Positions 1-51,575 of a DNA stretch of 51,575 nucleotides are shown piece by piece. Each line of letters opens with the position of its first letter. Within the stretch, counting starts at the first letter, position 1. This stretch comes from Methanoculleus sp. (GTDB lineage: Archaea; Halobacteriota; Methanomicrobia; Methanomicrobiales; Methanoculleaceae), in contig NZ_JASEFJ010000013.1 of assembly GCF_030019085.1 (NCBI RefSeq), positions 1-51,575 of the forward strand. Reading direction: 5' to 3'. The position numbers and the translations under genes are program-made. The notes beneath the pieces were generated by a model. It had not been told where the DNA came from. It was given only the letters and a program-made list of their open reading frames with translations, and ran no database searches.

Positions 1-297
1 GAAGGTCACCTTCTTCATATCCACCGGTGCCCCCCCGGCAGCAAGCTGCAGGAAGAAGGAGATATTCCCAAGCGTGGAATTATCTTTGGCCTGCACAACC
101 ACCGGCCCCGAGACCTCCAGGTTCGAGGTCGCCTGACCGACGCCCGTGTGCACCGTCCTCTGCGCCTCTCCCGTCGCGAAGAACCCGGCACCGAGCATAA
201 CATACGAGAAGACTGCGGCCACTACCACGAACGCGATCAACACGATCGCGGCCTCAAGGCCGGTGAAACCCTCCTCGTTTCTCATCAATTTGCTCAT
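1..297 (-). CDS. flaB: Archaellin (archaeal flagellin), N-terminal part, cut by window edge
   Basis: The first 99 codons of an archaellin, the structural subunit of the archaellum. The gene runs off the left edge, so the C-terminus is not visible. The start is ATG at 297. The N-terminus (MSKLMRNEEGFTGLEAAIVL) has the class III signal peptide layout: a short charged leader, a Gly before the mature phenylalanine-type start, then a hydrophobic helix with the conserved EAAIVLIAFVVVAAVFSYV pattern. In this family the leader is removed by the prepilin peptidase FlaK/PibD and the helix packs into the filament core. A TATA-like box about 80-90 bases upstream fits a transcript with a leader of roughly 60 nt. 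Identification is strong because the helix signature is diagnostic; which archaellin paralogue it is cannot be told. Confidence 0.93.
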   Translation of the reverse strand, partial: MSKLMRNEEGFTGLEAAIVLIAFVVVAAVFSYVMLGAGFFATGEAQRTVHTGVGQATSNLEVSGPVVVQAKDNSTLGNISFFLQLAAGGAPVDMKKVTF

Positions 298-376
298 GAA
301 ACGTTTCCTCCTGATACCGGATGCCCGGATGAAACCCTCATCCAGACCACTACGGTTCACTTGAGTCTATACACAA

Positions 377-389
377 CCTTATATAAATA
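377..389 (-). promoter_or_regulatory. TATA-box promoter of archaellin gene
   Basis: Read on the minus strand the stretch ATTTATATAAGG is a good archaeal TATA box. It lies about 80 bases upstream of the archaellin ATG at 297, predicting a leader near 60 nt. This is position and composition evidence only. Confidence 0.5.
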
Positions 390-672
390 ATTTTTCTCTG
401 CAACAGGAAAGGATGGTGCCCCATATAGTGGCATGGGATGCAGGCAACCAGGCAGTTAAAGTCCAAAATAGGCATCACACGGGTATTTCAGTCGAAATTG
501 CAACCGGAGGGAGCCTGGAAAACTCCGCGTGCAAAAGTCCCAACTATTGGAAATATTATTCAAAAACGGGAAATATCCTGTACCAACCCCAACACCCTGC
601 CGCAGGTGCACAACCGCGGGTGTGATATGCTGCGGCGGCAAACACTCTCAACAGAGAGAAGGAAGAGAGAGT

Positions 673-1353
673 ATGGGAGCAAAGGCGGATATATTTTACG
701 TTATCCTCGGCATTGTGGTCGTTATCCTGCTGGCCCTGGTCATCAAGCCGATAGCGATGGGGGAGACACCAAGGCTGCCGTGGGGATTGGAGGGAGGAGA
801 GGATGTGATGCCAACCGTAACCCCGGCCTGGGTGCCCACGATCCCCACCGCAACAGCGACACCCACACCCACCCCGGCGCCCCCCTGGAACGGGACGCCG
901 CAGAAGATCGGGTTCGTCGACCCTTCAACCTACCAGATCCCTGCCGGCGAGAGCCGCATAAACATGACCACCCTGCCGGTGAACACATCCGCCCCGACAC
1001 GCTGGGTGACATACGCAACGATCGACGGGCAGTGGTCGGGAACAACCGGGATCGTCCGGATCCCCTATCCCATCTGGCGGCTCGATTACTCTGATATAAC
1101 GACCTCAAACTATGAGATCTCCCTCTTTAACTGCCAGGTCATGGACGCCGCCGACCCGAACAGGTTCGTCAGGATCATCACACTCGACTTCCGCGACTTC
1201 CTGGCGATGAAGGATAAACCAGACCTCCGGAAGGAGCAGTGGGGGAGCACCTTCCATGAGGGCTATCATGACTACTACTTCGTCATCAACGCACGATGCA
1301 TCGACTCATACCACCTGAAGATCCAGGTGCCGGAGCAGTATCTGGGCGGGTAA
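673..1353 (+). CDS. Membrane-anchored extracytoplasmic hypothetical protein with Pro/Thr linker
   Basis: A 226-residue protein starting at ATG 673, preceded by a purine-rich AGAGAGAAGGAAGAGAG ribosome binding region. Longer in-frame starts exist upstream (529) but have no comparable ribosome site and encode low-complexity sequence. Residues about 7-27 form one hydrophobic segment (FYVILGIVVVILLALVI). A Pro/Thr-rich linker follows at about residues 46-72, and then a globular domain with Tyr, Trp and Asp that ends in a beta-rich region. The architecture implies a domain displayed outside the membrane on a flexible stalk, as is common in methanogen surface proteins. I do not recognise the globular family and assign no function. 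It is not obviously linked to the divergent archaellin gene. Confidence 0.75.
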   Translation: MGAKADIFYVILGIVVVILLALVIKPIAMGETPRLPWGLEGGEDVMPTVTPAWVPTIPTATATPTPTPAPPWNGTPQKIGFVDPSTYQIPAGESRINMTTLPVNTSAPTRWVTYATIDGQWSGTTGIVRIPYPIWRLDYSDITTSNYEISLFNCQVMDAADPNRFVRIITLDFRDFLAMKDKPDLRKEQWGSTFHEGYHDYYFVINARCIDSYHLKIQVPEQYLGG

Positions 1354-1453
1354 GAAGGAATGAGGAGCGCTTTCCCCACTCCGCCATCTCCTGGATGGTT
1401 CCGATATTCTTTTTCTCGCCGGACGCCCACACCGCCCGACCACCGAAGGAGGC

Positions 1454-1560
1454 GGGCAGTGATCGGCGATAGACCCGGAAGGCCGTGCCAGGGGAGCATG
1501 AGTGAGACAATCCGGAGAGATACACTCCCGGGGACAGTGTATCAAGGGAGAATCGCCCCC
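1454..1560 (+). repeat. Dispersed repeat, module A copy 1
   Basis: A 107-nt unit from GGGCAGTGATCGGCGATAGA to GAGAATCGCCCCC. Similar units lie at 5791, 17494, 31649 and 31873, with partial ones at 1695, 14206, 17650 and 32024, all in the same orientation. Inside it, GATACACT (1519-1526) and AGTGTATC (1536-1543) form a perfect 8-bp hairpin. No open reading frame is shared between copies. Origin and function are unknown to me. Confidence 0.75.
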
Positions 1561-1600
1561 GTGGGGAGGGGCTGACGGGGAGGGGGCGGAACGCCCCTTC

Positions 1601-1671
1601 CCCTGTCTCTTGCATCTTTCCTTGAACGGTTTTCATAGAACACCCCCACCACCCGGCCGCTGACGCGGCCT
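1601..1671 (+). repeat. Dispersed repeat, module B copy 1
   Basis: A segment starting CCTGTCTCTTGCATCTTTC and ending in CCACCACCCGGCCG. It matches segments at about 5928, 17598 and 31971, in each case shortly 3' of a module A unit. The linker between A and B varies from zero to about 40 nt, so A plus B looks like one composite element. Confidence 0.7.
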
Positions 1672-1694
1672 CCGCCCGCCCCCTGCGAAGGAGG

Positions 1695-1780
1695 CGGGCA
1701 GTACAGGGTGATATGCCCCAAGAGCCGTGCAAGGGTGAGAAACACGATCTCCACGGTGGTTTCACCGAAACACCAGAGCT
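1695..1780 (+). repeat. Dispersed repeat, partial module A
   Basis: Begins GGGCAGTACAGGGTGATATG and keeps the GCCGTGCAAGGG core of module A, then diverges through a CACGGTGGTTTCACCG segment. It is a degenerate extra copy directly 3' of the first composite element. The remainder of 1354-1941 holds no gene I can support. Confidence 0.5.
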
Positions 1781-1941
1781 TGTTCCCCCAATGCCTCCAC
1801 GTGTCAGCGCGAAAGTATTTCTATGCTGTATGTAAAGAGTCAACCACCCTCACCGCCCGGTCGCCCCTGATACCTTATAACGAAGAACGAGAAGGGGGTG
1901 GCGGCGCACCCGATCCAAACCACCGGTTCCGCCAGCGTCGT

Positions 1942-2793
1942 TCAACGCCCGCCAACCCAGTGCCGCACGATAAACTCCCGCACCAGCACCGCCGCCACCG
2001 CCGCCGTCTGCCCGGCATCAAACGGCGCAACCTCAACGTAGTCGAATGCCGCAACATGCGGCGCAAGCGTGCGGACGACCTCCCGAAGATCGAGCGGCGT
2101 CATCCCGAACGGTTCCGGCGTCCCGAGACCCGGCGTCAGGCAACAGTCGATCGCATCAGCATCGATCGAGAGGTAGACCCGCCGCCCCTCGACCGTCTCC
2201 AGAACATCGCCGAGGACAGCACCGATCCCGCGCTGCCGCACCACATCGGCGGTATACAGCCGCGTCTTCTCCGCCGCAATCTCAAACTGCTCGCGGTCAC
2301 CGCTCCGCCCCCCGATGATCACAACATCCCCCACCGTCTCGAGGACGCGCCGGGTGACACAACCATGACTGTAGGGCGTTCCATCAAGTTCGTCCCGGAG
2401 ATCCAGATGGGCATCGCAGACCACGTAGACCTCCGGCTCCACCGCCCTCACCGCCCCGACCGTCGCGGTATGCTCGCCGCCGAGCATAACCGGGATCTTT
2501 CCGTCGCGGACAATATCCCGAACTACCCCGGCAACCTCCTCAACAACAGCCTCCGGCAGCCTGGAGACCCGGAGATCGCCGAGATCCGTCACCGGAACGT
2601 CAAACAGGTCTATCCCCATAGCAGGGTCATAGGCCTCGAAGTTAAACGAGAACTCCCTGATCGCCCGCGGCCCAAACCGTGTCCCGGGGCGAAACGAGGT
2701 CGTTCCATCGTAGGGGACGCCGAATATCGCGTAACGGGCAACCTCATACGATGTATCCGCATCCGCAAAATGGGGATGGAAAAGGTCGTGCAT
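1942..2793 (-). CDS. speB: Agmatinase (ureohydrolase family)
   Basis: A 283-residue arginase/agmatinase family enzyme that hydrolyses agmatine, or an aminopropyl derivative in some archaea, to a polyamine and urea. The binuclear manganese motifs are all present: GGEHT, DAHLD, and SIDADAID followed by PGLGTPEPFG. The length is typical for archaeal agmatinases, and the GTPEP segment favours agmatinase over arginase. One variation is visible: the usual DPxxAPG after the second metal motif reads DCCLTPG. The gene follows aIF5A by about 20 nt on the same strand, so the two are probably co-transcribed. That pairing makes sense because spermidine-type polyamines donate the aminobutyl group for hypusine on aIF5A. 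Confidence 0.9.
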   Translation of the reverse strand: MHDLFHPHFADADTSYEVARYAIFGVPYDGTTSFRPGTRFGPRAIREFSFNFEAYDPAMGIDLFDVPVTDLGDLRVSRLPEAVVEEVAGVVRDIVRDGKIPVMLGGEHTATVGAVRAVEPEVYVVCDAHLDLRDELDGTPYSHGCVTRRVLETVGDVVIIGGRSGDREQFEIAAEKTRLYTADVVRQRGIGAVLGDVLETVEGRRVYLSIDADAIDCCLTPGLGTPEPFGMTPLDLREVVRTLAPHVAAFDYVEVAPFDAGQTAAVAAVLVREFIVRHWVGGR

Positions 2794-2813
2794 AACCGAT
2801 TATCCAGAAGATC

Positions 2814-3191
2814 TCACTCGAGTTTCTTCTTGCCCAGAGACGCTATGTAGGCGACTTCCTTGCCCGGTTCGAGGCCGGCAGCCTCTGCCTCGGTCACGTT
2901 GAGTTCAAACATCTCGAAGTCCTTGACGTCCATGAGCTGGACGGTCGTCCCGGCGATCGAGATCACCTGCGCAATCTTCCGCTCGACTACCGGAACATAG
3001 GTCTTTGCCGATACCGGCTGAACTATCGAGCGCTTCACGCCATCAAAGACCCCTATACAGTCTATGCGGGACTTTGCCGCTCCGTGCTTCCCCGGCTTGG
3101 AGGTGGCGATGGAGACGATCCTGCATGGCTCGTCATCCACGACAACGTAGCGCCCCTCTTTAAGCTTCCCAACTTCTGTCTGTTCCTTCAT
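2814..3191 (-). CDS. eif5A: Translation initiation factor aIF5A
   Basis: A 125-residue aIF5A of the expected length and two-domain layout: an N-terminal SH3-like domain and a C-terminal OB-like domain. The hypusine loop reads SKPGKHGAAK with the modifiable lysine at residue 35. The protein stimulates peptide-bond formation at difficult motifs on the ribosome after deoxyhypusine/hypusine modification. It is the first gene of a short operon with speB. The 86-nt gap to the divergent phosphatase gene must hold both promoters. Identification is secure. Confidence 0.97.
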   Translation of the reverse strand: MKEQTEVGKLKEGRYVVVDDEPCRIVSIATSKPGKHGAAKSRIDCIGVFDGVKRSIVQPVSAKTYVPVVERKIAQVISIAGTTVQLMDVKDFEMFELNVTEAEAAGLEPGKEVAYIASLGKKKLE

Positions 3192-3277
3192 ATCGTCTCA
3201 CTTTGTAAACGCGTGATTAATGTATCTGGATTGCATTACATAAATACACCGTAGAACAATAGACAGGACGAGAGGAA
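3192..3277. promoter_or_regulatory. Divergent promoter region, aIF5A / IMPase-family gene
   Basis: An 86-nt AT-rich gap between divergent genes. TACATAAATA near 3239-3248 is a plausible TATA box for the rightward gene, and the complement of GATTAATGTAT near 3214-3226 is one for the leftward gene. Both assignments are by position only. Confidence 0.45.
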
Positions 3278-4072
3278 TTGAGGCGGTTCATCAGAGCGTG
3301 TGACGATCTGGCAGGGGCCGTCCGGGATGCCGTTGCTGAGATGGTCGGGACGCCAGAAGCAGGTGATTACGTCAGGATGGGCGCTGACGGCACTCCCACA
3401 AAGAAGATCGACCAGATCGCAGAGGATATCGTCGTGGATTATCTTGCCGATCATCCCCTTTGCCAGCGTCTTATCAGCGAAGAACTCGGTTGCGCAGCGA
3501 TGACCGGCGAGAGGGGCACCATCTTCCTCGACCCCGTTGACGGCACCTACAACGCCATTGTCGGGATCCCCTTCTACGCCATCTCCATCGCGTATGCCGA
3601 GGAGGGGGTGGTGACCGCAGGATACGTCCAGAACCTCGCCACCGGCGAGACTTTCCACGCCATCCGTGGGGAGGGGGCCTTGCGGAACGGCCACACGATA
3701 CACGTCTCGAGGGTATCGAGACTTGAAGAGAGCGCCATGAGCGTTTACGGGGGCAGGGGATCTGACGCAGCCCCCATCCAGCGGATCGGCCAGAAGATCC
3801 GGCGCTGCCGCCTCCTTGGCGCATCGGCACTCGAACTATGTTACGTTGGTTGCGGGCGCATAGATGGGTTTGTCGACCTCCGGGGAGCGCTCCGGGTCAC
3901 CGATGCCGCGGCCGGGATGCTGATCTGCAAGGAAGCCGGCGGGGTGGTCTCCGACCCCGGAGGTGGCGAGATTGCCTTCCCCGACGACGTCTCTGCCGGT
4001 CGGCGTATCATCGCCACGAATGGGATCCTGCACGGCAGGCTCATCGAACATCTGAAGGGTAACCACACATGA
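3278..4072 (+). CDS. IMPase-family phosphatase (FBPase/inositol monophosphatase, possible NADP phosphatase)
   Basis: A 264-residue lithium-sensitive phosphatase family protein. Metal and substrate motifs are present: the EE pair in ISEELG, DPVDGTYN, and the C-terminal TDAAAGMLICKEAGG that replaces the usual WDxAAG. Archaeal members hydrolyse fructose-1,6-bisphosphate and inositol-1-phosphate, and in Methanocaldococcus a homologous domain fused to NAD kinase removes the NADP 2'-phosphate. Here the gene overlaps the NAD kinase gene by 4 nt (ATGA), so a role in NAD/NADP balance is a real alternative to a gluconeogenic FBPase. The start is TTG at 3278, chosen because the encoded MRRFIRACDDLAGAV matches the usual family N-terminus and no ATG lies nearby. 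Confidence 0.9.
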   Translation: MRRFIRACDDLAGAVRDAVAEMVGTPEAGDYVRMGADGTPTKKIDQIAEDIVVDYLADHPLCQRLISEELGCAAMTGERGTIFLDPVDGTYNAIVGIPFYAISIAYAEEGVVTAGYVQNLATGETFHAIRGEGALRNGHTIHVSRVSRLEESAMSVYGGRGSDAAPIQRIGQKIRRCRLLGASALELCYVGCGRIDGFVDLRGALRVTDAAAGMLICKEAGGVVSDPGGGEIAFPDDVSAGRRIIATNGILHGRLIEHLKGNHT

Positions 4073-4881
4073 GGATAATACTGGTATCGCGTCTCGATGA
4101 CGCGGAGGCGCTCCGCTACGCCGCATCGCTTGACCGGGAACTCAAAGACCTCGGGCATGAGGTGGCCCTGGAAGAGGGCACAGCACGTCATCTCATGAGA
4201 GAGGGCATCCCATTTGAGGAGATCGACGGCGACATGGTTGTGGTTGTCGGCGGCGACGGTTCCGTCCTCCTCACCGTCCAGCGTATGAGAAAACAGGTCC
4301 CCATCCTCGGGATCAACTGGGGAGAGGTAGGGTTCCTCACCGACCTTGAACCCGGGGAGGCAGGCGATTTCTTCGCCGCCAACCTGAATGGGTTTGAGGT
4401 CGAGCAGCGGATGCGGATCAGCCTCTCCGCCGGAGGAAGACCGCTCGGCGATGCCCTGAACGAAGGGCTCATTGTCACCGACCGCCCGGCAAAGATGCTG
4501 CGGTTCGGCGTCTACGTCGACAGAACGCTCGCAGAACGGTTCCGGGCGGACGGCCTGCTGGTATCAACCCCGACCGGATCGACCGCATATGCCATGAGCG
4601 CTGGCGGACCGATCGTCGACCCGCAGATCGAGGGTATCCTGCTCGTCCCCCTCGCGCCCTACATGCTCTCGTCCCGGCCACACATCATCAGCACCAGGAG
4701 GAGACTTGAGATCACCCTTGAGACCGAGAAACCGGCGCACCTCGTCATCGACGGTCAGACCACGCTTGAACTCCCGAAGGAAGCAACCCTCACGGTCAAA
4801 AAGTCGGATCAACCCGCTCTCTTCGTCAACACCGGCAAACAGTTCTTTGAGAAGGTGAACCGGAAACTGCGGAACCTCTGA
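4069..4881 (+). CDS. nadK: NAD kinase
   Basis: A 270-residue NAD kinase that phosphorylates the 2'-OH of NAD to make NADP. The catalytic GGDGS motif sits at residues 61-65, the NE pair (NEGLIVTDRP) follows, and the conserved GSTAYAMSAGGPIV loop is intact. Length is typical. It overlaps the upstream IMPase-family gene by 4 nt, an arrangement implying translational coupling. In Methanocaldococcus the two activities are fused in one polypeptide, so this looks like the unfused form of the same module. Confidence 0.96.
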   Translation: MRIILVSRLDDAEALRYAASLDRELKDLGHEVALEEGTARHLMREGIPFEEIDGDMVVVVGGDGSVLLTVQRMRKQVPILGINWGEVGFLTDLEPGEAGDFFAANLNGFEVEQRMRISLSAGGRPLGDALNEGLIVTDRPAKMLRFGVYVDRTLAERFRADGLLVSTPTGSTAYAMSAGGPIVDPQIEGILLVPLAPYMLSSRPHIISTRRRLEITLETEKPAHLVIDGQTTLELPKEATLTVKKSDQPALFVNTGKQFFEKVNRKLRNL

Positions 4882-4953
4882 TCCGGTTGGTGCATCAAGG
4901 ATAGATTTATCGGTAACCATGGAAATTATCCCAGCAGAGGAGTGAGCACGATT

Positions 4954-5670
4954 ATGGAAGACCAGATGCGCACGAAGATCCCCTATGCGGAGATCGCAGA
5001 TATGCTGAAGGCCAGCCTCAACCTGAGGGGTTCGCCGGTCGCGGTGAAGTTCGCCAGTAGCCCGGACGGTATCCCGGATGGGGTGGGGCCGATCGAGGAG
5101 ACCGTCCGCCACTGCCAGATGGTCAGCAGGGCACGACTGAACGGTGAGATCTTCTACGCGACCACCGAGAGACATGCCTGCATGGGGGGCGCCTGGGCAC
5201 TCGGGCTTCGCGAACTCACAGATAGCCTGCGCACGGGGGAGTTCTACTACAAACTCGGGAAGTTCGAGACCTGGGCCGCCTGCATGCGAACCATCCAGCA
5301 GGTTCCCCATCTCCCGGAGCCCACGACCTACGCAACCGTCTACGCACCGCTTGAGAAGACACCGTTTGACCCCCACGTCGTCGTCATCGTTGCAGAGCCA
5401 CGGGCTATGCTGAAACTCGCGCAGGCGGAACTCTATCTCCTCGGCGGACGGGTAGAGTCGTCCATGGCCGGGATCCAGTCTGTCTGCGGGGATGCGACAG
5501 CGCTGCCATACCTCTCTGGAAAGGCCAACTACTCCCTTGGCTGCGACGGTTCGCGCCGGTTCTCCGGGATCGAGGATAACGAACTTGTTATGGGGATCCC
5601 CGGCGAACTGCTGCCAGAGTTTGCCAGGGCGCTCCCGATCGTCACCGGTGCGCCGGGTTCGGTGAAGTGA
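4954..5670 (+). CDS. DUF169 family protein
   Basis: A 238-residue protein resembling the DUF169 family (ArCR-like, widespread in methanogens and anaerobic bacteria), whose function is unknown. Visible family features are an N-terminal segment around SPVAVKF, a cysteine motif HACMGGAWALG near the middle, a second cysteine in the CGDA segment, and the C-terminal LGCDGSRRF. The conserved cysteines suggest a cofactor or metal, but that is inference. ATG 4954 is preferred over GTG 4942 because GGAGTGA lies 8-9 nt upstream. It sits 72 nt after nadK on the same strand, and its promoter is unclear. Confidence 0.8.
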   Translation: MEDQMRTKIPYAEIADMLKASLNLRGSPVAVKFASSPDGIPDGVGPIEETVRHCQMVSRARLNGEIFYATTERHACMGGAWALGLRELTDSLRTGEFYYKLGKFETWAACMRTIQQVPHLPEPTTYATVYAPLEKTPFDPHVVVIVAEPRAMLKLAQAELYLLGGRVESSMAGIQSVCGDATALPYLSGKANYSLGCDGSRRFSGIEDNELVMGIPGELLPEFARALPIVTGAPGSVK

Positions 5671-5790
5671 CCTCTAGAAAACCTTTTCTCCCATTTTCAC
5701 AATGGAAACCAGAATACGGGCCTGGTGCCCTCGCTGATGATGGAGCGACGGGGGAATAAGATGGTTCCTCGGCGAATAACCAGATCGAGC

Positions 5791-5895
5791 GGAGTGCGGC
5801 GATTTATCACGATGGGGAGCGTGCCAGGGGAGCGTGAGCGAGACGACCTGGGGCGAGATACCCTCCATGACACTGTATCGAGGGAGAATCACCCG
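5791..5895 (+). repeat. Dispersed repeat, module A copy
   Basis: Runs from GGAGTGCGGCGATTTATCAC through GTGCCAGGGGAGCGTGAGC to GAGAATCACCCGC. It keeps the GATAC/GTATC five-base stem of the copy at 1454. It is part of a gene-free stretch of about 650 nt between the DUF169 gene and tRNA-Thr. Confidence 0.7.
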
Positions 5896-5924
5896 CTGTG
5901 GGAGGTGGGCGGAAACGCCCAAAT

Positions 5925-5990
5925 CCCCTGTCTCCTGCGTCTCTGGTTGAACTGTATTCGCGGAACAGCCCCACCACCCGGCCGTTGATC
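5925..5990 (+). repeat. Dispersed repeat, module B copy
   Basis: CCCCTGTCTCCTGCGTCTC followed by TGTATTCGCGGAACAGCCCC and CACCACCCGGCCG. It matches the module B copies at 1601, 17598 and 31971 and lies about 30 nt downstream of a module A copy. Confidence 0.65.
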
Positions 5991-6169
5991 GCAATGACCG
6001 ACGCCCGATTCTTCTTTTACATCGTAGAGCCCGGTCGCCAGGTTTGTCGCGCCGGTGGGGGAGGGGGCAAAGCGACGAGGTGTGGAGGTGATGCAGGCTC
6101 CTGCACTCAACACCGCTCTTTTTGAGGCATCTGGACGAGACTGCTCGATCGTGATTGCCTCATACCATC

Positions 6170-6197
6170 GATTTCAGGCACGATCGTGCCTGAAATC
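6170..6197. repeat. Perfect 28-bp palindrome
   Basis: The 14-base arm GATTTCAGGCACGA is followed immediately by its exact reverse complement TCGTGCCTGAAATC, with no spacer. It lies in a gene-free stretch 130 nt beyond the 3' end of the minus-strand tRNA-Thr. It could be a binding site for a dimeric protein, a processing hairpin, or a mobile-element relic. No oligo-T follows it, so a simple terminator is unlikely. Confidence 0.85.
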
Positions 6198-6326
6198 CAC
6201 CCTTTCATCTCCGAAGCAAGGTCGTGCCATATATAGAATCTGTGACGGTATCTCGTTTCGCTTCACGAGAGGAATGATCACACTTGGCACCGGTTTCAAA
6301 AAAGATTAAGAACCTGAGTTCCTAGA

Positions 6327-6398
6327 GCCTCAGGCGAGATTCGAACTCGCGACCTTGTCCTTACCAAGGACACGCTCTACCGGCTGAGCCACTGAGGC
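6327..6398 (-). tRNA. tRNA-Thr (anticodon GGT)
   Basis: A 72-nt cloverleaf on the minus strand. The acceptor stem is GCCTCAG/CTGAGGC, the D arm is GCTC-AGCCGGTAGA-GC, the anticodon stem TGTCC/GGACA encloses loop TTGGTAA (anticodon GGT), and the T arm is CGCGAGTTCGAATCTCG. The 3' CCA is not encoded. No intron is seen. Confidence 0.95.
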
Positions 6399-6428
6399 GC
6401 AACGCACCACCTATGTTGGAGGTTTACC

Positions 6429-6438
6429 CTATAAAAGG
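6429..6438 (-). promoter_or_regulatory. TATA box of tRNA-Thr
   Basis: Minus-strand CCTTTTATAG lies about 32-40 nt upstream of the tRNA 5' end at 6398, a normal distance for an archaeal tRNA promoter with a short leader. Confidence 0.55.
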
Positions 6439-6478
6439 TTACGGCAGGAGCGGCGCAGAAACACCGGAGCACCGCACT

Positions 6479-7204
6479 TTAACGTCTCCCGGCATCGATC
6501 GCCTCAAGCGCCGCTATGCTCGAGAGCACCCCTTCCAGCGTATCCACCTCGACTATGGGTATGACGCGGTTTCTGTGCACCGCCTCCATCACGGCCGCAA
6601 AATCGATCGTCCCCGTCCCAACCGGCGAGTGAGTGTCCCGCATACCGTCGTTGTCGTGAAGGTGGAAATGCGCCGCCGGATGATCCAGGAAACAGCCCAG
6701 ACAGCCGTTCAGGTTTGCGTGGCCGACATCAAGAGCAAGCCCGAGCCCATCGATGAGCGGGAGATCGTCACAGGAACGAAGGAAGAAGTAGTCCGGACCG
6801 CCCATATTCTCCACAAAGAACGTGACCGAGAGGTCATCAGCACCTGCACTCAGTTCTGAGAGTGACTTCTGGAACTGCTTCGTTGACTCCTCCCGCTCCT
6901 CACGCCATGCGTAGTAACCCGGGTGAATCACCACTTCCGCCCCCACCTCAGCAGCGACGGCGAAGGCCTGGAGCAGGACATCGACGCTTGCCCGCCGGAT
7001 CGGCTCAAGGAGACTCGCAACGTTAACACCACGGAATGGCGCGTGAATGAAGTAGCGAAACGAGTGGCTCTCGAGCGGTTCTGCGGTCTCCAGAGTATGC
7101 AGCCCCCCATCCATCACCTCCACACACCCGGTTATGGAGGCGAGGGTCTCAAGCGCCAGATCGAGTGGTTGATGTTGAAGGCAGTATGTCGAGACGCCAA
7201 ACAT
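6479..7204 (-). CDS. Sugar phosphate isomerase/epimerase-like TIM-barrel protein (AP endonuclease 2 superfamily)
   Basis: A 241-residue xylose-isomerase-like TIM-barrel protein. The metal-binding pattern of this superfamily is visible in order: VIHPGYY, FFVENMGG, LALDVGHANL, HFHLHDNDG and a C-terminal IVEVD. This is consistent with a di- or trinuclear metal site. Members include endonuclease IV and many sugar isomerases/epimerases, and the sequence alone does not separate them. At 241 residues it is shorter than typical endonuclease IV (about 280), so a sugar or small-molecule isomerase is more likely than a DNA repair enzyme. It stands alone on the minus strand; the divergent gene at 7323 is unrelated. 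Confidence 0.82.
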   Translation of the reverse strand: MFGVSTYCLQHQPLDLALETLASITGCVEVMDGGLHTLETAEPLESHSFRYFIHAPFRGVNVASLLEPIRRASVDVLLQAFAVAAEVGAEVVIHPGYYAWREEREESTKQFQKSLSELSAGADDLSVTFFVENMGGPDYFFLRSCDDLPLIDGLGLALDVGHANLNGCLGCFLDHPAAHFHLHDNDGMRDTHSPVGTGTIDFAAVMEAVHRNRVIPIVEVDTLEGVLSSIAALEAIDAGRR

Positions 7205-7322
7205 ACAGAATGTTCTGGCCGGATCGATAAATAGGTTAGGTACAAACCCCTGGAGACAGCATTACCGTGCATAAGACTCCGGTACGCATGGTTTATGCTA
7301 TATTCGCCGCATACAGTTATCT

Positions 7323-8501
7323 ATGGCTGACGGCTTTGTCCCGGAGGTTGTCGTCTCAAACCACCTTGAGAAGGTAAAAAACGAGATCTTCTCATACATC
7401 GAGTCAAACGCCAGAGCCATAGACGACAACTTCGCCGCTTTCTTCGGGAACATCGTCACGATCCTCGACAATGCCGGTGTCTCCATCCCCGACCAGGTTT
7501 ACGACGAGTTCATCGACTCGATCGCCTACAGGGTCTTTGACGTCAGCAAACGGGCCGGAGACCTGAAGTTCCTGGCCCGCGCCTGCGAGATCGCCTGCGG
7601 GATGAAACGGAAGAAGGAGCGCAAGGCCGGCGTCCACCTTGCAGCAGCGGTCAAACTGATGAAGATCGGGATGCCACTTGCGGCAACTGCGTTTCTCCAA
7701 CCATACCGAAAACATGATGCCACCGTTGGATGCTGGTACGCCTACTGTTACTACACCCTCTACAAAGATGGGTCGCCTGAACCCGGCTACTCCGCTGCCG
7801 AACGCTGGAACTACCTCAAGACCGCACGCCAGCATATGGAGGAACTCGGACAGGTGCAGCCCGGACTGAACCGCGTGGTCAAAGGAGAACTTGCAGATGA
7901 CCGCTGGCTTATCGAACCGTTCTGGGTGATGATCTTTCTTGCTACCGAGTGGGTCCCTGAGAACCGGTGGTTCCTTGAGATCGGGATCGCACGCGCAAAG
8001 ATGGAGAAGAACGAACCGGCACTGGTGAAACTGCTCCAGATCGGGTTCATCCGGTTTCCAAACGACATGCTCTTCTACCGCGAGGCCTACCACCTCAAGT
8101 TCGAGCAGGGCGACCTCGCAGACGCCCTTGGACTCATACGCGACCTTATCCAGAGGTTTCCCGAAGACCCCGAACCGGTCTACTACGGTCTCCGTACAGG
8201 TCTATACCTCCCCCAGAAGGAGGTCTTTGAGGAGTTCCGTATACGTGCCGAGGCGATAAAGATGCCCGGGCACGTCCTCTACCTCATCGACTACATGTAT
8301 GCCTACCTCAGAGGCAGGATGGATCAGGCGACACTCTCTCTGGAAGAGTTCCACCGGAAGTACCCATCCCTTAACTACTACTCTGAGATCCTCCGGTTCA
8401 TCACCGCTGAGATCCCCCCTACAGAGAGGGGCGTCAGGAGAACTCTATTCCTCTCGGTCGACAACTTCTGCAAGAAGATGCTGAAGATCGGAGAGACCTG
8501 A
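7323..8501 (+). CDS. Conserved hypothetical protein, alpha-helical repeat type
   Basis: A 392-residue, almost entirely helical protein without a signal peptide or membrane segment. The C-terminal half contains TPR-like periodicity, for example LVKLLQIGFIRFPNDMLFYR and LIRDLIQRFPEDPEPVYYGL, with Asp/Pro turns between helices. That suggests a protein-protein interaction scaffold. I do not recognise a named family. A TATA-like TTTATGCTATATTC centred about 27 nt upstream of the ATG predicts a leaderless or nearly leaderless mRNA. It lies 62 nt upstream of the radical SAM gene on the same strand, so the two may be co-transcribed. Confidence 0.75.
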   Translation: MADGFVPEVVVSNHLEKVKNEIFSYIESNARAIDDNFAAFFGNIVTILDNAGVSIPDQVYDEFIDSIAYRVFDVSKRAGDLKFLARACEIACGMKRKKERKAGVHLAAAVKLMKIGMPLAATAFLQPYRKHDATVGCWYAYCYYTLYKDGSPEPGYSAAERWNYLKTARQHMEELGQVQPGLNRVVKGELADDRWLIEPFWVMIFLATEWVPENRWFLEIGIARAKMEKNEPALVKLLQIGFIRFPNDMLFYREAYHLKFEQGDLADALGLIRDLIQRFPEDPEPVYYGLRTGLYLPQKEVFEEFRIRAEAIKMPGHVLYLIDYMYAYLRGRMDQATLSLEEFHRKYPSLNYYSEILRFITAEIPPTERGVRRTLFLSVDNFCKKMLKIGET

Positions 8502-8563
8502 GGGTGCCGCAAAGAGCATCCTGATGGTTTCACGCAGCCTAACATCTACAGAGACACCCCTCC

Positions 8564-9318
8564 ATGGCATACCGATACCTCTTTGGCCCTGTTGTATCCA
8601 GACGACCCGGAATCTCGCCTGGAGTGGGACTCGTGCCACCAAAGACCTGCAACTTCGACTGCGTTTACTGCGAGTGCTGGCCTACGACCAACATCACCTG
8701 CGAGCGGCGCGACTACTTCCCTGCCGATCAGATCATCGCAGAACTCAACGACTGCCCTGGAAAGGCGCCTGACCTCGACTACGTCACCTTCGCCGGTTCG
8801 GGGGAGTCAACGCTGCATGCCAGGATTGGCGAGATCATCGGGTTCCTCAAGGACCGCTACCCCCCCGTTACCGGGTCGCAGTGCTGACAAACATTACGCT
8901 CCTTGCAGATCCAGATGTCCGGGCCGCACTCATGCGGGCCGACCTCGTGGCACCGTCGCTTGATTCAGTCTCCGGGGAGAGGTTCCAGCGACTCCACCGC
9001 CCATGTCCCGGCGTCACCCCGGAGGGAGGGGTCGCCGGGCTGCGCGATTTTGTCCGGGAATACCCCGGCGAGGTCTGGCTCGAGATCTTCATAGTTCCCG
9101 GGATCAACGACAGAGACGACGAGATCCAGCGCGTGAAGGGGGCCATCGCCACCATAAACCCCGACCGCGTGCAGGTGAACACACTCGACCGGCCGGGAAC
9201 CGGTCCCGCGGTGAGACCTGCACCGCTCCCGGTGCTCGAGCGGATCGCGGCAGAACTCGGCGGCGAGGTTGCCGGGGCGGAATCCACCGAAAGGGTGCAG
9301 CCCGGACGCGGGCGCTGA
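8564..9318 (+). pseudogene. Radical SAM protein (COG0731-like), interrupted by a frameshift
   Basis: Two reading frames together encode one radical SAM protein of about 250 residues. The first frame (8564-8887) carries the N-terminus, including the cluster motif CNFDCVYC and the GSGESTLH glycine motif. The second (from about 8870 to 9318) carries the rest of the barrel, including a VPGINDRDDEI segment and an LDRPGTGPAV C-terminal region. The break falls at a run of seven C (8860-8866). Adding one C restores a continuous RYPPRYRVAVLTN, which matches the expected strand of the family. It may therefore be a real inactivating deletion or a sequencing error in a homopolymer. The family resembles MJ0683-type radical SAM proteins related to tRNA wybutosine synthesis, but the substrate is not known. 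Confidence 0.85.
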
Positions 9319-9421
9319 AGACTCAGGTCGCACTCCAGAAGAGCCCACCGTGGGGTCATTTGCGACTGTGGCATTACCGGCACGAATATGCCATAGCGCT
9401 GAGAGATCTATATGATTATTC

Positions 9422-10453
9422 ATGGCGGCCGGTAAGGAGATACTCAGCACACTACAGACACTCGTCGATCGGGATATCACGCTCATGCATATCTGCGGGA
9501 CTCACGAGGCGGCGATCGCACGCGCAGGGATCCGCAGCATCCTCCCGGAGAGGCTCAAGATCGTGATGGGGCCGGGCTGCCCCGTCTGTATCACGCCGCA
9601 GGGAGAGATCGACGCCGCACTGGAACTGGTGAACCGCGGTTGCACCATCACCACATACGGCGACCTCCTGCGGGTTCCGGGTTCGAGCGGATCGCTTGAG
9701 TCAAGCGGCGGGGATGTCCGCGTGGTGCAGGGTGTGCACAAAGCGGTTGAGATCGCACGGCGAGAACCGGAACGTGAGGTCGTCTTCATATCGGTCGGGT
9801 TCGAGACCACCGCTCCAACCGTTGCAGCAACCCTCCTCACACGGCCGCCGGATAACTTCTCGATCCTCTCATGCCACAGACTCGTCCCTCCGGCAATGGC
9901 CTGGCTCCTTGACCAGGGCGAGGCAGCGCTTGATGGGTTCATCCTACCGGGTCACGTCTGCACCGTTATGGGCTACCAGGAGTATGAGCAGTTCCCCGTC
10001 CCGCAGGTCGTTGCCGGGTTCGAACCCGAGGATATCCTCCTCGGGCTGCTGATGGCGGTCAGACAGGTCCGCGAGGGAAGACACGAGGTGGAGAACGCCT
10101 ACCCCCGTGCGGTCACGCGGGAGGGAAACGTCAAGGCAAAACGCCTTATGTATGAGGTCTTCGAACCGTTCGATGTCGAGTGGCGGGGGTTCCCGGTTAT
10201 CCCGGCCTCAGGCCTCCGGTTGAAACCGGAGTTTGAGGACTACGATGCGCAGAAGAAGTTCGATATCGAGATCCGGCATGTGGAGAAGCATTCCGCCTGT
10301 ATCTGCGACCGCGTCCTGCGCGGCATCGCGAGGCCAGCTGACTGTAAACTCTTCGGGAAGGCCTGCACCCCCCGCACCCCGGTCGGCCCATGCATGGTCA
10401 GCCACGAAGGGGCGTGCAGGATATGGCACCTCTACGAGTCGCGGAGAGGCTGA
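9422..10453 (+). CDS. hypD: Hydrogenase maturation factor HypD
   Basis: A 343-residue HypD, the scaffold protein that with HypC assembles the Fe(CN)2CO group of NiFe hydrogenases. Family motifs are intact: MHICGTHE with the essential cysteine, GPGCPVC, PGHVCTVMG, and the C-terminal iron-sulfur cysteines in CICDRVLRG, CKLFGKAC and GPCMVSHEGAC. Length is near the usual 350-370. No other hyp genes are adjacent, which is common in methanogens, where they are scattered. It would serve the hydrogenase encoded at 41453-43740 and others elsewhere. Confidence 0.96.
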   Translation: MAAGKEILSTLQTLVDRDITLMHICGTHEAAIARAGIRSILPERLKIVMGPGCPVCITPQGEIDAALELVNRGCTITTYGDLLRVPGSSGSLESSGGDVRVVQGVHKAVEIARREPEREVVFISVGFETTAPTVAATLLTRPPDNFSILSCHRLVPPAMAWLLDQGEAALDGFILPGHVCTVMGYQEYEQFPVPQVVAGFEPEDILLGLLMAVRQVREGRHEVENAYPRAVTREGNVKAKRLMYEVFEPFDVEWRGFPVIPASGLRLKPEFEDYDAQKKFDIEIRHVEKHSACICDRVLRGIARPADCKLFGKACTPRTPVGPCMVSHEGACRIWHLYESRRG

Positions 10454-10476
10454 AAACCTCCTGGCTCTCCGCTGGC

Positions 10477-10486
10477 CTTTTATACC
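10477..10486 (+). promoter_or_regulatory. TATA box of tRNA-Arg
   Basis: CTTTTATACC lies about 25-33 nt upstream of the tRNA 5' end at 10510, the expected spacing for archaeal transcription starting at or near the mature 5' end. Confidence 0.55.
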
Positions 10487-10509
10487 ATATGAAACAACCT
10501 AATATGGAA

Positions 10510-10580
10510 GTCCCGGTAGGGTAGTGGACATCCTGAAAGCCTCCGGAGCTTTCGACCCGGGTTCAAATCCCGGCCGGGGC
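10510..10580 (+). tRNA. tRNA-Arg (anticodon CCG)
   Basis: A 71-nt cloverleaf. Acceptor GTCCCGG/CCGGGGC has one T-G pair, the D stem is GGGT/ATCC, the anticodon arm AAAGC-CTCCGGA-GCTTT gives anticodon CCG, and the T arm CCGGG-TTCAAAT-CCCGG is perfect. CCA is not encoded and no intron is seen. Confidence 0.88.
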
Positions 10581-10623
10581 GTTTACACTATTTGTTCAGG
10601 TCAGGACAGTTCCACCTTCCACT

Positions 10624-11766
10624 TCAGGTGTCTTCATCCATCAGCCTGGATAGGCCGATCGGTCTTCTCTCGGGCAACTCTACATCCTCACCGTGTTTTC
10701 GCAGGAAGTTCCTGACATTTGCGGACTCAACCCACCCCCGGTCAAGTTCGGCGATAAACCGATCTATCAGCCCCGCCTGCTCCAGGATCTTCTCCGCAAG
10801 GGGGTCGTCTATCATCTCCGCGCAGCCGACGATCACCTGGAGGGGGTTCCGGATATGGTCTCCGATAACCGCAAACTGCTCAATATTCTTTCCAAGCTGC
10901 GCGTAGGACTCTCGCTTCAGATTATCAAGCCTGATGCGCTCGGTGATATCCATGACGATCAGCATGATGCAGAAAGGCTGCCCGGTCTCGTTCTGCACAG
11001 CGCTGCCGGAGACCTCGATGTGAAACGACGATTCGTCGCGTCGCAACCCCTCCACCTCCAGTATGACCGGCCGGTTCTGCAGGAGATCACGGACGATCTC
11101 TTCCGCAACGGATGGGTCGACAAAGAAACTCTCCAGGTTCATCCCCCTGAGAGCCTCTGGACCGCTGTAGCCGAACATCTCCGCAAAGCTCGGATTCGCA
11201 TACGTGACCGCTCTCTCCAGATCGGCGATCAGGATCCCGTTTATCGAGGATTCGAACGCGCTCTCCTTGATCCTGAGGTCGCGCTCGATCCGGATGCGCT
11301 CGGTGATGTCCCGTGCTATCGCCACGATGTAGCGGTCATCGCCGAAGGTGACCGAACGGAAAGCAACCTCCATCGGTATATCCCGGCCATCACGCGTGAG
11401 AAGCGAGACCCTATATGTCTCCCCCGACTCCGCCGGCGACCTGTGTCTTCGCCGGGCATAGTCAAGGAAGTCCGACCTCTGCTCGGGGCATACAAGGTCT
11501 TCAAAAGATCTGGAGAGAAGTTCTTCCCTTGAGTATCCGAGATACCTCTGTGCGGTGGCGTTAAAGTCCACAACTCTCCCGCCCTTTGCCTGGATCAGAA
11601 AGATTGCATCGTATGTCTGATCGAGCAGCGCCCTGAACCGCTCAAGTTCCGCAAGCCGGCTCTGGAGTTCCGGGTAGTAACTCTTATGGAGGGAGGTCTC
11701 CCCGAGACCGATGATCTTCTCACGTAGGGCTTCCCGAGCTAGCCGGGGGTCAGAGTGCTCGCTCAT
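10624..11766 (-). CDS. PAS-domain sensor protein lacking a kinase ATPase domain
   Basis: About 380 residues. After a short helical N-terminus come two PAS domains. The first runs to about residue 160 and is followed by a PAC-like RDGRDIPMEVAFRSV and ARDITERIRIERD. The second spans about residues 160-290 and ends in VMDITERIRLDNLKR. A helical segment then carries an H-box-like IGDHIRNPLQVIVG. No N, G1 or G2 boxes of a histidine kinase ATPase follow, and the protein ends about 70 residues later, so it may dimerise or act through a partner. The start at 11766 (MSEHSDPRLAREAL) overlaps the end of the alcohol dehydrogenase gene by 17 nt. A longer frame to 11844 would run well inside that gene and is rejected. 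Confidence 0.82.
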   Translation of the reverse strand: MSEHSDPRLAREALREKIIGLGETSLHKSYYPELQSRLAELERFRALLDQTYDAIFLIQAKGGRVVDFNATAQRYLGYSREELLSRSFEDLVCPEQRSDFLDYARRRHRSPAESGETYRVSLLTRDGRDIPMEVAFRSVTFGDDRYIVAIARDITERIRIERDLRIKESAFESSINGILIADLERAVTYANPSFAEMFGYSGPEALRGMNLESFFVDPSVAEEIVRDLLQNRPVILEVEGLRRDESSFHIEVSGSAVQNETGQPFCIMLIVMDITERIRLDNLKRESYAQLGKNIEQFAVIGDHIRNPLQVIVGCAEMIDDPLAEKILEQAGLIDRFIAELDRGWVESANVRNFLRKHGEDVELPERRPIGLSRLMDEDT

Positions 11767-12907
11767 AGATCTCCTCAATCTCTTCGCGGGAAAGATCGCG
11801 GGGGTTTGTTGCAAGGCATGGATCAACGTATGCCCGTTCTGCAAGGGCCGGGATCATGTCCCTGGTGACACCGAGCGTGGAAAGCGTCCCGGAGATGCCA
11901 AGCGACCTCCTGAACGCCGCCACCACCCCTGCAGGTGACATCCATTCGTCCTGCCCCTGTCCGAGGATCGCGCCAATCCGGTCGTAGCGGATGGACGCCG
12001 CCTCGTAGTTGGCCTCGATCACATACTCAAGGAGGAGCGCGTTGCAGCGGCCGTGTGCAAGGTCATAGACCCCGCCGAGAGCGTGCGCCATGGCGTGCAC
12101 CGCACCGACACTTGCATTGGAGAACGCAAGACCGGCGTGAAGGCTGGCAAGGAGGGTCGAGAACCGGAGGTTCAGGTCATCAGGGTTCTCGAGGACCGCC
12201 GGCATCGCTTTACTGGTAAGGCGTATCGACTCAAGGGCATGCAGATCGGTGATCGGGGAACTGGCGTTTGAGACGTATGCCTCGATCGCATGAGTGAGGG
12301 CATCGATACCGGAATCCACGGTAAGATCCCGCGGCATAGTCGTCAGGGGTTCGGGATCGAGCAGCGAGACGTCAGGGACGAGCGCCTTGGAGATGATGGC
12401 CACTTTGCGTCTACCCTCTTCGTCCCCGATGATAGCAAACTGGGAGATATCAGCGGATGTTCCAGCTGTCGTCGGGACGCATATGAGCGGCGGCGGGGGC
12501 AGCGGGACCCGGTCAACACCCTCGAACGAAAGTATATCCCGGCCGCTCACGCTCACTATCCCGATGCCCTTGGCACAGTCCATCGGGCTTCCTCCACCGA
12601 CCGCGACAATCCCGTTGCAGCCTTCAGACCAATACACCTCCGCCCCCGCCATCACCTCACCGGCGCGAGGGTTCGGGCTGACAGAGTCATAGATGGTAAA
12701 CGAGACCCCGGCTTCGGTCAGGCTCTCCCCTACGGCCTCAGCCCACCCGACGGCCCTGACACCAGGGTCGGTGACAAGGAGAAGGTGTCGCATCCCGAGG
12801 TTATGGGCATACCGGCCCGCAAGATCGAGCGCCCCCTGACCGCAGACAAATTCTGGGGCCACGAACTTTCTCAGTTCAAGTCGGTTTCTATGATTCATCC
12901 AGAACAC
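11750..12907 (-). CDS. Iron-containing alcohol dehydrogenase family protein
   Basis: A 385-residue group III (iron-dependent) alcohol dehydrogenase. The NAD(P)-binding GGGSPMDCAK, the conserved PTTAGTSAD, and the metal site pattern DSGIDALTHAIEAYVS with downstream HAMAHALGG and HGRCNA are all present. Such enzymes oxidise or reduce alcohols, lactaldehyde or similar carbonyls; the substrate cannot be predicted. The start may be codon 1 (12907) or the Met at codon 4 (12898). It is the first gene of a two-gene unit with the overlapping PAS sensor, which suggests the sensor responds to a related signal, but that is inference. An AT-rich ATATATATG box near 12957-12966 could be its promoter. Confidence 0.9.
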   Translation of the reverse strand: MFWMNHRNRLELRKFVAPEFVCGQGALDLAGRYAHNLGMRHLLLVTDPGVRAVGWAEAVGESLTEAGVSFTIYDSVSPNPRAGEVMAGAEVYWSEGCNGIVAVGGGSPMDCAKGIGIVSVSGRDILSFEGVDRVPLPPPPLICVPTTAGTSADISQFAIIGDEEGRRKVAIISKALVPDVSLLDPEPLTTMPRDLTVDSGIDALTHAIEAYVSNASSPITDLHALESIRLTSKAMPAVLENPDDLNLRFSTLLASLHAGLAFSNASVGAVHAMAHALGGVYDLAHGRCNALLLEYVIEANYEAASIRYDRIGAILGQGQDEWMSPAGVVAAFRRSLGISGTLSTLGVTRDMIPALAERAYVDPCLATNPRDLSREEIEEIYERAL

Positions 12908-13360
12908 CAGCCCGAGACATACGTGGAGAGCTTAACCCAGTAGTAGGGTGGTTTTTTCATATATATTTTGGTGAAAAACCGAAGGGTGGTAATATCCGTT
13001 ACGATATATATTCTGTGGTAATCCAGAGCCATTTCAGAATTTTTTTTTCCACTGCTGGACCGTAGGTTTAGACCTTTGGGACGCCCAAAACCAGGTGGTC
13101 TCGCACACCCGTTAACAAAGAATGCCCTCGTTCGCGTGTATACCCTTACTGGAATCAGAGTGCGCAAAAAATGCTCACCTGCCACCGCCACAGCCCCCCT
13201 CGTGACGGGATAATGAGGGAGGGCACGGCGTCCCGACGATAAAGAATTGCACCCGATCTGCACAACCTTCTCCAGAGACCCTCCGGCTCTTTTCTCCCGG
13301 CGGGGAGTGGTGACAAAACACTTAAGAAAGATTTTTTGCTCATTAGGGTAGAGGCTCTGC
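12908..13360. other. Gene-free intergenic region between divergent genes
   Basis: About 450 nt between the alcohol dehydrogenase and the PEGA gene. The left third is AT-rich with TATATATTTTGG and GATATATATTC stretches that could be promoters. The rest is GC-richer without a supportable gene. A minus-strand frame covering it crosses into the neighbour's promoter and has no ribosome site, so I treat it as non-coding. Confidence 0.5.
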
Positions 13361-14047
13361 ATGCAGAGCGTTTTACGCAACCTACTGATCTTTTCTCTTC
13401 TCGCCTGCTGTTTTATTGTCCTTCCTTCGAGCGCTCAACCGCCCATAGGCGGCGACAATGGATGGTATGCAGTGAACTGCAACGTGAATGGAGCAGACGT
13501 CTACTTTGACAACGAATATCAGGGAACGATCGAGGCCGGTGTGCTCTACGTCCCTGTTTACACCACAGGAACTCCCTATAAGACCTTCCGCGTGGAGAAA
13601 GACGGCTACACGACATACTATGGGGAGGTCACCTCCGTCCCGGCCAAAGGGGAGGTCTTTGACCTTTACGCGACCCTCAACCCCGTCCAGCCCACAGCAG
13701 CACCGATAATCGGCGGGGATATCGGCTGGTACACCGTCCATGTCAACGTTGATGGGGCAACGGTTCAGTTCGATAACGAGGTCAAGGGTGTCACGAGCCA
13801 GGGAGTCCTTACCGTGGAGGTCTACACGACCGGAACACCCTACAGGACATACACCGTGACAAAGGAAGGGTATCAGACCTACACCGGCACCATCGAGCAG
13901 TACCCCGGGAAGGGTGAGACCGTCGACCTCTACGTGACGCTGAACCCGATCACGACACCCACACAGACCGCACCTCTCTCTCCGGCCATTGCTGGCGGCG
14001 CCCTGTTGATTGCGGGGCTGCTCCTGGTTGCGGGGAGAAAAGACTGA
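13361..14047 (+). CDS. Secreted, membrane-tethered protein with two PEGA-like repeats
   Basis: A 228-residue surface protein. Residues 1-25 are a Sec-type signal peptide. Two near-identical beta-rich repeats follow at about 29-107 and 119-197. Both share GGDxGWYxVxxNVxGAxVxFDNE and VYTTGTPYxTYxVxKxGYxTYxG, the pattern of PEGA domains. A Thr/Pro linker and a C-terminal hydrophobic anchor (about 205-224) end in RKD. PEGA repeats are common on methanogen cell surfaces and are thought to mediate binding, but partners are unknown. The C-terminal anchor with basic tail fits membrane tethering. Confidence 0.85.
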   Translation: MQSVLRNLLIFSLLACCFIVLPSSAQPPIGGDNGWYAVNCNVNGADVYFDNEYQGTIEAGVLYVPVYTTGTPYKTFRVEKDGYTTYYGEVTSVPAKGEVFDLYATLNPVQPTAAPIIGGDIGWYTVHVNVDGATVQFDNEVKGVTSQGVLTVEVYTTGTPYRTYTVTKEGYQTYTGTIEQYPGKGETVDLYVTLNPITTPTQTAPLSPAIAGGALLIAGLLLVAGRKD

Positions 14048-14205
14048 ACAAACTATTTTTCATATTTTTCGCAGACACAACCCGGAGCCATCAGGTCATA
14101 GATCTGAAATACAAACTCACACCTTTCCCCGGCAGTAATGCGGGGGGGGACGATCAAGTCGCATCCGATGCGCGTCCTTCGTCACCAAACCCACCTTCCG
14201 GCGCA

Positions 14206-14260
14206 GGCAGTGTGTGGCGATAGACCGCTGGAAGCCGCGCAAGGGCCGGAAACAGGATCT
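14206..14260 (+). repeat. Dispersed repeat, degenerate module A core
   Basis: GGCAGTGTGTGGCGATAGACC followed by GGAAGCCGCGCAAGGGCCG resembles the first 45 nt of module A at 1454. It lies in the 285-nt gene-free gap 3' of the PEGA gene. The match is short and imperfect, so confidence is limited. Confidence 0.4.
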
Positions 14261-14322
14261 TTAAGGTGGATCTCACCGGGACGCCTGAAGATATACTCGG
14301 GGGCATTGGAAAGCGCGGGCGC

Positions 14323-14330
14323 AAAAAAAA
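14323..14330 (-). terminator. Oligo-T terminator of the MTH865-like gene
   Basis: On the minus strand eight T follow the stop codon of the 14333-14572 gene almost directly, the usual form of an archaeal intrinsic terminator. Confidence 0.55.
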
Positions 14331-14332
14331 GT

Positions 14333-14572
14333 TTACATTCCCGCCCGGGAGAGAATGGTGTCGGCCACCTGCTCCGGGGTTTTGAATGGGAAATCCTCTG
14401 ACTTCAGGAGAGAGCCCGCTTCACCTGCGGTCATCTCCACATCGCCTGCTTTACACCGGGTCTTTGCTCCATCAGGGAATGCAGCAAGGAGTTCCTCTGG
14501 CGTACCGATCGGGAACTTTGCACCGGCAAGAGCACCGATGATCTGTGCCCGGATCTCTTCTTTTACGTTCAT
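14333..14572 (-). CDS. MTH865-like family protein
   Basis: A 79-residue protein matching the MTH865-like family by its pattern: [20 protein letters not shown] at the start, then [28 protein letters not shown] and [14 protein letters not shown]. The family has a small EF-hand-like helical fold known from structural genomics, and its function is not established. Its ATG overlaps the stop of the upstream 54-residue gene (ATGA), so the two are translationally coupled. It diverges from the wHTH regulator at 14878, a likely controller. Confidence 0.87.
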
Positions 14573-14733
14573 TCTTTTACCTCCAGCATCTCAGTGATAT
14601 CCCGCACGGCCTTTGCCAGCGAGCAGTCGTTGCTGTGCTCTGCACAGCCGAAACAGGCGCTCTTCACTGCAAGAAGCGCCTGCTCCGCCTTCTCGTCCGA
14701 TACGGACTCTCTGGTGTAGCACCATTCAGGCAT
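14569..14733 (-). CDS. Small four-cysteine protein (54 residues)
   Basis: A short gene: [15 protein letters not shown] at the start, then [19 protein letters not shown] and a C-terminal amphipathic helix. Cysteines at residues 5, 28, 31 and 38 include a CxxC followed six residues later by another Cys. This could bind zinc or an iron-sulfur cluster, or act as a redox pair. A GGTGA ribosome site lies 6 nt before the ATG, and the stop overlaps the start of the MTH865-like gene. I do not recognise a family. The coupling and good ribosome site argue that it is real. Confidence 0.8.
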
Positions 14734-14762
14734 GGTTCTCACCGATCATCATATTCGACAGT

Positions 14763-14774
14763 TATATTAATATA
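14763..14774. promoter_or_regulatory. Palindromic TATATTAATATA in divergent promoter region
   Basis: A perfect 12-bp palindrome 30-41 nt upstream of the minus-strand ATG at 14733, where its TATA box should be. It lies between that operon and the divergent wHTH regulator gene, so it could be both promoter element and operator. That is inference from position. Confidence 0.5.
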
Positions 14775-14877
14775 GATTAGCGTCATTAAACTATACAAAA
14801 AACCGGGTGCTACACTCCCATGACCGAACACAACGACCCCGGCCACACCCGGGAACCTTATCAGAGGAGGGATGCCT

Positions 14878-15651
14878 GTGACTGACGGAGCAGAAAACTA
14901 TCTCCGTGAGATAAAGGTGGTCCAAAAAGAGATTGAGGCTCTAAGAAACGAATTGCGGCGGTTTATAGACCACGCAAACAGCCAGAAAATCGAGATGGCG
15001 CTTTCAGGGCTCAGGAAAGAGTATGCCAGCCTCTTTGTCGAGCAGCATCTTGGCGACGCGGAGCGCGGGCTACAGGAACGGATGATCCGGGATTGTCCGA
15101 TGCGTGACCAATGTTACGCCACATTCTACGATTTTCTCAAGAGTTCAGCAGAACTTATTGGAGACGGCGAGGTCCGTGAAGAGGTTGTCCGGTCATACCG
15201 CGACAGACTGGCAAAGATGCGAGAGGAGGGGAGATTTGAGAACTGCTCCACCTGTTTTGCCGAGACAAACCGTCTATTTGAGAAACAGATCGACCTGATG
15301 CGATCGCTCGGGATCTACCAGGGCGAGGAAGATACCCTGGCCATCGCCGATCTGCCTGGAGATACCCTGGTTCAGGACTTTCTTGAGCCGCTTGCAAACC
15401 GCCACAGGTTCAGGATCGTCCAGTCACTTGCCACCGGGACGCAGACATTCTCGGAGATCTCAACCCTGACCGGCCTGAAAGGGGGAAACCTGCTCTTTCA
15501 TCTCAAGAAACTCCAGGATGCCGGGATGATCCTCCAGCAGCACGAGCGGGGAGACTACATCATAACCGGAAAGGGTTACAGGGCGCTCAAAGCCATCGGG
15601 GCGCTACAGTCACAGGAGGTCAAATCCACCCGGCGGGACGGGAGCAATTGA
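14878..15651 (+). CDS. Winged-helix transcriptional regulator with N-terminal coiled coil and cysteines
   Basis: About 257 residues. The N-terminal 70 are a charged helical, probably coiled-coil region. Cysteines occur in DCPMRDQCYATF and NCSTCFAE, a CX5C and a CX2C pair that might bind a metal or sense redox state. The C-terminal 80 residues are an ArsR-type winged helix: FLEPLANRHRFRIVQSLATG, then TFSEISTLTGLKGGNLLFHL as the recognition part and a wing around GDYIITGKGYRAL. GTG 14878 is preferred because AGGAGGG ends 6 nt upstream; the ATG at 14872 abuts that ribosome site. It diverges from the cysteine protein/MTH865 operon, its likely target. Confidence 0.85.
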   Translation: MTDGAENYLREIKVVQKEIEALRNELRRFIDHANSQKIEMALSGLRKEYASLFVEQHLGDAERGLQERMIRDCPMRDQCYATFYDFLKSSAELIGDGEVREEVVRSYRDRLAKMREEGRFENCSTCFAETNRLFEKQIDLMRSLGIYQGEEDTLAIADLPGDTLVQDFLEPLANRHRFRIVQSLATGTQTFSEISTLTGLKGGNLLFHLKKLQDAGMILQQHERGDYIITGKGYRALKAIGALQSQEVKSTRRDGSN

Positions 15652-16015
15652 AGGTTAACCCCGCCAGGGGCACAAGAACCTCGCCGGTAGCGACGAGTCG
15701 TGGACGGCGGCGGTAATCTTTTCCCGGTCACGACCTCTCTCCTGCTCCCATAAGTACGGGGCAGGGTTTCCCCCTCCCTGGCGTTCGTATCCCCGGCAAC
15801 AGAACCCGAGCGCAGAGACGCCCTGACGCTTTCCTCGTTTTGGCTCTTCTACCATACCCCGCAGGGGCATCGCCGATCGTTTTGCATCGATGCCGGATAG
15901 ATTCGGCCCTGAAACCAGGGGTAAGAGATATATGCGTGCGATCACCTTTTTATGCAATGCCACCCTCGTGGGGATGACGACCGCGGGTATGGTATAGCAA
16001 CGGAGGCTGATCCAT
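15652..16015. other. Gene-free region
   Basis: About 360 nt between the regulator and the zinc-ribbon protein. An unbroken minus-strand frame of about 100 codons exists, but it is Arg/Gly/Pro-rich, has no ribosome site and resembles antisense of GC-rich DNA. I see no supportable gene. Confidence 0.4.
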
Positions 16016-16912
16016 ATGCGATGTCCGAACTGTGGCTACGAGGACGAGGGGAACTACTGCAGCAACTGTGGCAGTCCCCTGAACCAACCTGCCGCGACCG
16101 CCCCGGAGAATGGGCTAAGATGGTATGAACGATGCCCTGCATGCAGAGCCGGTCGCCTCTCAAAGACCGTCAGCAGGGGATTCATGGGTTTGACGAGCAC
16201 AGAGTCATATTCGTGCCCAAACTGCGGAGCGGTCTTTACCAGGGAGGGCAGCAGGACGTTCAAACTCTCAAACATCTCCGATACCTCCAGGCCCGCATGG
16301 CGCGACTATGCCAACCAGACGTTGAGCGATGAAGAGTGGAAACGTATCGCCGACGGCGGGGTCTCCGATGCCAGGCAGCGGGAACTCGATCTCGACCACC
16401 TCATCACGGCAGTCCAGGAAGGGCAGATCCCGCCGTTGAACGCCGCTGCCCCCGGTTCGATCGTTCCAAAGAAGGGCGAAAGGCTGGTGGCAACAATCCC
16501 GGGGGTCACCCTTAGTGAACCCCGCTCCGTGCGGAAGACGTATGGCGGCGGTGGGGGACCGAGTGTTCGAATCGCTAAAGGGGTCTACATAAGAACCGGC
16601 GGGTTTGCATCCAGGAGCGAGTCCCATGAAGAGATACGTTCGATCGATTCAGGCACTCTCACCCTGACAGACAGACGCCTTGTGTTTGCGGGACAGAAAC
16701 GGACGACAAGCGTCAACCTGGGAAAGATCATATCGATAAAACCCTGTGAAGACGGGATCGCCATAAACCGTGAGGGAAAACAGAAGACAGAGTACTACTC
16801 AGGCCTGGATAACGCCGTCCTGCGGTTCAGCATCGAGGGGAGAGACTACGAAGAACCCCTCTCGGGCGCGTTCTTCGCCCGCCTGATCGAGGGGCTGCTC
16901 AAAACCGACTGA
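16016..16912 (+). CDS. Zinc-ribbon protein with C-terminal PH/GRAM-like domain
   Basis: A 298-residue soluble protein. Residues 3-19 form a zinc ribbon (CPNCG then CSNCG). A second, longer pair follows at about 40-71 (CPACRAG then CPNCG). A charged helical linker with WKRIADGG leads into a beta-rich C-terminal domain of about 150 residues, with SIDSGTLTLTDRRLVFAG and VNLGKIISIKPCEDGI, the pattern seen in bacterial PH-like/GRAM-like membrane- or lipid-associated domains. The fold assignment is by motif shape only. Start ATG is 8 nt after a GGAGG site. Function is unknown. Confidence 0.78.
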   Translation: MRCPNCGYEDEGNYCSNCGSPLNQPAATAPENGLRWYERCPACRAGRLSKTVSRGFMGLTSTESYSCPNCGAVFTREGSRTFKLSNISDTSRPAWRDYANQTLSDEEWKRIADGGVSDARQRELDLDHLITAVQEGQIPPLNAAAPGSIVPKKGERLVATIPGVTLSEPRSVRKTYGGGGGPSVRIAKGVYIRTGGFASRSESHEEIRSIDSGTLTLTDRRLVFAGQKRTTSVNLGKIISIKPCEDGIAINREGKQKTEYYSGLDNAVLRFSIEGRDYEEPLSGAFFARLIEGLLKTD

Positions 16913-16920
16913 GGCGCGGG

Positions 16921-17220
16921 TCAGCCCCGGGATTCGTCCATCCGGGCCCTCATCTCCTTTGCCGTGGTGATGAGGTACTCCAGTTCAGCGAGTACCCCGG
17001 CGCTCCCACAGGCGCCCATGCTGCACGCCTTATCGTGCAGCGCCCAGCACTCCTGCTCGATCTGTTTGAGTTCGTCCATCGTGTAGCGATGATACCTGGC
17101 AAGGATATCCCCGTATTTGCGGGTAAAAGCGGAGATCTCCTCAAGGAGAGCCTTCCGATCAACCCTCGGCCCCGGCGCTCCCGTAGAACAACGGTCAGCC
17201 CCGGCATTGTTGCGTTCCAT
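16921..17220 (-). CDS. Small helical hypothetical protein
   Basis: A 99-residue, mainly helical protein (MERNNAGADRCSTGAPG start). The middle has ALLEEISAFTRKYGDILARY and LKQIEQECWALHDKACSMGA. Start ATG 17220 is preceded by GGAAGAG at good spacing; the longer frame upstream lacks a start with a ribosome site and runs into repeat DNA. It converges with the zinc-ribbon gene with only 8 nt between them. I do not recognise the family. Confidence 0.65.
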   Translation of the reverse strand: MERNNAGADRCSTGAPGPRVDRKALLEEISAFTRKYGDILARYHRYTMDELKQIEQECWALHDKACSMGACGSAGVLAELEYLITTAKEMRARMDESRG

Positions 17221-17379
17221 GATATCTCTTCCTTTGCCAGAGGTAGGAGTTAGTCTTTCCGGAATGGGAAAGATGTTGAGAGTGTTCTCTCCGGCAGAGG
17301 GCAGGACCTGTTCCTTGAAAAACGCGAACGCAGGCTCCCGATTGGAGAGAGGTGCGAGCACCACGGCATTAGAAGGCTC

Positions 17380-17843
17380 GGATGAACACCTCACGCCGCA
17401 TACCAGGGCGTTGCGACAGATATTCTGCTCCTGGAGCACCCGGGTCCCGCAACTCCACATAAAGCGAATGTTCCTTTTCTCCACCCGAGGGCAGGGGCAG
17501 TGCGGGGTGATTGGCCCCATGGCCGTGCAAGGGGGGGAGAGTCTCACCGTAACGCTGGAGATGCACCCCCGTGGCACTGTATCGATGGAGAATCACCCTG
17601 TCTCCTGCATCTCAGGTCGAACAGTATTCGCGGAACACCCCCACCTCCCGGCAGCGATAGACCCTGGAAGGCCGTGCATGGGTCTTCTCCAGGGTCTTCC
17701 CCGTGTTTCCGGTTTTAAACTACCAGGATCTAATATCAGGCCTCAGAGCGAGTATAGTTTTGCAAGGGGAGCGATCTTTGAGTCTTGAAGTGCGGATCTA
17801 ATGGCAAAATAAGGCTGAAGCTCCAGGTAACCCTGGAGGGGAC
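17380..17843 (+). repeat. Long copy of the dispersed repeat (copy L1)
   Basis: This whole stretch is similar to 31540-32215. Shared segments in order: an ACTCCACATAAAGC block near 17451, a full module A (17494-17600), module B (17598-17655), a short module A core (17650-17700), and a 3' tail of about 140 nt with GTTTTAAACTACCAGGATCT and GGCTGAAGCTCCAGGTAAC. Small indels between the copies shift all frames, so it is non-coding in its present form. It ends right at the stop codon of the SDR gene. Confidence 0.8.
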
Positions 17844-17847
17844 TACA

Positions 17848-18684
17848 TCAGAAGTATGTCCCACCCCGCTCGAACGCCTCCCTGCGGTCGCGGGCCATCT
17901 GCAGCAACATCTCTTCGATCTCCGGTCTGCCGAGGACGTATCCATGCCAGTATTCGGTGTATGGAGATTCAGGCACAACGATGATCCCCTTATGCTCCGC
18001 AACCCGGTCAAGGATAAGTGATGCCGCCTTATCGACAGGATACGCGTCGTCGGGAATCCTCAGTTCGCCATGCGCCTGGCCATAGATACTCTTATTGAAG
18101 ATCGGGGTCGCGATATTCGCCGGGCAGACCGTCGAGAAGTATAGCCCTTTATCCGCATACTCATACCTCAGGCATTCGGTCATCCCGGTGACGCCGTACT
18201 TTGTGAGGGAGTAGAGCGCCTGGAACGGAGGCGGAACGATCCCGGCTATCGAACTGGTGTTCACGATCTGCCCGAACCCCTGCTTAAGCATGATCAGAAC
18301 CGCGGTATGGACACCGTATATGACGCTCCATAGATTGGTCTCGATGATCGTCTTCCAGTCCTCGAGGGTGGCATACTCGAACGGCATCGTCCCACCCACA
18401 CCTGCGTTGTTGAAGAGGATATCCAGCTTTCCGGCTTTTTCTGCCGTCGTCTCGATACCCTGCTGAACCTGCTCCTGATCGGTCACGTCCATGACGAGGG
18501 GCTTTACCCGGTCGCCATGGGCAGCGAGCTGGCCGACGGCCTTAGCAATCTTTTCCGGACTGCGCCCGGCCATGTAGACGGTTGCCCCCCTCTTTACGAG
18601 TTCTTCGCTGATCGCATACCCAATTCCGGAGTTCGCACCGGTGACGATGCAGACCTTGCCTTTATAATAATCCGAATCAACCAC
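17848..18684 (-). CDS. Short-chain dehydrogenase/reductase (SDR)
   Basis: A classical SDR of about 278 residues. The nucleotide-binding TGANSGIG, the NNAGVGG loop, catalytic serine in VNTSSIAG and the YSLTKYG pair are all present, so it should be an active NAD(P)H-dependent oxidoreductase. The substrate is unknown. The start may be GTG 18684 (GGTGA five bases upstream) or GTG 18693. It lies a few bases downstream of the acetoacetate-decarboxylase-like gene on the same strand, so the two are an operon. A shared ketone or beta-keto acid substrate is plausible. Confidence 0.9.
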   Translation of the reverse strand: MVDSDYYKGKVCIVTGANSGIGYAISEELVKRGATVYMAGRSPEKIAKAVGQLAAHGDRVKPLVMDVTDQEQVQQGIETTAEKAGKLDILFNNAGVGGTMPFEYATLEDWKTIIETNLWSVIYGVHTAVLIMLKQGFGQIVNTSSIAGIVPPPFQALYSLTKYGVTGMTECLRYEYADKGLYFSTVCPANIATPIFNKSIYGQAHGELRIPDDAYPVDKAASLILDRVAEHKGIIVVPESPYTEYWHGYVLGRPEIEEMLLQMARDRREAFERGGTYF

Positions 18685-18699
18685 AATTCTCACCCAAAA

Positions 18700-19500
18700 C
18701 TACTCGATGACCCTTGCACCCATCGCGTGGAGGATGGCCCTACCTTCTACCATTGTCGCCTGCGTCAGCCGTTTCATGGGCAGGGCCGCAAGACTGTTGA
18801 CGATGTAGTACTGGACAGGGTTCTGCATCGGCGTCTGCTCGATCCACTCCAGGCTGCCTTTCCCGACCTGTGCCGTCTCCACCTCCATGCCCTGCGGGTA
18901 GAGGACGAACTCGCTCACTTCCGCCCCCGGAGCGCCGACTTTTGGAATGTACTTCCACCCCAGCGTGTTCATGGAGACGAACTGCGACTTCAGGGCCTCC
19001 AGTTCAGGCCCGTTTATCGACCCTGTGGCCTCAAAACCCACCCTGAGGAAGGTATTTCCCTCGTAACTGACGGTGGTGGCATAATGGGGCCGCAGGATGT
19101 GCAGGTCCTCGATATCCGCATGTAACTTCGGGATGCCGGTCTGTTCCCGTCCCCCAAGGATGGGTGCGGTTCTGTTTTCCCATACCACAAGCGTATAGGA
19201 ACCGTCGATCTCGTCCTTCTTTCCGTGAAACCGGACCGGTGCTGCCACGTTGATCAGATTGTAATGTCCGCCCTGCAACCAGTTGATCTCGGTGAACCTG
19301 CTGAAAACAACCTGCACTTCAGGTGCCAGGAGTTCAAATCCTTCTGGGATATAGTTTTCAAGAAGGTCTCTCTCGGTCTCGTAACTGATCGCGAGTGACG
19401 TCGTTCTCTGCGTGACCAAGGTCTCCGGGTCAAACTTGCTGCCACCAAAGTGGACAGGCATCAGGTAGGTGAAATCATCCTGTGGTCGGAACATGGGCAT
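18700..19500 (-). CDS. Acetoacetate decarboxylase family protein
   Basis: A 266-residue protein of the acetoacetate decarboxylase (ADC) superfamily. The signature segment [15 protein letters not shown] contains Lys125 where true ADC has the Schiff-base lysine in GYPKKLA. The second lysine of the pair is Leu here, so the pKa of the active lysine, and perhaps the reaction, differs. Many ADC-like proteins are not decarboxylases but aldolase-dehydratases or related enzymes. Length is near the family's 240-270. It is the first gene of a pair with the SDR. Confidence 0.85.
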
Positions 19501-19888
19501 CCTTCCACCTGCCTTACACCCTCAGGGCATATACTTTGCGGTTCATTGTTACGGACGCCGGATCTTTTGATTCAGGCCCTGTAAGATAAATGCTGATAGA
19601 ATTGACCGACTTTTGGCCCTGGATCATACAGGCAAATGAGCTGAGAAACCCGGGTCAAAAACCGTTTGGATCCTCTCCGCCGGCACGAGGGTTGAGCGCA
19701 GGGCTGGAGGTAACCCCACATCGGGAGAACCATCCGGCCGGCACAGAAACCAGACTCTGTCGTAACTCCCTGCGCGCGAAAGATCTTCGCCAAAACACCA
19801 ATCTGCGATCCGGCATACAAACGGCTTTGCCTCAAAACCAGTACACTGTGACCTTCACCGCAGATCCCGGTCGCTATATTACCGCAAT
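19501..19888. other. Gene-free region between decarboxylase-like gene and tnpB remnant
   Basis: About 390 nt without a supportable gene. Frames on both strands lack ribosome sites and look like random GC-rich reading. It must hold the promoter of the minus-strand ADC/SDR pair, but I see no clear TATA box. Confidence 0.4.
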
Positions 19889-20846
19889 GTGACTGCTCCC
19901 CTGATTAAAATCAGGGCATCCTGGGTATTACCCCTGAGATTGCAGCCCCAATCCCATAATATTGATCGCCGCGTTCTGAACCCGGTCCATCACCAACCCA
20001 CAATGCGGGCAGGAGTGGACACGATCAGAGAGCATCTTAGCGACGAACATACCACACCTGGAACACTGCTGTGATGTGTTCCTGGGGTTCACCGGGATCA
20101 CACGAGAACCAGCCTCTTCCGCTTTCTTCCCTGTGATCGTGATGAACCGGTTCCATGAAGTCTGGTGAGCGAAATTGTGGCGCCGATTCGCAATCCGTTC
20201 GTGGATGCGTGCAACAACCATTCTGACTTTCTTCCGTTCAGGAGTGCCTTTCTCAACTTTTGAGGGGCTTCTCTCTCACCTTCGCAAGCGCTTTCTCGTC
20301 AGTATGGAAGAACCGGGGGTTCTCGATCTTCTCCCCGTTTGAGAGGGTGGCAAATGATTCGAGACCCACATCGACCCCGACCACAGTGTCTTTCTCTCCT
20401 GCGGGAGCGGGTTCATACTCGACCGAGAAACAGGCATACCACTTTCCAGTCGCAGTACGGTGAATCGTGAGAGTCTTGATATTACCTTCGATCGGGCGGT
20501 GGAGGACGATAGGGATGATCATTGAGGTGGAAACCAGACTGTGGATACAGGCTTTGAACGCAAGATCGACGCGCATCTTGACATTCTGCAATACCTGAGA
20601 ATAGACTGGATTCAGTTCAGGGTGGTCCTTCTTCAACTGTGTTAGGATTTTGTTAGTATCATAGTACGATAGAGAACGTTGTTCCTGTTCCCACGCGTTC
20701 TTTCGCAATGCGAGTGTCTCGTTATAGACCCAACGGCATGTGTACAGTGTCTTCTCAAGAAGAGTCACCTGAGCCTTTGTTGGATAGAGTCGATAACGAT
20801 ACGATTTACGAATTACTTTATATACGATCTGTTCTAATAGATGCAT
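19889..20846 (-). mobile_element. tnpB: Degenerate IS200/IS605-family tnpB element with right-end hairpin
   Basis: Two minus-strand frames (about 20253-20846 and 19928-20221) are pieces of one TnpB. N-terminal YRYRLYPTKAQ, RuvC-I VVGVDVG and the C-terminal zinc finger (CSRCGMFVAK, CPHCG) with D-R-V-Q-N-A-A are present. Lesions: a deletion after KMRVDLAFKA, a frameshift near REKPLKS (an extra base in a C run), and a deletion after NFAHQTS that removes the RuvC-II glutamate. The nuclease is therefore dead. Just beyond the stop, CCCTGATT/AATCAGGG at 19898-19915 followed by a GAGCAGTCAC-like sequence resembles the element's right end, the part that in active elements yields omega RNA. Confidence 0.85.
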
Positions 20847-20990
20847 TTGAGGAGGGCATTCATCCCACGACTGAAGTCGAGGGCATTCTGCCTGTTTTCT
20901 TCGTAAATATCCAGGGAGATCAACACACTCTTCATCCGATACGCCCATATAAGGACGCCGGTTCCAGGAGACGAGAATGGAGCGACAGGG

Positions 20991-21626
20991 ATGGTAACAG
21001 AGACCACCGGAAACGAGAATTCCGGTTTAAAGTCACGAGCAGAGTCCGACCTTTCTCTCGAAGTGGTCATACTGGTAGTCTTTGGCGTATTCATGCTCCT
21101 CTTCGGCGTGCTTCTATTCAGGATTCACACAGGTGAACTTCCGTACGCCCCCGACAGCACCTACGGGCTGTTTCTCGTTATCGTCTCGTTTCAGATGATA
21201 ACAATGGGAAGGACGCCATTCGGCGATCTCCGGCGTTCATGGGCGATAATACTCCTCGGTGTCTGCACGGCGGTCATCGGGATGGTCGCATGTTTCATAC
21301 CCGGACTGCTTGCTGAACCGGTTCGAATCCTTGTCGGGATACTGCTCTTCGCCGGCGGGGTCTCGCTCATGCTGCATTTGTTCTTCTCCCGGGATAAGGC
21401 GAGGTTGTGGCTGAAGGTCCCCGGGATCCTCCGGCAACTGACGCTCGCCTGTATCCTCGTCTATCTCTTCTCGATCGTTCTCGGTCTCGTCACGCTCCTC
21501 CCCGGCATCACAACCGACCCGCAGACGGCAGTTCTACTCATAATCTACGGTATCAGTTTCTTCTACCTCTCCTGGTGCATCCAGAGCGTTAACCGGGCGT
21601 ATCCCCCCGGAGAGAGGAGGGCGTGA
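20991..21626 (+). CDS. Membrane protein, first of a paralogous pair
   Basis: A 211-residue integral membrane protein. After a charged, soluble N-terminus of about 20 residues come roughly six hydrophobic segments, starting with LEVVILVVFGVFMLLFGVL. The second gene repeats the same layout: a first segment, then a hydrophilic turn with PY/PF-A/S-PD, then LFLVIVSFQMITMGRTPFG versus LLLVIMAIQMLALGETPMG. The two are therefore paralogues from a tandem duplication. No known transporter motif is visible, so the function is unknown. Its stop overlaps the possible GTG start of the next gene. Confidence 0.8.
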   Translation: MVTETTGNENSGLKSRAESDLSLEVVILVVFGVFMLLFGVLLFRIHTGELPYAPDSTYGLFLVIVSFQMITMGRTPFGDLRRSWAIILLGVCTAVIGMVACFIPGLLAEPVRILVGILLFAGGVSLMLHLFFSRDKARLWLKVPGILRQLTLACILVYLFSIVLGLVTLLPGITTDPQTAVLLIIYGISFFYLSWCIQSVNRAYPPGERRA

Positions 21627-22237
21627 TCCCCATGAAGTCCAGCGATCCCCCTTTAATCTTCAGGGAGACCTCGATCCCGCTCTCGATTGCACTGGTCATC
21701 CCGGTCGGTGTCCTGCTGGTTCTACTGGGACTGTTGCTCTTCCCGGTAAACAAAGGTGCGATCCCGTTCTCACCGGACGGACAACTCGGGCTTCTGCTGG
21801 TCATCATGGCCATCCAGATGCTTGCACTGGGAGAGACCCCCATGGGTCAGTACAGACGCTCGCGCCTGCTTGTCATCATCGGGATCGTGTTCGCCTCGAT
21901 GGGGATCTTCTCGTGCATCGTTCCAGGAGTCCTGACTGATCTGATCCGGGTGCTCCTTGCGATCCTGAACATCGCCGGGGGAGCAATACTCCTTGCAAAA
22001 CGATTCCTTCCGATGCTGCAGGGCGCCGATAGCCCTGCGACCGTTGTTCCAGCAGATCTGCTGCCGACCCTCAAGAGACTTATGGTCACCCAGACGGTAT
22101 TGAACGTTGTATCGATCTCGTTTGGTATCAGCATGCTGCTGCCGGGCCTCATCCCGGGCATGGTCATCGCGGGGATCGTCGTGATCAACGGCCTGCTCCT
22201 TTTTGCGCTTGCGACCATCCTTATGAAGGTGGTTTGA
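21623..22237 (+). CDS. Membrane protein, second of a paralogous pair
   Basis: About 204 residues with six predicted hydrophobic segments, homologous to the gene before it. Start is either GTG 21623, overlapping the previous stop (GTGA), or ATG 21632, which has an AGGAGG about 11 nt upstream. The segment GIFSCIVPGVLTDLIRVLLA aligns with MVACFIPGLLAEPVRILVG in the partner, including a shared Cys and the IPG/VPG motif. The two products probably form a complex or heterodimer. Function unknown. Confidence 0.8.
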   Translation: MIPMKSSDPPLIFRETSIPLSIALVIPVGVLLVLLGLLLFPVNKGAIPFSPDGQLGLLLVIMAIQMLALGETPMGQYRRSRLLVIIGIVFASMGIFSCIVPGVLTDLIRVLLAILNIAGGAILLAKRFLPMLQGADSPATVVPADLLPTLKRLMVTQTVLNVVSISFGISMLLPGLIPGMVIAGIVVINGLLLFALATILMKVV

Positions 22238-22293
22238 CCACAGTTGTGCTCATGCGGTGCTCCGCTAACGGAAAAAAGGTTTAAAAAACGTAT

Positions 22294-22377
22294 GCGAGGG
22301 GAGCGATTTGAACGCTCGAACTCCTGCGAGACTGGACCCTGAATCCAGCGCCTTTGACCTGGCTTGGCAACCCTCGC
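22294..22377 (-). tRNA. tRNA-Leu (anticodon CAG)
   Basis: An 84-nt class II tRNA on the minus strand. The acceptor GCGAGGG/CCCTCGC is perfect, the anticodon arm CTGGA-TTCAGGG-TCCAG gives anticodon CAG, a long variable arm (TCTCGCAGGAG) follows, and the T arm is GAGCGTTCAAATCGCTC. T-rich DNA just beyond the 3' end (22263-22290) probably terminates it. Confidence 0.95.
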
Positions 22378-22429
22378 GCCAACGAACCCTGCCGCCGACC
22401 ACTTACGGTGGTCTTCGCGCTTGATATCG

Positions 22430-22640
22430 TGGGAGGTCAAACAAAGTGAACTACCCCGCCCTGAAGGGCGCAGCTTCCTGCTTCATCGAACCCGCCCCGG
22501 AGGGCCTTACATGATCTCCACAGGCGTTGATTACCCTGTTCGGGCCGTCCCGGCCCTACAGCAGATTATATATTCCGGTTGCTTGGTTCTCGCAACGCAG
22601 ACAATACATTTTTGGATGCGCGGACAGAAAAATGTATTGT
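22430..22640. mobile_element. Probable IS200/IS605-type end remnant
   Basis: The stretch starting ACTACCCCGCCCTGAAGGGCG and continuing GCTTCCTGCTTCAT, then hairpin-forming GGGCCGTCCCGGCCC and GCTTGGTTCTCGCAAC, looks like the structured terminus of an IS200/IS605 (IS1341-type) element. No transposase gene is attached; the nearest tnpB remnant is 1.6 kb away. It abuts the 5' side of tRNA-Leu. Recognition is by general pattern, so confidence is moderate. Confidence 0.5.
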
Positions 22641-22710
22641 CTCGAAACGTATTACGGGAAGGGCGGGGTCTTCCCGCTCCGCCCCCTTCACCCCCGCAGG
22701 ATAAATGTAA

Positions 22711-24408
22711 TCACTCTCTTCCAGCATGGGAGTTCCGTGAGTTGTTCTCCATGAACCGCTTCATCTCAAGTTCACGCAGTTCGTGTCGTTTGATCTTGCC
22801 GGAGATCGTCTTCGGAAGCGACTCCATAAACTCGATCCGACGCGGATACTTGTAGGGCGCCGTCACCCGTTTTACGTAGCGCTGTATATCCTTTATTAAC
22901 GCCTCAGACGGTTGATAACCGGGTTTCAAGACGATGAACGCCTTGACAACCGTCCCCCGGATCACGTCGGGCGACCCGACAACCGCCGCTTCCTGGACAG
23001 CAGGGTGCTCCAGAAGGGCGCTCTCGACCTCAAACGGCCCGATCCGGTAACCAGAGGACTTGATGATGTCGTCATCACGCCCAACGAACCAGAAGTAGCC
23101 GTCCTCGTCCATCCGTGCTTTGTCGCCGGTGTAGTAGAACCCGTTCTGGAACGCCCTGCGGGTCTCTTCCTCGCTGGCGTCCAGGTAACCGCGGAAGAGT
23201 CCGACTGGCCTGGGGTTGAGCCTGATCGCGATCCGCCCCTCCTCGCCGACAGCAACAGGGTTACCCTCGTCGTCGTGGAGTTCGATATGCCATCCGGGCA
23301 TCGGCCTTCCCATCGAACCGGGTTTGACCTTCATACCCGGGAGAGTCCCGATGCAGAGCACCGTCTCGGTCTGGCCGTAACCTTCGTAGATCGTCTTGCC
23401 CGTTCCTTCCTCCCAGGCCCTTATGACCTCGGGGTTGAGTGCCTCACCCGCGCTGCAGCAGTGGCGCAGCTCGGAGAGATCAAACTTGTCGAGATCGGCC
23501 AGGATGAGCATCCGGTAGATGGTCGGGGGGCAGCAAAAGGTCGTCAAACCGTACTTCTCCAGGAGCGGCAGGATCTCGGTGGGATTGAACTTCCCGCGGA
23601 TATCGTATACAAATATGCAGGCACCTACGATCCACTGGCCGAAAAGTTTCCCCCAGGCGCTCTTCCCCCACCCGGTATCGGAGAGTGTCAGGTGGAGGTC
23701 GGTTGGGCGCAGGTCGTGCCACAACTGCGCCGTGACGATGTGCCCGAGGGGGTAGGAGTGGTCATGGAGCACCATCTTGGGCTCGCCGGTGGTGCCGGAG
23801 GTAAAGAAGATCAGGAGGGGGTCGGTTGATTTCGTCCGCGGCATGCCTGGCAGGTTCACCAGTTTGTAGGAGCAGGGGGCGGGGTAGTCAAGCTCGACGG
23901 CGTAGCTGACCCAGCCCTCCCGTTTGCCGTCGGTCATGAGCATCACCTCAAGCGATGGGCACTCCTCACGGATCGCCTCGACCTTCTCCGCGTTTTCGGC
24001 CATGGTGATGATCATCTTGACTTCAGCGGCCTGTATCCGGTATTTCAGGTCTTTTGAGGTCAGCATCGTCGTTGCTGGGCAGTAGACCGCTCCAAGTTTT
24101 ATGAGGGCGATGACAAAGATCCACCACTCCGGGACGCGTGGGAGCATCAGCATCACACGGTCGCCTTTCTTGATCCCGTATTTAAGGCAGATGTTGACCG
24201 CCTGGTTTGAGAGGCGCATGAAGTCAAAAAATGTGTATTTCTTCTCGTTTCCTTTCTGGTCAACCCAGATCATTGCCAGTTTGTTCCTGTCCTTCTTTGC
24301 CCAGGCGTCGACCACGTCAAACCCAAAGTTGTAGTATTCAGGGACGTCTATCCTGAAATTGGCACAGAGTTCTTCGTAGGAGGGTCGGTTTTGCTCTTCG
24401 TCAGCCAT
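22711..24408 (-). CDS. AMP-forming acyl-CoA synthetase (acetyl/medium-chain acyl-CoA ligase family)
   Basis: A 565-residue adenylate-forming enzyme. The ATP loop LIFFTSGTTGEPKMVLH, the EGYGQTET motif, YTGDKARMDEDGYFWFVGR and the C-terminal catalytic lysine region ISGKIKRHEL are intact. Overall it resembles MacS-type archaeal medium-chain acyl-CoA synthetases more than bacterial Acs: it is shorter than Acs (about 650) and has TGWGKSAWGKLFGQW in the substrate pocket region. It would activate acetate, propionate, branched or aromatic acids to the CoA thioester. In a hydrogenotrophic methanogen this probably serves carbon assimilation. Single gene on the minus strand; the promoter lies in AT-rich DNA after 24409. 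Confidence 0.9.
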   Translation of the reverse strand: MADEEQNRPSYEELCANFRIDVPEYYNFGFDVVDAWAKKDRNKLAMIWVDQKGNEKKYTFFDFMRLSNQAVNICLKYGIKKGDRVMLMLPRVPEWWIFVIALIKLGAVYCPATTMLTSKDLKYRIQAAEVKMIITMAENAEKVEAIREECPSLEVMLMTDGKREGWVSYAVELDYPAPCSYKLVNLPGMPRTKSTDPLLIFFTSGTTGEPKMVLHDHSYPLGHIVTAQLWHDLRPTDLHLTLSDTGWGKSAWGKLFGQWIVGACIFVYDIRGKFNPTEILPLLEKYGLTTFCCPPTIYRMLILADLDKFDLSELRHCCSAGEALNPEVIRAWEEGTGKTIYEGYGQTETVLCIGTLPGMKVKPGSMGRPMPGWHIELHDDEGNPVAVGEEGRIAIRLNPRPVGLFRGYLDASEEETRRAFQNGFYYTGDKARMDEDGYFWFVGRDDDIIKSSGYRIGPFEVESALLEHPAVQEAAVVGSPDVIRGTVVKAFIVLKPGYQPSEALIKDIQRYVKRVTAPYKYPRRIEFMESLPKTISGKIKRHELRELEMKRFMENNSRNSHAGRE

Positions 24409-24708
24409 AACGCGATCCCTTAGAGGTTGCGCGTTTATGGTTTAAAAGGCTGCACCAAATGGCAGGGACATCCGCCGGGTGATGAGTTCCATTGAAAACC
24501 GGGAACCAACGAAGAAGACCCTCTCACCGTCCCTCTCCGGAAAAACTCTCTTGCGGAAAGACCGGGGTACGGATAGAGAAACGGTCTGCGGCGATGCGCA
24601 CCACCGGTAATCCGTCCTTCTGGAGGTTCATCAAACCAGGAGACACAATCTCAAAGTATATCGGGCTGACAGCCACAGGTAGGGGAACAGCCACCCATTA
24701 CTATTATG

Positions 24709-24718
24709 GTATAAAAAA
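24709..24718 (+). promoter_or_regulatory. TATA box of tbp gene
   Basis: GGTATAAAAA lies 15-24 nt upstream of the TBP start at 24733, so transcription should begin at or near the start codon and the mRNA be leaderless. The factor may bind its own promoter. Confidence 0.5.
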
Positions 24719-24732
24719 TGATATTAATATCG

Positions 24733-25287
24733 ATGGATGAGAAGGGATACGAGTCATTAAAAATTGAGAACATCGTCGCCTCCGGGGTGATCGCAGACGC
24801 TATCGACCTTGAAAGCGTATCCGAGAAGATAAAAAACTGCGAACTGAATACAAAGCGGTTCCCCGGGGCTGTCTACCGCATCGAGAAACCAAAGATTGCA
24901 TCCCTGATCTTCTCCTCGGGTAAAGTGGTTCTCACCGGTATCAGGAGGCCGGAAGACCTCCAGGACGGTCTCGAGATCATTATGCGTTCTCTAAGAGATG
25001 CCGGTGTCGACACCTACAGCGAACCACAGGTCGCCGTCACGAACATAGTCTGTTCCTACGACATGGGAAAGTACATCAATCTGAACAAGGTGGTCATAAC
25101 TCTGAACCTTGAGAACATTGAGTACGAACCAGAACAGTTCCCTGGACTTGTATACCGCATCGAGGACCCAAAGATCGTTGCCCTTCTCTTCAGTTCCGGT
25201 AAGATCATCCTGACAGGCGGAAAGAAGATCGAGGATGTGAAGAGGGGACTCGATTTTCTGGAGCAGCGGCTCGATACGATCATGTGA
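24733..25287 (+). CDS. tbp: TATA-binding protein (TBP)
   Basis: A 184-residue archaeal TBP that nucleates the pre-initiation complex. Two direct repeats of the saddle are clear: residues about 10-90 with FPGAVYRIEKPKIASLIFSSGKVVLTG and about 98-180 with FPGLVYRIEDPKIVALLFSSGKIILTG. Both have the family's paired phenylalanines/valines for intercalating DNA. Unlike many archaeal TBPs it lacks a long acidic C-terminal tail, ending shortly after LEQRLDTIM. ATG 24733 is chosen because MDEKGYESLKIENIVAS matches the usual N-terminus; the upstream ATG 24718 lies within the TATA box. Confidence 0.97.
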   Translation: MDEKGYESLKIENIVASGVIADAIDLESVSEKIKNCELNTKRFPGAVYRIEKPKIASLIFSSGKVVLTGIRRPEDLQDGLEIIMRSLRDAGVDTYSEPQVAVTNIVCSYDMGKYINLNKVVITLNLENIEYEPEQFPGLVYRIEDPKIVALLFSSGKIILTGGKKIEDVKRGLDFLEQRLDTIM

Positions 25288-25723
25288 GATGGGGTTTGCT
25301 CACGCTTTTTTTTTGAGGGTATAAGACCGGTGCGATTCCCAAACACAGATAATAGGGGACTCTTACAGCGCCGCCGGCATCATCTCCCCCGACCCCGTAA
25401 TCATCCGAACAATCCCGGCAACTACCACCCTCCCTTCCGGTTGCAACCTCGTGTGGTACAACCCTGTATCCCCGGTCACAACAATCTCTACAGCATCCAC
25501 AACCGGTTTTCAGGAACCACTGAAACTCAGTGCCCTCAAGTCTGATTATCTCGTCAACAGCACTCCTTATCGCGGCCAACTCTCCCACCTCAATGATCCA
25601 TTTCAAGAAATCCAGGGTGATCTTCTTCACCAGACCCGGTTCCAGACGGCCCGCCTGAGTATACGCAGTGTCTATCAAGCGCAGGCCGTGAATTATTCGG
25701 GGTAAATCTTCGTAGATCTCCAC
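25280..25723 (-). CDS. Possible cysteine-rich hypothetical protein
   Basis: A minus-strand frame convergent with tbp. The part from about 25723 reads like protein: VEIYEDLPRIIHGLRLIDTA, then LDFLKWIIEVGELAAIRSAV and EFQWFLKTGCGCCRDCC. The tail becomes Gly/Asp-rich with further cysteines and overlaps the tbp terminator. A GTG at 25723 could start it, but the ribosome site is poor. It may be a truncated or decayed gene whose original C-terminus is lost. No family recognised. Confidence 0.4.
   Translation of the reverse strand: MEIYEDLPRIIHGLRLIDTAYTQAGRLEPGLVKKITLDFLKWIIEVGELAAIRSAVDEIIRLEGTEFQWFLKTGCGCCRDCCDRGYRVVPHEVATGREGGSCRDCSDDYGVGGDDAGGAVRVPYYLCLGIAPVLYPQKKSVSKPHLT
25284..25314 (+). terminator. 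Terminator after tbp
   Basis: GTGAG and CTCAC form a 5-bp stem starting inside the stop codon region, followed by a run of nine T at 25306-25314. This is a good archaeal oligo-T terminator. Confidence 0.6.
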
Positions 25724-25775
25724 TTGACTCGAACATTCTGTGGGGGTTTTTGAACCGCTGAAAAAATAGGGAAGA

Positions 25776-26654
25776 TTATGCTTTCCCGAGCCAGAAATCA
25801 ACCGTATCGCGGTTGTTCTCGATCCATTTCTTTGCGGCTTCCTCTTCAGGCATACCGTCCGCGATATCCGTCATGACCGAGGCGATATCCTCGCTCGTCC
25901 AGCGGAACCGCTGAAGGATTGCATAAGCCTCAGGGTCATCGGTCTTCAGATCCTGGCGTGCCAGGGTAACAATATCCTCCGCAGCGCCATAGACTCCTTT
26001 CGGGTCGTCAAGGAACTTGAGGTCCCAGCGACCGAACTTCCAGTGCGGCGACCACCCGGTCACCACAACCCACTCGCCCTTGTCGATTGCACGGCCCAGT
26101 TCTGCGGCCATGCTGGCACTGCTGCTTGCGATCAGTTCGTAGTTCAGGTCATACTCCTCGATGGCCTGCTCGGTCCGGGTCATTATACCCGCACCGGGGT
26201 CGATCCCGACTATCCGACCACCAAACTTATCGGCGACATCGTTCATCTCCTCGATCGAGTCGATGGTCACATAGGCCGGAACTACAAGCCCTATGCGAGC
26301 CGCGCCGGGTATGTTCTCGTTGACATAGTCAATCCTGTCACCGTACTCCTCCCAGTAATGCGCATGAGTGTGCGGGAGCCATCCGGTCGTCGTGAAATCA
26401 ACTTCACCGCTGGCAAGCCCCTGGAAGAGCGGGCCCGCGTCAACAGCAATCATCTCAACATCGTAGCCTGCCTCCTCAAAGACCTGTTTCATCACGTTGC
26501 TGCTCGCGATCGCACAGTCCCAGGTGACATAGCCGATACGAATTGTTTTTTTAGGCTCCCCAGTGCCGCCAGTATCGGTGCAGCCAGCGGATACAAGGCA
26601 GAGCACCAGAACAATGCCCACCAGTGCAAGCAGGCTTCCTATCTTTCGAACCAT
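25776..26654 (-). CDS. proX: Glycine betaine ABC transporter, substrate-binding lipoprotein
   Basis: A 292-residue OpuAC/ProX-type binding protein. The N-terminus has a lipoprotein signal: hydrophobic stretch then VSAGC, so the mature protein should be lipid-anchored outside the membrane. The binding domain has the tryptophans expected for an aromatic cage around a quaternary amine (YVTWDCAIASSN, TTTGWLPHTHAHYWEEYG, VVTGWSPHWKFGRWDL). ATG 26654 is chosen because GAGGGA lies 6 nt upstream; the longer frame adds only six codons. It is the last gene of proV-proW-proX, but a 379-nt gap with a perfect inverted repeat separates it from proW. It imports an osmoprotectant. Confidence 0.9.
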   Translation of the reverse strand: MVRKIGSLLALVGIVLVLCLVSAGCTDTGGTGEPKKTIRIGYVTWDCAIASSNVMKQVFEEAGYDVEMIAVDAGPLFQGLASGEVDFTTTGWLPHTHAHYWEEYGDRIDYVNENIPGAARIGLVVPAYVTIDSIEEMNDVADKFGGRIVGIDPGAGIMTRTEQAIEEYDLNYELIASSSASMAAELGRAIDKGEWVVVTGWSPHWKFGRWDLKFLDDPKGVYGAAEDIVTLARQDLKTDDPEAYAILQRFRWTSEDIASVMTDIADGMPEEEAAKKWIENNRDTVDFWLGKA

Positions 26655-26880
26655 AATTATTCCCTCTGTCATTTTTTACCGCACAATACCACGGTATGCA
26701 CACAGATCCCGGTTGTGTGGGGTTCCGGGTTTTCCCAACCATCCAGGATCAACGATCCCGGCATAGAGCAGAGGTGGCAGTATGCGCCACTCCTGGCGCT
26801 TTTGCACCCCACAGCAAAACGGCCAGTAGTTGACCGCTTCAGATTATGAAGAACACCTTATTTAAGTTTTACTGATTCCT

Positions 26881-26905
26881 TTTTAAAAACGGGGCGTTTT
26901 TAAAA
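26881..26905. repeat. Perfect inverted repeat between proW and proX
   Basis: TTTTAAAAAC-GGGGC-GTTTTTAAAA: 10-bp perfect arms and a 5-nt GC spacer. On the minus strand it lies about 230 nt upstream of the proX start, in the only large gap of the transporter operon. It could be an operator overlapping a TATA box, or an intercistronic terminator/attenuator that sets the ratio of proX to proVW. Confidence 0.75.
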
Positions 26906-27033
26906 CCGGGTTTCGAGGTGTGACCGGCCTTTAAACCGCTCCTGCGGCACAGACCTAACCCTCATCCCGGCATAGCCAGAAACACAGCGAGAAAAGAAAA
27001 TTTGCGGGGTAAAACGGGCTTTTCGATCTCTGC

Positions 27034-27879
27034 TTACACCCTCTCACCACGTTGCGGCACCAGGTTCTGGGTGATCCGATCGAGGATGATCGCGATGATC
27101 ACTATGGCCAGCCCGGCCTCAAACCCCATACCGATATCCACCCGCTGGATCCCAACAAGCACCTGGTAACCAAGCCCTCCTGCGCCGATCATCGATGCAA
27201 TGACGGTCATGGAGAGAGAGAGCATGATACACTGGTTAACCCCCGCCATGATCGTTGGGAGCGCAACAGGGACCTGCACCTTGAGAAGTTTCTGCCAGGG
27301 CGTGGATCCAAAAGCGTCCGCAACCTCGATCAACTCGGTCGGAACCTGTCTGATCCCGAGATTGGTGAGACGCAGCGCCGGTGGCATCGCAAACACAACC
27401 GTTGCGATGGCACCCGGCACGTTTCCAAGACCAAAGAAGATCACAGCAGGAATGAGATAGACAAACGAGGGCATGGTCTGCATAAAGTCCAGGATCGGCC
27501 TTAGCGCGGAGTTCAAGGTATCGCTCCTTGCAGCCGCGATCCCGAGAGGGATCGAGAGCACCAGCGCGACTATCGTCGAGACCAGAACAAGCGCCAGCGT
27601 CAGCATGGAGAGGTTCCAGAGGTTGAGATCCCAGACCAGGATAAGCCCGATTGCGGTGAGTGCCGCCAGTTTTATGTCGCGCCTGGTGACAAACCAGACC
27701 AGCACGGCCGCAATAAGTATCAGAACGGGTGCCGGTATGGCGAGCAGTAGATCCTGCAAACCCCCGATCAGGAACCTGAGCACCGCACTGATAGCGTCAA
27801 GCAGCCAGCCGAAGTAGTGCTCGATCCAGTCCACCAGCACCTCGACGGCGTAGCCCAGAGGCAGTTTAGGCAGTTGCAT
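27034..27879 (-). CDS. proW: Glycine betaine ABC transporter, permease
   Basis: A 281-residue permease of the ProW/OpuAB type. After an N-terminal hydrophobic region (LLDAISAVLRFLIGGLQDLL) come further membrane segments and the cytoplasmic coupling loop EVADAFGSTPWQKLLKVQVP, the site that contacts the ATPase. ATG 27879 overlaps the end of proV by 14 nt, so the two are translationally coupled; frames further upstream lie within proV. It forms the channel for osmoprotectant uptake. Confidence 0.92.
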   Translation of the reverse strand: MQLPKLPLGYAVEVLVDWIEHYFGWLLDAISAVLRFLIGGLQDLLLAIPAPVLILIAAVLVWFVTRRDIKLAALTAIGLILVWDLNLWNLSMLTLALVLVSTIVALVLSIPLGIAAARSDTLNSALRPILDFMQTMPSFVYLIPAVIFFGLGNVPGAIATVVFAMPPALRLTNLGIRQVPTELIEVADAFGSTPWQKLLKVQVPVALPTIMAGVNQCIMLSLSMTVIASMIGAGGLGYQVLVGIQRVDIGMGFEAGLAIVIIAIILDRITQNLVPQRGERV

Positions 27880-29113
27880 TCGTATCCACCCCCTTTCGCG
27901 CCAGAGCAGCAAGGATGGCTCCGCGAGATATGCTGCCCACGAGCCTCCCCGCATCGTCCACCACTGCAACAGGGTATGGGTTCTCAACGACAAGCGAGAT
28001 GATATCACTCAGGGGCGTGGTGGTCGTCACCTTCGGAACATCGGTGATGAGAATATCCCCAAGTTGCTTCCCTCTCTTTACAGCCTCTACCGTATCGTCA
28101 AGTGTCACCCTGCCGCGGAGGATGCGCTGACGGCTGACCACAAAGATGCAGGATATATCGTGCTCCTCCATCAGGTGTAACGCAACCCGTGGCCCCGCCG
28201 TCCACTGGGCGACGGGTTCGGGCCGCCGCATAACGTCGCCTGCTGTGAGAACCCTGGTCAGGTCGACATCTGCGACAAACTTCTCCACATACTCGTTCTC
28301 AGGGCTGTTCAGGATCCCCTCCGGAGTGCCTATCTGGACGATCGCACCATCCTTCATCAGCGCTATCCTGTCACCCAGTTTCAGGGCCTCATCGAGATCA
28401 TGTGTGACAAAGATGATCGTCTTGCCGAGCCGCTGCTGAAGTTCAAGGAGTTCGTCCTGCATGTCCCTGCGGATCAGGGGATCGAGCGCGCTGAAAGCCT
28501 CGTCCATCAGGAGGATGTCCGGGTCGCTTGTGAGCGCACGGGCAAGCCCGACCCGCTGTTTCATCCCTCCCGACAGTTCATCCGGCATGCTCTCCTCGTA
28601 ACCACCAAGCCCCACCATCTGGAGCATATCTCTGGCCTTACTGTGCCGTTCCTCCACGGGAACGCCCTGGATCTCGAGTCCGAAGGCGACATTGTCAAGA
28701 ACCGTCCGGTGCGGCAGGAGTGCGAAGTTCTGGAAGATCATGCCCAGTTTGCGTCTCCTGATCTCACGAAGCTCATCATTGTCAATCCGGACGATATCTT
28801 TACCGTCGATCCATATCTCGCCCGCTGTGGGCTCGATGATCCGGTTGATGCACCGCAGGAGCGTCGATTTCCCGCTCCCGGATAGTCCCATCAGAACAAA
28901 TATCTCACCACGGCTGACTTCAAACGAGATATCGATGAGAGCCACCGTCGAACCGGTCTCTTCGAAGATCTCCTGTTTTGAGCGCCCCGCACGATAAAGT
29001 TCCAGGGCTTTTTCTGGATCATGCCCGAATACCTTGGTCAGGTTCCTGACACGGATTATCGGTTCCACTGATCCTGTCTCTTCTTCTGATACCTGCTCAA
29101 AAATGATGGACAC
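27866..29113 (-). CDS. proV: Glycine betaine ABC transporter, ATP-binding protein with CBS pair
   Basis: A 415-residue ProV/OpuAA-type ATPase. Walker A is GLSGSGKST, the signature is DELSGGMKQRVGLARAL, Walker B is DILLMDEAFSALDP, and the H-loop is VTHD. The N-terminal extension with a VFGHDPEKALELYRAGRSKQ helix is typical of osmoregulated members. After the ATPase core a C-terminal CBS pair (about 290-410) is present, the part that senses ionic strength in OpuA. It is the first gene of the operon. Confidence 0.94.
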   Translation of the reverse strand: MSIIFEQVSEEETGSVEPIIRVRNLTKVFGHDPEKALELYRAGRSKQEIFEETGSTVALIDISFEVSRGEIFVLMGLSGSGKSTLLRCINRIIEPTAGEIWIDGKDIVRIDNDELREIRRRKLGMIFQNFALLPHRTVLDNVAFGLEIQGVPVEERHSKARDMLQMVGLGGYEESMPDELSGGMKQRVGLARALTSDPDILLMDEAFSALDPLIRRDMQDELLELQQRLGKTIIFVTHDLDEALKLGDRIALMKDGAIVQIGTPEGILNSPENEYVEKFVADVDLTRVLTAGDVMRRPEPVAQWTAGPRVALHLMEEHDISCIFVVSRQRILRGRVTLDDTVEAVKRGKQLGDILITDVPKVTTTTPLSDIISLVVENPYPVAVVDDAGRLVGSISRGAILAALARKGVDTNATA

Positions 29114-29144
29114 CCTCCAGGTTCACGATTTCTATTTCATCTGG

Positions 29145-29155
29145 TTTATAATTTC
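29145..29155 (-). promoter_or_regulatory. TATA box of proVWX
   Basis: Minus-strand AAATTATAAA lies about 32-42 nt upstream of the proV ATG at 29113, giving a short leader. The surrounding DNA is AT-rich. Confidence 0.5.
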
Positions 29156-29456
29156 GGGTTCTAAAAAATCTTTATTTTACTCTTGAATTTTGATTTTTAG
29201 GACGCTCCAGAGCGTTTTCACCACTAGCAGATATCTCTGTCAGCTATCCTGAGATTTACCAGAATTTTGCTGTTTAATCACTCCATACAGTTCATTCTTC
29301 CAGGATCCGGGATTTCCGACCACCACCTGGCAAACGCCAGAACCCTGCGAAAACCAGCAGGTCGCTGCTCCCCGGTCATTACCGCTTCTTTTATTGGCTG
29401 AGAACCCATAACCATGTAGATCATTCAATAGAGTCTATCAGACGGAGACCACCACC

Positions 29457-30644
29457 ATGGAGAAGGGAAAAGTCGTTCTGGCGTTTTCAGGAGGCCTCGA
29501 CACCTCCATCTGTATCCCCCTGCTTCGCGAACATTACGGTTTCGAAGAGATCATTACCGTCGCGGTCGACGTGGGCCAGCCCCCCGAAGAGATCGCACGT
29601 GCAACAGAGAAAGGGCGGATGCTTGCGGATAAGCACTACACCATCGATGCAAAGGAGAAATTCGTATCGGACTGCATCTTCCCCTCGATCAGAGCAAACG
29701 GTTCGTACGAGGGCTACCCCATGGGCACAGCGCTCGCCAGGCCTCTGATCGCCACAGAGATTGTGAAGATTGCAGAGAAGGAGGGAGCGTCAAAGGTCGC
29801 GCACGGCTGTACCGGAAAAGGAAACGACCAGCTCCGGTTTGACTTCGTCTTCAGGGCCGCAGGCTACGATATCATCGCACCGATGCGGGAGATGAACCTG
29901 ACCCGGGAGTGGGAGATCGCCTACGCCCGGGACCACGGCATCCCCGTCTCCGCGGCAAAGGACAAACCATACAGCATCGATGAGAACTGCTGGAGCAGGA
30001 GCATCGAGGGCGGTAGACTGGAAGACCCGGCCTTCCACCCGCCGGAGGATATCTACGCCTGGACGGTGTCCCCGAAGGATGCCCCTGACGCGAGGGAAGA
30101 GATCAGTATCGAGTTCGAGGAGGGTGTCCCGGTCGCCCTCAATGGAGATAGGCTTGCAGGACTCGACCTGATCCGTGAACTGAACCGGATAGCCGGTAGG
30201 AACGGTGTCGGCCGAAACGACATGATCGAGGACCGGATCCTGGGGCTGAAGGCCCGCGAGATATACGAGCACCCCGCCGCCACCGTCCTCCTCACCGCAC
30301 ATAGCGACCTCGAACACCTTGTGCTGACCCGATCGGAGATAGCGTTCAAGCGGATCGTCGACGATAAATGGTCGGAACTCGCCTACATGGGGCTTGTGCA
30401 CGAACCCCTCTTCCATGCGCTGACGGCGTTCATCGATAAAACACAGGAACGCCTCAACGGCACGGTGGACGTGGGGCTCTATAAGGGCAGCGCCACGGTG
30501 CTCGGCCGCAGGTCGGATGCGGCGCTATACTCCAGCGACCTTGTATCCTTTGACTCGACGACGCTTGACCAGACCCACGCCGTTGGGTTCTCTAACTACT
30601 TTGGTCTGCAGGCACGCCTGCTCAAAAACCTGAAGAAGCAATGA
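29457..30644 (+). CDS. argG: Argininosuccinate synthase
   Basis: A 395-residue ArgG that ligates citrulline and aspartate with ATP to argininosuccinate. The PP-loop AFSGGLDTS is at residues 9-17. Other family segments are intact: [14 protein letters not shown], the [16 protein letters not shown] active-site part, and the C-terminal [11 protein letters not shown]. Length is typical. It stands alone, while argF is 4 kb away in another operon. About 340 nt of upstream DNA with AT-rich patches has no gene and probably holds the promoters of argG and the divergent proVWX. Confidence 0.97.
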
Positions 30645-30654
30645 GGGAGGGTGC

Positions 30655-31059
30655 CTACAGCACCTTCTTCCCCGCGTCTTTTCCCGGCGTGCACTCAAAG
30701 ACGTCGGTGATCTTCATAACGACGAGCGATTTTGCCGGGTATTTATCACTCTTTGATCTCATCCAGTCCCGGAACTTCTCGTAATCGGGGCCTGATGTTC
30801 TGATCTCTGTGCTGCCCTTGACCTGGAAGCAGCGTTTGGTCTCTGGATCGTAGAAGGAGAGGGCGGCAATAGGGTTCTCCTGGAGGTTTTTGAGGGTCTT
30901 TTGCATGTAGTTGTCCATGATCCAGATGGTATCGTCGGCGACGAGTCGCATCGATGCCACCGGCGCCACGTTGGGAACACCGCTCTTTGAGGCAGTGGCA
31001 AGTGGCATAACTTTTGTTCGGTTAAATAACTCCTTAATCTCACCTGAAAGCGCAACCAT
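30655..31059 (-). CDS. Pyridoxamine-5'-phosphate oxidase-like FMN-binding protein
   Basis: A 134-residue split-barrel flavoprotein of the PPOX-like superfamily. Typical features: an N-terminal helix, MPLATASKSGVPNVAPVAS, the DDTIWIMDNYMQKTLKNL strand-turn that contacts flavin phosphate, and PIAALSFYDPETKRCFQVKG. Proteins of this size dimerise and bind FMN or F420; which one, and the substrate, cannot be read here. A strong GGAGGTGG ribosome site precedes the ATG. It converges with argG, 10 nt apart. Confidence 0.88.
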   Translation of the reverse strand: MVALSGEIKELFNRTKVMPLATASKSGVPNVAPVASMRLVADDTIWIMDNYMQKTLKNLQENPIAALSFYDPETKRCFQVKGSTEIRTSGPDYEKFRDWMRSKSDKYPAKSLVVMKITDVFECTPGKDAGKKVL

Positions 31060-31539
31060 ATGGGTTCCACCTCCTGCCTGAAATGTAAACGGGCGCGGTG
31101 AAGCGCCGCGGGCATTCGTCAGGCAGTCGGTTTATCCGTGCTCCAGGTATATAAGAGATACGACAATAGACAATGATGCAACCACTTCACGGGCATCAGC
31201 CGAAAGCCTCTCCCGAAAAGAACTCCATAAACGTCCTGGACCGCCTGTCCGCATCCCGGGGGTCGACGAGAATACGTTCACCCGGAGATCGAGCGAAGTT
31301 CCTTACCACACCGACCTGCGATTCTTCCCGCTTGCGATAAACCCCCCTCCACCACCGACTAAAACAGATAACCTCCTCCAGATCTCACCATTCAGCCACC
31401 TTTCGAGTCTTCGTCTTCCGGTTAACGCCAGGTATAATGGTCACCCCTGCCAGGGTACACTCACAACAGCGGTATTTTTACAATTATTCAGAAATACCAG
31501 CACAATTCTCGTAAATAGACTGCTTAAACTCACTTTGCG
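31060..31539. other. Gene-free region
   Basis: About 480 nt upstream of the FMN-binding gene and before the long repeat copy L2. No supportable gene on either strand. It should hold the promoter of the minus-strand gene at 30655. Confidence 0.45.
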
Positions 31540-32215
31540 AGACCTTACCCGCACCTATGGGGGCATTGCGGCAGATGTTCTGCTCCGGGGCACCACGGTT
31601 CAGTAACTCCACATAAAGCAAAGGTTTGCTTTCTCCACCTCGGTGGCGGGGGCAGTGCGGGGTTATTGGCCCCATGGCCGTGTCAGGAGGGCGTTAGCGA
31701 GACGATCCGAAGAGATACCTTCCCTGGCACCGTATCCATGGAGAATCACCTCCGGGAGGCTGACGGAGAGGGGGATGGAACATCCCCGGCCCCTGTCGCA
31801 GCGTGTCACCAGAACGCTCTAGTTTCAGGCAGGGAGTTGAACACCCGCGCCTCCTCCCGCCCCCTCGGGGGCGGGCAGTGATCGGAGATTGGCCCGGATT
31901 GCCGTGGACGGCGGGTCTCACCGTAAATCTGGAGATACCCCCCTGACACAGCATCCACGGATAATCGCCCCCGTCTCCTGCATCTCAGGTCGAACAGTAT
32001 TCACCGACCATCCCAAACTCCACGGCCGCGATAGATCCGGGATGGCCGTGCATGGGTCTTCTCCAGAGTCTCCCACGTGTTTCTGGTTTTAAACTACCAG
32101 GATCTAATATCAGGCCCCATAGCAAGTGTGCTCTTGTAATGGGAGCGATTTTTGAGCCTTGAAGTGAAAATCTAACGGCAAAATTAGGCTAAAGATCCAG
32201 GTAGTTCTGGAGATG
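31540..32215 (+). repeat. Long copy of the dispersed repeat (copy L2)
   Basis: Similar over its length to 17380-17843 but larger because it has two complete module A units (31649-31753 and 31873-31972) separated by about 120 nt. Module B follows at 31971-32027, then a short core at 32024, then the same 3' tail with GTTTTAAACTACCAGGATCT. The 240 nt of 31973-32212 align with 17601-17840 at roughly four bases in five by eye. It is non-coding in its present form. Confidence 0.8.
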
Positions 32216-32344
32216 GCTATAAAACAGATCATCCCCCGGCGGATCTGCAACAACCGGGGTCTTCAGAGATCAACAACCTGCCACACACTCCAGCAGGAGA
32301 CCTGAGAGCGGCATATCGGTTCAAAAAAGCACCGGAAAGAGGGA

Positions 32345-32590
32345 TTACTCCCCGACAAACTCTCTCAATCTCGCAAGGAGGTAGTCCTGGACCTCCTCCA
32401 CAACCTCTTTCCTCCCACGGAACGCAAGCAGGTCACGTGCGTCCCCCTCCATGTTCGCAAACGACAACCTCTCCTGCCGCTGGACAACCTCGACATCAAA
32501 CTTCTCAACAACATCGTAGATCATCTTACGGGGCACGCCCGGAGGAACGATCAGATCATAGAGTTGTTCCTGTTGCTCTTCTTCAGCCAT
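32345..32590 (-). CDS. Small protein downstream of methanogenesis marker 14
   Basis: An 81-residue soluble protein with an alternating pattern: strand YDLIVPP, helix PRKMIYDVVEKF, strands VEVVQRQERLSFAN and ARDLLAFRG, helix KEVVEEVQDYLLARLREFV. This fits a small ferredoxin-like alpha/beta fold, as in NIL or ACT-like domains, but I do not recognise the family. It begins 4 nt after the stop of the marker 14 gene and is therefore co-translated with it, so a role linked to that protein is likely. No cysteines and no membrane segment. Confidence 0.82.
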   Translation of the reverse strand: MAEEEQQEQLYDLIVPPGVPRKMIYDVVEKFDVEVVQRQERLSFANMEGDARDLLAFRGRKEVVEEVQDYLLARLREFVGE

Positions 32591-32594
32591 TGGT

Positions 32595-34091
32595 TCACTT
32601 CCCTATTTTTATCCGGCGGGACATAATGCATGGCCCCCCACGCACCCCACCAAGCGGTTCTTTCGGCTTCCCGAGCGAGTTCATGCACCGCGCCATCAGT
32701 GCCGCTCCGCGAGCAAGACCGTCATCGACAAAGACCAGATGGTCGTTCGGGGTCTCGTAGAGTCCCCGCTCCATTATACCCTCAAGGATGTACTCGGGTT
32801 TTCGCCCCGAGATCGCTGCCCGCCCGGTGAACCCGATCGAAGAGTTCGGCGGGACCATCCCCCTCTCAATGGCGACGTCGACCAGACGGAGCGCCATCCT
32901 GGCGCAGACGCGATCGATCACCTCGTTCAGCATCCCGATGCCATGTTTCTCGTGGATCTCGCGCCCGATCTCCCCGAGCGCCGGGATATCGCTGCCGTTC
33001 TCGCCCACATCACACCCGATAAGAGCAATACCAGACTTCTCGGCAATATCGGCACAGACCGGGACCCGACCAAACTTTCTCCGGTCAGGAGGGACGATCC
33101 GGATATCGATATGCTCGTGGCACCGGTCGACGTATTCATCGACGATCGACCGTTTCCTGCCGCCAAACGAAGCCGTGACACTGTGGTCACCAAAGAGGTC
33201 AAGAGCAGTCCCCGTCCGACCCTCCACAAGCCCGGTGCCCCGGACGATTGCATCCGGTACCGCCCCAGCCAGCCCACAGAAGTTCCCGATCGTCCGCGCA
33301 AACGGGTTCGGGTCGTCGCGGGCTACATCGCTTGTGATCCGACCATCAAGCGTCGTCCCGAAATCAATGGAGATGCATGGGTTCCGGAAATCGACCGGCG
33401 TCCACTTGGCACCCTCTTTGATACCCGCCATCGCAAGCTCACCCTCCATCTCGTTTGCCACCATCTCGACGCCGGTAGACCCAAGCGGCGGCAGGACTCC
33501 GGCCACCGCACCGACAAAGACCACCCTGTCAGCAAACGAGTATGCCCGGAGTTTCGGGGGGAGGTTCTCGATCGACATAGGTGGCGTCATCTTCCGGGGA
33601 GGGACACCCGCTGCGAGACAACCGTTTGCCAGGGCGATAACAAAGTCCCCGACCTGGTCGGGAGAGTCCATCGCAGCCACAACCCCGGTGCTCCGCACGA
33701 CAAAGTCCAGGTCGTCCTTGATGCTCAGGCGAGCCTCTTTGTGGCTCTGGAGGAGGGTGTCGCGCACAAGGTCTGTAACCGACTCTCGCGTCAGTTTCGT
33801 GCCGTCCAGCGTCTCCCCGAAGATGGTCTCACCCGGTTTTGGAGGCCGAACATCCCGACTCATGGTCACGGTCTTGTTGATGATATACGTCCTGCCTGTC
33901 TCCAGGTTTGTGCCGGTAAGGATACACTTCGTTGTGGTGTTGCCCATCTCAACCGACGCCACGATGAAGTAGGGTTTAACGCGGTACTCGGGAACGCCCG
34001 CACCCGCTCCGTGCATGATCGAGGGCGGAGGCGGACTCTGGACAATATGTGGTGTGGGTTTTAAAAGTCGCTCCAGAAAGCGGGCACACAT
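32595..34091 (-). CDS. Methanogenesis marker protein 14 (ASKHA-fold ATPase-like)
   Basis: A 498-residue protein of the methanogenesis marker 14 family, found essentially only in methanogens and of unproven function. ATPase-like motifs of the ASKHA (acetate/sugar kinase/hsp70) fold are visible: SVEMGNTTTKCILTG near the N-terminus, a second SIDFGTTLDGR, and glycine-rich turns such as GFTGRAAISGRKP. This suggests an ATP-dependent activator-like role, as in hydantoinase or BadF-type proteins. Start ATG 34091 is a choice; the conserved part begins only at about residue 40, so a later ATG is possible. It is first in a two-gene operon. Confidence 0.85.
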   Translation of the reverse strand: MCARFLERLLKPTPHIVQSPPPPSIMHGAGAGVPEYRVKPYFIVASVEMGNTTTKCILTGTNLETGRTYIINKTVTMSRDVRPPKPGETIFGETLDGTKLTRESVTDLVRDTLLQSHKEARLSIKDDLDFVVRSTGVVAAMDSPDQVGDFVIALANGCLAAGVPPRKMTPPMSIENLPPKLRAYSFADRVVFVGAVAGVLPPLGSTGVEMVANEMEGELAMAGIKEGAKWTPVDFRNPCISIDFGTTLDGRITSDVARDDPNPFARTIGNFCGLAGAVPDAIVRGTGLVEGRTGTALDLFGDHSVTASFGGRKRSIVDEYVDRCHEHIDIRIVPPDRRKFGRVPVCADIAEKSGIALIGCDVGENGSDIPALGEIGREIHEKHGIGMLNEVIDRVCARMALRLVDVAIERGMVPPNSSIGFTGRAAISGRKPEYILEGIMERGLYETPNDHLVFVDDGLARGAALMARCMNSLGKPKEPLGGVRGGPCIMSRRIKIGK

Positions 34092-34419
34092 AATAGTCGT
34101 TTTTCCCGCCTCCCTGCATATATCTTTCCATCTGACCGTATGGAGCCCAGGGGCAGGAAAAACGGAGCAAATGCCCGGGCGGGTGTGCCGCAAGGAGTCA
34201 ATTTCATGCAGCAGTGAACGGCAAAATAGCAGGCTTTTTGAGGTTACACGCCCCCCATCTGCCGACGAGGGCCCCAAACAACGATTATACACCAGACCGG
34301 AGATCTCCTACCCCGGGAGAGGATCCGGGGGTGAGATGAGGAACGTCCCCCATAATACCCCCATCTTCAGGGCCAGAAACCCGTCCCATCCGGGCGAGCC
34401 ACAGATAGAGCGATATACC
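34092..34419. other. Gene-free region
   Basis: About 330 nt between marker 14 and argF, both on the minus strand. It holds the end of the argF transcript and the marker 14 promoter. I see no gene. Confidence 0.4.
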
Positions 34420-35349
34420 TCACTCCTCCGATGGCATCTCGCCCCTGATCAGCCTCACAAGCAGCGCCTTCTGCGCGTGGAGCCTGTTCTCGGCCTGGTC
34501 CCAGACGATGCTCCGGGGGCCTTCCAGAACCTCGTCGGCGATCTCCTCGCCCCGGTGAGCGGGGAGACAGTGCATCACAGGAGCCCCGGGCACCGCCAGT
34601 TCCAGAAGACGGGAATCGATCGTGTAACCCTGGAACGCCTGCAACCGTTCAGCGCGCTCGTCTTCATTCCCCATCGAGACCCATATATCCGTGTAGAGGA
34701 CGTCCGCCTCGCGGACAGCCTCCGCCGGGTCAGTGACTATGGTGACCCGGCCGCCGGCCGCCCTGGCCCGCTCGACGACCCCGGCCGCCGGCCGGTAGCG
34801 CGGCGGGCTTGCAACCACAACCTCCATCCCTGTCAGAGGGGTGGACAGGATCCAGGAGTTGCAGACGTTGTTGCCATCGCCTATCCAGGCGAGTTTCAGG
34901 TCGCGGAGATCGCCGAACCGCTCGCGGAGGGTCATAATATCGGCAAGAACCTGGCAGGGGTGCAGCCGGTCGGATAGACCGTTTATGATCGGGATGGTGG
35001 AGTAGCGGGCGAACTCCTCGATTGTGGCATGAGAGTAGGCACGGACCATCACCGCGTCGAGGTAGCGGGAGAGCACCCGGGCCGTGTCCCTGATCTCCTC
35101 ACCCCGGCCAAGCTGTATATCCTGGGGGTTCAGAAAGAGCGCATGCCCGCCAAGGTCGGACATGCCGACCTCAAACGAGACCCGTGTGCGGGTTGAGGGC
35201 TTCTCAAAGATCATCCCCAGACTCTTTCCCCGCAGATACTCGTGCGCAACCCCTTCCGACTTCAGCCTTTTGAGACGCATCGCGTCGGCGATGATACCCT
35301 CGAGTTCGTCGCTATCTAAATCGAGGATCGATAGAAAATCCTTCTTCAT
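34420..35349 (-). CDS. argF: Ornithine carbamoyltransferase
   Basis: A 309-residue ArgF that carbamoylates ornithine to citrulline. The carbamoyl-phosphate motif [12 protein letters not shown], the HPCQVLADI loop and the ornithine-binding HCLPAHRG are intact, so it is OTC and not aspartate carbamoyltransferase. ATG 35349 overlaps the purD stop by 4 nt (ATGA), marking it as last gene of carS-pyrE-purD-argF. The longer frame reads into purD and is rejected. Confidence 0.96.
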
Positions 35350-36632
35350 GCAATCTCCCTCATGTGGCGGCACCGCTTCTCCAGGCTCTCTCCGGTGCCG
35401 ATATCCCTGCGGTGGAAGACGCGGCCCGAGACGGATGATGCTGCCCTCTCGGCTATCGCCTCGGCCTTCTCCAGGCACTCTCCCAACCCGACAAACGCAA
35501 GCGTTCTCGATGTCCGGGTATAGAGTCTCCCCTCCCTCTCCTCCACGTTTGCGTAGTAGAGCAGGGCATCGCCATAATCACCGACCACGATCGGTTCACC
35601 CGTCCTCGGCGCCTCCGGGTAACCCTCCGGGACAACGTACTTGCAGACCGTCGCCTTCTTTGCAAACCGGACATCTGATGGTGAGAGGCTGCCCTCGGTG
35701 ATCCGGCGGACAATCTCTGTGAAGTCCGACTCCAGAATGGAGAGGACGTTCATCGCTTCGGGGTCCCCGAACCTGGCGTTGAACTCGATAACCTTCGGGC
35801 CGTCACGGGTGTTCATGAACTGACCATACAGGATCCCCCGATAGGGTGTGCCTTCAGCACGCATCGCCGCGACCGTATCCTGCATGATCCCGAGAGCCCT
35901 CTCGTAATCCGACCACGAGACGAACGGGAGCATGTGGTCCTGGAGCGAGTATGACCCCATACCGCCGGTGTTTGGCCCGACGTCGCCCTCGTATGCCCGT
36001 TTATGATCCTGGACAAGCGGCATCGGCACCAGATGCTCGCCATCGACGAACGCCTGGAGTGTGAACTCCTCGCCGATAAGCCGCTCCTCCAGAACAACGT
36101 TTCCTCCCAGATGCCGGACGTAATCGATCGCCCCCTGCACGTCAAGATGCTCCCCCATGATCCTTACACCCTTTCCCCCGGTGAGCCCGATGGGCTTGAT
36201 GGCAAGATCTCCGTCGTAGGACTCGATGAACCGGCGCGCCTCTTCCGGATCGTTGCAGACCCTGTAGTCCGGGCAACCCTCGATCCCGTGCCGCTCCATC
36301 AACCGGCGGCAGAACGCCTTATCCGTCTCGATCCTTGCGGCAGCACGGGTCGGCCCCACACAGGGTATCCCTGCAGACTCAAAGTGATCGACGATCCCAG
36401 CTTCGAGGGGCGCCTCCGGGCCGATGATCGCGGCGTCGACCCCGCATCTGGTGGCAAACGGCAGTATCTTCTGGATATTTGTCTCTTTCTCAAGGAGCAC
36501 CCGCTCTGCAAGCCTGGCAATCCCCGGGTTGCTGTGGGCCATAACAGAAAATATACTCACATCACTGTTGCAGGAAAGCGCCCTGGTGATCGCATGCTCC
36601 CTGCCACCACCGCCTACAACGAGCAGTTTCAT
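35346..36632 (-). CDS. purD: Phosphoribosylamine--glycine ligase
   Basis: A 428-residue PurD, an ATP-grasp enzyme for the second step of purine synthesis. [11 protein letters not shown] opens the protein, GPEAPLEAG and [13 protein letters not shown] are the ATP-grasp loops, and [11 protein letters not shown] is the metal/ATP signature. Several ATGs cluster at the start (36641-36632); the one giving [15 protein letters not shown] is chosen because GGTGA sits 8-9 nt upstream. It overlaps argF by 4 nt and lies 32 nt after pyrE. Confidence 0.96.
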
Positions 36633-36664
36633 ATCCATCATATTCACCCGCACTTAAAAATGCT

Positions 36665-37177
36665 TTATCCATCCAGCAGGTCACTGACCCGCACCAGAGC
36701 CTGGAGCGAGACCCCCATCTCCGCGAGCGCCTCGCGAGCACCCGCCTCCCGATCGACGACGGTCACCACGCGGTCGACATGGGCGCCTGCGGCCCGGAGC
36801 GCCTCGATACCGTAAATGGCGCTCCCACCCGAGGTTGTCACGTCCTCGACCAGCAACACATCCTTCCCGTTCACGTCGCCGATGATCCTGCCCGACTTTC
36901 CGTGATCCTTTGCCTCTTTCCGGATGATCGCGTAAGGCCGGCCGCCTGCAAGCGATACGGCGACGGCGATCGGAACGCCGCCGACCGCCACCCCGGCAAC
37001 CACCTCGAAATCCCAGCCACCGGCGATGGCCTTTCCGATCTCCGCAAGTATGGCGGGGTTTGTGGTTGCGGTCTTGATATCGATGTAGTAGGAACTCCGG
37101 GCACCTGAGGCCAGGAGAAAGTCTCCAGACTCGATTGCCCCGCTCTCAAGCAACAGTCTCGCGATCCGGTTCACCAT
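36665..37177 (-). CDS. pyrE: Orotate phosphoribosyltransferase
   Basis: A 170-residue PyrE that joins orotate and PRPP to OMP. The PRPP motif is VLLVEDVTTSGGSAIYG, the substrate-side loop is FLLASGARSSYYIDIK, and a flexible loop RKEAKDHGKSG closes the site. Length is normal for archaeal PyrE. It overlaps the carS stop by 7 nt. Confidence 0.96.
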   Translation of the reverse strand: MVNRIARLLLESGAIESGDFLLASGARSSYYIDIKTATTNPAILAEIGKAIAGGWDFEVVAGVAVGGVPIAVAVSLAGGRPYAIIRKEAKDHGKSGRIIGDVNGKDVLLVEDVTTSGGSAIYGIEALRAAGAHVDRVVTVVDREAGAREALAEMGVSLQALVRVSDLLDG

Positions 37178-37734
37178 GGCACCTCTTTAACTCCGATGTA
37201 ATACCCGATAATGTTCACCACACGGTGCAAGAGCGGCGTCAGCAGGATTATCCAGACAAGGATCGGGAGCGTTATATTCTCCACCAGCCACCCCGGATAC
37301 ACCAGGAGGACGAGGAGCAGCGACCCGACAACGAGGTCGTACTGGTCGGCAATGAGCCAGGATTCGCCCCGCGCTTTCCCAAGCCTGCGCTTGAAGAAAC
37401 TCTTGACGAGATCCCCCAGCAGTGCGCCGGTCGCAAGCAGGAAGACCGAGAGGATCGTATGTCTGGGGAGCATATCGAGACCGAACGTGAAGGCTGCCAG
37501 GATCTGGACCAGACCCACCGCCACTCCTGAGAGAACACCCCCTAAGAACCCGCGGTAGGTCTTTCCGTCGCCAAAGATCCTCCTCCCGTCGGAGAACTTC
37601 CTGCCAAGGTCGATGGGCGTCCCGCCGCCGAAGACTGCAGCCGCCGAGTTCGGCACGTATGCCGGCAGCATGACCCAGAGTGCTGCAACCGCAGAGAAGA
37701 TCCAGTAGCCGATATCAGGTGGGATAAGTGTCAA
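37171..37734 (-). CDS. carS: CDP-archaeol synthase
   Basis: About 187 residues with several membrane segments. CarS makes CDP-archaeol from CTP and unsaturated digeranylgeranylglyceryl phosphate, the branch point for archaeal phospholipid head groups. Family motifs are the PIDLGRKFSDGRRIFGDGKT region, with the metal/phosphate-binding GDGKT, and a second block GDLVKSFFKRRLGKARGESW. Start is TTG: either 37746 or, better, 37734, since a TATA box at 37752-37762 puts the transcription start there and makes the mRNA leaderless. First gene of carS-pyrE-purD-argF; divergent from the Tes-like gene. Confidence 0.93.
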   Translation of the reverse strand: MTLIPPDIGYWIFSAVAALWVMLPAYVPNSAAAVFGGGTPIDLGRKFSDGRRIFGDGKTYRGFLGGVLSGVAVGLVQILAAFTFGLDMLPRHTILSVFLLATGALLGDLVKSFFKRRLGKARGESWLIADQYDLVVGSLLLVLLVYPGWLVENITLPILVWIILLTPLLHRVVNIIGYYIGVKEVPW

Positions 37735-37749
37735 TGTGTTGTACAATCA

Positions 37750-37795
37750 GTAAATATAAAGATTAAAGTGTCGAAGTATGAGATACGATAAAATG
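37750..37795. promoter_or_regulatory. Divergent promoter region carS / radical SAM gene
   Basis: AT-rich gap between the two starts. CTTTATATTTACTG on the minus strand (about 37749-37762) is a TATA box at the right distance for carS. On the plus strand TAAATATAAAG or ATACGATAAAATG could serve the radical SAM gene. Confidence 0.5.
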
Positions 37796-37813
37796 AGTGG
37801 GCACGGTGAGAGA

Positions 37814-39289
37814 ATGCTTGTGAAGAAGACAAAAAGCCTCTGCCCGACATGCGGTCGTGTGCTCGACGCCGATGTCGTCGAAGAGGAGGGGCAGATCTGG
37901 CTGGTCCGCACCTGCCCTGAACATGGTTTATATCGTGGGCTCTACTGGTCGGACGCAGAGATGTACCGGCGGTTCGACGCCTACGAGAGTGTCGGGAACG
38001 GCGTTTTAAACCCGCAGAAAACCCCCTCAGCGACAGGATGCCCAAACGATTGCGGTCTCTGCTCAAACCACCGGTCGACTACTCTGCTTGCAAACATCGA
38101 TCTGACGAACCGGTGTAACCTGAACTGTGATTTCTGTTTCGCGAACGCCAGAGCGTGTGGGTTCGTCTACGAACCAACCTTCGAGCAGGTAGTAGGAATG
38201 CTGCGACTGCTGCGTGAGGAGAAACCTGTTCCGGCTCCTGCCGTCCAGTTTTCCGGCGGAGAGCCGACGCTGAGAGACGACCTGCCCGACATCATCCGCG
38301 TGGCAAAAGAGTTCGGGATCTCCCAGGTGCAGGTCGCTACAAACGGGATTCGACTGGCGCAGGACGCCGACTACGTCCGGGAACTGAAGGAAGCAGGACT
38401 CTCGACGGTCTACCTCCACTTCGACGGCTTAACCCGCGAGACGAACACCAAACTTGGAAGCGATCTGCGTGCCGTCGAGAACTGTGAGAAGATCGGGATG
38501 GGCGTTGTGCTGGTCCCGACGATCATAAAGGGCAGGAACGATCACGAGGCTGGCGCTATCATCAAATACGCTGCCGACCATTTCAAAACCATTCGGGGCG
38601 TAAACTTTCAGCCTGTGGCGTTCACGGGGGCCGCAAGCGAGGATGATGTAAGGAAAGAGCGGATCACCATCCCGGAACTTTCGGAGCGGATCGAGGAGCA
38701 GACGGACGGTGTCATCAAGAAGGACTTCTTCTACCCCGTGCCCTGCGTCGTCCCGATCTCCGATCTCGTCGAGGCATACACAGGCAAACCCCAGATCAGG
38801 TTCACCACCCACCAGCACTGCGGTGCGGCGACATACGTCTTTGTCACCGATGAGGGTATGATCCCGATAAACAGGATGGTGGATGTCGATGCGTTCTTTG
38901 AGTCGGTCGAGAAGATGGCGACAAGGCTTGCAAAGGGCGGGTCGCTCAACAAGTACGTGACCCTTGTTGAGGGTGTCAAGGATGTCTACACCTCCACCAG
39001 GAAGGCGGAATACAAGAACACCGGGGAGTTGATGAAACTTATAACGAAGGCGCTCGTGCTGCAGAACTTCGAGGCACTGCGCGACTTCCACTGGAACGCC
39101 CTCTTCATCGGTATGATGCACTTCATGGACAGATACAACTACGACCTCTCCAGGGTGGAGCGGTGCTGTATCCACTACGCAACTCCCGACGGTCGCCTGA
39201 TCCCGTTCTGTACATACAACAGCGGCCCGGTCCACCGCGAGCAGGTCTGGAAGGAGTTTGCGCAAGCAAGCAAACGTGAAGATGAGTGA
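37814..39289 (+). CDS. Radical SAM protein, tetraether lipid synthase (Tes/MJ0619) family
   Basis: About 491 residues. An N-terminal cysteine domain (LCPTCGRVLDADVV and RTCPEHGLYRGLYW) is followed by a second cysteine cluster (GCPNDCGLCSNH) and then the radical SAM core with NRCNLNCDFCFANA (CX3CX2C) and QFSGGEPTLRDDLP. A C-terminal segment adds further conserved cysteines (QHCGAATYV, RCCIHYATPDG, PFCTY). This multi-cluster layout matches MJ0619-like enzymes, of which Tes joins two archaeol chains to form tetraethers. Location next to carS supports a lipid role. Start ATG 37814 has GGTGAGAGA just upstream, better than the ATG at 37778. Confidence 0.85.
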   Translation: MLVKKTKSLCPTCGRVLDADVVEEEGQIWLVRTCPEHGLYRGLYWSDAEMYRRFDAYESVGNGVLNPQKTPSATGCPNDCGLCSNHRSTTLLANIDLTNRCNLNCDFCFANARACGFVYEPTFEQVVGMLRLLREEKPVPAPAVQFSGGEPTLRDDLPDIIRVAKEFGISQVQVATNGIRLAQDADYVRELKEAGLSTVYLHFDGLTRETNTKLGSDLRAVENCEKIGMGVVLVPTIIKGRNDHEAGAIIKYAADHFKTIRGVNFQPVAFTGAASEDDVRKERITIPELSERIEEQTDGVIKKDFFYPVPCVVPISDLVEAYTGKPQIRFTTHQHCGAATYVFVTDEGMIPINRMVDVDAFFESVEKMATRLAKGGSLNKYVTLVEGVKDVYTSTRKAEYKNTGELMKLITKALVLQNFEALRDFHWNALFIGMMHFMDRYNYDLSRVERCCIHYATPDGRLIPFCTYNSGPVHREQVWKEFAQASKREDE

Positions 39290-39317
39290 GGGGAAGCCCG
39301 CCCACCCACCTTCCCGC

Positions 39318-39330
39318 TACTTTTTTTTCT
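39318..39330 (+). terminator. Oligo-T terminator after radical SAM gene
   Basis: CTACTTTTTTTTC, about 30 nt after the stop codon, has eight T in a row and is a good archaeal termination signal. Confidence 0.5.
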
Positions 39331-39356
39331 GAGAATCCTGCGGAAAAAGACTGAGA

Positions 39357-40298
39357 TCAGGGGAACGGCAGTTCGTAGCCTTCACCATCCTCCAGGACAA
39401 GCGATGCTATGGCGAGATCCTGGATGGCAAGCCCCGTTGAGTCAAAGACTGTGACCGCATCCGGGGACGACCGCCCCTTCTTCCCTATGACCACCTCGCC
39501 CAGGGTTCCCGCGATCATTGCAGGGTCATACAACCCGGTGCTGATCGGGACGTTGACCTCCCCTGAGTGGATAGCCTGTTCGCGCTCGTCTACGAAGACC
39601 TCGGCCCTCAGGAGGATCGCGGGGTCGAGTTCCTGTTTCCCGGGGGCATCTGCACCGATAGCGTTGATGTGCGTCCCTTCATGGACCCATTCTTCCATAA
39701 CGAGAGGCTCTCTCGATGGTGTTGTAGTGACGAGCACGTCACAGTCGCAGGCGCGCTCGATCGAGACAGGGCGGGCGCTGTAGTCGGCATACCGCGCGGC
39801 AAACGCCGCAGCGGTCTTTTCGTTCCGGCTCCAGACCCTCACCTCCTCGATCGTGAAGGCGGCGGCCATCGCCTCAACCTGCGCCTCCGCCTGCCGTCCG
39901 GCACCAACGAGCCCGAGGGTGAGGGTAGACTGTCGGGGAGAGAGGTATCGTGCAGCCACGGCACCTCCCGCCCCCGTTCGAAGCGCGGTCAGGTCGGTGG
40001 CGTTGATCAACGCCTTCGGGAGCCCGGTATCCACATCGATGATCACCGTCAGCGCCATGACCGTTGGAAGCCCATGAATCCGATTCTCGGGGTGGACGTT
40101 AACTATCTTCACCCCGGCTATCCCGGCCGCCGGGAGGTAGGCCGGCATCGTCCTGAAGTCTCCGGTCTTACCGAAGGTCACGTAGACCTTGGGTGGCATC
40201 TGGACGTTGCCCCTCCCGTGCTCGGCAAAGGCCGCCTCGATCACCCGGTTCACACCGGTATACGAGGGGTAGCCGGAATGAACGGGATAATACTTCAA
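39357..40298 (-). CDS. Alanine dehydrogenase / ornithine cyclodeaminase family protein
   Basis: A 313-residue NAD(P)-dependent enzyme of the ornithine cyclodeaminase/mu-crystallin superfamily. The substrate-side lysine in GVKIVNVHPEN, the conserved LTALRTGAGGAVAARYL, and the Rossmann loop LGLVGAGRQAEAQVEA are intact. The GADAPGKQELDP segment is typical too. Archaeal members include a true alanine dehydrogenase (pyruvate amination), while others are cyclodeaminases; the sequence here fits the archaeal AlaDH type, but that cannot be proven by eye. It is a single gene on the minus strand. Confidence 0.88.
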   Translation of the reverse strand: MKYYPVHSGYPSYTGVNRVIEAAFAEHGRGNVQMPPKVYVTFGKTGDFRTMPAYLPAAGIAGVKIVNVHPENRIHGLPTVMALTVIIDVDTGLPKALINATDLTALRTGAGGAVAARYLSPRQSTLTLGLVGAGRQAEAQVEAMAAAFTIEEVRVWSRNEKTAAAFAARYADYSARPVSIERACDCDVLVTTTPSREPLVMEEWVHEGTHINAIGADAPGKQELDPAILLRAEVFVDEREQAIHSGEVNVPISTGLYDPAMIAGTLGEVVIGKKGRSSPDAVTVFDSTGLAIQDLAIASLVLEDGEGYELPFP

Positions 40299-40415
40299 GG
40301 AGAGAACACCCCCTGCTGTTGACCGAATAAAATAGAGGTGGGGGATACGCCCCCGGTTCCGATCTGAGGATCCATAAACCTGCTCCGTCAGAGAGGTTTA
40401 TCAAAGATCCGGTTT

Positions 40416-41078
40416 TTACCCGCGGTTCTCCACCATCCCACTTATCGAGAGCCGGATCAAACCCAGGCTGGCGTCGGGTTCTGCAAGTATGCAGATGTAG
40501 AGATCGTTGTAGGGCGCGATTATGAACTTCCCCCGGGGGGTCTCGAGGATTACCTGGGAGAGACCGCCCATCTCCATATCGGCGGTGATATGGCTTCCGG
40601 CACGGAGAAGGTCCTCGGCGACCGCGGCCACCTTCTCAAAGTCCGCCGAGCCGACCGACTGGATGGCAAACCCATCATGGAAGAGCGAGACCGCAACAAC
40701 GCCCGGCTGCCGCGCGATCTGCTGGAGAGCAGCCATCTCCGGGGATGGGGGCGCTGTCTCAACCCCGGTGACAATGCACCCCCTCTCGATCGAGGCTTCC
40801 CGGGCCACCCGCGTCTCTTCGGCGGTATACGCGATGAGCTCGTAGACCAGCGACGGGCGCTCAAGGAGGTACCTGTAGGCGCCATCTCCGCTGAGCAGGA
40901 TACCCCCGCCGGTATCCTCAAAGGCGGCGCCGTAAGGCTTTCCGTCCTCAAGCAGGACAAAACCGGTTCCACCGCCCTTCTCCGTGATCCTCAGCGCCCC
41001 GGTGAAATGAGGGCTGACCGATGCAAGGGTCGAGAGCGGCCCCTGCAGTCTACCGAGTGAGATGCCGTCCGGGAGCAT
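40416..41078 (-). CDS. Roadblock/LC7-domain protein with N-terminal extension
   Basis: A 220-residue protein, the last gene of the hydrogenase operon. The C-terminal 110 residues form a Roadblock/LC7 domain (IARQPGVVAVSLFHDGFAIQ, then a helix, then LSQVILETPRGKFIIAPYND). The N-terminal half (SPHFTGALRITEKGGGTGFV, LLEDGKPYGAAFED) is a beta-rich segment found in other archaeal Roadblock proteins. Roadblock proteins such as MglB regulate small GTPases or act as dimeric scaffolds. Here the neighbour is a second Roadblock gene, 4 nt upstream, and the hydrogenase large subunit. Confidence 0.85.
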   Translation of the reverse strand: MLPDGISLGRLQGPLSTLASVSPHFTGALRITEKGGGTGFVLLEDGKPYGAAFEDTGGGILLSGDGAYRYLLERPSLVYELIAYTAEETRVAREASIERGCIVTGVETAPPSPEMAALQQIARQPGVVAVSLFHDGFAIQSVGSADFEKVAAVAEDLLRAGSHITADMEMGGLSQVILETPRGKFIIAPYNDLYICILAEPDASLGLIRLSISGMVENRG

Positions 41079-41082
41079 CGTC

Positions 41083-41439
41083 TCACAGAGCGGCTATTAT
41101 CCTGTCCTTGTTCTTCTTCAGTTCGTAGCGGATTCTCCCGACGTTTACGTTCGCGTTCGCCACTATGGCGATCAACTCATCCTCTGAGAGCGGTGAGAGC
41201 AGAATCGGGCCGTTCTCAAGTTCGACAAGCATCTGGTGCATCTCCCCTTTCCCGAGTTCGTTGCTCATAGCCTCGGAGGTACCCATGCCCGTCGATGCCA
41301 TGGCGCCCAGGGCCTCAACATCCACATCACCGGCAACAACGCTCTCGATCACAAAACCGTCCCGTCCCGCCACGACGGCGGCGGTAACCCCATCAAGCTT
41401 AAGGAACTCCCCCAGGATCTGTTTTAACATGCTTTCCAT
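41083..41439 (-). CDS. Roadblock/LC7-domain protein (MglB-like)
   Basis: A 118-residue single Roadblock/LC7 domain. The fold pattern is clear: helix LKQILGEFLKLDGVTAA, strands VVAGRDGFVIESV, helix GAMASTGMGTSEAMSNEL, strands QMLVELENGPILLSPLSEDE, helix GRIRYELKKNKDRI. It resembles MglB-type dimers, which activate MglA GTPases. No GTPase gene is in this operon. It starts 13 nt after the hydrogenase large-subunit gene. Confidence 0.9.
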   Translation of the reverse strand: MESMLKQILGEFLKLDGVTAAVVAGRDGFVIESVVAGDVDVEALGAMASTGMGTSEAMSNELGKGEMHQMLVELENGPILLSPLSEDELIAIVANANVNVGRIRYELKKNKDRIIAAL

Positions 41440-41452
41440 ACTTTAAATCACC

Positions 41453-42820
41453 TCAAAACTTTCTGATAACCTCAATCTTCATAGGCATCTTCCCGATCGC
41501 GTGCGTGGCACATGAGATACAGGGGTCGTACGCCCTTATGACCATCTCGATCTGGTTGGCCGCACCATCGCTCAGCGCCCCGTTCTCCACAACCCGGCGG
41601 GCGACATCTTCCACCCCGCGGTCTATGGCGTAGTTGTTCTGGCAGGTCGCCACGATCAGGTTGCACCGTTCAATGATTCCGGCATCGTTGACGGTGTAGT
41701 CGTGGATGAGCGTTCCCCGCGGGGCCTCAATTATACCGACACCGCGCCGGTTCACAACCTCTCCTGCGGGTGTCCGGATATCTGACCCGGTTATGTCCTT
41801 ATCGGAGAGGAGTTTTACCGCCCGTTCGCACGAGGCGATGAACTCGACGTAGCGTGCCAGGTTGTAGGCGAGCGCTGCCTGTGAGACTGATCCGAACCGC
41901 TCGCGATACTCCGCAAGCGCGGCGTCCGCGTGCTCCGTGCCCATCCTCTCCACGATGTTCAGCCTGGCAAGCGGCCCGACACGGTAGTTCTCACCGCCCT
42001 TGAGCCGGACGAACTTCAGGTATGACCAGTCCTCTGAGTACTCCTCGATAAACTTTGTGTAATCCGCTCCGGTGAACGATCCGATCCTTCCTCCCTCGGG
42101 GTTTAGCACCGCAACAGGCCCTTCGGATGTTGAGTAGACACCGTGATTGGTCATCCCCATGAACCCCGTCCTGACGGCGCCGAACTCAGTGTCGACACCG
42201 TCGAGGAGCGTCCGCGCGATCTCCCAGCCTTCAAGAGCGATCCCGAGCGCTTCACCAGCCATGGTGGCCAGTTCGGCCCTCTTTGCCTCGGTTAAGGGTG
42301 CCGACATCCCGCCGGGGAGGGCGTTTGAGGGGTGGATGGGTTTGCCGCCGATCGCCTCCGTCAACCGCTGGCCGAACTTCCTGACCGCGATCGCCTTCTT
42401 TGCAAGGTCAGGAGAGTGATGGGCGAGGCCGATGACGTTACGGGTCTCCGGCGGGCACTCGTGACCCAGGATGAAGTCGGGGGCCGCGAGCATGAAGAAG
42501 TGCAGGGAGTGGGAGTGGATGTACTGTCCGAGGTTGAGGAGTTCGCGGAGTTTCTTTCCTGTGGCGGGGGGTTCGACACCGAAGATCTGGTCGGTGGCTT
42601 TTGCCGCCGCGAGATGGTGCGAGGTCGGGCAGATCCCGCATATACGTGGCGTTATCCGTGGTGCTTCCTCGATTGCAGCCCCGCTGAGGAACTTCTCAAA
42701 CCCTCTCAGTTCGACTACCTGGAAATGGGCTGAGTCGACTTCACCGCGGTCGTTGAGGTAGACCCTGACGTCTGCATGACCCTCGATCCGGGTCACCGGG
42801 TTGATCGTGATCTCTTTCAT
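41453..42820 (-). CDS. NiFe hydrogenase large subunit, group 3 (Mvh-like)
   Basis: A 455-residue NiFe hydrogenase catalytic subunit. The N-terminal ligand motif RICGICPTSHH and the C-terminal DPCISCATH are both complete, so the Ni-Fe site can form. A C-terminal extension of 15 residues (AIGKMPMKIEVIRKF) after the last His requires cleavage by a maturation protease. Size and sequence are nearer to F420-non-reducing MvhA/VhuA than to FrhA, but no mvhD, mvhB or frhB is in this operon, so its electron acceptor is not evident. It overlaps the small-subunit gene by 4 nt (ATGA). HypD encoded at 9422 belongs to its maturation set. Confidence 0.93.
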   Translation of the reverse strand: MKEITINPVTRIEGHADVRVYLNDRGEVDSAHFQVVELRGFEKFLSGAAIEEAPRITPRICGICPTSHHLAAAKATDQIFGVEPPATGKKLRELLNLGQYIHSHSLHFFMLAAPDFILGHECPPETRNVIGLAHHSPDLAKKAIAVRKFGQRLTEAIGGKPIHPSNALPGGMSAPLTEAKRAELATMAGEALGIALEGWEIARTLLDGVDTEFGAVRTGFMGMTNHGVYSTSEGPVAVLNPEGGRIGSFTGADYTKFIEEYSEDWSYLKFVRLKGGENYRVGPLARLNIVERMGTEHADAALAEYRERFGSVSQAALAYNLARYVEFIASCERAVKLLSDKDITGSDIRTPAGEVVNRRGVGIIEAPRGTLIHDYTVNDAGIIERCNLIVATCQNNYAIDRGVEDVARRVVENGALSDGAANQIEMVIRAYDPCISCATHAIGKMPMKIEVIRKF

Positions 42821-43740
42821 CTGCTCCTCTCCTTTACCAGGTCCCGGATCTTTGAGACCTCTTTGTCCTCCATGATCAGGCTACCGATGGTGAATGGGTA
42901 CATTGTGTGCGCGATGTCGTAGAGTTCTTTCTCCACCTCTTTCTCGGGCTTACCGGTGAGATCGGCGATCCTCCGCACCATCATGCTGTAGATGTCGCGG
43001 CAGGGTTCGCGCAGGATGTCCAGAGACGGGCCGTTGCAACCGTGACAGGGGACGTTGTTCTTCGGGCAGGCGGCGGCGCATCTTCCGAAGGTGACGCTCC
43101 CGAGACAGAGGTAACCCTGCCCGAGCAGGCAGTGTTCGCGGTCGGGGACGCCCTCGTAACGGCGTTTGAGTCTCCAGTTATCGACCGGCCCCATCTTCCT
43201 GTCGCAATCGGCACAGACGGATTTGCGCGAGAGTTCGAGTTTGTCTCCGGAGACCAGCGCGGGGATGATCTGTTTGAGGTAGATCTCTTTTGGCGGGCAG
43301 CCCGTGATGTAGTAGTCGATCTTTGTGAGGTCGCCAACCGCAAAAGCCCGGTAGAGGAACGGAGGCACGTCCGTCGGGATGACGCCGTCGGGTTTCACGG
43401 TCTCTGCCTCCCGGTAGACGTATGAGAAGATCTCATCGTTTGGGTGCAGCATCGAGAGACCCGATATGCCGCCGTAACAGGCACAGGTTCCGAGCGCGAC
43501 GAGGGTCTTTGCACGTCTCCGGATCTTCTCCAGGCGTTCCTGGTTCTCGGCGTTGCGGACGGCTCCTGTCACAAACGCGATATCGATGCCCTCAGGAGGT
43601 TCCTTGACGTCCATGATCACCGGGGAGTAGACGATCTCGGCCTTATCAACAACGTCGAGCAATACCTCGTGGAGGTCCAACACCGCGATCGTGCAGCCCG
43701 AACATCCTGCCAGTTCTTCGATAGCAATCTTCACGCTCAT
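42817..43740 (-). CDS. NiFe hydrogenase small subunit, group 3 (Mvh-like)
   Basis: A 307-residue iron-sulfur small subunit. The proximal cluster ligands are visible in LAGCSGCTIAVLDLH, ALGTCACYGG and YYITGCPP. Distal cysteine sets follow in KSVCADCDRK, HCLLGQGYLCLGSVTFGRC, AACPKNN and VPCHGCNGP. The size matches MvhG/VhuG, which have three clusters. FrhG differs by carrying a C-terminal ferredoxin domain, absent here. It begins 4 nt after the V4R-like gene, so the order is ferredoxin, V4R-like, small, large, Roadblock, Roadblock. Confidence 0.93.
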   Translation of the reverse strand: MSVKIAIEELAGCSGCTIAVLDLHEVLLDVVDKAEIVYSPVIMDVKEPPEGIDIAFVTGAVRNAENQERLEKIRRRAKTLVALGTCACYGGISGLSMLHPNDEIFSYVYREAETVKPDGVIPTDVPPFLYRAFAVGDLTKIDYYITGCPPKEIYLKQIIPALVSGDKLELSRKSVCADCDRKMGPVDNWRLKRRYEGVPDREHCLLGQGYLCLGSVTFGRCAAACPKNNVPCHGCNGPSLDILREPCRDIYSMMVRRIADLTGKPEKEVEKELYDIAHTMYPFTIGSLIMEDKEVSKIRDLVKERSR

Positions 43741-43744
43741 CGCC

Positions 43745-44308
43745 TCACTTCAGGACCAGTTTCTTAAGGCAGGCGTTCGGGCCGGTGTGGACGATCTCCA
43801 GTTTGGCCTTTCTGCCGGTGATCTCCTCGATCGCGCCGACGACGTAGCCAAATAGGGTCTGGCAGAGCGGGCCGCCCTGGTCAAGACCGTTGCGCCGGAG
43901 CGTCTGACGGACGATGCAGTCGTGGAAGACGAGGTAGATGAAAGTCTCGCCGTTCTCTTCGATGATGTAGGAGTCTTTGTCTTCGGGTTTCCAGACCTCG
44001 AAGGAGTACTGTCCCCGGAGCAGGTCGGAGAGCTCGTGGAGCGCTCCTTCGACGTCGTCTCGTTTCTGGAAGTACTGGGCGACCTCATGACCGAACTTCT
44101 TTCCGGCACGGTAGGTGACGGCGTTTGCCCCCCTGCCAGCGATCTCTTCGAGTGACCTGATCACGAGCCCGTTGAGTTTCATCAGACCGTGTAGAGTCTG
44201 TTCAAGGTCTTTTGGTTTAGGTGAGCATTCCAGAGGGACGTCCTCGGAACGGTAGACCAGATCCGTCTGGAAGGCTTCGTGCATCTCGTCGACATAGCCT
44301 GCAGTCAT
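43745..44308 (-). CDS. V4R/MetOD1-like putative sensor protein
   Basis: A 187-residue soluble protein. A helical N-terminus (about 1-60) leads to an alpha/beta C-terminal domain with conserved Cys and Gly positions: FHDCIVRQTLRRNG, QGGPLCQTLFGYVVGAIEE and HTGPNACLKKLVLK. This is the pattern of V4R-type small-molecule-binding domains and of the related methanogen output domain 1 (MetOD1). Such domains bind hydrophobic ligands or metals and often act in sensing. The start overlaps the ferredoxin stop by 1 nt (TGATG). The functional link to the hydrogenase is inferred only from operon structure. Confidence 0.75.
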   Translation of the reverse strand: MTAGYVDEMHEAFQTDLVYRSEDVPLECSPKPKDLEQTLHGLMKLNGLVIRSLEEIAGRGANAVTYRAGKKFGHEVAQYFQKRDDVEGALHELSDLLRGQYSFEVWKPEDKDSYIIEENGETFIYLVFHDCIVRQTLRRNGLDQGGPLCQTLFGYVVGAIEEITGRKAKLEIVHTGPNACLKKLVLK

Positions 44309-44550
44309 CAGATCACCTTTTTGAGCATCTCACATACGTGGATGTCGATGTAGTGTCGCTTTGCAGCGTAGATTCCGCGATGTTCAAGCGCCTGAGCGGG
44401 GCAGATCTCGTGGCAGGAGAGGCACCCCATACAGTTGTTCGGCCTGACTGCGACGCTGACGTTGTTCTGGAGTTCGTACACGTGCATGGGGCAGTCTTTT
44501 ACGCAGAGTCCGCACCCGACGCACGCGTCCTTGTCCACATGTATCTCCAT
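44308..44550 (-). CDS. 2[4Fe-4S] ferredoxin
   Basis: An 80-residue ferredoxin with two classical cluster motifs, CVGCGLCVKDCP and CMGCLSCHEICP, and a short C-terminal extension with a lone cysteine (IDIHVCEMLKKVI). As first gene of the six-gene hydrogenase operon it is the obvious candidate electron carrier for the NiFe subunits, replacing the MvhD or FrhB found in known complexes. It may also be a permanent subunit of the complex. Confidence 0.93.
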   Translation of the reverse strand: MEIHVDKDACVGCGLCVKDCPMHVYELQNNVSVAVRPNNCMGCLSCHEICPAQALEHRGIYAAKRHYIDIHVCEMLKKVI

Positions 44551-44583
44551 TGCAAGCCTCAGAAGGTGTTTAACATCTCCAGG

Positions 44584-44598
44584 TATTAAAAAATATAC
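44584..44598 (-). promoter_or_regulatory. TATA box of the hydrogenase operon
   Basis: Minus-strand GTATATTTTTTAATA lies 34-48 nt upstream of the ferredoxin ATG at 44550, so transcription should start about 10-20 nt before it. No other promoter is visible within the operon. Confidence 0.55.
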
Positions 44599-44793
44599 AC
44601 TTCGCTCGCCGGGGAAATTTTCGATCCGGATGGATATTGTAAGGTTTCAGGGCCAGGAGACGGGCATCCGGGGATTTTTGCCGTGCGGTCTATTACCACG
44701 GGTGGTGACGCGGTCGGGCGGACCGATAAATCGAGAGCGAGGGTCTTTAGAGACCCGCTCTCTCAAAATTGGGAGATATTGTTCTCTGGTTCT

Positions 44794-45054
44794 TCAGTAG
44801 CGCCGGAAGTCGCTTCGCGGCCTCTGGGGCCGTGCTTCATCGATCTTCAGGGTGCGGCCTTCGAATACTGTATTGTTCAGGGCTTCTTTTGCTTCTTCAG
44901 CCTCTTTGGAGGTTGACATCTCGACGAATCCGAAGCCTTTACGCTCGATGACTCTGACGTCGTTCACCGTTCCGTACTGACTGAATAGCTCTTTTAACTG
45001 CTCTTTGTTTACCGAATAGGTGAGGTTGCCGACGTACAGCTTGTTGCTTTCCAT
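44794..45054 (-). CDS. RRM-type RNA-binding protein
   Basis: An 86-residue single RNA recognition motif. RNP2 is KLYVGNLTYS and RNP1 is RKGFGFVEM, with aromatic residues in place for stacking on RNA. After the RRM a short basic tail (RPQRPRSDFRRY) may add RNA affinity. RRM proteins are rare in archaea but occur in some methanogens, and their targets are unknown. Single gene. The gap to the divergent aIF1A gene (about 210 nt) must hold both promoters; ACTTTTATGG near 45171 could be the rightward one. Confidence 0.93.
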   Translation of the reverse strand: MESNKLYVGNLTYSVNKEQLKELFSQYGTVNDVRVIERKGFGFVEMSTSKEAEEAKEALNNTVFEGRTLKIDEARPQRPRSDFRRY

Positions 45055-45267
45055 TCAAAGATCCTCGACAGTTATGTACCCTCTAACCTTAACTAACCTT
45101 CGGAGAAAGATATGGGGGGCGGTCTGCGGCATTCACTTCGAGTTCAGTTACAGGGCTGGTTCAGGGGGATACTTTTATGGTTGGCGGGGCCATTATGTAA
45201 AAGTCGGAAGGAAGATCCGATAAAATCTGGTGGGGCTATGGGCCCTGCCTGTTATGGAGTTGATTGA

Positions 45268-45585
45268 CTGACAGGTAATACACGAGGAAGCGAGAAGAAC
45301 GAGAGTGAAGAGATCATACGCGTGAGGTTGCCAAAGAAGAAGAACCAGGAGATCTTTGGCCGGGCGGAGTTGATGCTCGGGGCAAACCATATCCGCGTCC
45401 GATGTGAGGACGGGGTCACGCGCACCGGGAGGATCAAGGGTAAGATCAAGAAGAGGCTCTGGATCCGCGAGGGGGATCTCCTGATCGTTGTTCCTTGGAG
45501 TTTCCAGGACGAGAAGTGCGATATCGTCTACCGCTACATCAGGCCCCAGGTAGACTGGCTCCAGAAGCACAATTATATCAGGTGA
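45268..45585 (+). CDS. eif1A: Translation initiation factor aIF1A, probable CTG start
   Basis: A 105-residue aIF1A if read from CTG 45268. The OB-fold core NQEIFGRAELMLGANHIRVR, IKKRLWIREGDLLIVVPWSF and CDIVYRYIRPQVDWLQ is unmistakable. The usual family N-terminus (basic, with EEIIRVRLPKKKN) reads open upstream of GTG 45322 and only begins just after a TGA at 45265. The only near-cognate start there is CTG 45268, 8 nt after GGAG in GGAGTTGA. Starting at GTG 45322 would drop about 18 conserved residues. It helps bind initiator tRNA in the P site. Confidence 0.92.
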   Translation: MTGNTRGSEKNESEEIIRVRLPKKKNQEIFGRAELMLGANHIRVRCEDGVTRTGRIKGKIKKRLWIREGDLLIVVPWSFQDEKCDIVYRYIRPQVDWLQKHNYIR

Positions 45586-45614
45586 ATTCTTCGGGGCGTC
45601 TCCGCGGGACCTGG

Positions 45615-45827
45615 GAACGGGCGGTCTCGCCACTCCCTCGAACGGGGGAGATGACTGAAAACCCCAGGTTCTTCCGTACCGACGAGAAAGATCTCGCCAG
45701 GGCGCAGAGGAAACTCTCGAAGGCAGAGAGGGGCACTCCTGAACGGAGGAAAGCCCGGAAGATCGTCGCACGCATCCACGAACGGATCGCCAACAGGCGG
45801 CCCAATTTTGCTCACCAGACATCCTGT
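45615..45827 (+). pseudogene. TnpB fragment (IS200/IS605 family)
   Basis: Encodes about 60 residues homologous to the tnpB remnant at 19928-20846: MTENPRFFRTDEKDLARAQR, LSKAERGTPERRKARKIVAR and IHERIANRRPNFAHQTS. It has one extra G near 45645 and is cut on both sides. It ends at NFAHQTS, exactly where the other remnant also loses its next part. No zinc finger or RuvC-II part remains. Confidence 0.8.
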
Positions 45828-45937
45828 ATCCGCCATCGGCCCGGGGGTCCGTTCACACATCCAGGTGACGGCGGCTACCGATTCCCACCGGAGAGGAAAT
45901 GTCGGGGGGGCGGGGAGCCCCCGGCCGGTTCTGTCGG

Positions 45938-46711
45938 CTATCCCCTGACCCCGGCCGTGGCTGTATCTATCAGTCCCTCCACAGTCGTGATCGTCCCCCG
46001 AATCGTCTCCCAGATCCCGCCGAAGAACGAGATGACCGGTTCGAAGAGGCCCTGGGGTGTGACCCCCCTCTTCTCCTCGATGATCAGGCGACCGCCATCC
46101 CGGACCTCTTTCGTCTCCTGGTTATTGAGCCGGACTGTCACCCTGGACCCCTCCTCAGTGGAGACGGTGTCACCGACCATCAGCTGTTCACCGACAGTCG
46201 CCGGTATGAGCCGGGCATCCCTCTGGATGTAGCCTCCTCCCTGAACATACGTGATCCTGCCGACGTCAAAGGGGTTTTCCTCTTCCCTGTCGATATAGAT
46301 GGTCTCGGTCCTGGGGCCGGGCGGGCTGGCGGTCGCTGTCGCCCCGGAGATGGCGCCGGCCCGTTCAAGCAGGACGGCGGTCCCCCCACTTCCTCCGCCG
46401 AGCGAGGTCACATCACTCCGGTCGACCAGCTGTATCTCGGCAAATGAACCCCGCTGGATGGTGATGACATCCTTATGGTAGAGCCTGTCGCCGACCGCCG
46501 CCGGTTGGACACTCGTTCCGCGTGTAATGGAGACTGCATATGCACCAATATCCTCCGCGGGGGTGAGGGAGACGACCCGGCCGATCACCTCCTCGTCCGT
46601 GTAGACCTGCAGCGTGGTATGGGATGCAGCCTGGCCGGCAGCCGGAGCGGTGCAGACCAGCACCAATCCGAACACCACCGCCAGGAAGATGCATGGCGAA
46701 TGGGTGTGCAT
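45938..46711 (-). CDS. Secreted protein with FecR-like domain
   Basis: A 257-residue protein starting at ATG 46711 with a Sec signal peptide (FLAVVFGLVLVCTAPAAGQ). Two FecR-like segments follow: VGDRLYHKDVITIQRGSFAE near residue 75, and GEQLMVGDTVSTEEGSRVTV with NNQETKEVRDGGRLIIEEKR near residue 180. FecR-like domains often bind surface ligands. The C-terminal 45 residues include a hydrophobic FEPVISFFGGIWETIRG. The upstream frame extension to 46837 reads into the divergent sensor remnant and is rejected. Function unknown. Confidence 0.78.
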   Translation of the reverse strand: MHTHSPCIFLAVVFGLVLVCTAPAAGQAASHTTLQVYTDEEVIGRVVSLTPAEDIGAYAVSITRGTSVQPAAVGDRLYHKDVITIQRGSFAEIQLVDRSDVTSLGGGSGGTAVLLERAGAISGATATASPPGPRTETIYIDREEENPFDVGRITYVQGGGYIQRDARLIPATVGEQLMVGDTVSTEEGSRVTVRLNNQETKEVRDGGRLIIEEKRGVTPQGLFEPVISFFGGIWETIRGTITTVEGLIDTATAGVRG

Positions 46712-46823
46712 AACACTACATGGAGCACCAGGAATTTTAACCTTATTATCCGGGCTGGCCGAACCGGCCAGGCCCCGGTGGCGGCCCCCTTGCCCGGACC
46801 TTTGGATGCAGAGAGCGTCCATC

Positions 46824-47457
46824 ATGGCGCCGCTCATTCCCTACATGCCCCCGCAGGTCGTCAAGCAGTTCCTTGAGGAGATGGGCTGCCATCTTCAGGA
46901 GGACACGGAAGAACCGACGGAGCCGGCCCCAGACCCCTACCAGGACCCGAAAGTCCGGGAAGCCCTCGAGATGGTCCGTCTGCGGCAGAACGATCCGGGC
47001 GCACAGTCCATCCTCGACCCGATGTTCCGCGATCGCCGCAGTTGCACTCCTGCTGGGATCGGGAGAACCGGGCACTGTAATGTATCTGTCTACGACACCG
47101 GGGTGACCATCGTCGCCGAGGCCGACAATCCCCGGCTCATCGGGGTGACCATGCGGGGGAAGACCGACATCACCGGTGTGCCCTTCCGGGACCGGATCGT
47201 ACACCAGGCCCTGGAGAAAAGGTCAGGGTGGGTGGACTTACGTCTGGATGACACCGGAGTACAACGGGATCTGCCACAAGTCCGCCTATTTCCGGTTGGC
47301 TGAGGGAACCGACGGCGGGCGGCAGATCGTGGTCGGCGGGGGGTTACGGATCGAAGCCTCCGGACCAGTGATCCAGGACCATACCTCTCGTGGGGGGACC
47401 GGAGATCGCACCCGGGACGGCCACCCGCCGGTGCCTGTCTCAATGTGTGGTTTTTAA
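46824..47457 (+). pseudogene. Cache-type sensor-domain protein, frameshifted
   Basis: Two frames join to one protein of about 210 residues with Cache-like features: GVTIVAEADNPRLIGVTMRG, GVPFRDRIVHQALEKRSGWVD, and (after the shift) YVWMTPEYNGICHKSAYFRL. The shift is one extra T at 47238-47239 in GGACTTACG; removing it gives SGWVDYVWMTPEYNG, the expected Cache motif. No membrane segment is seen upstream, so the N-terminus may also be lost. The divergent FecR-like gene starts about 110 nt away. Confidence 0.72.
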
Positions 47458-47498
47458 TAGTAAATGGATACAGACAGACTGTCTGAAGGGGGTTGAAC

Positions 47499-47675
47499 AT
47501 GAACGACGTCATCGTGGGGCTTGTCGCAGTGATCCTTTACTTTGTCATCGGGTTCATTGCGGGATATTACATCATGTCTGTCTATTTCAACAGGCGGTTT
47601 TTCAGGGCGGCGGAGAGATGTCAGGAGGAGAACTCGTTCGAACCGCTGGTGGACGAGATGCGCGAGGTTTCGTGA
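47499..47675 (+). CDS. Small single-pass membrane protein 1
   Basis: A 58-residue protein (ATG 47499, with GAAGGGGG upstream). The first 28 residues form one membrane helix (VIVGLVAVILYFVIGFIAGYYIM). The rest is a short cytoplasmic tail, FFRAAERCQEENSFEPLVDE. Its partner 10 nt downstream has the same layout and size, so they are likely co-translated. I do not recognise a family. Confidence 0.65.
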   Translation: MNDVIVGLVAVILYFVIGFIAGYYIMSVYFNRRFFRAAERCQEENSFEPLVDEMREVS

Positions 47676-47685
47676 GGGGGAGATC

Positions 47686-47883
47686 ATGGACGCTGCAGGA
47701 TTCATTGCAATCGGGATTGTATCGCTCTGCTTCGGGTTTCTGTCGGGGATCCAGATGGCACATATCCGTCACAACAAGCGGCTGGCCGGGCTCATCAAGC
47801 GGTGCATCCACTCGGGGACGATCGCACCGGTCCTCTATGAGCTGGAGAACAATGCCCGGAAAAAACCACATGATGCCCGTTAG
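47686..47883 (+). CDS. Small single-pass membrane protein 2
   Basis: A 65-residue protein starting at ATG 47686 after GAGGGGGAG. A membrane helix (GFIAIGIVSLCFGFLSGIQM) is followed by a basic tail (HIRHNKRLAGLIKRCIHSGT, then LYELENNARKK). Similar in layout to the gene before it, which supports a two-subunit membrane unit. Function unknown. Confidence 0.65.
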   Translation: MDAAGFIAIGIVSLCFGFLSGIQMAHIRHNKRLAGLIKRCIHSGTIAPVLYELENNARKKPHDAR

Positions 47884-48177
47884 AGCTACAGGCATACCGG
47901 ATGAAAATCGGGGTCATTTTCATACGAAAGAGTGAGTGACCCGATCCGATCAGGCGGTGCGCCCGGGGCGGGGGTGTCTCTCAGACGGAGTCACCGCACC
48001 CAATCGACACCTTCTTGCCCCATCTCGGATCACATACGGATAATACCCTGCCCGGCCCGCACGACCGGACGTGTCGATTGTCCGGGTCCATACTTCATCC
48101 ATGTGTGACAGGTGCACCAGTACCCATCGCGGTATGGAGATCCGCATTATGTGATGATCGCGCTCCTCCTCGAGGCG

Positions 48178-48510
48178 GGCTCACCACCTTCTCCTACCTT
48201 GAATCACGGGAGAACCTGCTCCAAAATGAGAAGGCGGTGTAGAATCTGACCGAGGAGAACATCATCCAGCCCCTCTCCCTGTCGGACAGGGGGCTCTGGC
48301 TCTTCGACGAGACCCTCAACTACCGGATGATGGGATGGTTTCGACCTGCTCCTGGCAGAATATGCCCGTTCCCGCGGAGATCCGTACCGGATGGACCCCT
48401 ACATCATTGATGAGAACGGTGTGATCATCCGGAGCACGGAGGAATCAGAGATAGGGCTCGATTTCAGGGAATACCCGCGTTTTTATTATGTTGATGCACG
48501 AGGTGTACAG
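48178..48510 (+). pseudogene. Sensor (Cache-like) gene remnant
   Basis: The reading runs RENLLQNEKAV, a TAG at 48240, then NLTEENIIQPLSLSDRGLWL and FDETLNYRMM. A frame shift near 48330 leads to FDLLLAEYARSRGDPYRMD, PYIIDENGVIIRSTEESEIG and LDFREYPRF. This is the pattern of the extracellular sensing domain of methanogen histidine kinases. An in-frame stop, a shift and an apparent internal deletion show it is dead, and no kinase part follows. Confidence 0.65.
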
Positions 48511-48682
48511 GTGAGCGGGAGAGAGCCCGGGAAAAACCATAATCCGCTTTGAGCGTGTTGAGGAGTTCCTGCTCAGTGGTCTTCTTCCAGGCATCGATCA
48601 GGGATTTGGTATCTTCTCCAGCAGCGGGCATGTATAAGTCCTCGATTCCATATGCGCTCACAAGGATTAAATGGGTCGACAT
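48464..48682 (-). CDS. Truncated hypothetical protein with its own promoter
   Basis: A minus-strand frame of 72 residues: MSTHLILVSAYGIEDLYMPA then GEDTKSLIDAWKKTTEQELL, which looks like real protein. The last 20 or so residues are antisense to the sensor remnant and look random. TATATATAG on the minus strand at about 48702-48710 lies 20-28 nt upstream, implying a leaderless transcript. I read it as the N-terminal stump of a gene cut at about 48535. Confidence 0.5.
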   Translation of the reverse strand: MSTHLILVSAYGIEDLYMPAAGEDTKSLIDAWKKTTEQELLNTLKADYGFSRALSRSPVHLVHQHNKNAGIP

Positions 48683-48719
48683 TTGTCGGAGATGTAATTT
48701 CACTATATATGAGTGCCGA

Positions 48720-49184
48720 TCCGAATTAATTCGGCCAGATATGCTCTGTTGGATGGTCCAGCGGTAATAGATTCCTGGAGAATATGCAGTTAAGCAGTGT
48801 GTTATCGACACAGAACCATGAACACCATCAGCGGTGTCCCCCATTCACCAGAAGATGTCTGTTGACCAGATCGCGGATGGGGGGTGATGTCATTGGAGTG
48901 CTCTCATTCGTCAATCCTGGTTCACCCACCCTATACTGGGAGCGGTCAGGAGGGCCAATCGGTCTGCCTCACGAGTGGACACCTCCAGGGTAAAGACCGC
49001 CTGGTGGTTGGGCAAATCGTGAAAATACCACATAAGTGGGGAATCTACTCCGTACCGGTGACACCCTCTTATGTATTCTCCACAGCAGATTACGTCCCAC
49101 AGAGAGAGATCCGCATAACCGCACGGAGATAGTATTACCCACTTTTTCCAAAAGGTGTTTATAGATACATTTGAATTTCTTTGT
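48720..49184. other. Gene-free region
   Basis: About 460 nt of AT-richer, degenerate DNA without a supportable gene, between the truncated stump and the EVE-domain gene. It must hold the EVE promoter; TTTATAGATACA near 49158-49169 is a candidate. Confidence 0.4.
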
Positions 49185-49634
49185 ATGACCTACTGGATCG
49201 CCTCCTCCAATCGGGACAACGCGGAAGTCGTCAGGGAAAAGCATATCTGGGGAGTTCCCAGGAGGAACTGGTCTCTCATGCACCGGGTAAAATCCGGCGA
49301 TAAGATGCTTGTGTATGTACGAGGGGAGCAGGAAGGGGAGACCGCTCTTCCCTCAGCGATAACAGGAGCATACGAGGTCGTTTCCGACCCTTACGAAGAT
49401 GAAACGCCCATCTTTCTCACGCCGCGGCATATGGGTAACGAGGTCTTCCCTTTCCGCATGAAGGTTCGGCCTGTAGCGATCTTTGACGAACCACTTGAGT
49501 TCAAACCCCTGATCCCTGACCTCAAATTTATCACGAACAAGAAGATGTGGTCAGGCCATCTCAGGGTGGCGATGCGCGAGATCCCGGAAGAGGACTACCG
49601 CCTCATCCTCAGGCGCGCTGGAAAGGAGGCGTGA
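49185..49634 (+). CDS. EVE-domain protein
   Basis: A 149-residue EVE domain of the PUA/YTH-like superfamily. Features: MTYWIASSNRDNAEVV at the start, GVPRRNWSLMHRVKSGDKML with the conserved Trp of the family, YVRGEQEG, and the C-terminal WSGHLRVAMREIPEEDYRLI. EVE domains probably recognise modified bases in DNA or RNA and occur near restriction and defence genes. ATG 49185 starts the family homology. The next gene follows 3 nt later. Confidence 0.85.
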   Translation: MTYWIASSNRDNAEVVREKHIWGVPRRNWSLMHRVKSGDKMLVYVRGEQEGETALPSAITGAYEVVSDPYEDETPIFLTPRHMGNEVFPFRMKVRPVAIFDEPLEFKPLIPDLKFITNKKMWSGHLRVAMREIPEEDYRLILRRAGKEA

Positions 49635-49637
49635 ACA

Positions 49638-50066
49638 ATGTCCGATGTAACCGGCGTCACCTTCCCGGTCCCAAAGCATCTGATGTCCCGTTTCTTCTCC
49701 GGGGGAAAGACCGTCTTCATCAAGCCCGCCACCGTCTACAGAGAACTCCGGAGCGGCATGAAACTTGTCTTCTACCAGTCCCACGAAGATACCGGCTACG
49801 TCGGCGAGGCCAGGATAAGGCGGATCGTCTTAAACGACGACCCGTTCGCGTTCTTTGAGACCTTCGGGGACGCGGTCTTCCTGACGCCTGAAGAGACCAG
49901 GGCCTACGTCGAGAGCCAGGAACGGTGGCAGGGTGGCCGCGTCCGGAAGGGCGAGGCCTTGAAGCGACCCTGGATGGCTCTTGAACTCCAGGATATCAGA
50001 AGATACGATGCGGTGAAGAAACCGGAACGGTTCGTCCCGGTCGGCGGGAGGTATCTGCGGGAGTGA
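49638..50066 (+). CDS. DUF365 family protein (PUA-like)
   Basis: A 142-residue protein resembling archaeal DUF365, a PUA/ASCH-like fold. Visible features: TGVTFPVPKHLMSRFFSGGK, KPATVYRELRSGMKLVFYQS, then GEARIRRIVLNDDPFAFFE and the C-terminal KRPWMALELQDIRRYD. Small PUA-like proteins usually bind RNA or modified bases. Coupled tightly to the EVE gene (3 nt), so a joint role in recognising nucleic acid is likely. Confidence 0.82.
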   Translation: MSDVTGVTFPVPKHLMSRFFSGGKTVFIKPATVYRELRSGMKLVFYQSHEDTGYVGEARIRRIVLNDDPFAFFETFGDAVFLTPEETRAYVESQERWQGGRVRKGEALKRPWMALELQDIRRYDAVKKPERFVPVGGRYLRE

Positions 50067-50071
50067 GATCC

Positions 50072-50233
50072 ATGGGTGACATCCGCATCTTTTGCATCGA
50101 CGGGGCAGAGACCCGTGAAATCAAAGGGTTGCCTGTTGCACTTGAAAAGTCGCTCCAGAACAGCATTGATTACGATATCTGGGTGGTGCGGACGTCTTAC
50201 AACCTTATCAAACTCCAGGAGGATGGAGAATGA
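50072..50233 (+). CDS. Small protein, possible truncated DUF5655-like N-terminus
   Basis: A 53-residue frame starting at ATG 50072, 6 nt after the DUF365 stop, with GGGAGTGA as ribosome site. The start MGDIRIFCIDG and TREIKGLPVALEKSLQNSI resembles the opening of DUF5655-type proteins, which continue into a nuclease-like fold. Here the next residues (DYDIWVVRTSYNLIKLQEDG) do not follow that family, so it may be a truncated and fused remnant. It could also be an intact short gene. Confidence 0.45.
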   Translation: MGDIRIFCIDGAETREIKGLPVALEKSLQNSIDYDIWVVRTSYNLIKLQEDGE

Positions 50234-50444
50234 CAACCTGAATCACAGCTTTCCAGGGTACAAAGGTATTCCTTAATGACATTCTTGATCGGATCGAGGC
50301 GGTGATGGGGGAAGTCGGTGATCCGCAGGGATGCAGAACTACACACCGACAGCGGTTCGTAGGGTGCCCTGCATAGTTCCGAATAGTATTTATAATAGAA
50401 CTGGTAACAGGAACCGTGAAAAGAAGTGTAGTGGAGGCGAAATT

Positions 50445-50786
50445 GTGGCAATAACCGCGATAATGAACATAATTGGTGGACTGGTTCTGTGTGCAGGAAT
50501 TATAGGGGCCCTGCCTGTTCTCGGGGGCGTCCTTGAGAAGGTGGGCAAATTCCTGGGCGGTTTTCAGGTCATCATAGGGATCATCATGATGATCCTTGGA
50601 TTGCTGGAGATCTTCTCACTGCAGGGCATAGTTGCCTTCCTGGTCGGGGTCATCCTGCTGACCGGTGTGTTCCATGTGATTCCAGCCCTCGGGGTCTACC
50701 TCGAGAAGTTTGGTAAGTGGCTGGGTGGCTTCCAGACGATCATCGGTGTCATCGCGATCATCGTCGGTATCCTGGGGCTTCTCTGA
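50445..50786 (+). CDS. Small membrane protein with an internal repeat
   Basis: A 113-residue protein starting at GTG 50445 (GGAGG 7 nt upstream). About four hydrophobic segments with hydrophilic turns. The motif LEKVGKFLGGFQVIIGIIMM recurs as LEKFGKWLGGFQTIIGVIAI near the end, so it arose by duplication. Many Ile/Gly residues and few charges. Function unknown. Confidence 0.72.
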   Translation: MAITAIMNIIGGLVLCAGIIGALPVLGGVLEKVGKFLGGFQVIIGIIMMILGLLEIFSLQGIVAFLVGVILLTGVFHVIPALGVYLEKFGKWLGGFQTIIGVIAIIVGILGLL

Positions 50787-50961
50787 ACAGATTTACCTGC
50801 GGGAGGTGAGAGTTCCCCTGGCTTTCAGCCAGGGATGGACGGGAAACCATCCCTTTTTCTTCTTTCAAGATCTTAGCGGTCTTCAGCACAATAATCCAGT
50901 ACACACACCGCATAATTGTTGTATGAGTAGTAGCCCTAGTCACAGACGATCCTGTCTGCTG

Positions 50962-51165
50962 TCAGAAGGGGTCGACGGCGACTGAGTTCATAAGCACCTC
51001 AGCGAGAAGACGGGCATCGCCCGGCGAACCCCGGTGCAGGAAAAAGGCTACCGCGATCAGGGTTGGATACTCTACCCCAAACTCCTCACATATTAGGGAA
51101 TATATCCAGTCCAAGTCTCTCCGCAATCTTCCGTACCTGCTTTGGCACCGACAGTGTAACGAATC
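50962..51165 (-). pseudogene. Possible antitoxin-like remnant
   Basis: On the minus strand two frames look like pieces of one small protein. One reads VTLSVPKQVRKIAERLGLD (the start of a ribbon-helix-helix-like antitoxin). A shifted frame reads LDWIYSLICEEFGVEYPTLI then AVAFFLHRGSPGDARLLAEV. No intact start remains and the IS256-type element begins at its 5' side, so it may have been broken by the insertion. Confidence 0.4.
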
Positions 51166-51226
51166 TTCTGTAAAAATGATTTGGCCCTGAACCCAACCTC
51201 GATTTGAAGAAAGGAGAAACAGGGCC

Positions 51227-51575
51227 ATGGATCCCTTAGCGTTAATCGAAGATTATCTTTCCGATAATGAGAACGGCATGAAGACCCTCATCACCTGGTT
51301 CCTCAACCAGGTGATGCTCCAGGAAGCTCTCCAGCAGGCAGGAGCCGCCCAGTACGAACGCACCGATGCGCGGAAGGCTCACCGAAACGGTTACAAGGAC
51401 CGATCCCTCAAGACCCGATACGGGGAGACAATCCTCCAGAAACCGCAGTTTCGGGAGTTCCCGTTCGAAACACAGGTCTTTGGACGGTATGCCCGGGTGG
51501 AGAAGGCTCTGGTGAATGCAATCGTCGAATCCTACCTCCAGGGCGTCTCAACGAGGAGAGTCCAGGAGATCGTCA
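51227..51575 (+). mobile_element. IS256-family transposase, N-terminal part, cut by window edge
   Basis: The frame begins MDPLALIEDYLSDNENGMKT at ATG 51227 and runs off the right edge after 116 codons. YERTDARKAHRNGYKDRSLK, then GVSTRRVQEIV, match the opening of IS256-type (mutator) transposases; the DDE residues lie beyond the window. Its left end probably lies near 51155-51170, where the preceding remnant stops. An IS256 transposase moves the element by a cut-and-paste or copy-out mechanism. Confidence 0.88.

Follow-up and report, generated by a model that had tools for sequence, protein, structure and literature searches.

Described systems approach the locus reported here from several sides. 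Among hydrogenases the nearest are the group 3c enzymes MvhAG/VhuAG, and the Methanoculleus enzyme is itself treated in the literature as an Mvh or bifurcating 3c hydrogenase (PMC2686161; PMC11201294). MvhD adjoins HdrABC in Methanomicrobiales, and members of the order without this hydrogenase retain MvhD-HdrABC (PMC2686161). The regulatory H2-sensing hydrogenases HupUV/HoxBC (group 2b) have no C-terminal extension on the large subunit. Roadblock, PATAN-like and MinD proteins occur together in the MglA/MglB and PATAN polarity systems and in archaeal FleN/MinD-Roadblock systems, which have been connected with type IV pili (PMC4858521), and the V4R fold is known from the sensor domains of MopR/DmpR and from TRAPP Bet3 (PMC2253512). 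A search of the open-access literature found no paper on a hydrogenase with V4R, Roadblock, PATAN and MinD partners. Methanomicrobiales are major hydrogenotrophic methanogens. The hydrogenase examined here has been filed as their Hdr-linked bifurcating enzyme, an assignment that, on the evidence of the genes, should be put to the test. In many methanogenic archaea its genes share one conserved block with those of Roadblock, V4R, PATAN-like and MinD proteins, which suggests a role in H2 sensing or in placement within the cell, and not just another metabolic hydrogenase.

The window, by which we mean the whole stretch of Methanoculleus DNA analysed (51,575 nucleotides), carries six minus-strand genes in a tight operon, with every ORF and all the spacings as described in an earlier reading made from the sequence only. 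The first gene encodes a two-cluster (2x[4Fe-4S]) ferredoxin (44308..44550; ORF, Pfam Fer4 domains and syntenic orthologues) and overlaps by 1 nt the gene of a V4R-fold protein of 187 aa (43745..44308; 32-sequence alignment, model and Foldseek). A 4-nt gap separates the latter from the MvhG/VhuG-like [NiFe]-hydrogenase small subunit (42817..43740; Pfam Oxidored_q6), which overlaps by 4 nt the Mvh-like large subunit (41453..42820; Pfam NiFeSe_Hases). Both active-site motifs of the large subunit, RICGICPTSH and DPCISCATH, are intact, as had been noted before. A Roadblock/LC7 protein of 118 aa (41083..41439; Pfam Robl_LC7, E 5e-17) follows after 13 nt, and after a further 4 nt the operon closes with a fusion of a PATAN/DUF4388-like N-terminal domain to a C-terminal Roadblock/LC7 domain (40416..41078; Robl_LC7). 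A TATA-like stretch, TATATTTTTTAATA (44584..44597, same strand), was picked by eye as a candidate promoter; it lies 34-47 nt ahead of the start codon of the ferredoxin gene.

The large subunit was used as query against 150 Methanomicrobiales genomes, and neighbourhoods were laid out for many close matches. The genes for ferredoxin, V4R, small subunit, large subunit, Roadblock and PATAN-Roadblock keep their order and strand in every intact locus compared (four Methanomicrobiales families and Methanocella), and the operon is present in 23/23 Methanoculleus genomes with completeness of at least 90%. Families f5 and f6 gave only distant Frh-like large subunits (~30% identity). Between families, identity is 78-86% for Roadblock, 69-82% for V4R and 65-71% for the large subunit. 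The two accessory proteins are thus at least as conserved as the enzyme they accompany and are not chance neighbours, a reading that synteny rules out. They stay beside the subunits in relatives, and mvhD or frhB is never adjacent, so the earlier view of them as parts of the unit stands. A phylum-wide V4R search placed 39/39 strong matches in genomes that also hold an operon-type large subunit. Scanning with V4R patterns gave matches in Methanomicrobiales, Methanocella and Archaeoglobaceae only, the patterns being short, so that absence elsewhere is weak evidence.

Beside the operon, most relatives carry a second block, encoding a hydrogenase maturation protease, a PATAN/DUF4388-like protein, a membrane-anchored Roadblock-like protein and a MinD-family ATPase. 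The conserved unit is therefore larger than the six genes to which the sequence-only reading had confined it. Across the order, MinD and its Roadblock-like partner are no more than 6 kb away from the large subunit at 51/68 loci (chance ~1% for MinD, assuming two MinD genes in 2.4 Mb). MinD precedes the operon in f1 and in part of f2; in f3 and f4 it follows it. Genome G028 (2,478,101 bp), which we take to be M. marisnigri JR1, has on one strand protease, PATAN, membrane Roadblock and MinD, then 345 bp, then ferredoxin, V4R, small subunit, large subunit, Roadblock and PATAN-Roadblock. This ten-gene order agrees with the published tags Memar_1014 (maturation protease), Memar_1008 (small subunit) and Memar_1007 (large subunit), and in genomes of this type the two blocks may be two transcripts.

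In the window's genome and in its nearest relative (G004) the second block has moved away from the operon, in the former to another contig. Two homologues were found in the window's own genome with a Methanocella MinD as query. One, on contig C8, is preceded by genes for a membrane-anchored Roadblock-like protein, a PATAN-like protein and a hydrogenase maturation protease; the membrane-anchored protein has a weak Pfam Roadblock match (E 0.12), its anchor and domain being assigned partly by eye. The second-block MinD is closest to A. fulgidus MinD-1 (1hyq, E 1e-75), followed by other MinD and FleN proteins, carries the Walker motif KGGTGKT and ends in ESFVERLARAIFRSKT, a candidate membrane-targeting helix, amphipathic in look as judged by eye only. 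The second MinD (L168, G000:C58, 20967-21737) lies near a Roadblock gene (19922-20173) whose product is the only other Pfam-detected Roadblock protein of the genome.

V4R-hydrogenases accompany MinD also in Methanocella, in family f10 and in one Archaeoglobaceae genome. At the Methanocella loci the genes after the operon encode a PATAN-like protein, a protein of 237-323 aa and, where the available sequence extends far enough, a MinD-family ATPase. Family f10 has the order ferredoxin-V4R-small-large; downstream lies the gene of a PilB3-like ATPase, and upstream there is a divergent MinD gene. In locus L129 this secretion ATPase (373-2253) directly follows the V4R-type hydrogenase. The Archaeoglobaceae order is V4R-V4R-small-ferredoxin-large, followed at one of three loci by a membrane Roadblock-like protein, MinD, Roadblock and a PATAN-like protein. 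All three Archaeoglobaceae V4R-type large subunits (L131, L132, L133) stop exactly at the last active-site His, without C-terminal extension, and the window enzyme has a short one of 15 residues past that His. Absence of the extension was considered as proof of sensing and rejected, since another, non-V4R Archaeoglobaceae hydrogenase (L155, L156) also has none and the window enzyme has one.

In the V4R protein of the window itself Pfam detected no V4R domain, a PDB sequence search gave no match, and the single-sequence fold was poor. Built from the 32-sequence alignment, the model (m2af64502cd0a) reached pLDDT 82, and its best Foldseek matches in the PDB were the V4R sensor domains of MopR/DmpR/PoxR (MopR, E 1e-5), TRAPPC3/Bet3 and the V4R protein MJ1460. 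A V4R/Bet3 fold of the second operon product is supported by this predicted structure; to judge by the Foldseek neighbours it is a ligand-sensor fold. Unlike MopR/DmpR and TRAPP Bet3, the operon protein stands alone, its gene adjoins a hydrogenase, and it has its own invariant Cys/His set, the residues invariant in the alignment being Cys131, Cys149, Cys180, Arg134, Gln135, His174 and Asn178. The 118-aa Roadblock protein, one of the best-conserved products of the unit, matches Robl_LC7 structures in the PDB. Robl_LC7 was found in the PATAN-Roadblock fusion of 33/33 relatives; by hhalign the N-terminus of the fusion and the second-block PATAN-like protein are homologous (probability 95, E 3e-8), and DUF4388 matches were weak for both.

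With MvhAG/VhuAG the operon enzyme shares both catalytic motifs and the large-subunit radiation, the tree placing it among the Mvh-like enzymes of group 3, the group proposed earlier. Its small subunit has MvhG as best PDB match (5odc_E, E 1e-69), with conserved cysteines in the aligned region. It differs from them in its scores, which lie below the equivalog cut-offs (VhuA, 380.8 bits against 800; VhuG, 236.8 against 450), in the lack of an adjacent MvhD/HdrABC, and in its ties to V4R, Roadblock, PATAN and MinD. The operon enzymes of Methanomicrobiales and Methanocella also group together in the tree (100/100), apart from the plain Mvh of Methanocella; for a single clade of all V4R-hydrogenases as against repeated origin, with f10 and Archaeoglobus in question, the AU test gave p 0.22. 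Since Methanocella has this plain Mvh-like pair in addition to the operon type, the latter cannot simply be equated with Mvh in these lineages. It probably has a function of its own, because of that separate pair and because MvhD-HdrABC is kept where it is missing (PMC2686161). The sequence-only reading had also argued from a lack of MvhD and FrhB. Neither is adjacent to the operon, but MvhD lies beside HdrABC on contig C6 of the same genome; the argument from a missing MvhD therefore falls, and an Hdr link in trans is possible.

Our leading reading, put at a probability of about 0.45, is a sensing or gated hydrogenase for H2 or redox state, the state of which would pass via ferredoxin and V4R to a membrane switch of Roadblock, PATAN and MinD. 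A regulated or H2-sensing hydrogenase had been suggested before, and we infer the same from the conserved accessory genes. The six genes would then be the catalytic half of a conserved ten-gene module. The hydrogenase would equilibrate with H2 and reduce its dedicated ferredoxin, and the V4R protein might read the redox state or another ligand, perhaps via a cofactor held by the invariant cysteines. The Roadblock and PATAN modules, partly membrane-bound, could hand this state to the MinD ATPase, which would switch on the membrane and position or gate a target; a type IV pilus-like filament is one possibility. In a bolder form of this reading the group-3 [NiFe]-hydrogenase would be an archaeal H2 sensor in direct control of the MinD/Roadblock/PATAN membrane switch, setting cell polarity or surface-filament placement in answer to H2; this we regard as unlikely.

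A proposed sensing role beside signalling proteins is shared with HupUV/HoxBC, and the Archaeoglobus relatives resemble those sensors in having no extension. The operon enzyme differs from them in belonging to group 3, in keeping its C-terminal extension and in having a maturation protease in the block, the last two features being those of ordinary enzymes and counting against a sensor. Also against a sensor, ORF and Pfam analysis found no histidine kinase among the operon genes or their immediate neighbours, and the unit has no transcription factor. From the MglA/MglB, PATAN and FleN/MinD pilus systems, with which the module shares Roadblock, PATAN-like and MinD proteins, it differs in having a hydrogenase at its core and no adjacent pilus genes. 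A partner GTPase had been suggested for the Roadblock proteins, yet no Arf-family match exceeded the cut-off of the one family model used in the 99.6%-complete genome; MinD is therefore the candidate NTPase of the module. A link to motility through co-occurrence with archaellin did not discriminate, archaellin being nearly ubiquitous and present in genomes without the operon too.

The main rival, rather less probable than the sensing or gated enzyme, is a catabolic Mvh-type hydrogenase feeding MvhD-HdrABC in trans, which Roadblock, PATAN and MinD would tether to the membrane or position there, for instance close to Eha or formylmethanofuran dehydrogenase. The MvhG-like small subunit with its conserved cysteines, the MvhD-HdrABC of the same genome, which also weighs against a sensor, and the literature assignment all speak for it. 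Set against these are the retention of MvhD-HdrABC in Methanomicrobiales without the hydrogenase, the plain Mvh-like pair of Methanocella and subunit scores far below the VhuA/VhuG cut-offs. In a 2021 study, moreover, the Hdr of Methanoculleus thermophilus was reportedly purified with formate dehydrogenase and not with hydrogenase. The sensing or gated enzyme with a membrane MinD switch is favoured because the operon type probably serves a separate function and because a connection of archaeal FleN/MinD and Roadblock proteins with type IV pili has been published (PMC4858521).

In all lineages examined, genes for a two-cluster ferredoxin of its own and for a V4R protein with conserved cysteines adjoin those of the hydrogenase. 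This would also suit a soluble H2:ferredoxin oxidoreductase that supplies or disposes of reduced ferredoxin for biosynthesis, in which V4R would be a redox subunit carrying a cofactor and the other proteins would be regulatory. We consider this improbable: it leaves the Roadblock-like proteins, PATAN and MinD unexplained, and at low H2 the reduction of ferredoxin by H2 is uphill unless ion motive force or bifurcation drives it. Least probable is that MinD, Roadblock and PATAN serve assembly of the hydrogenase or cofactor delivery to it, in a Mrp/CooC-like role. Some MinD-superfamily NTPases do insert Ni or FeS, and the maturation protease lies in the same block; against this, the ATPase is most like MinD/FleN proper, and Methanomicrobiales that lack the hydrogenase also have a paralogous pair of a MinD and a Roadblock-like protein. 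If the enzyme is a sensor or a positioned complex, H2 metabolism would be linked to cell organisation, and the module offers a concrete gene set for deletion and tagging.

The genes flanking the six-gene operon vary from family to family. Directly downstream in the window is an alanine dehydrogenase/ornithine cyclodeaminase-like gene (39357-40298, minus strand), which holds that place in family f1 only. A radical SAM protein that scores higher than the tetraether lipid synthase (Tes) cut-off (37778-39289, plus strand) lies near the operon in Methanoculleus relatives too, and locus L037 has a second, reverse-strand Roadblock/PATAN-Roadblock pair upstream of the operon.
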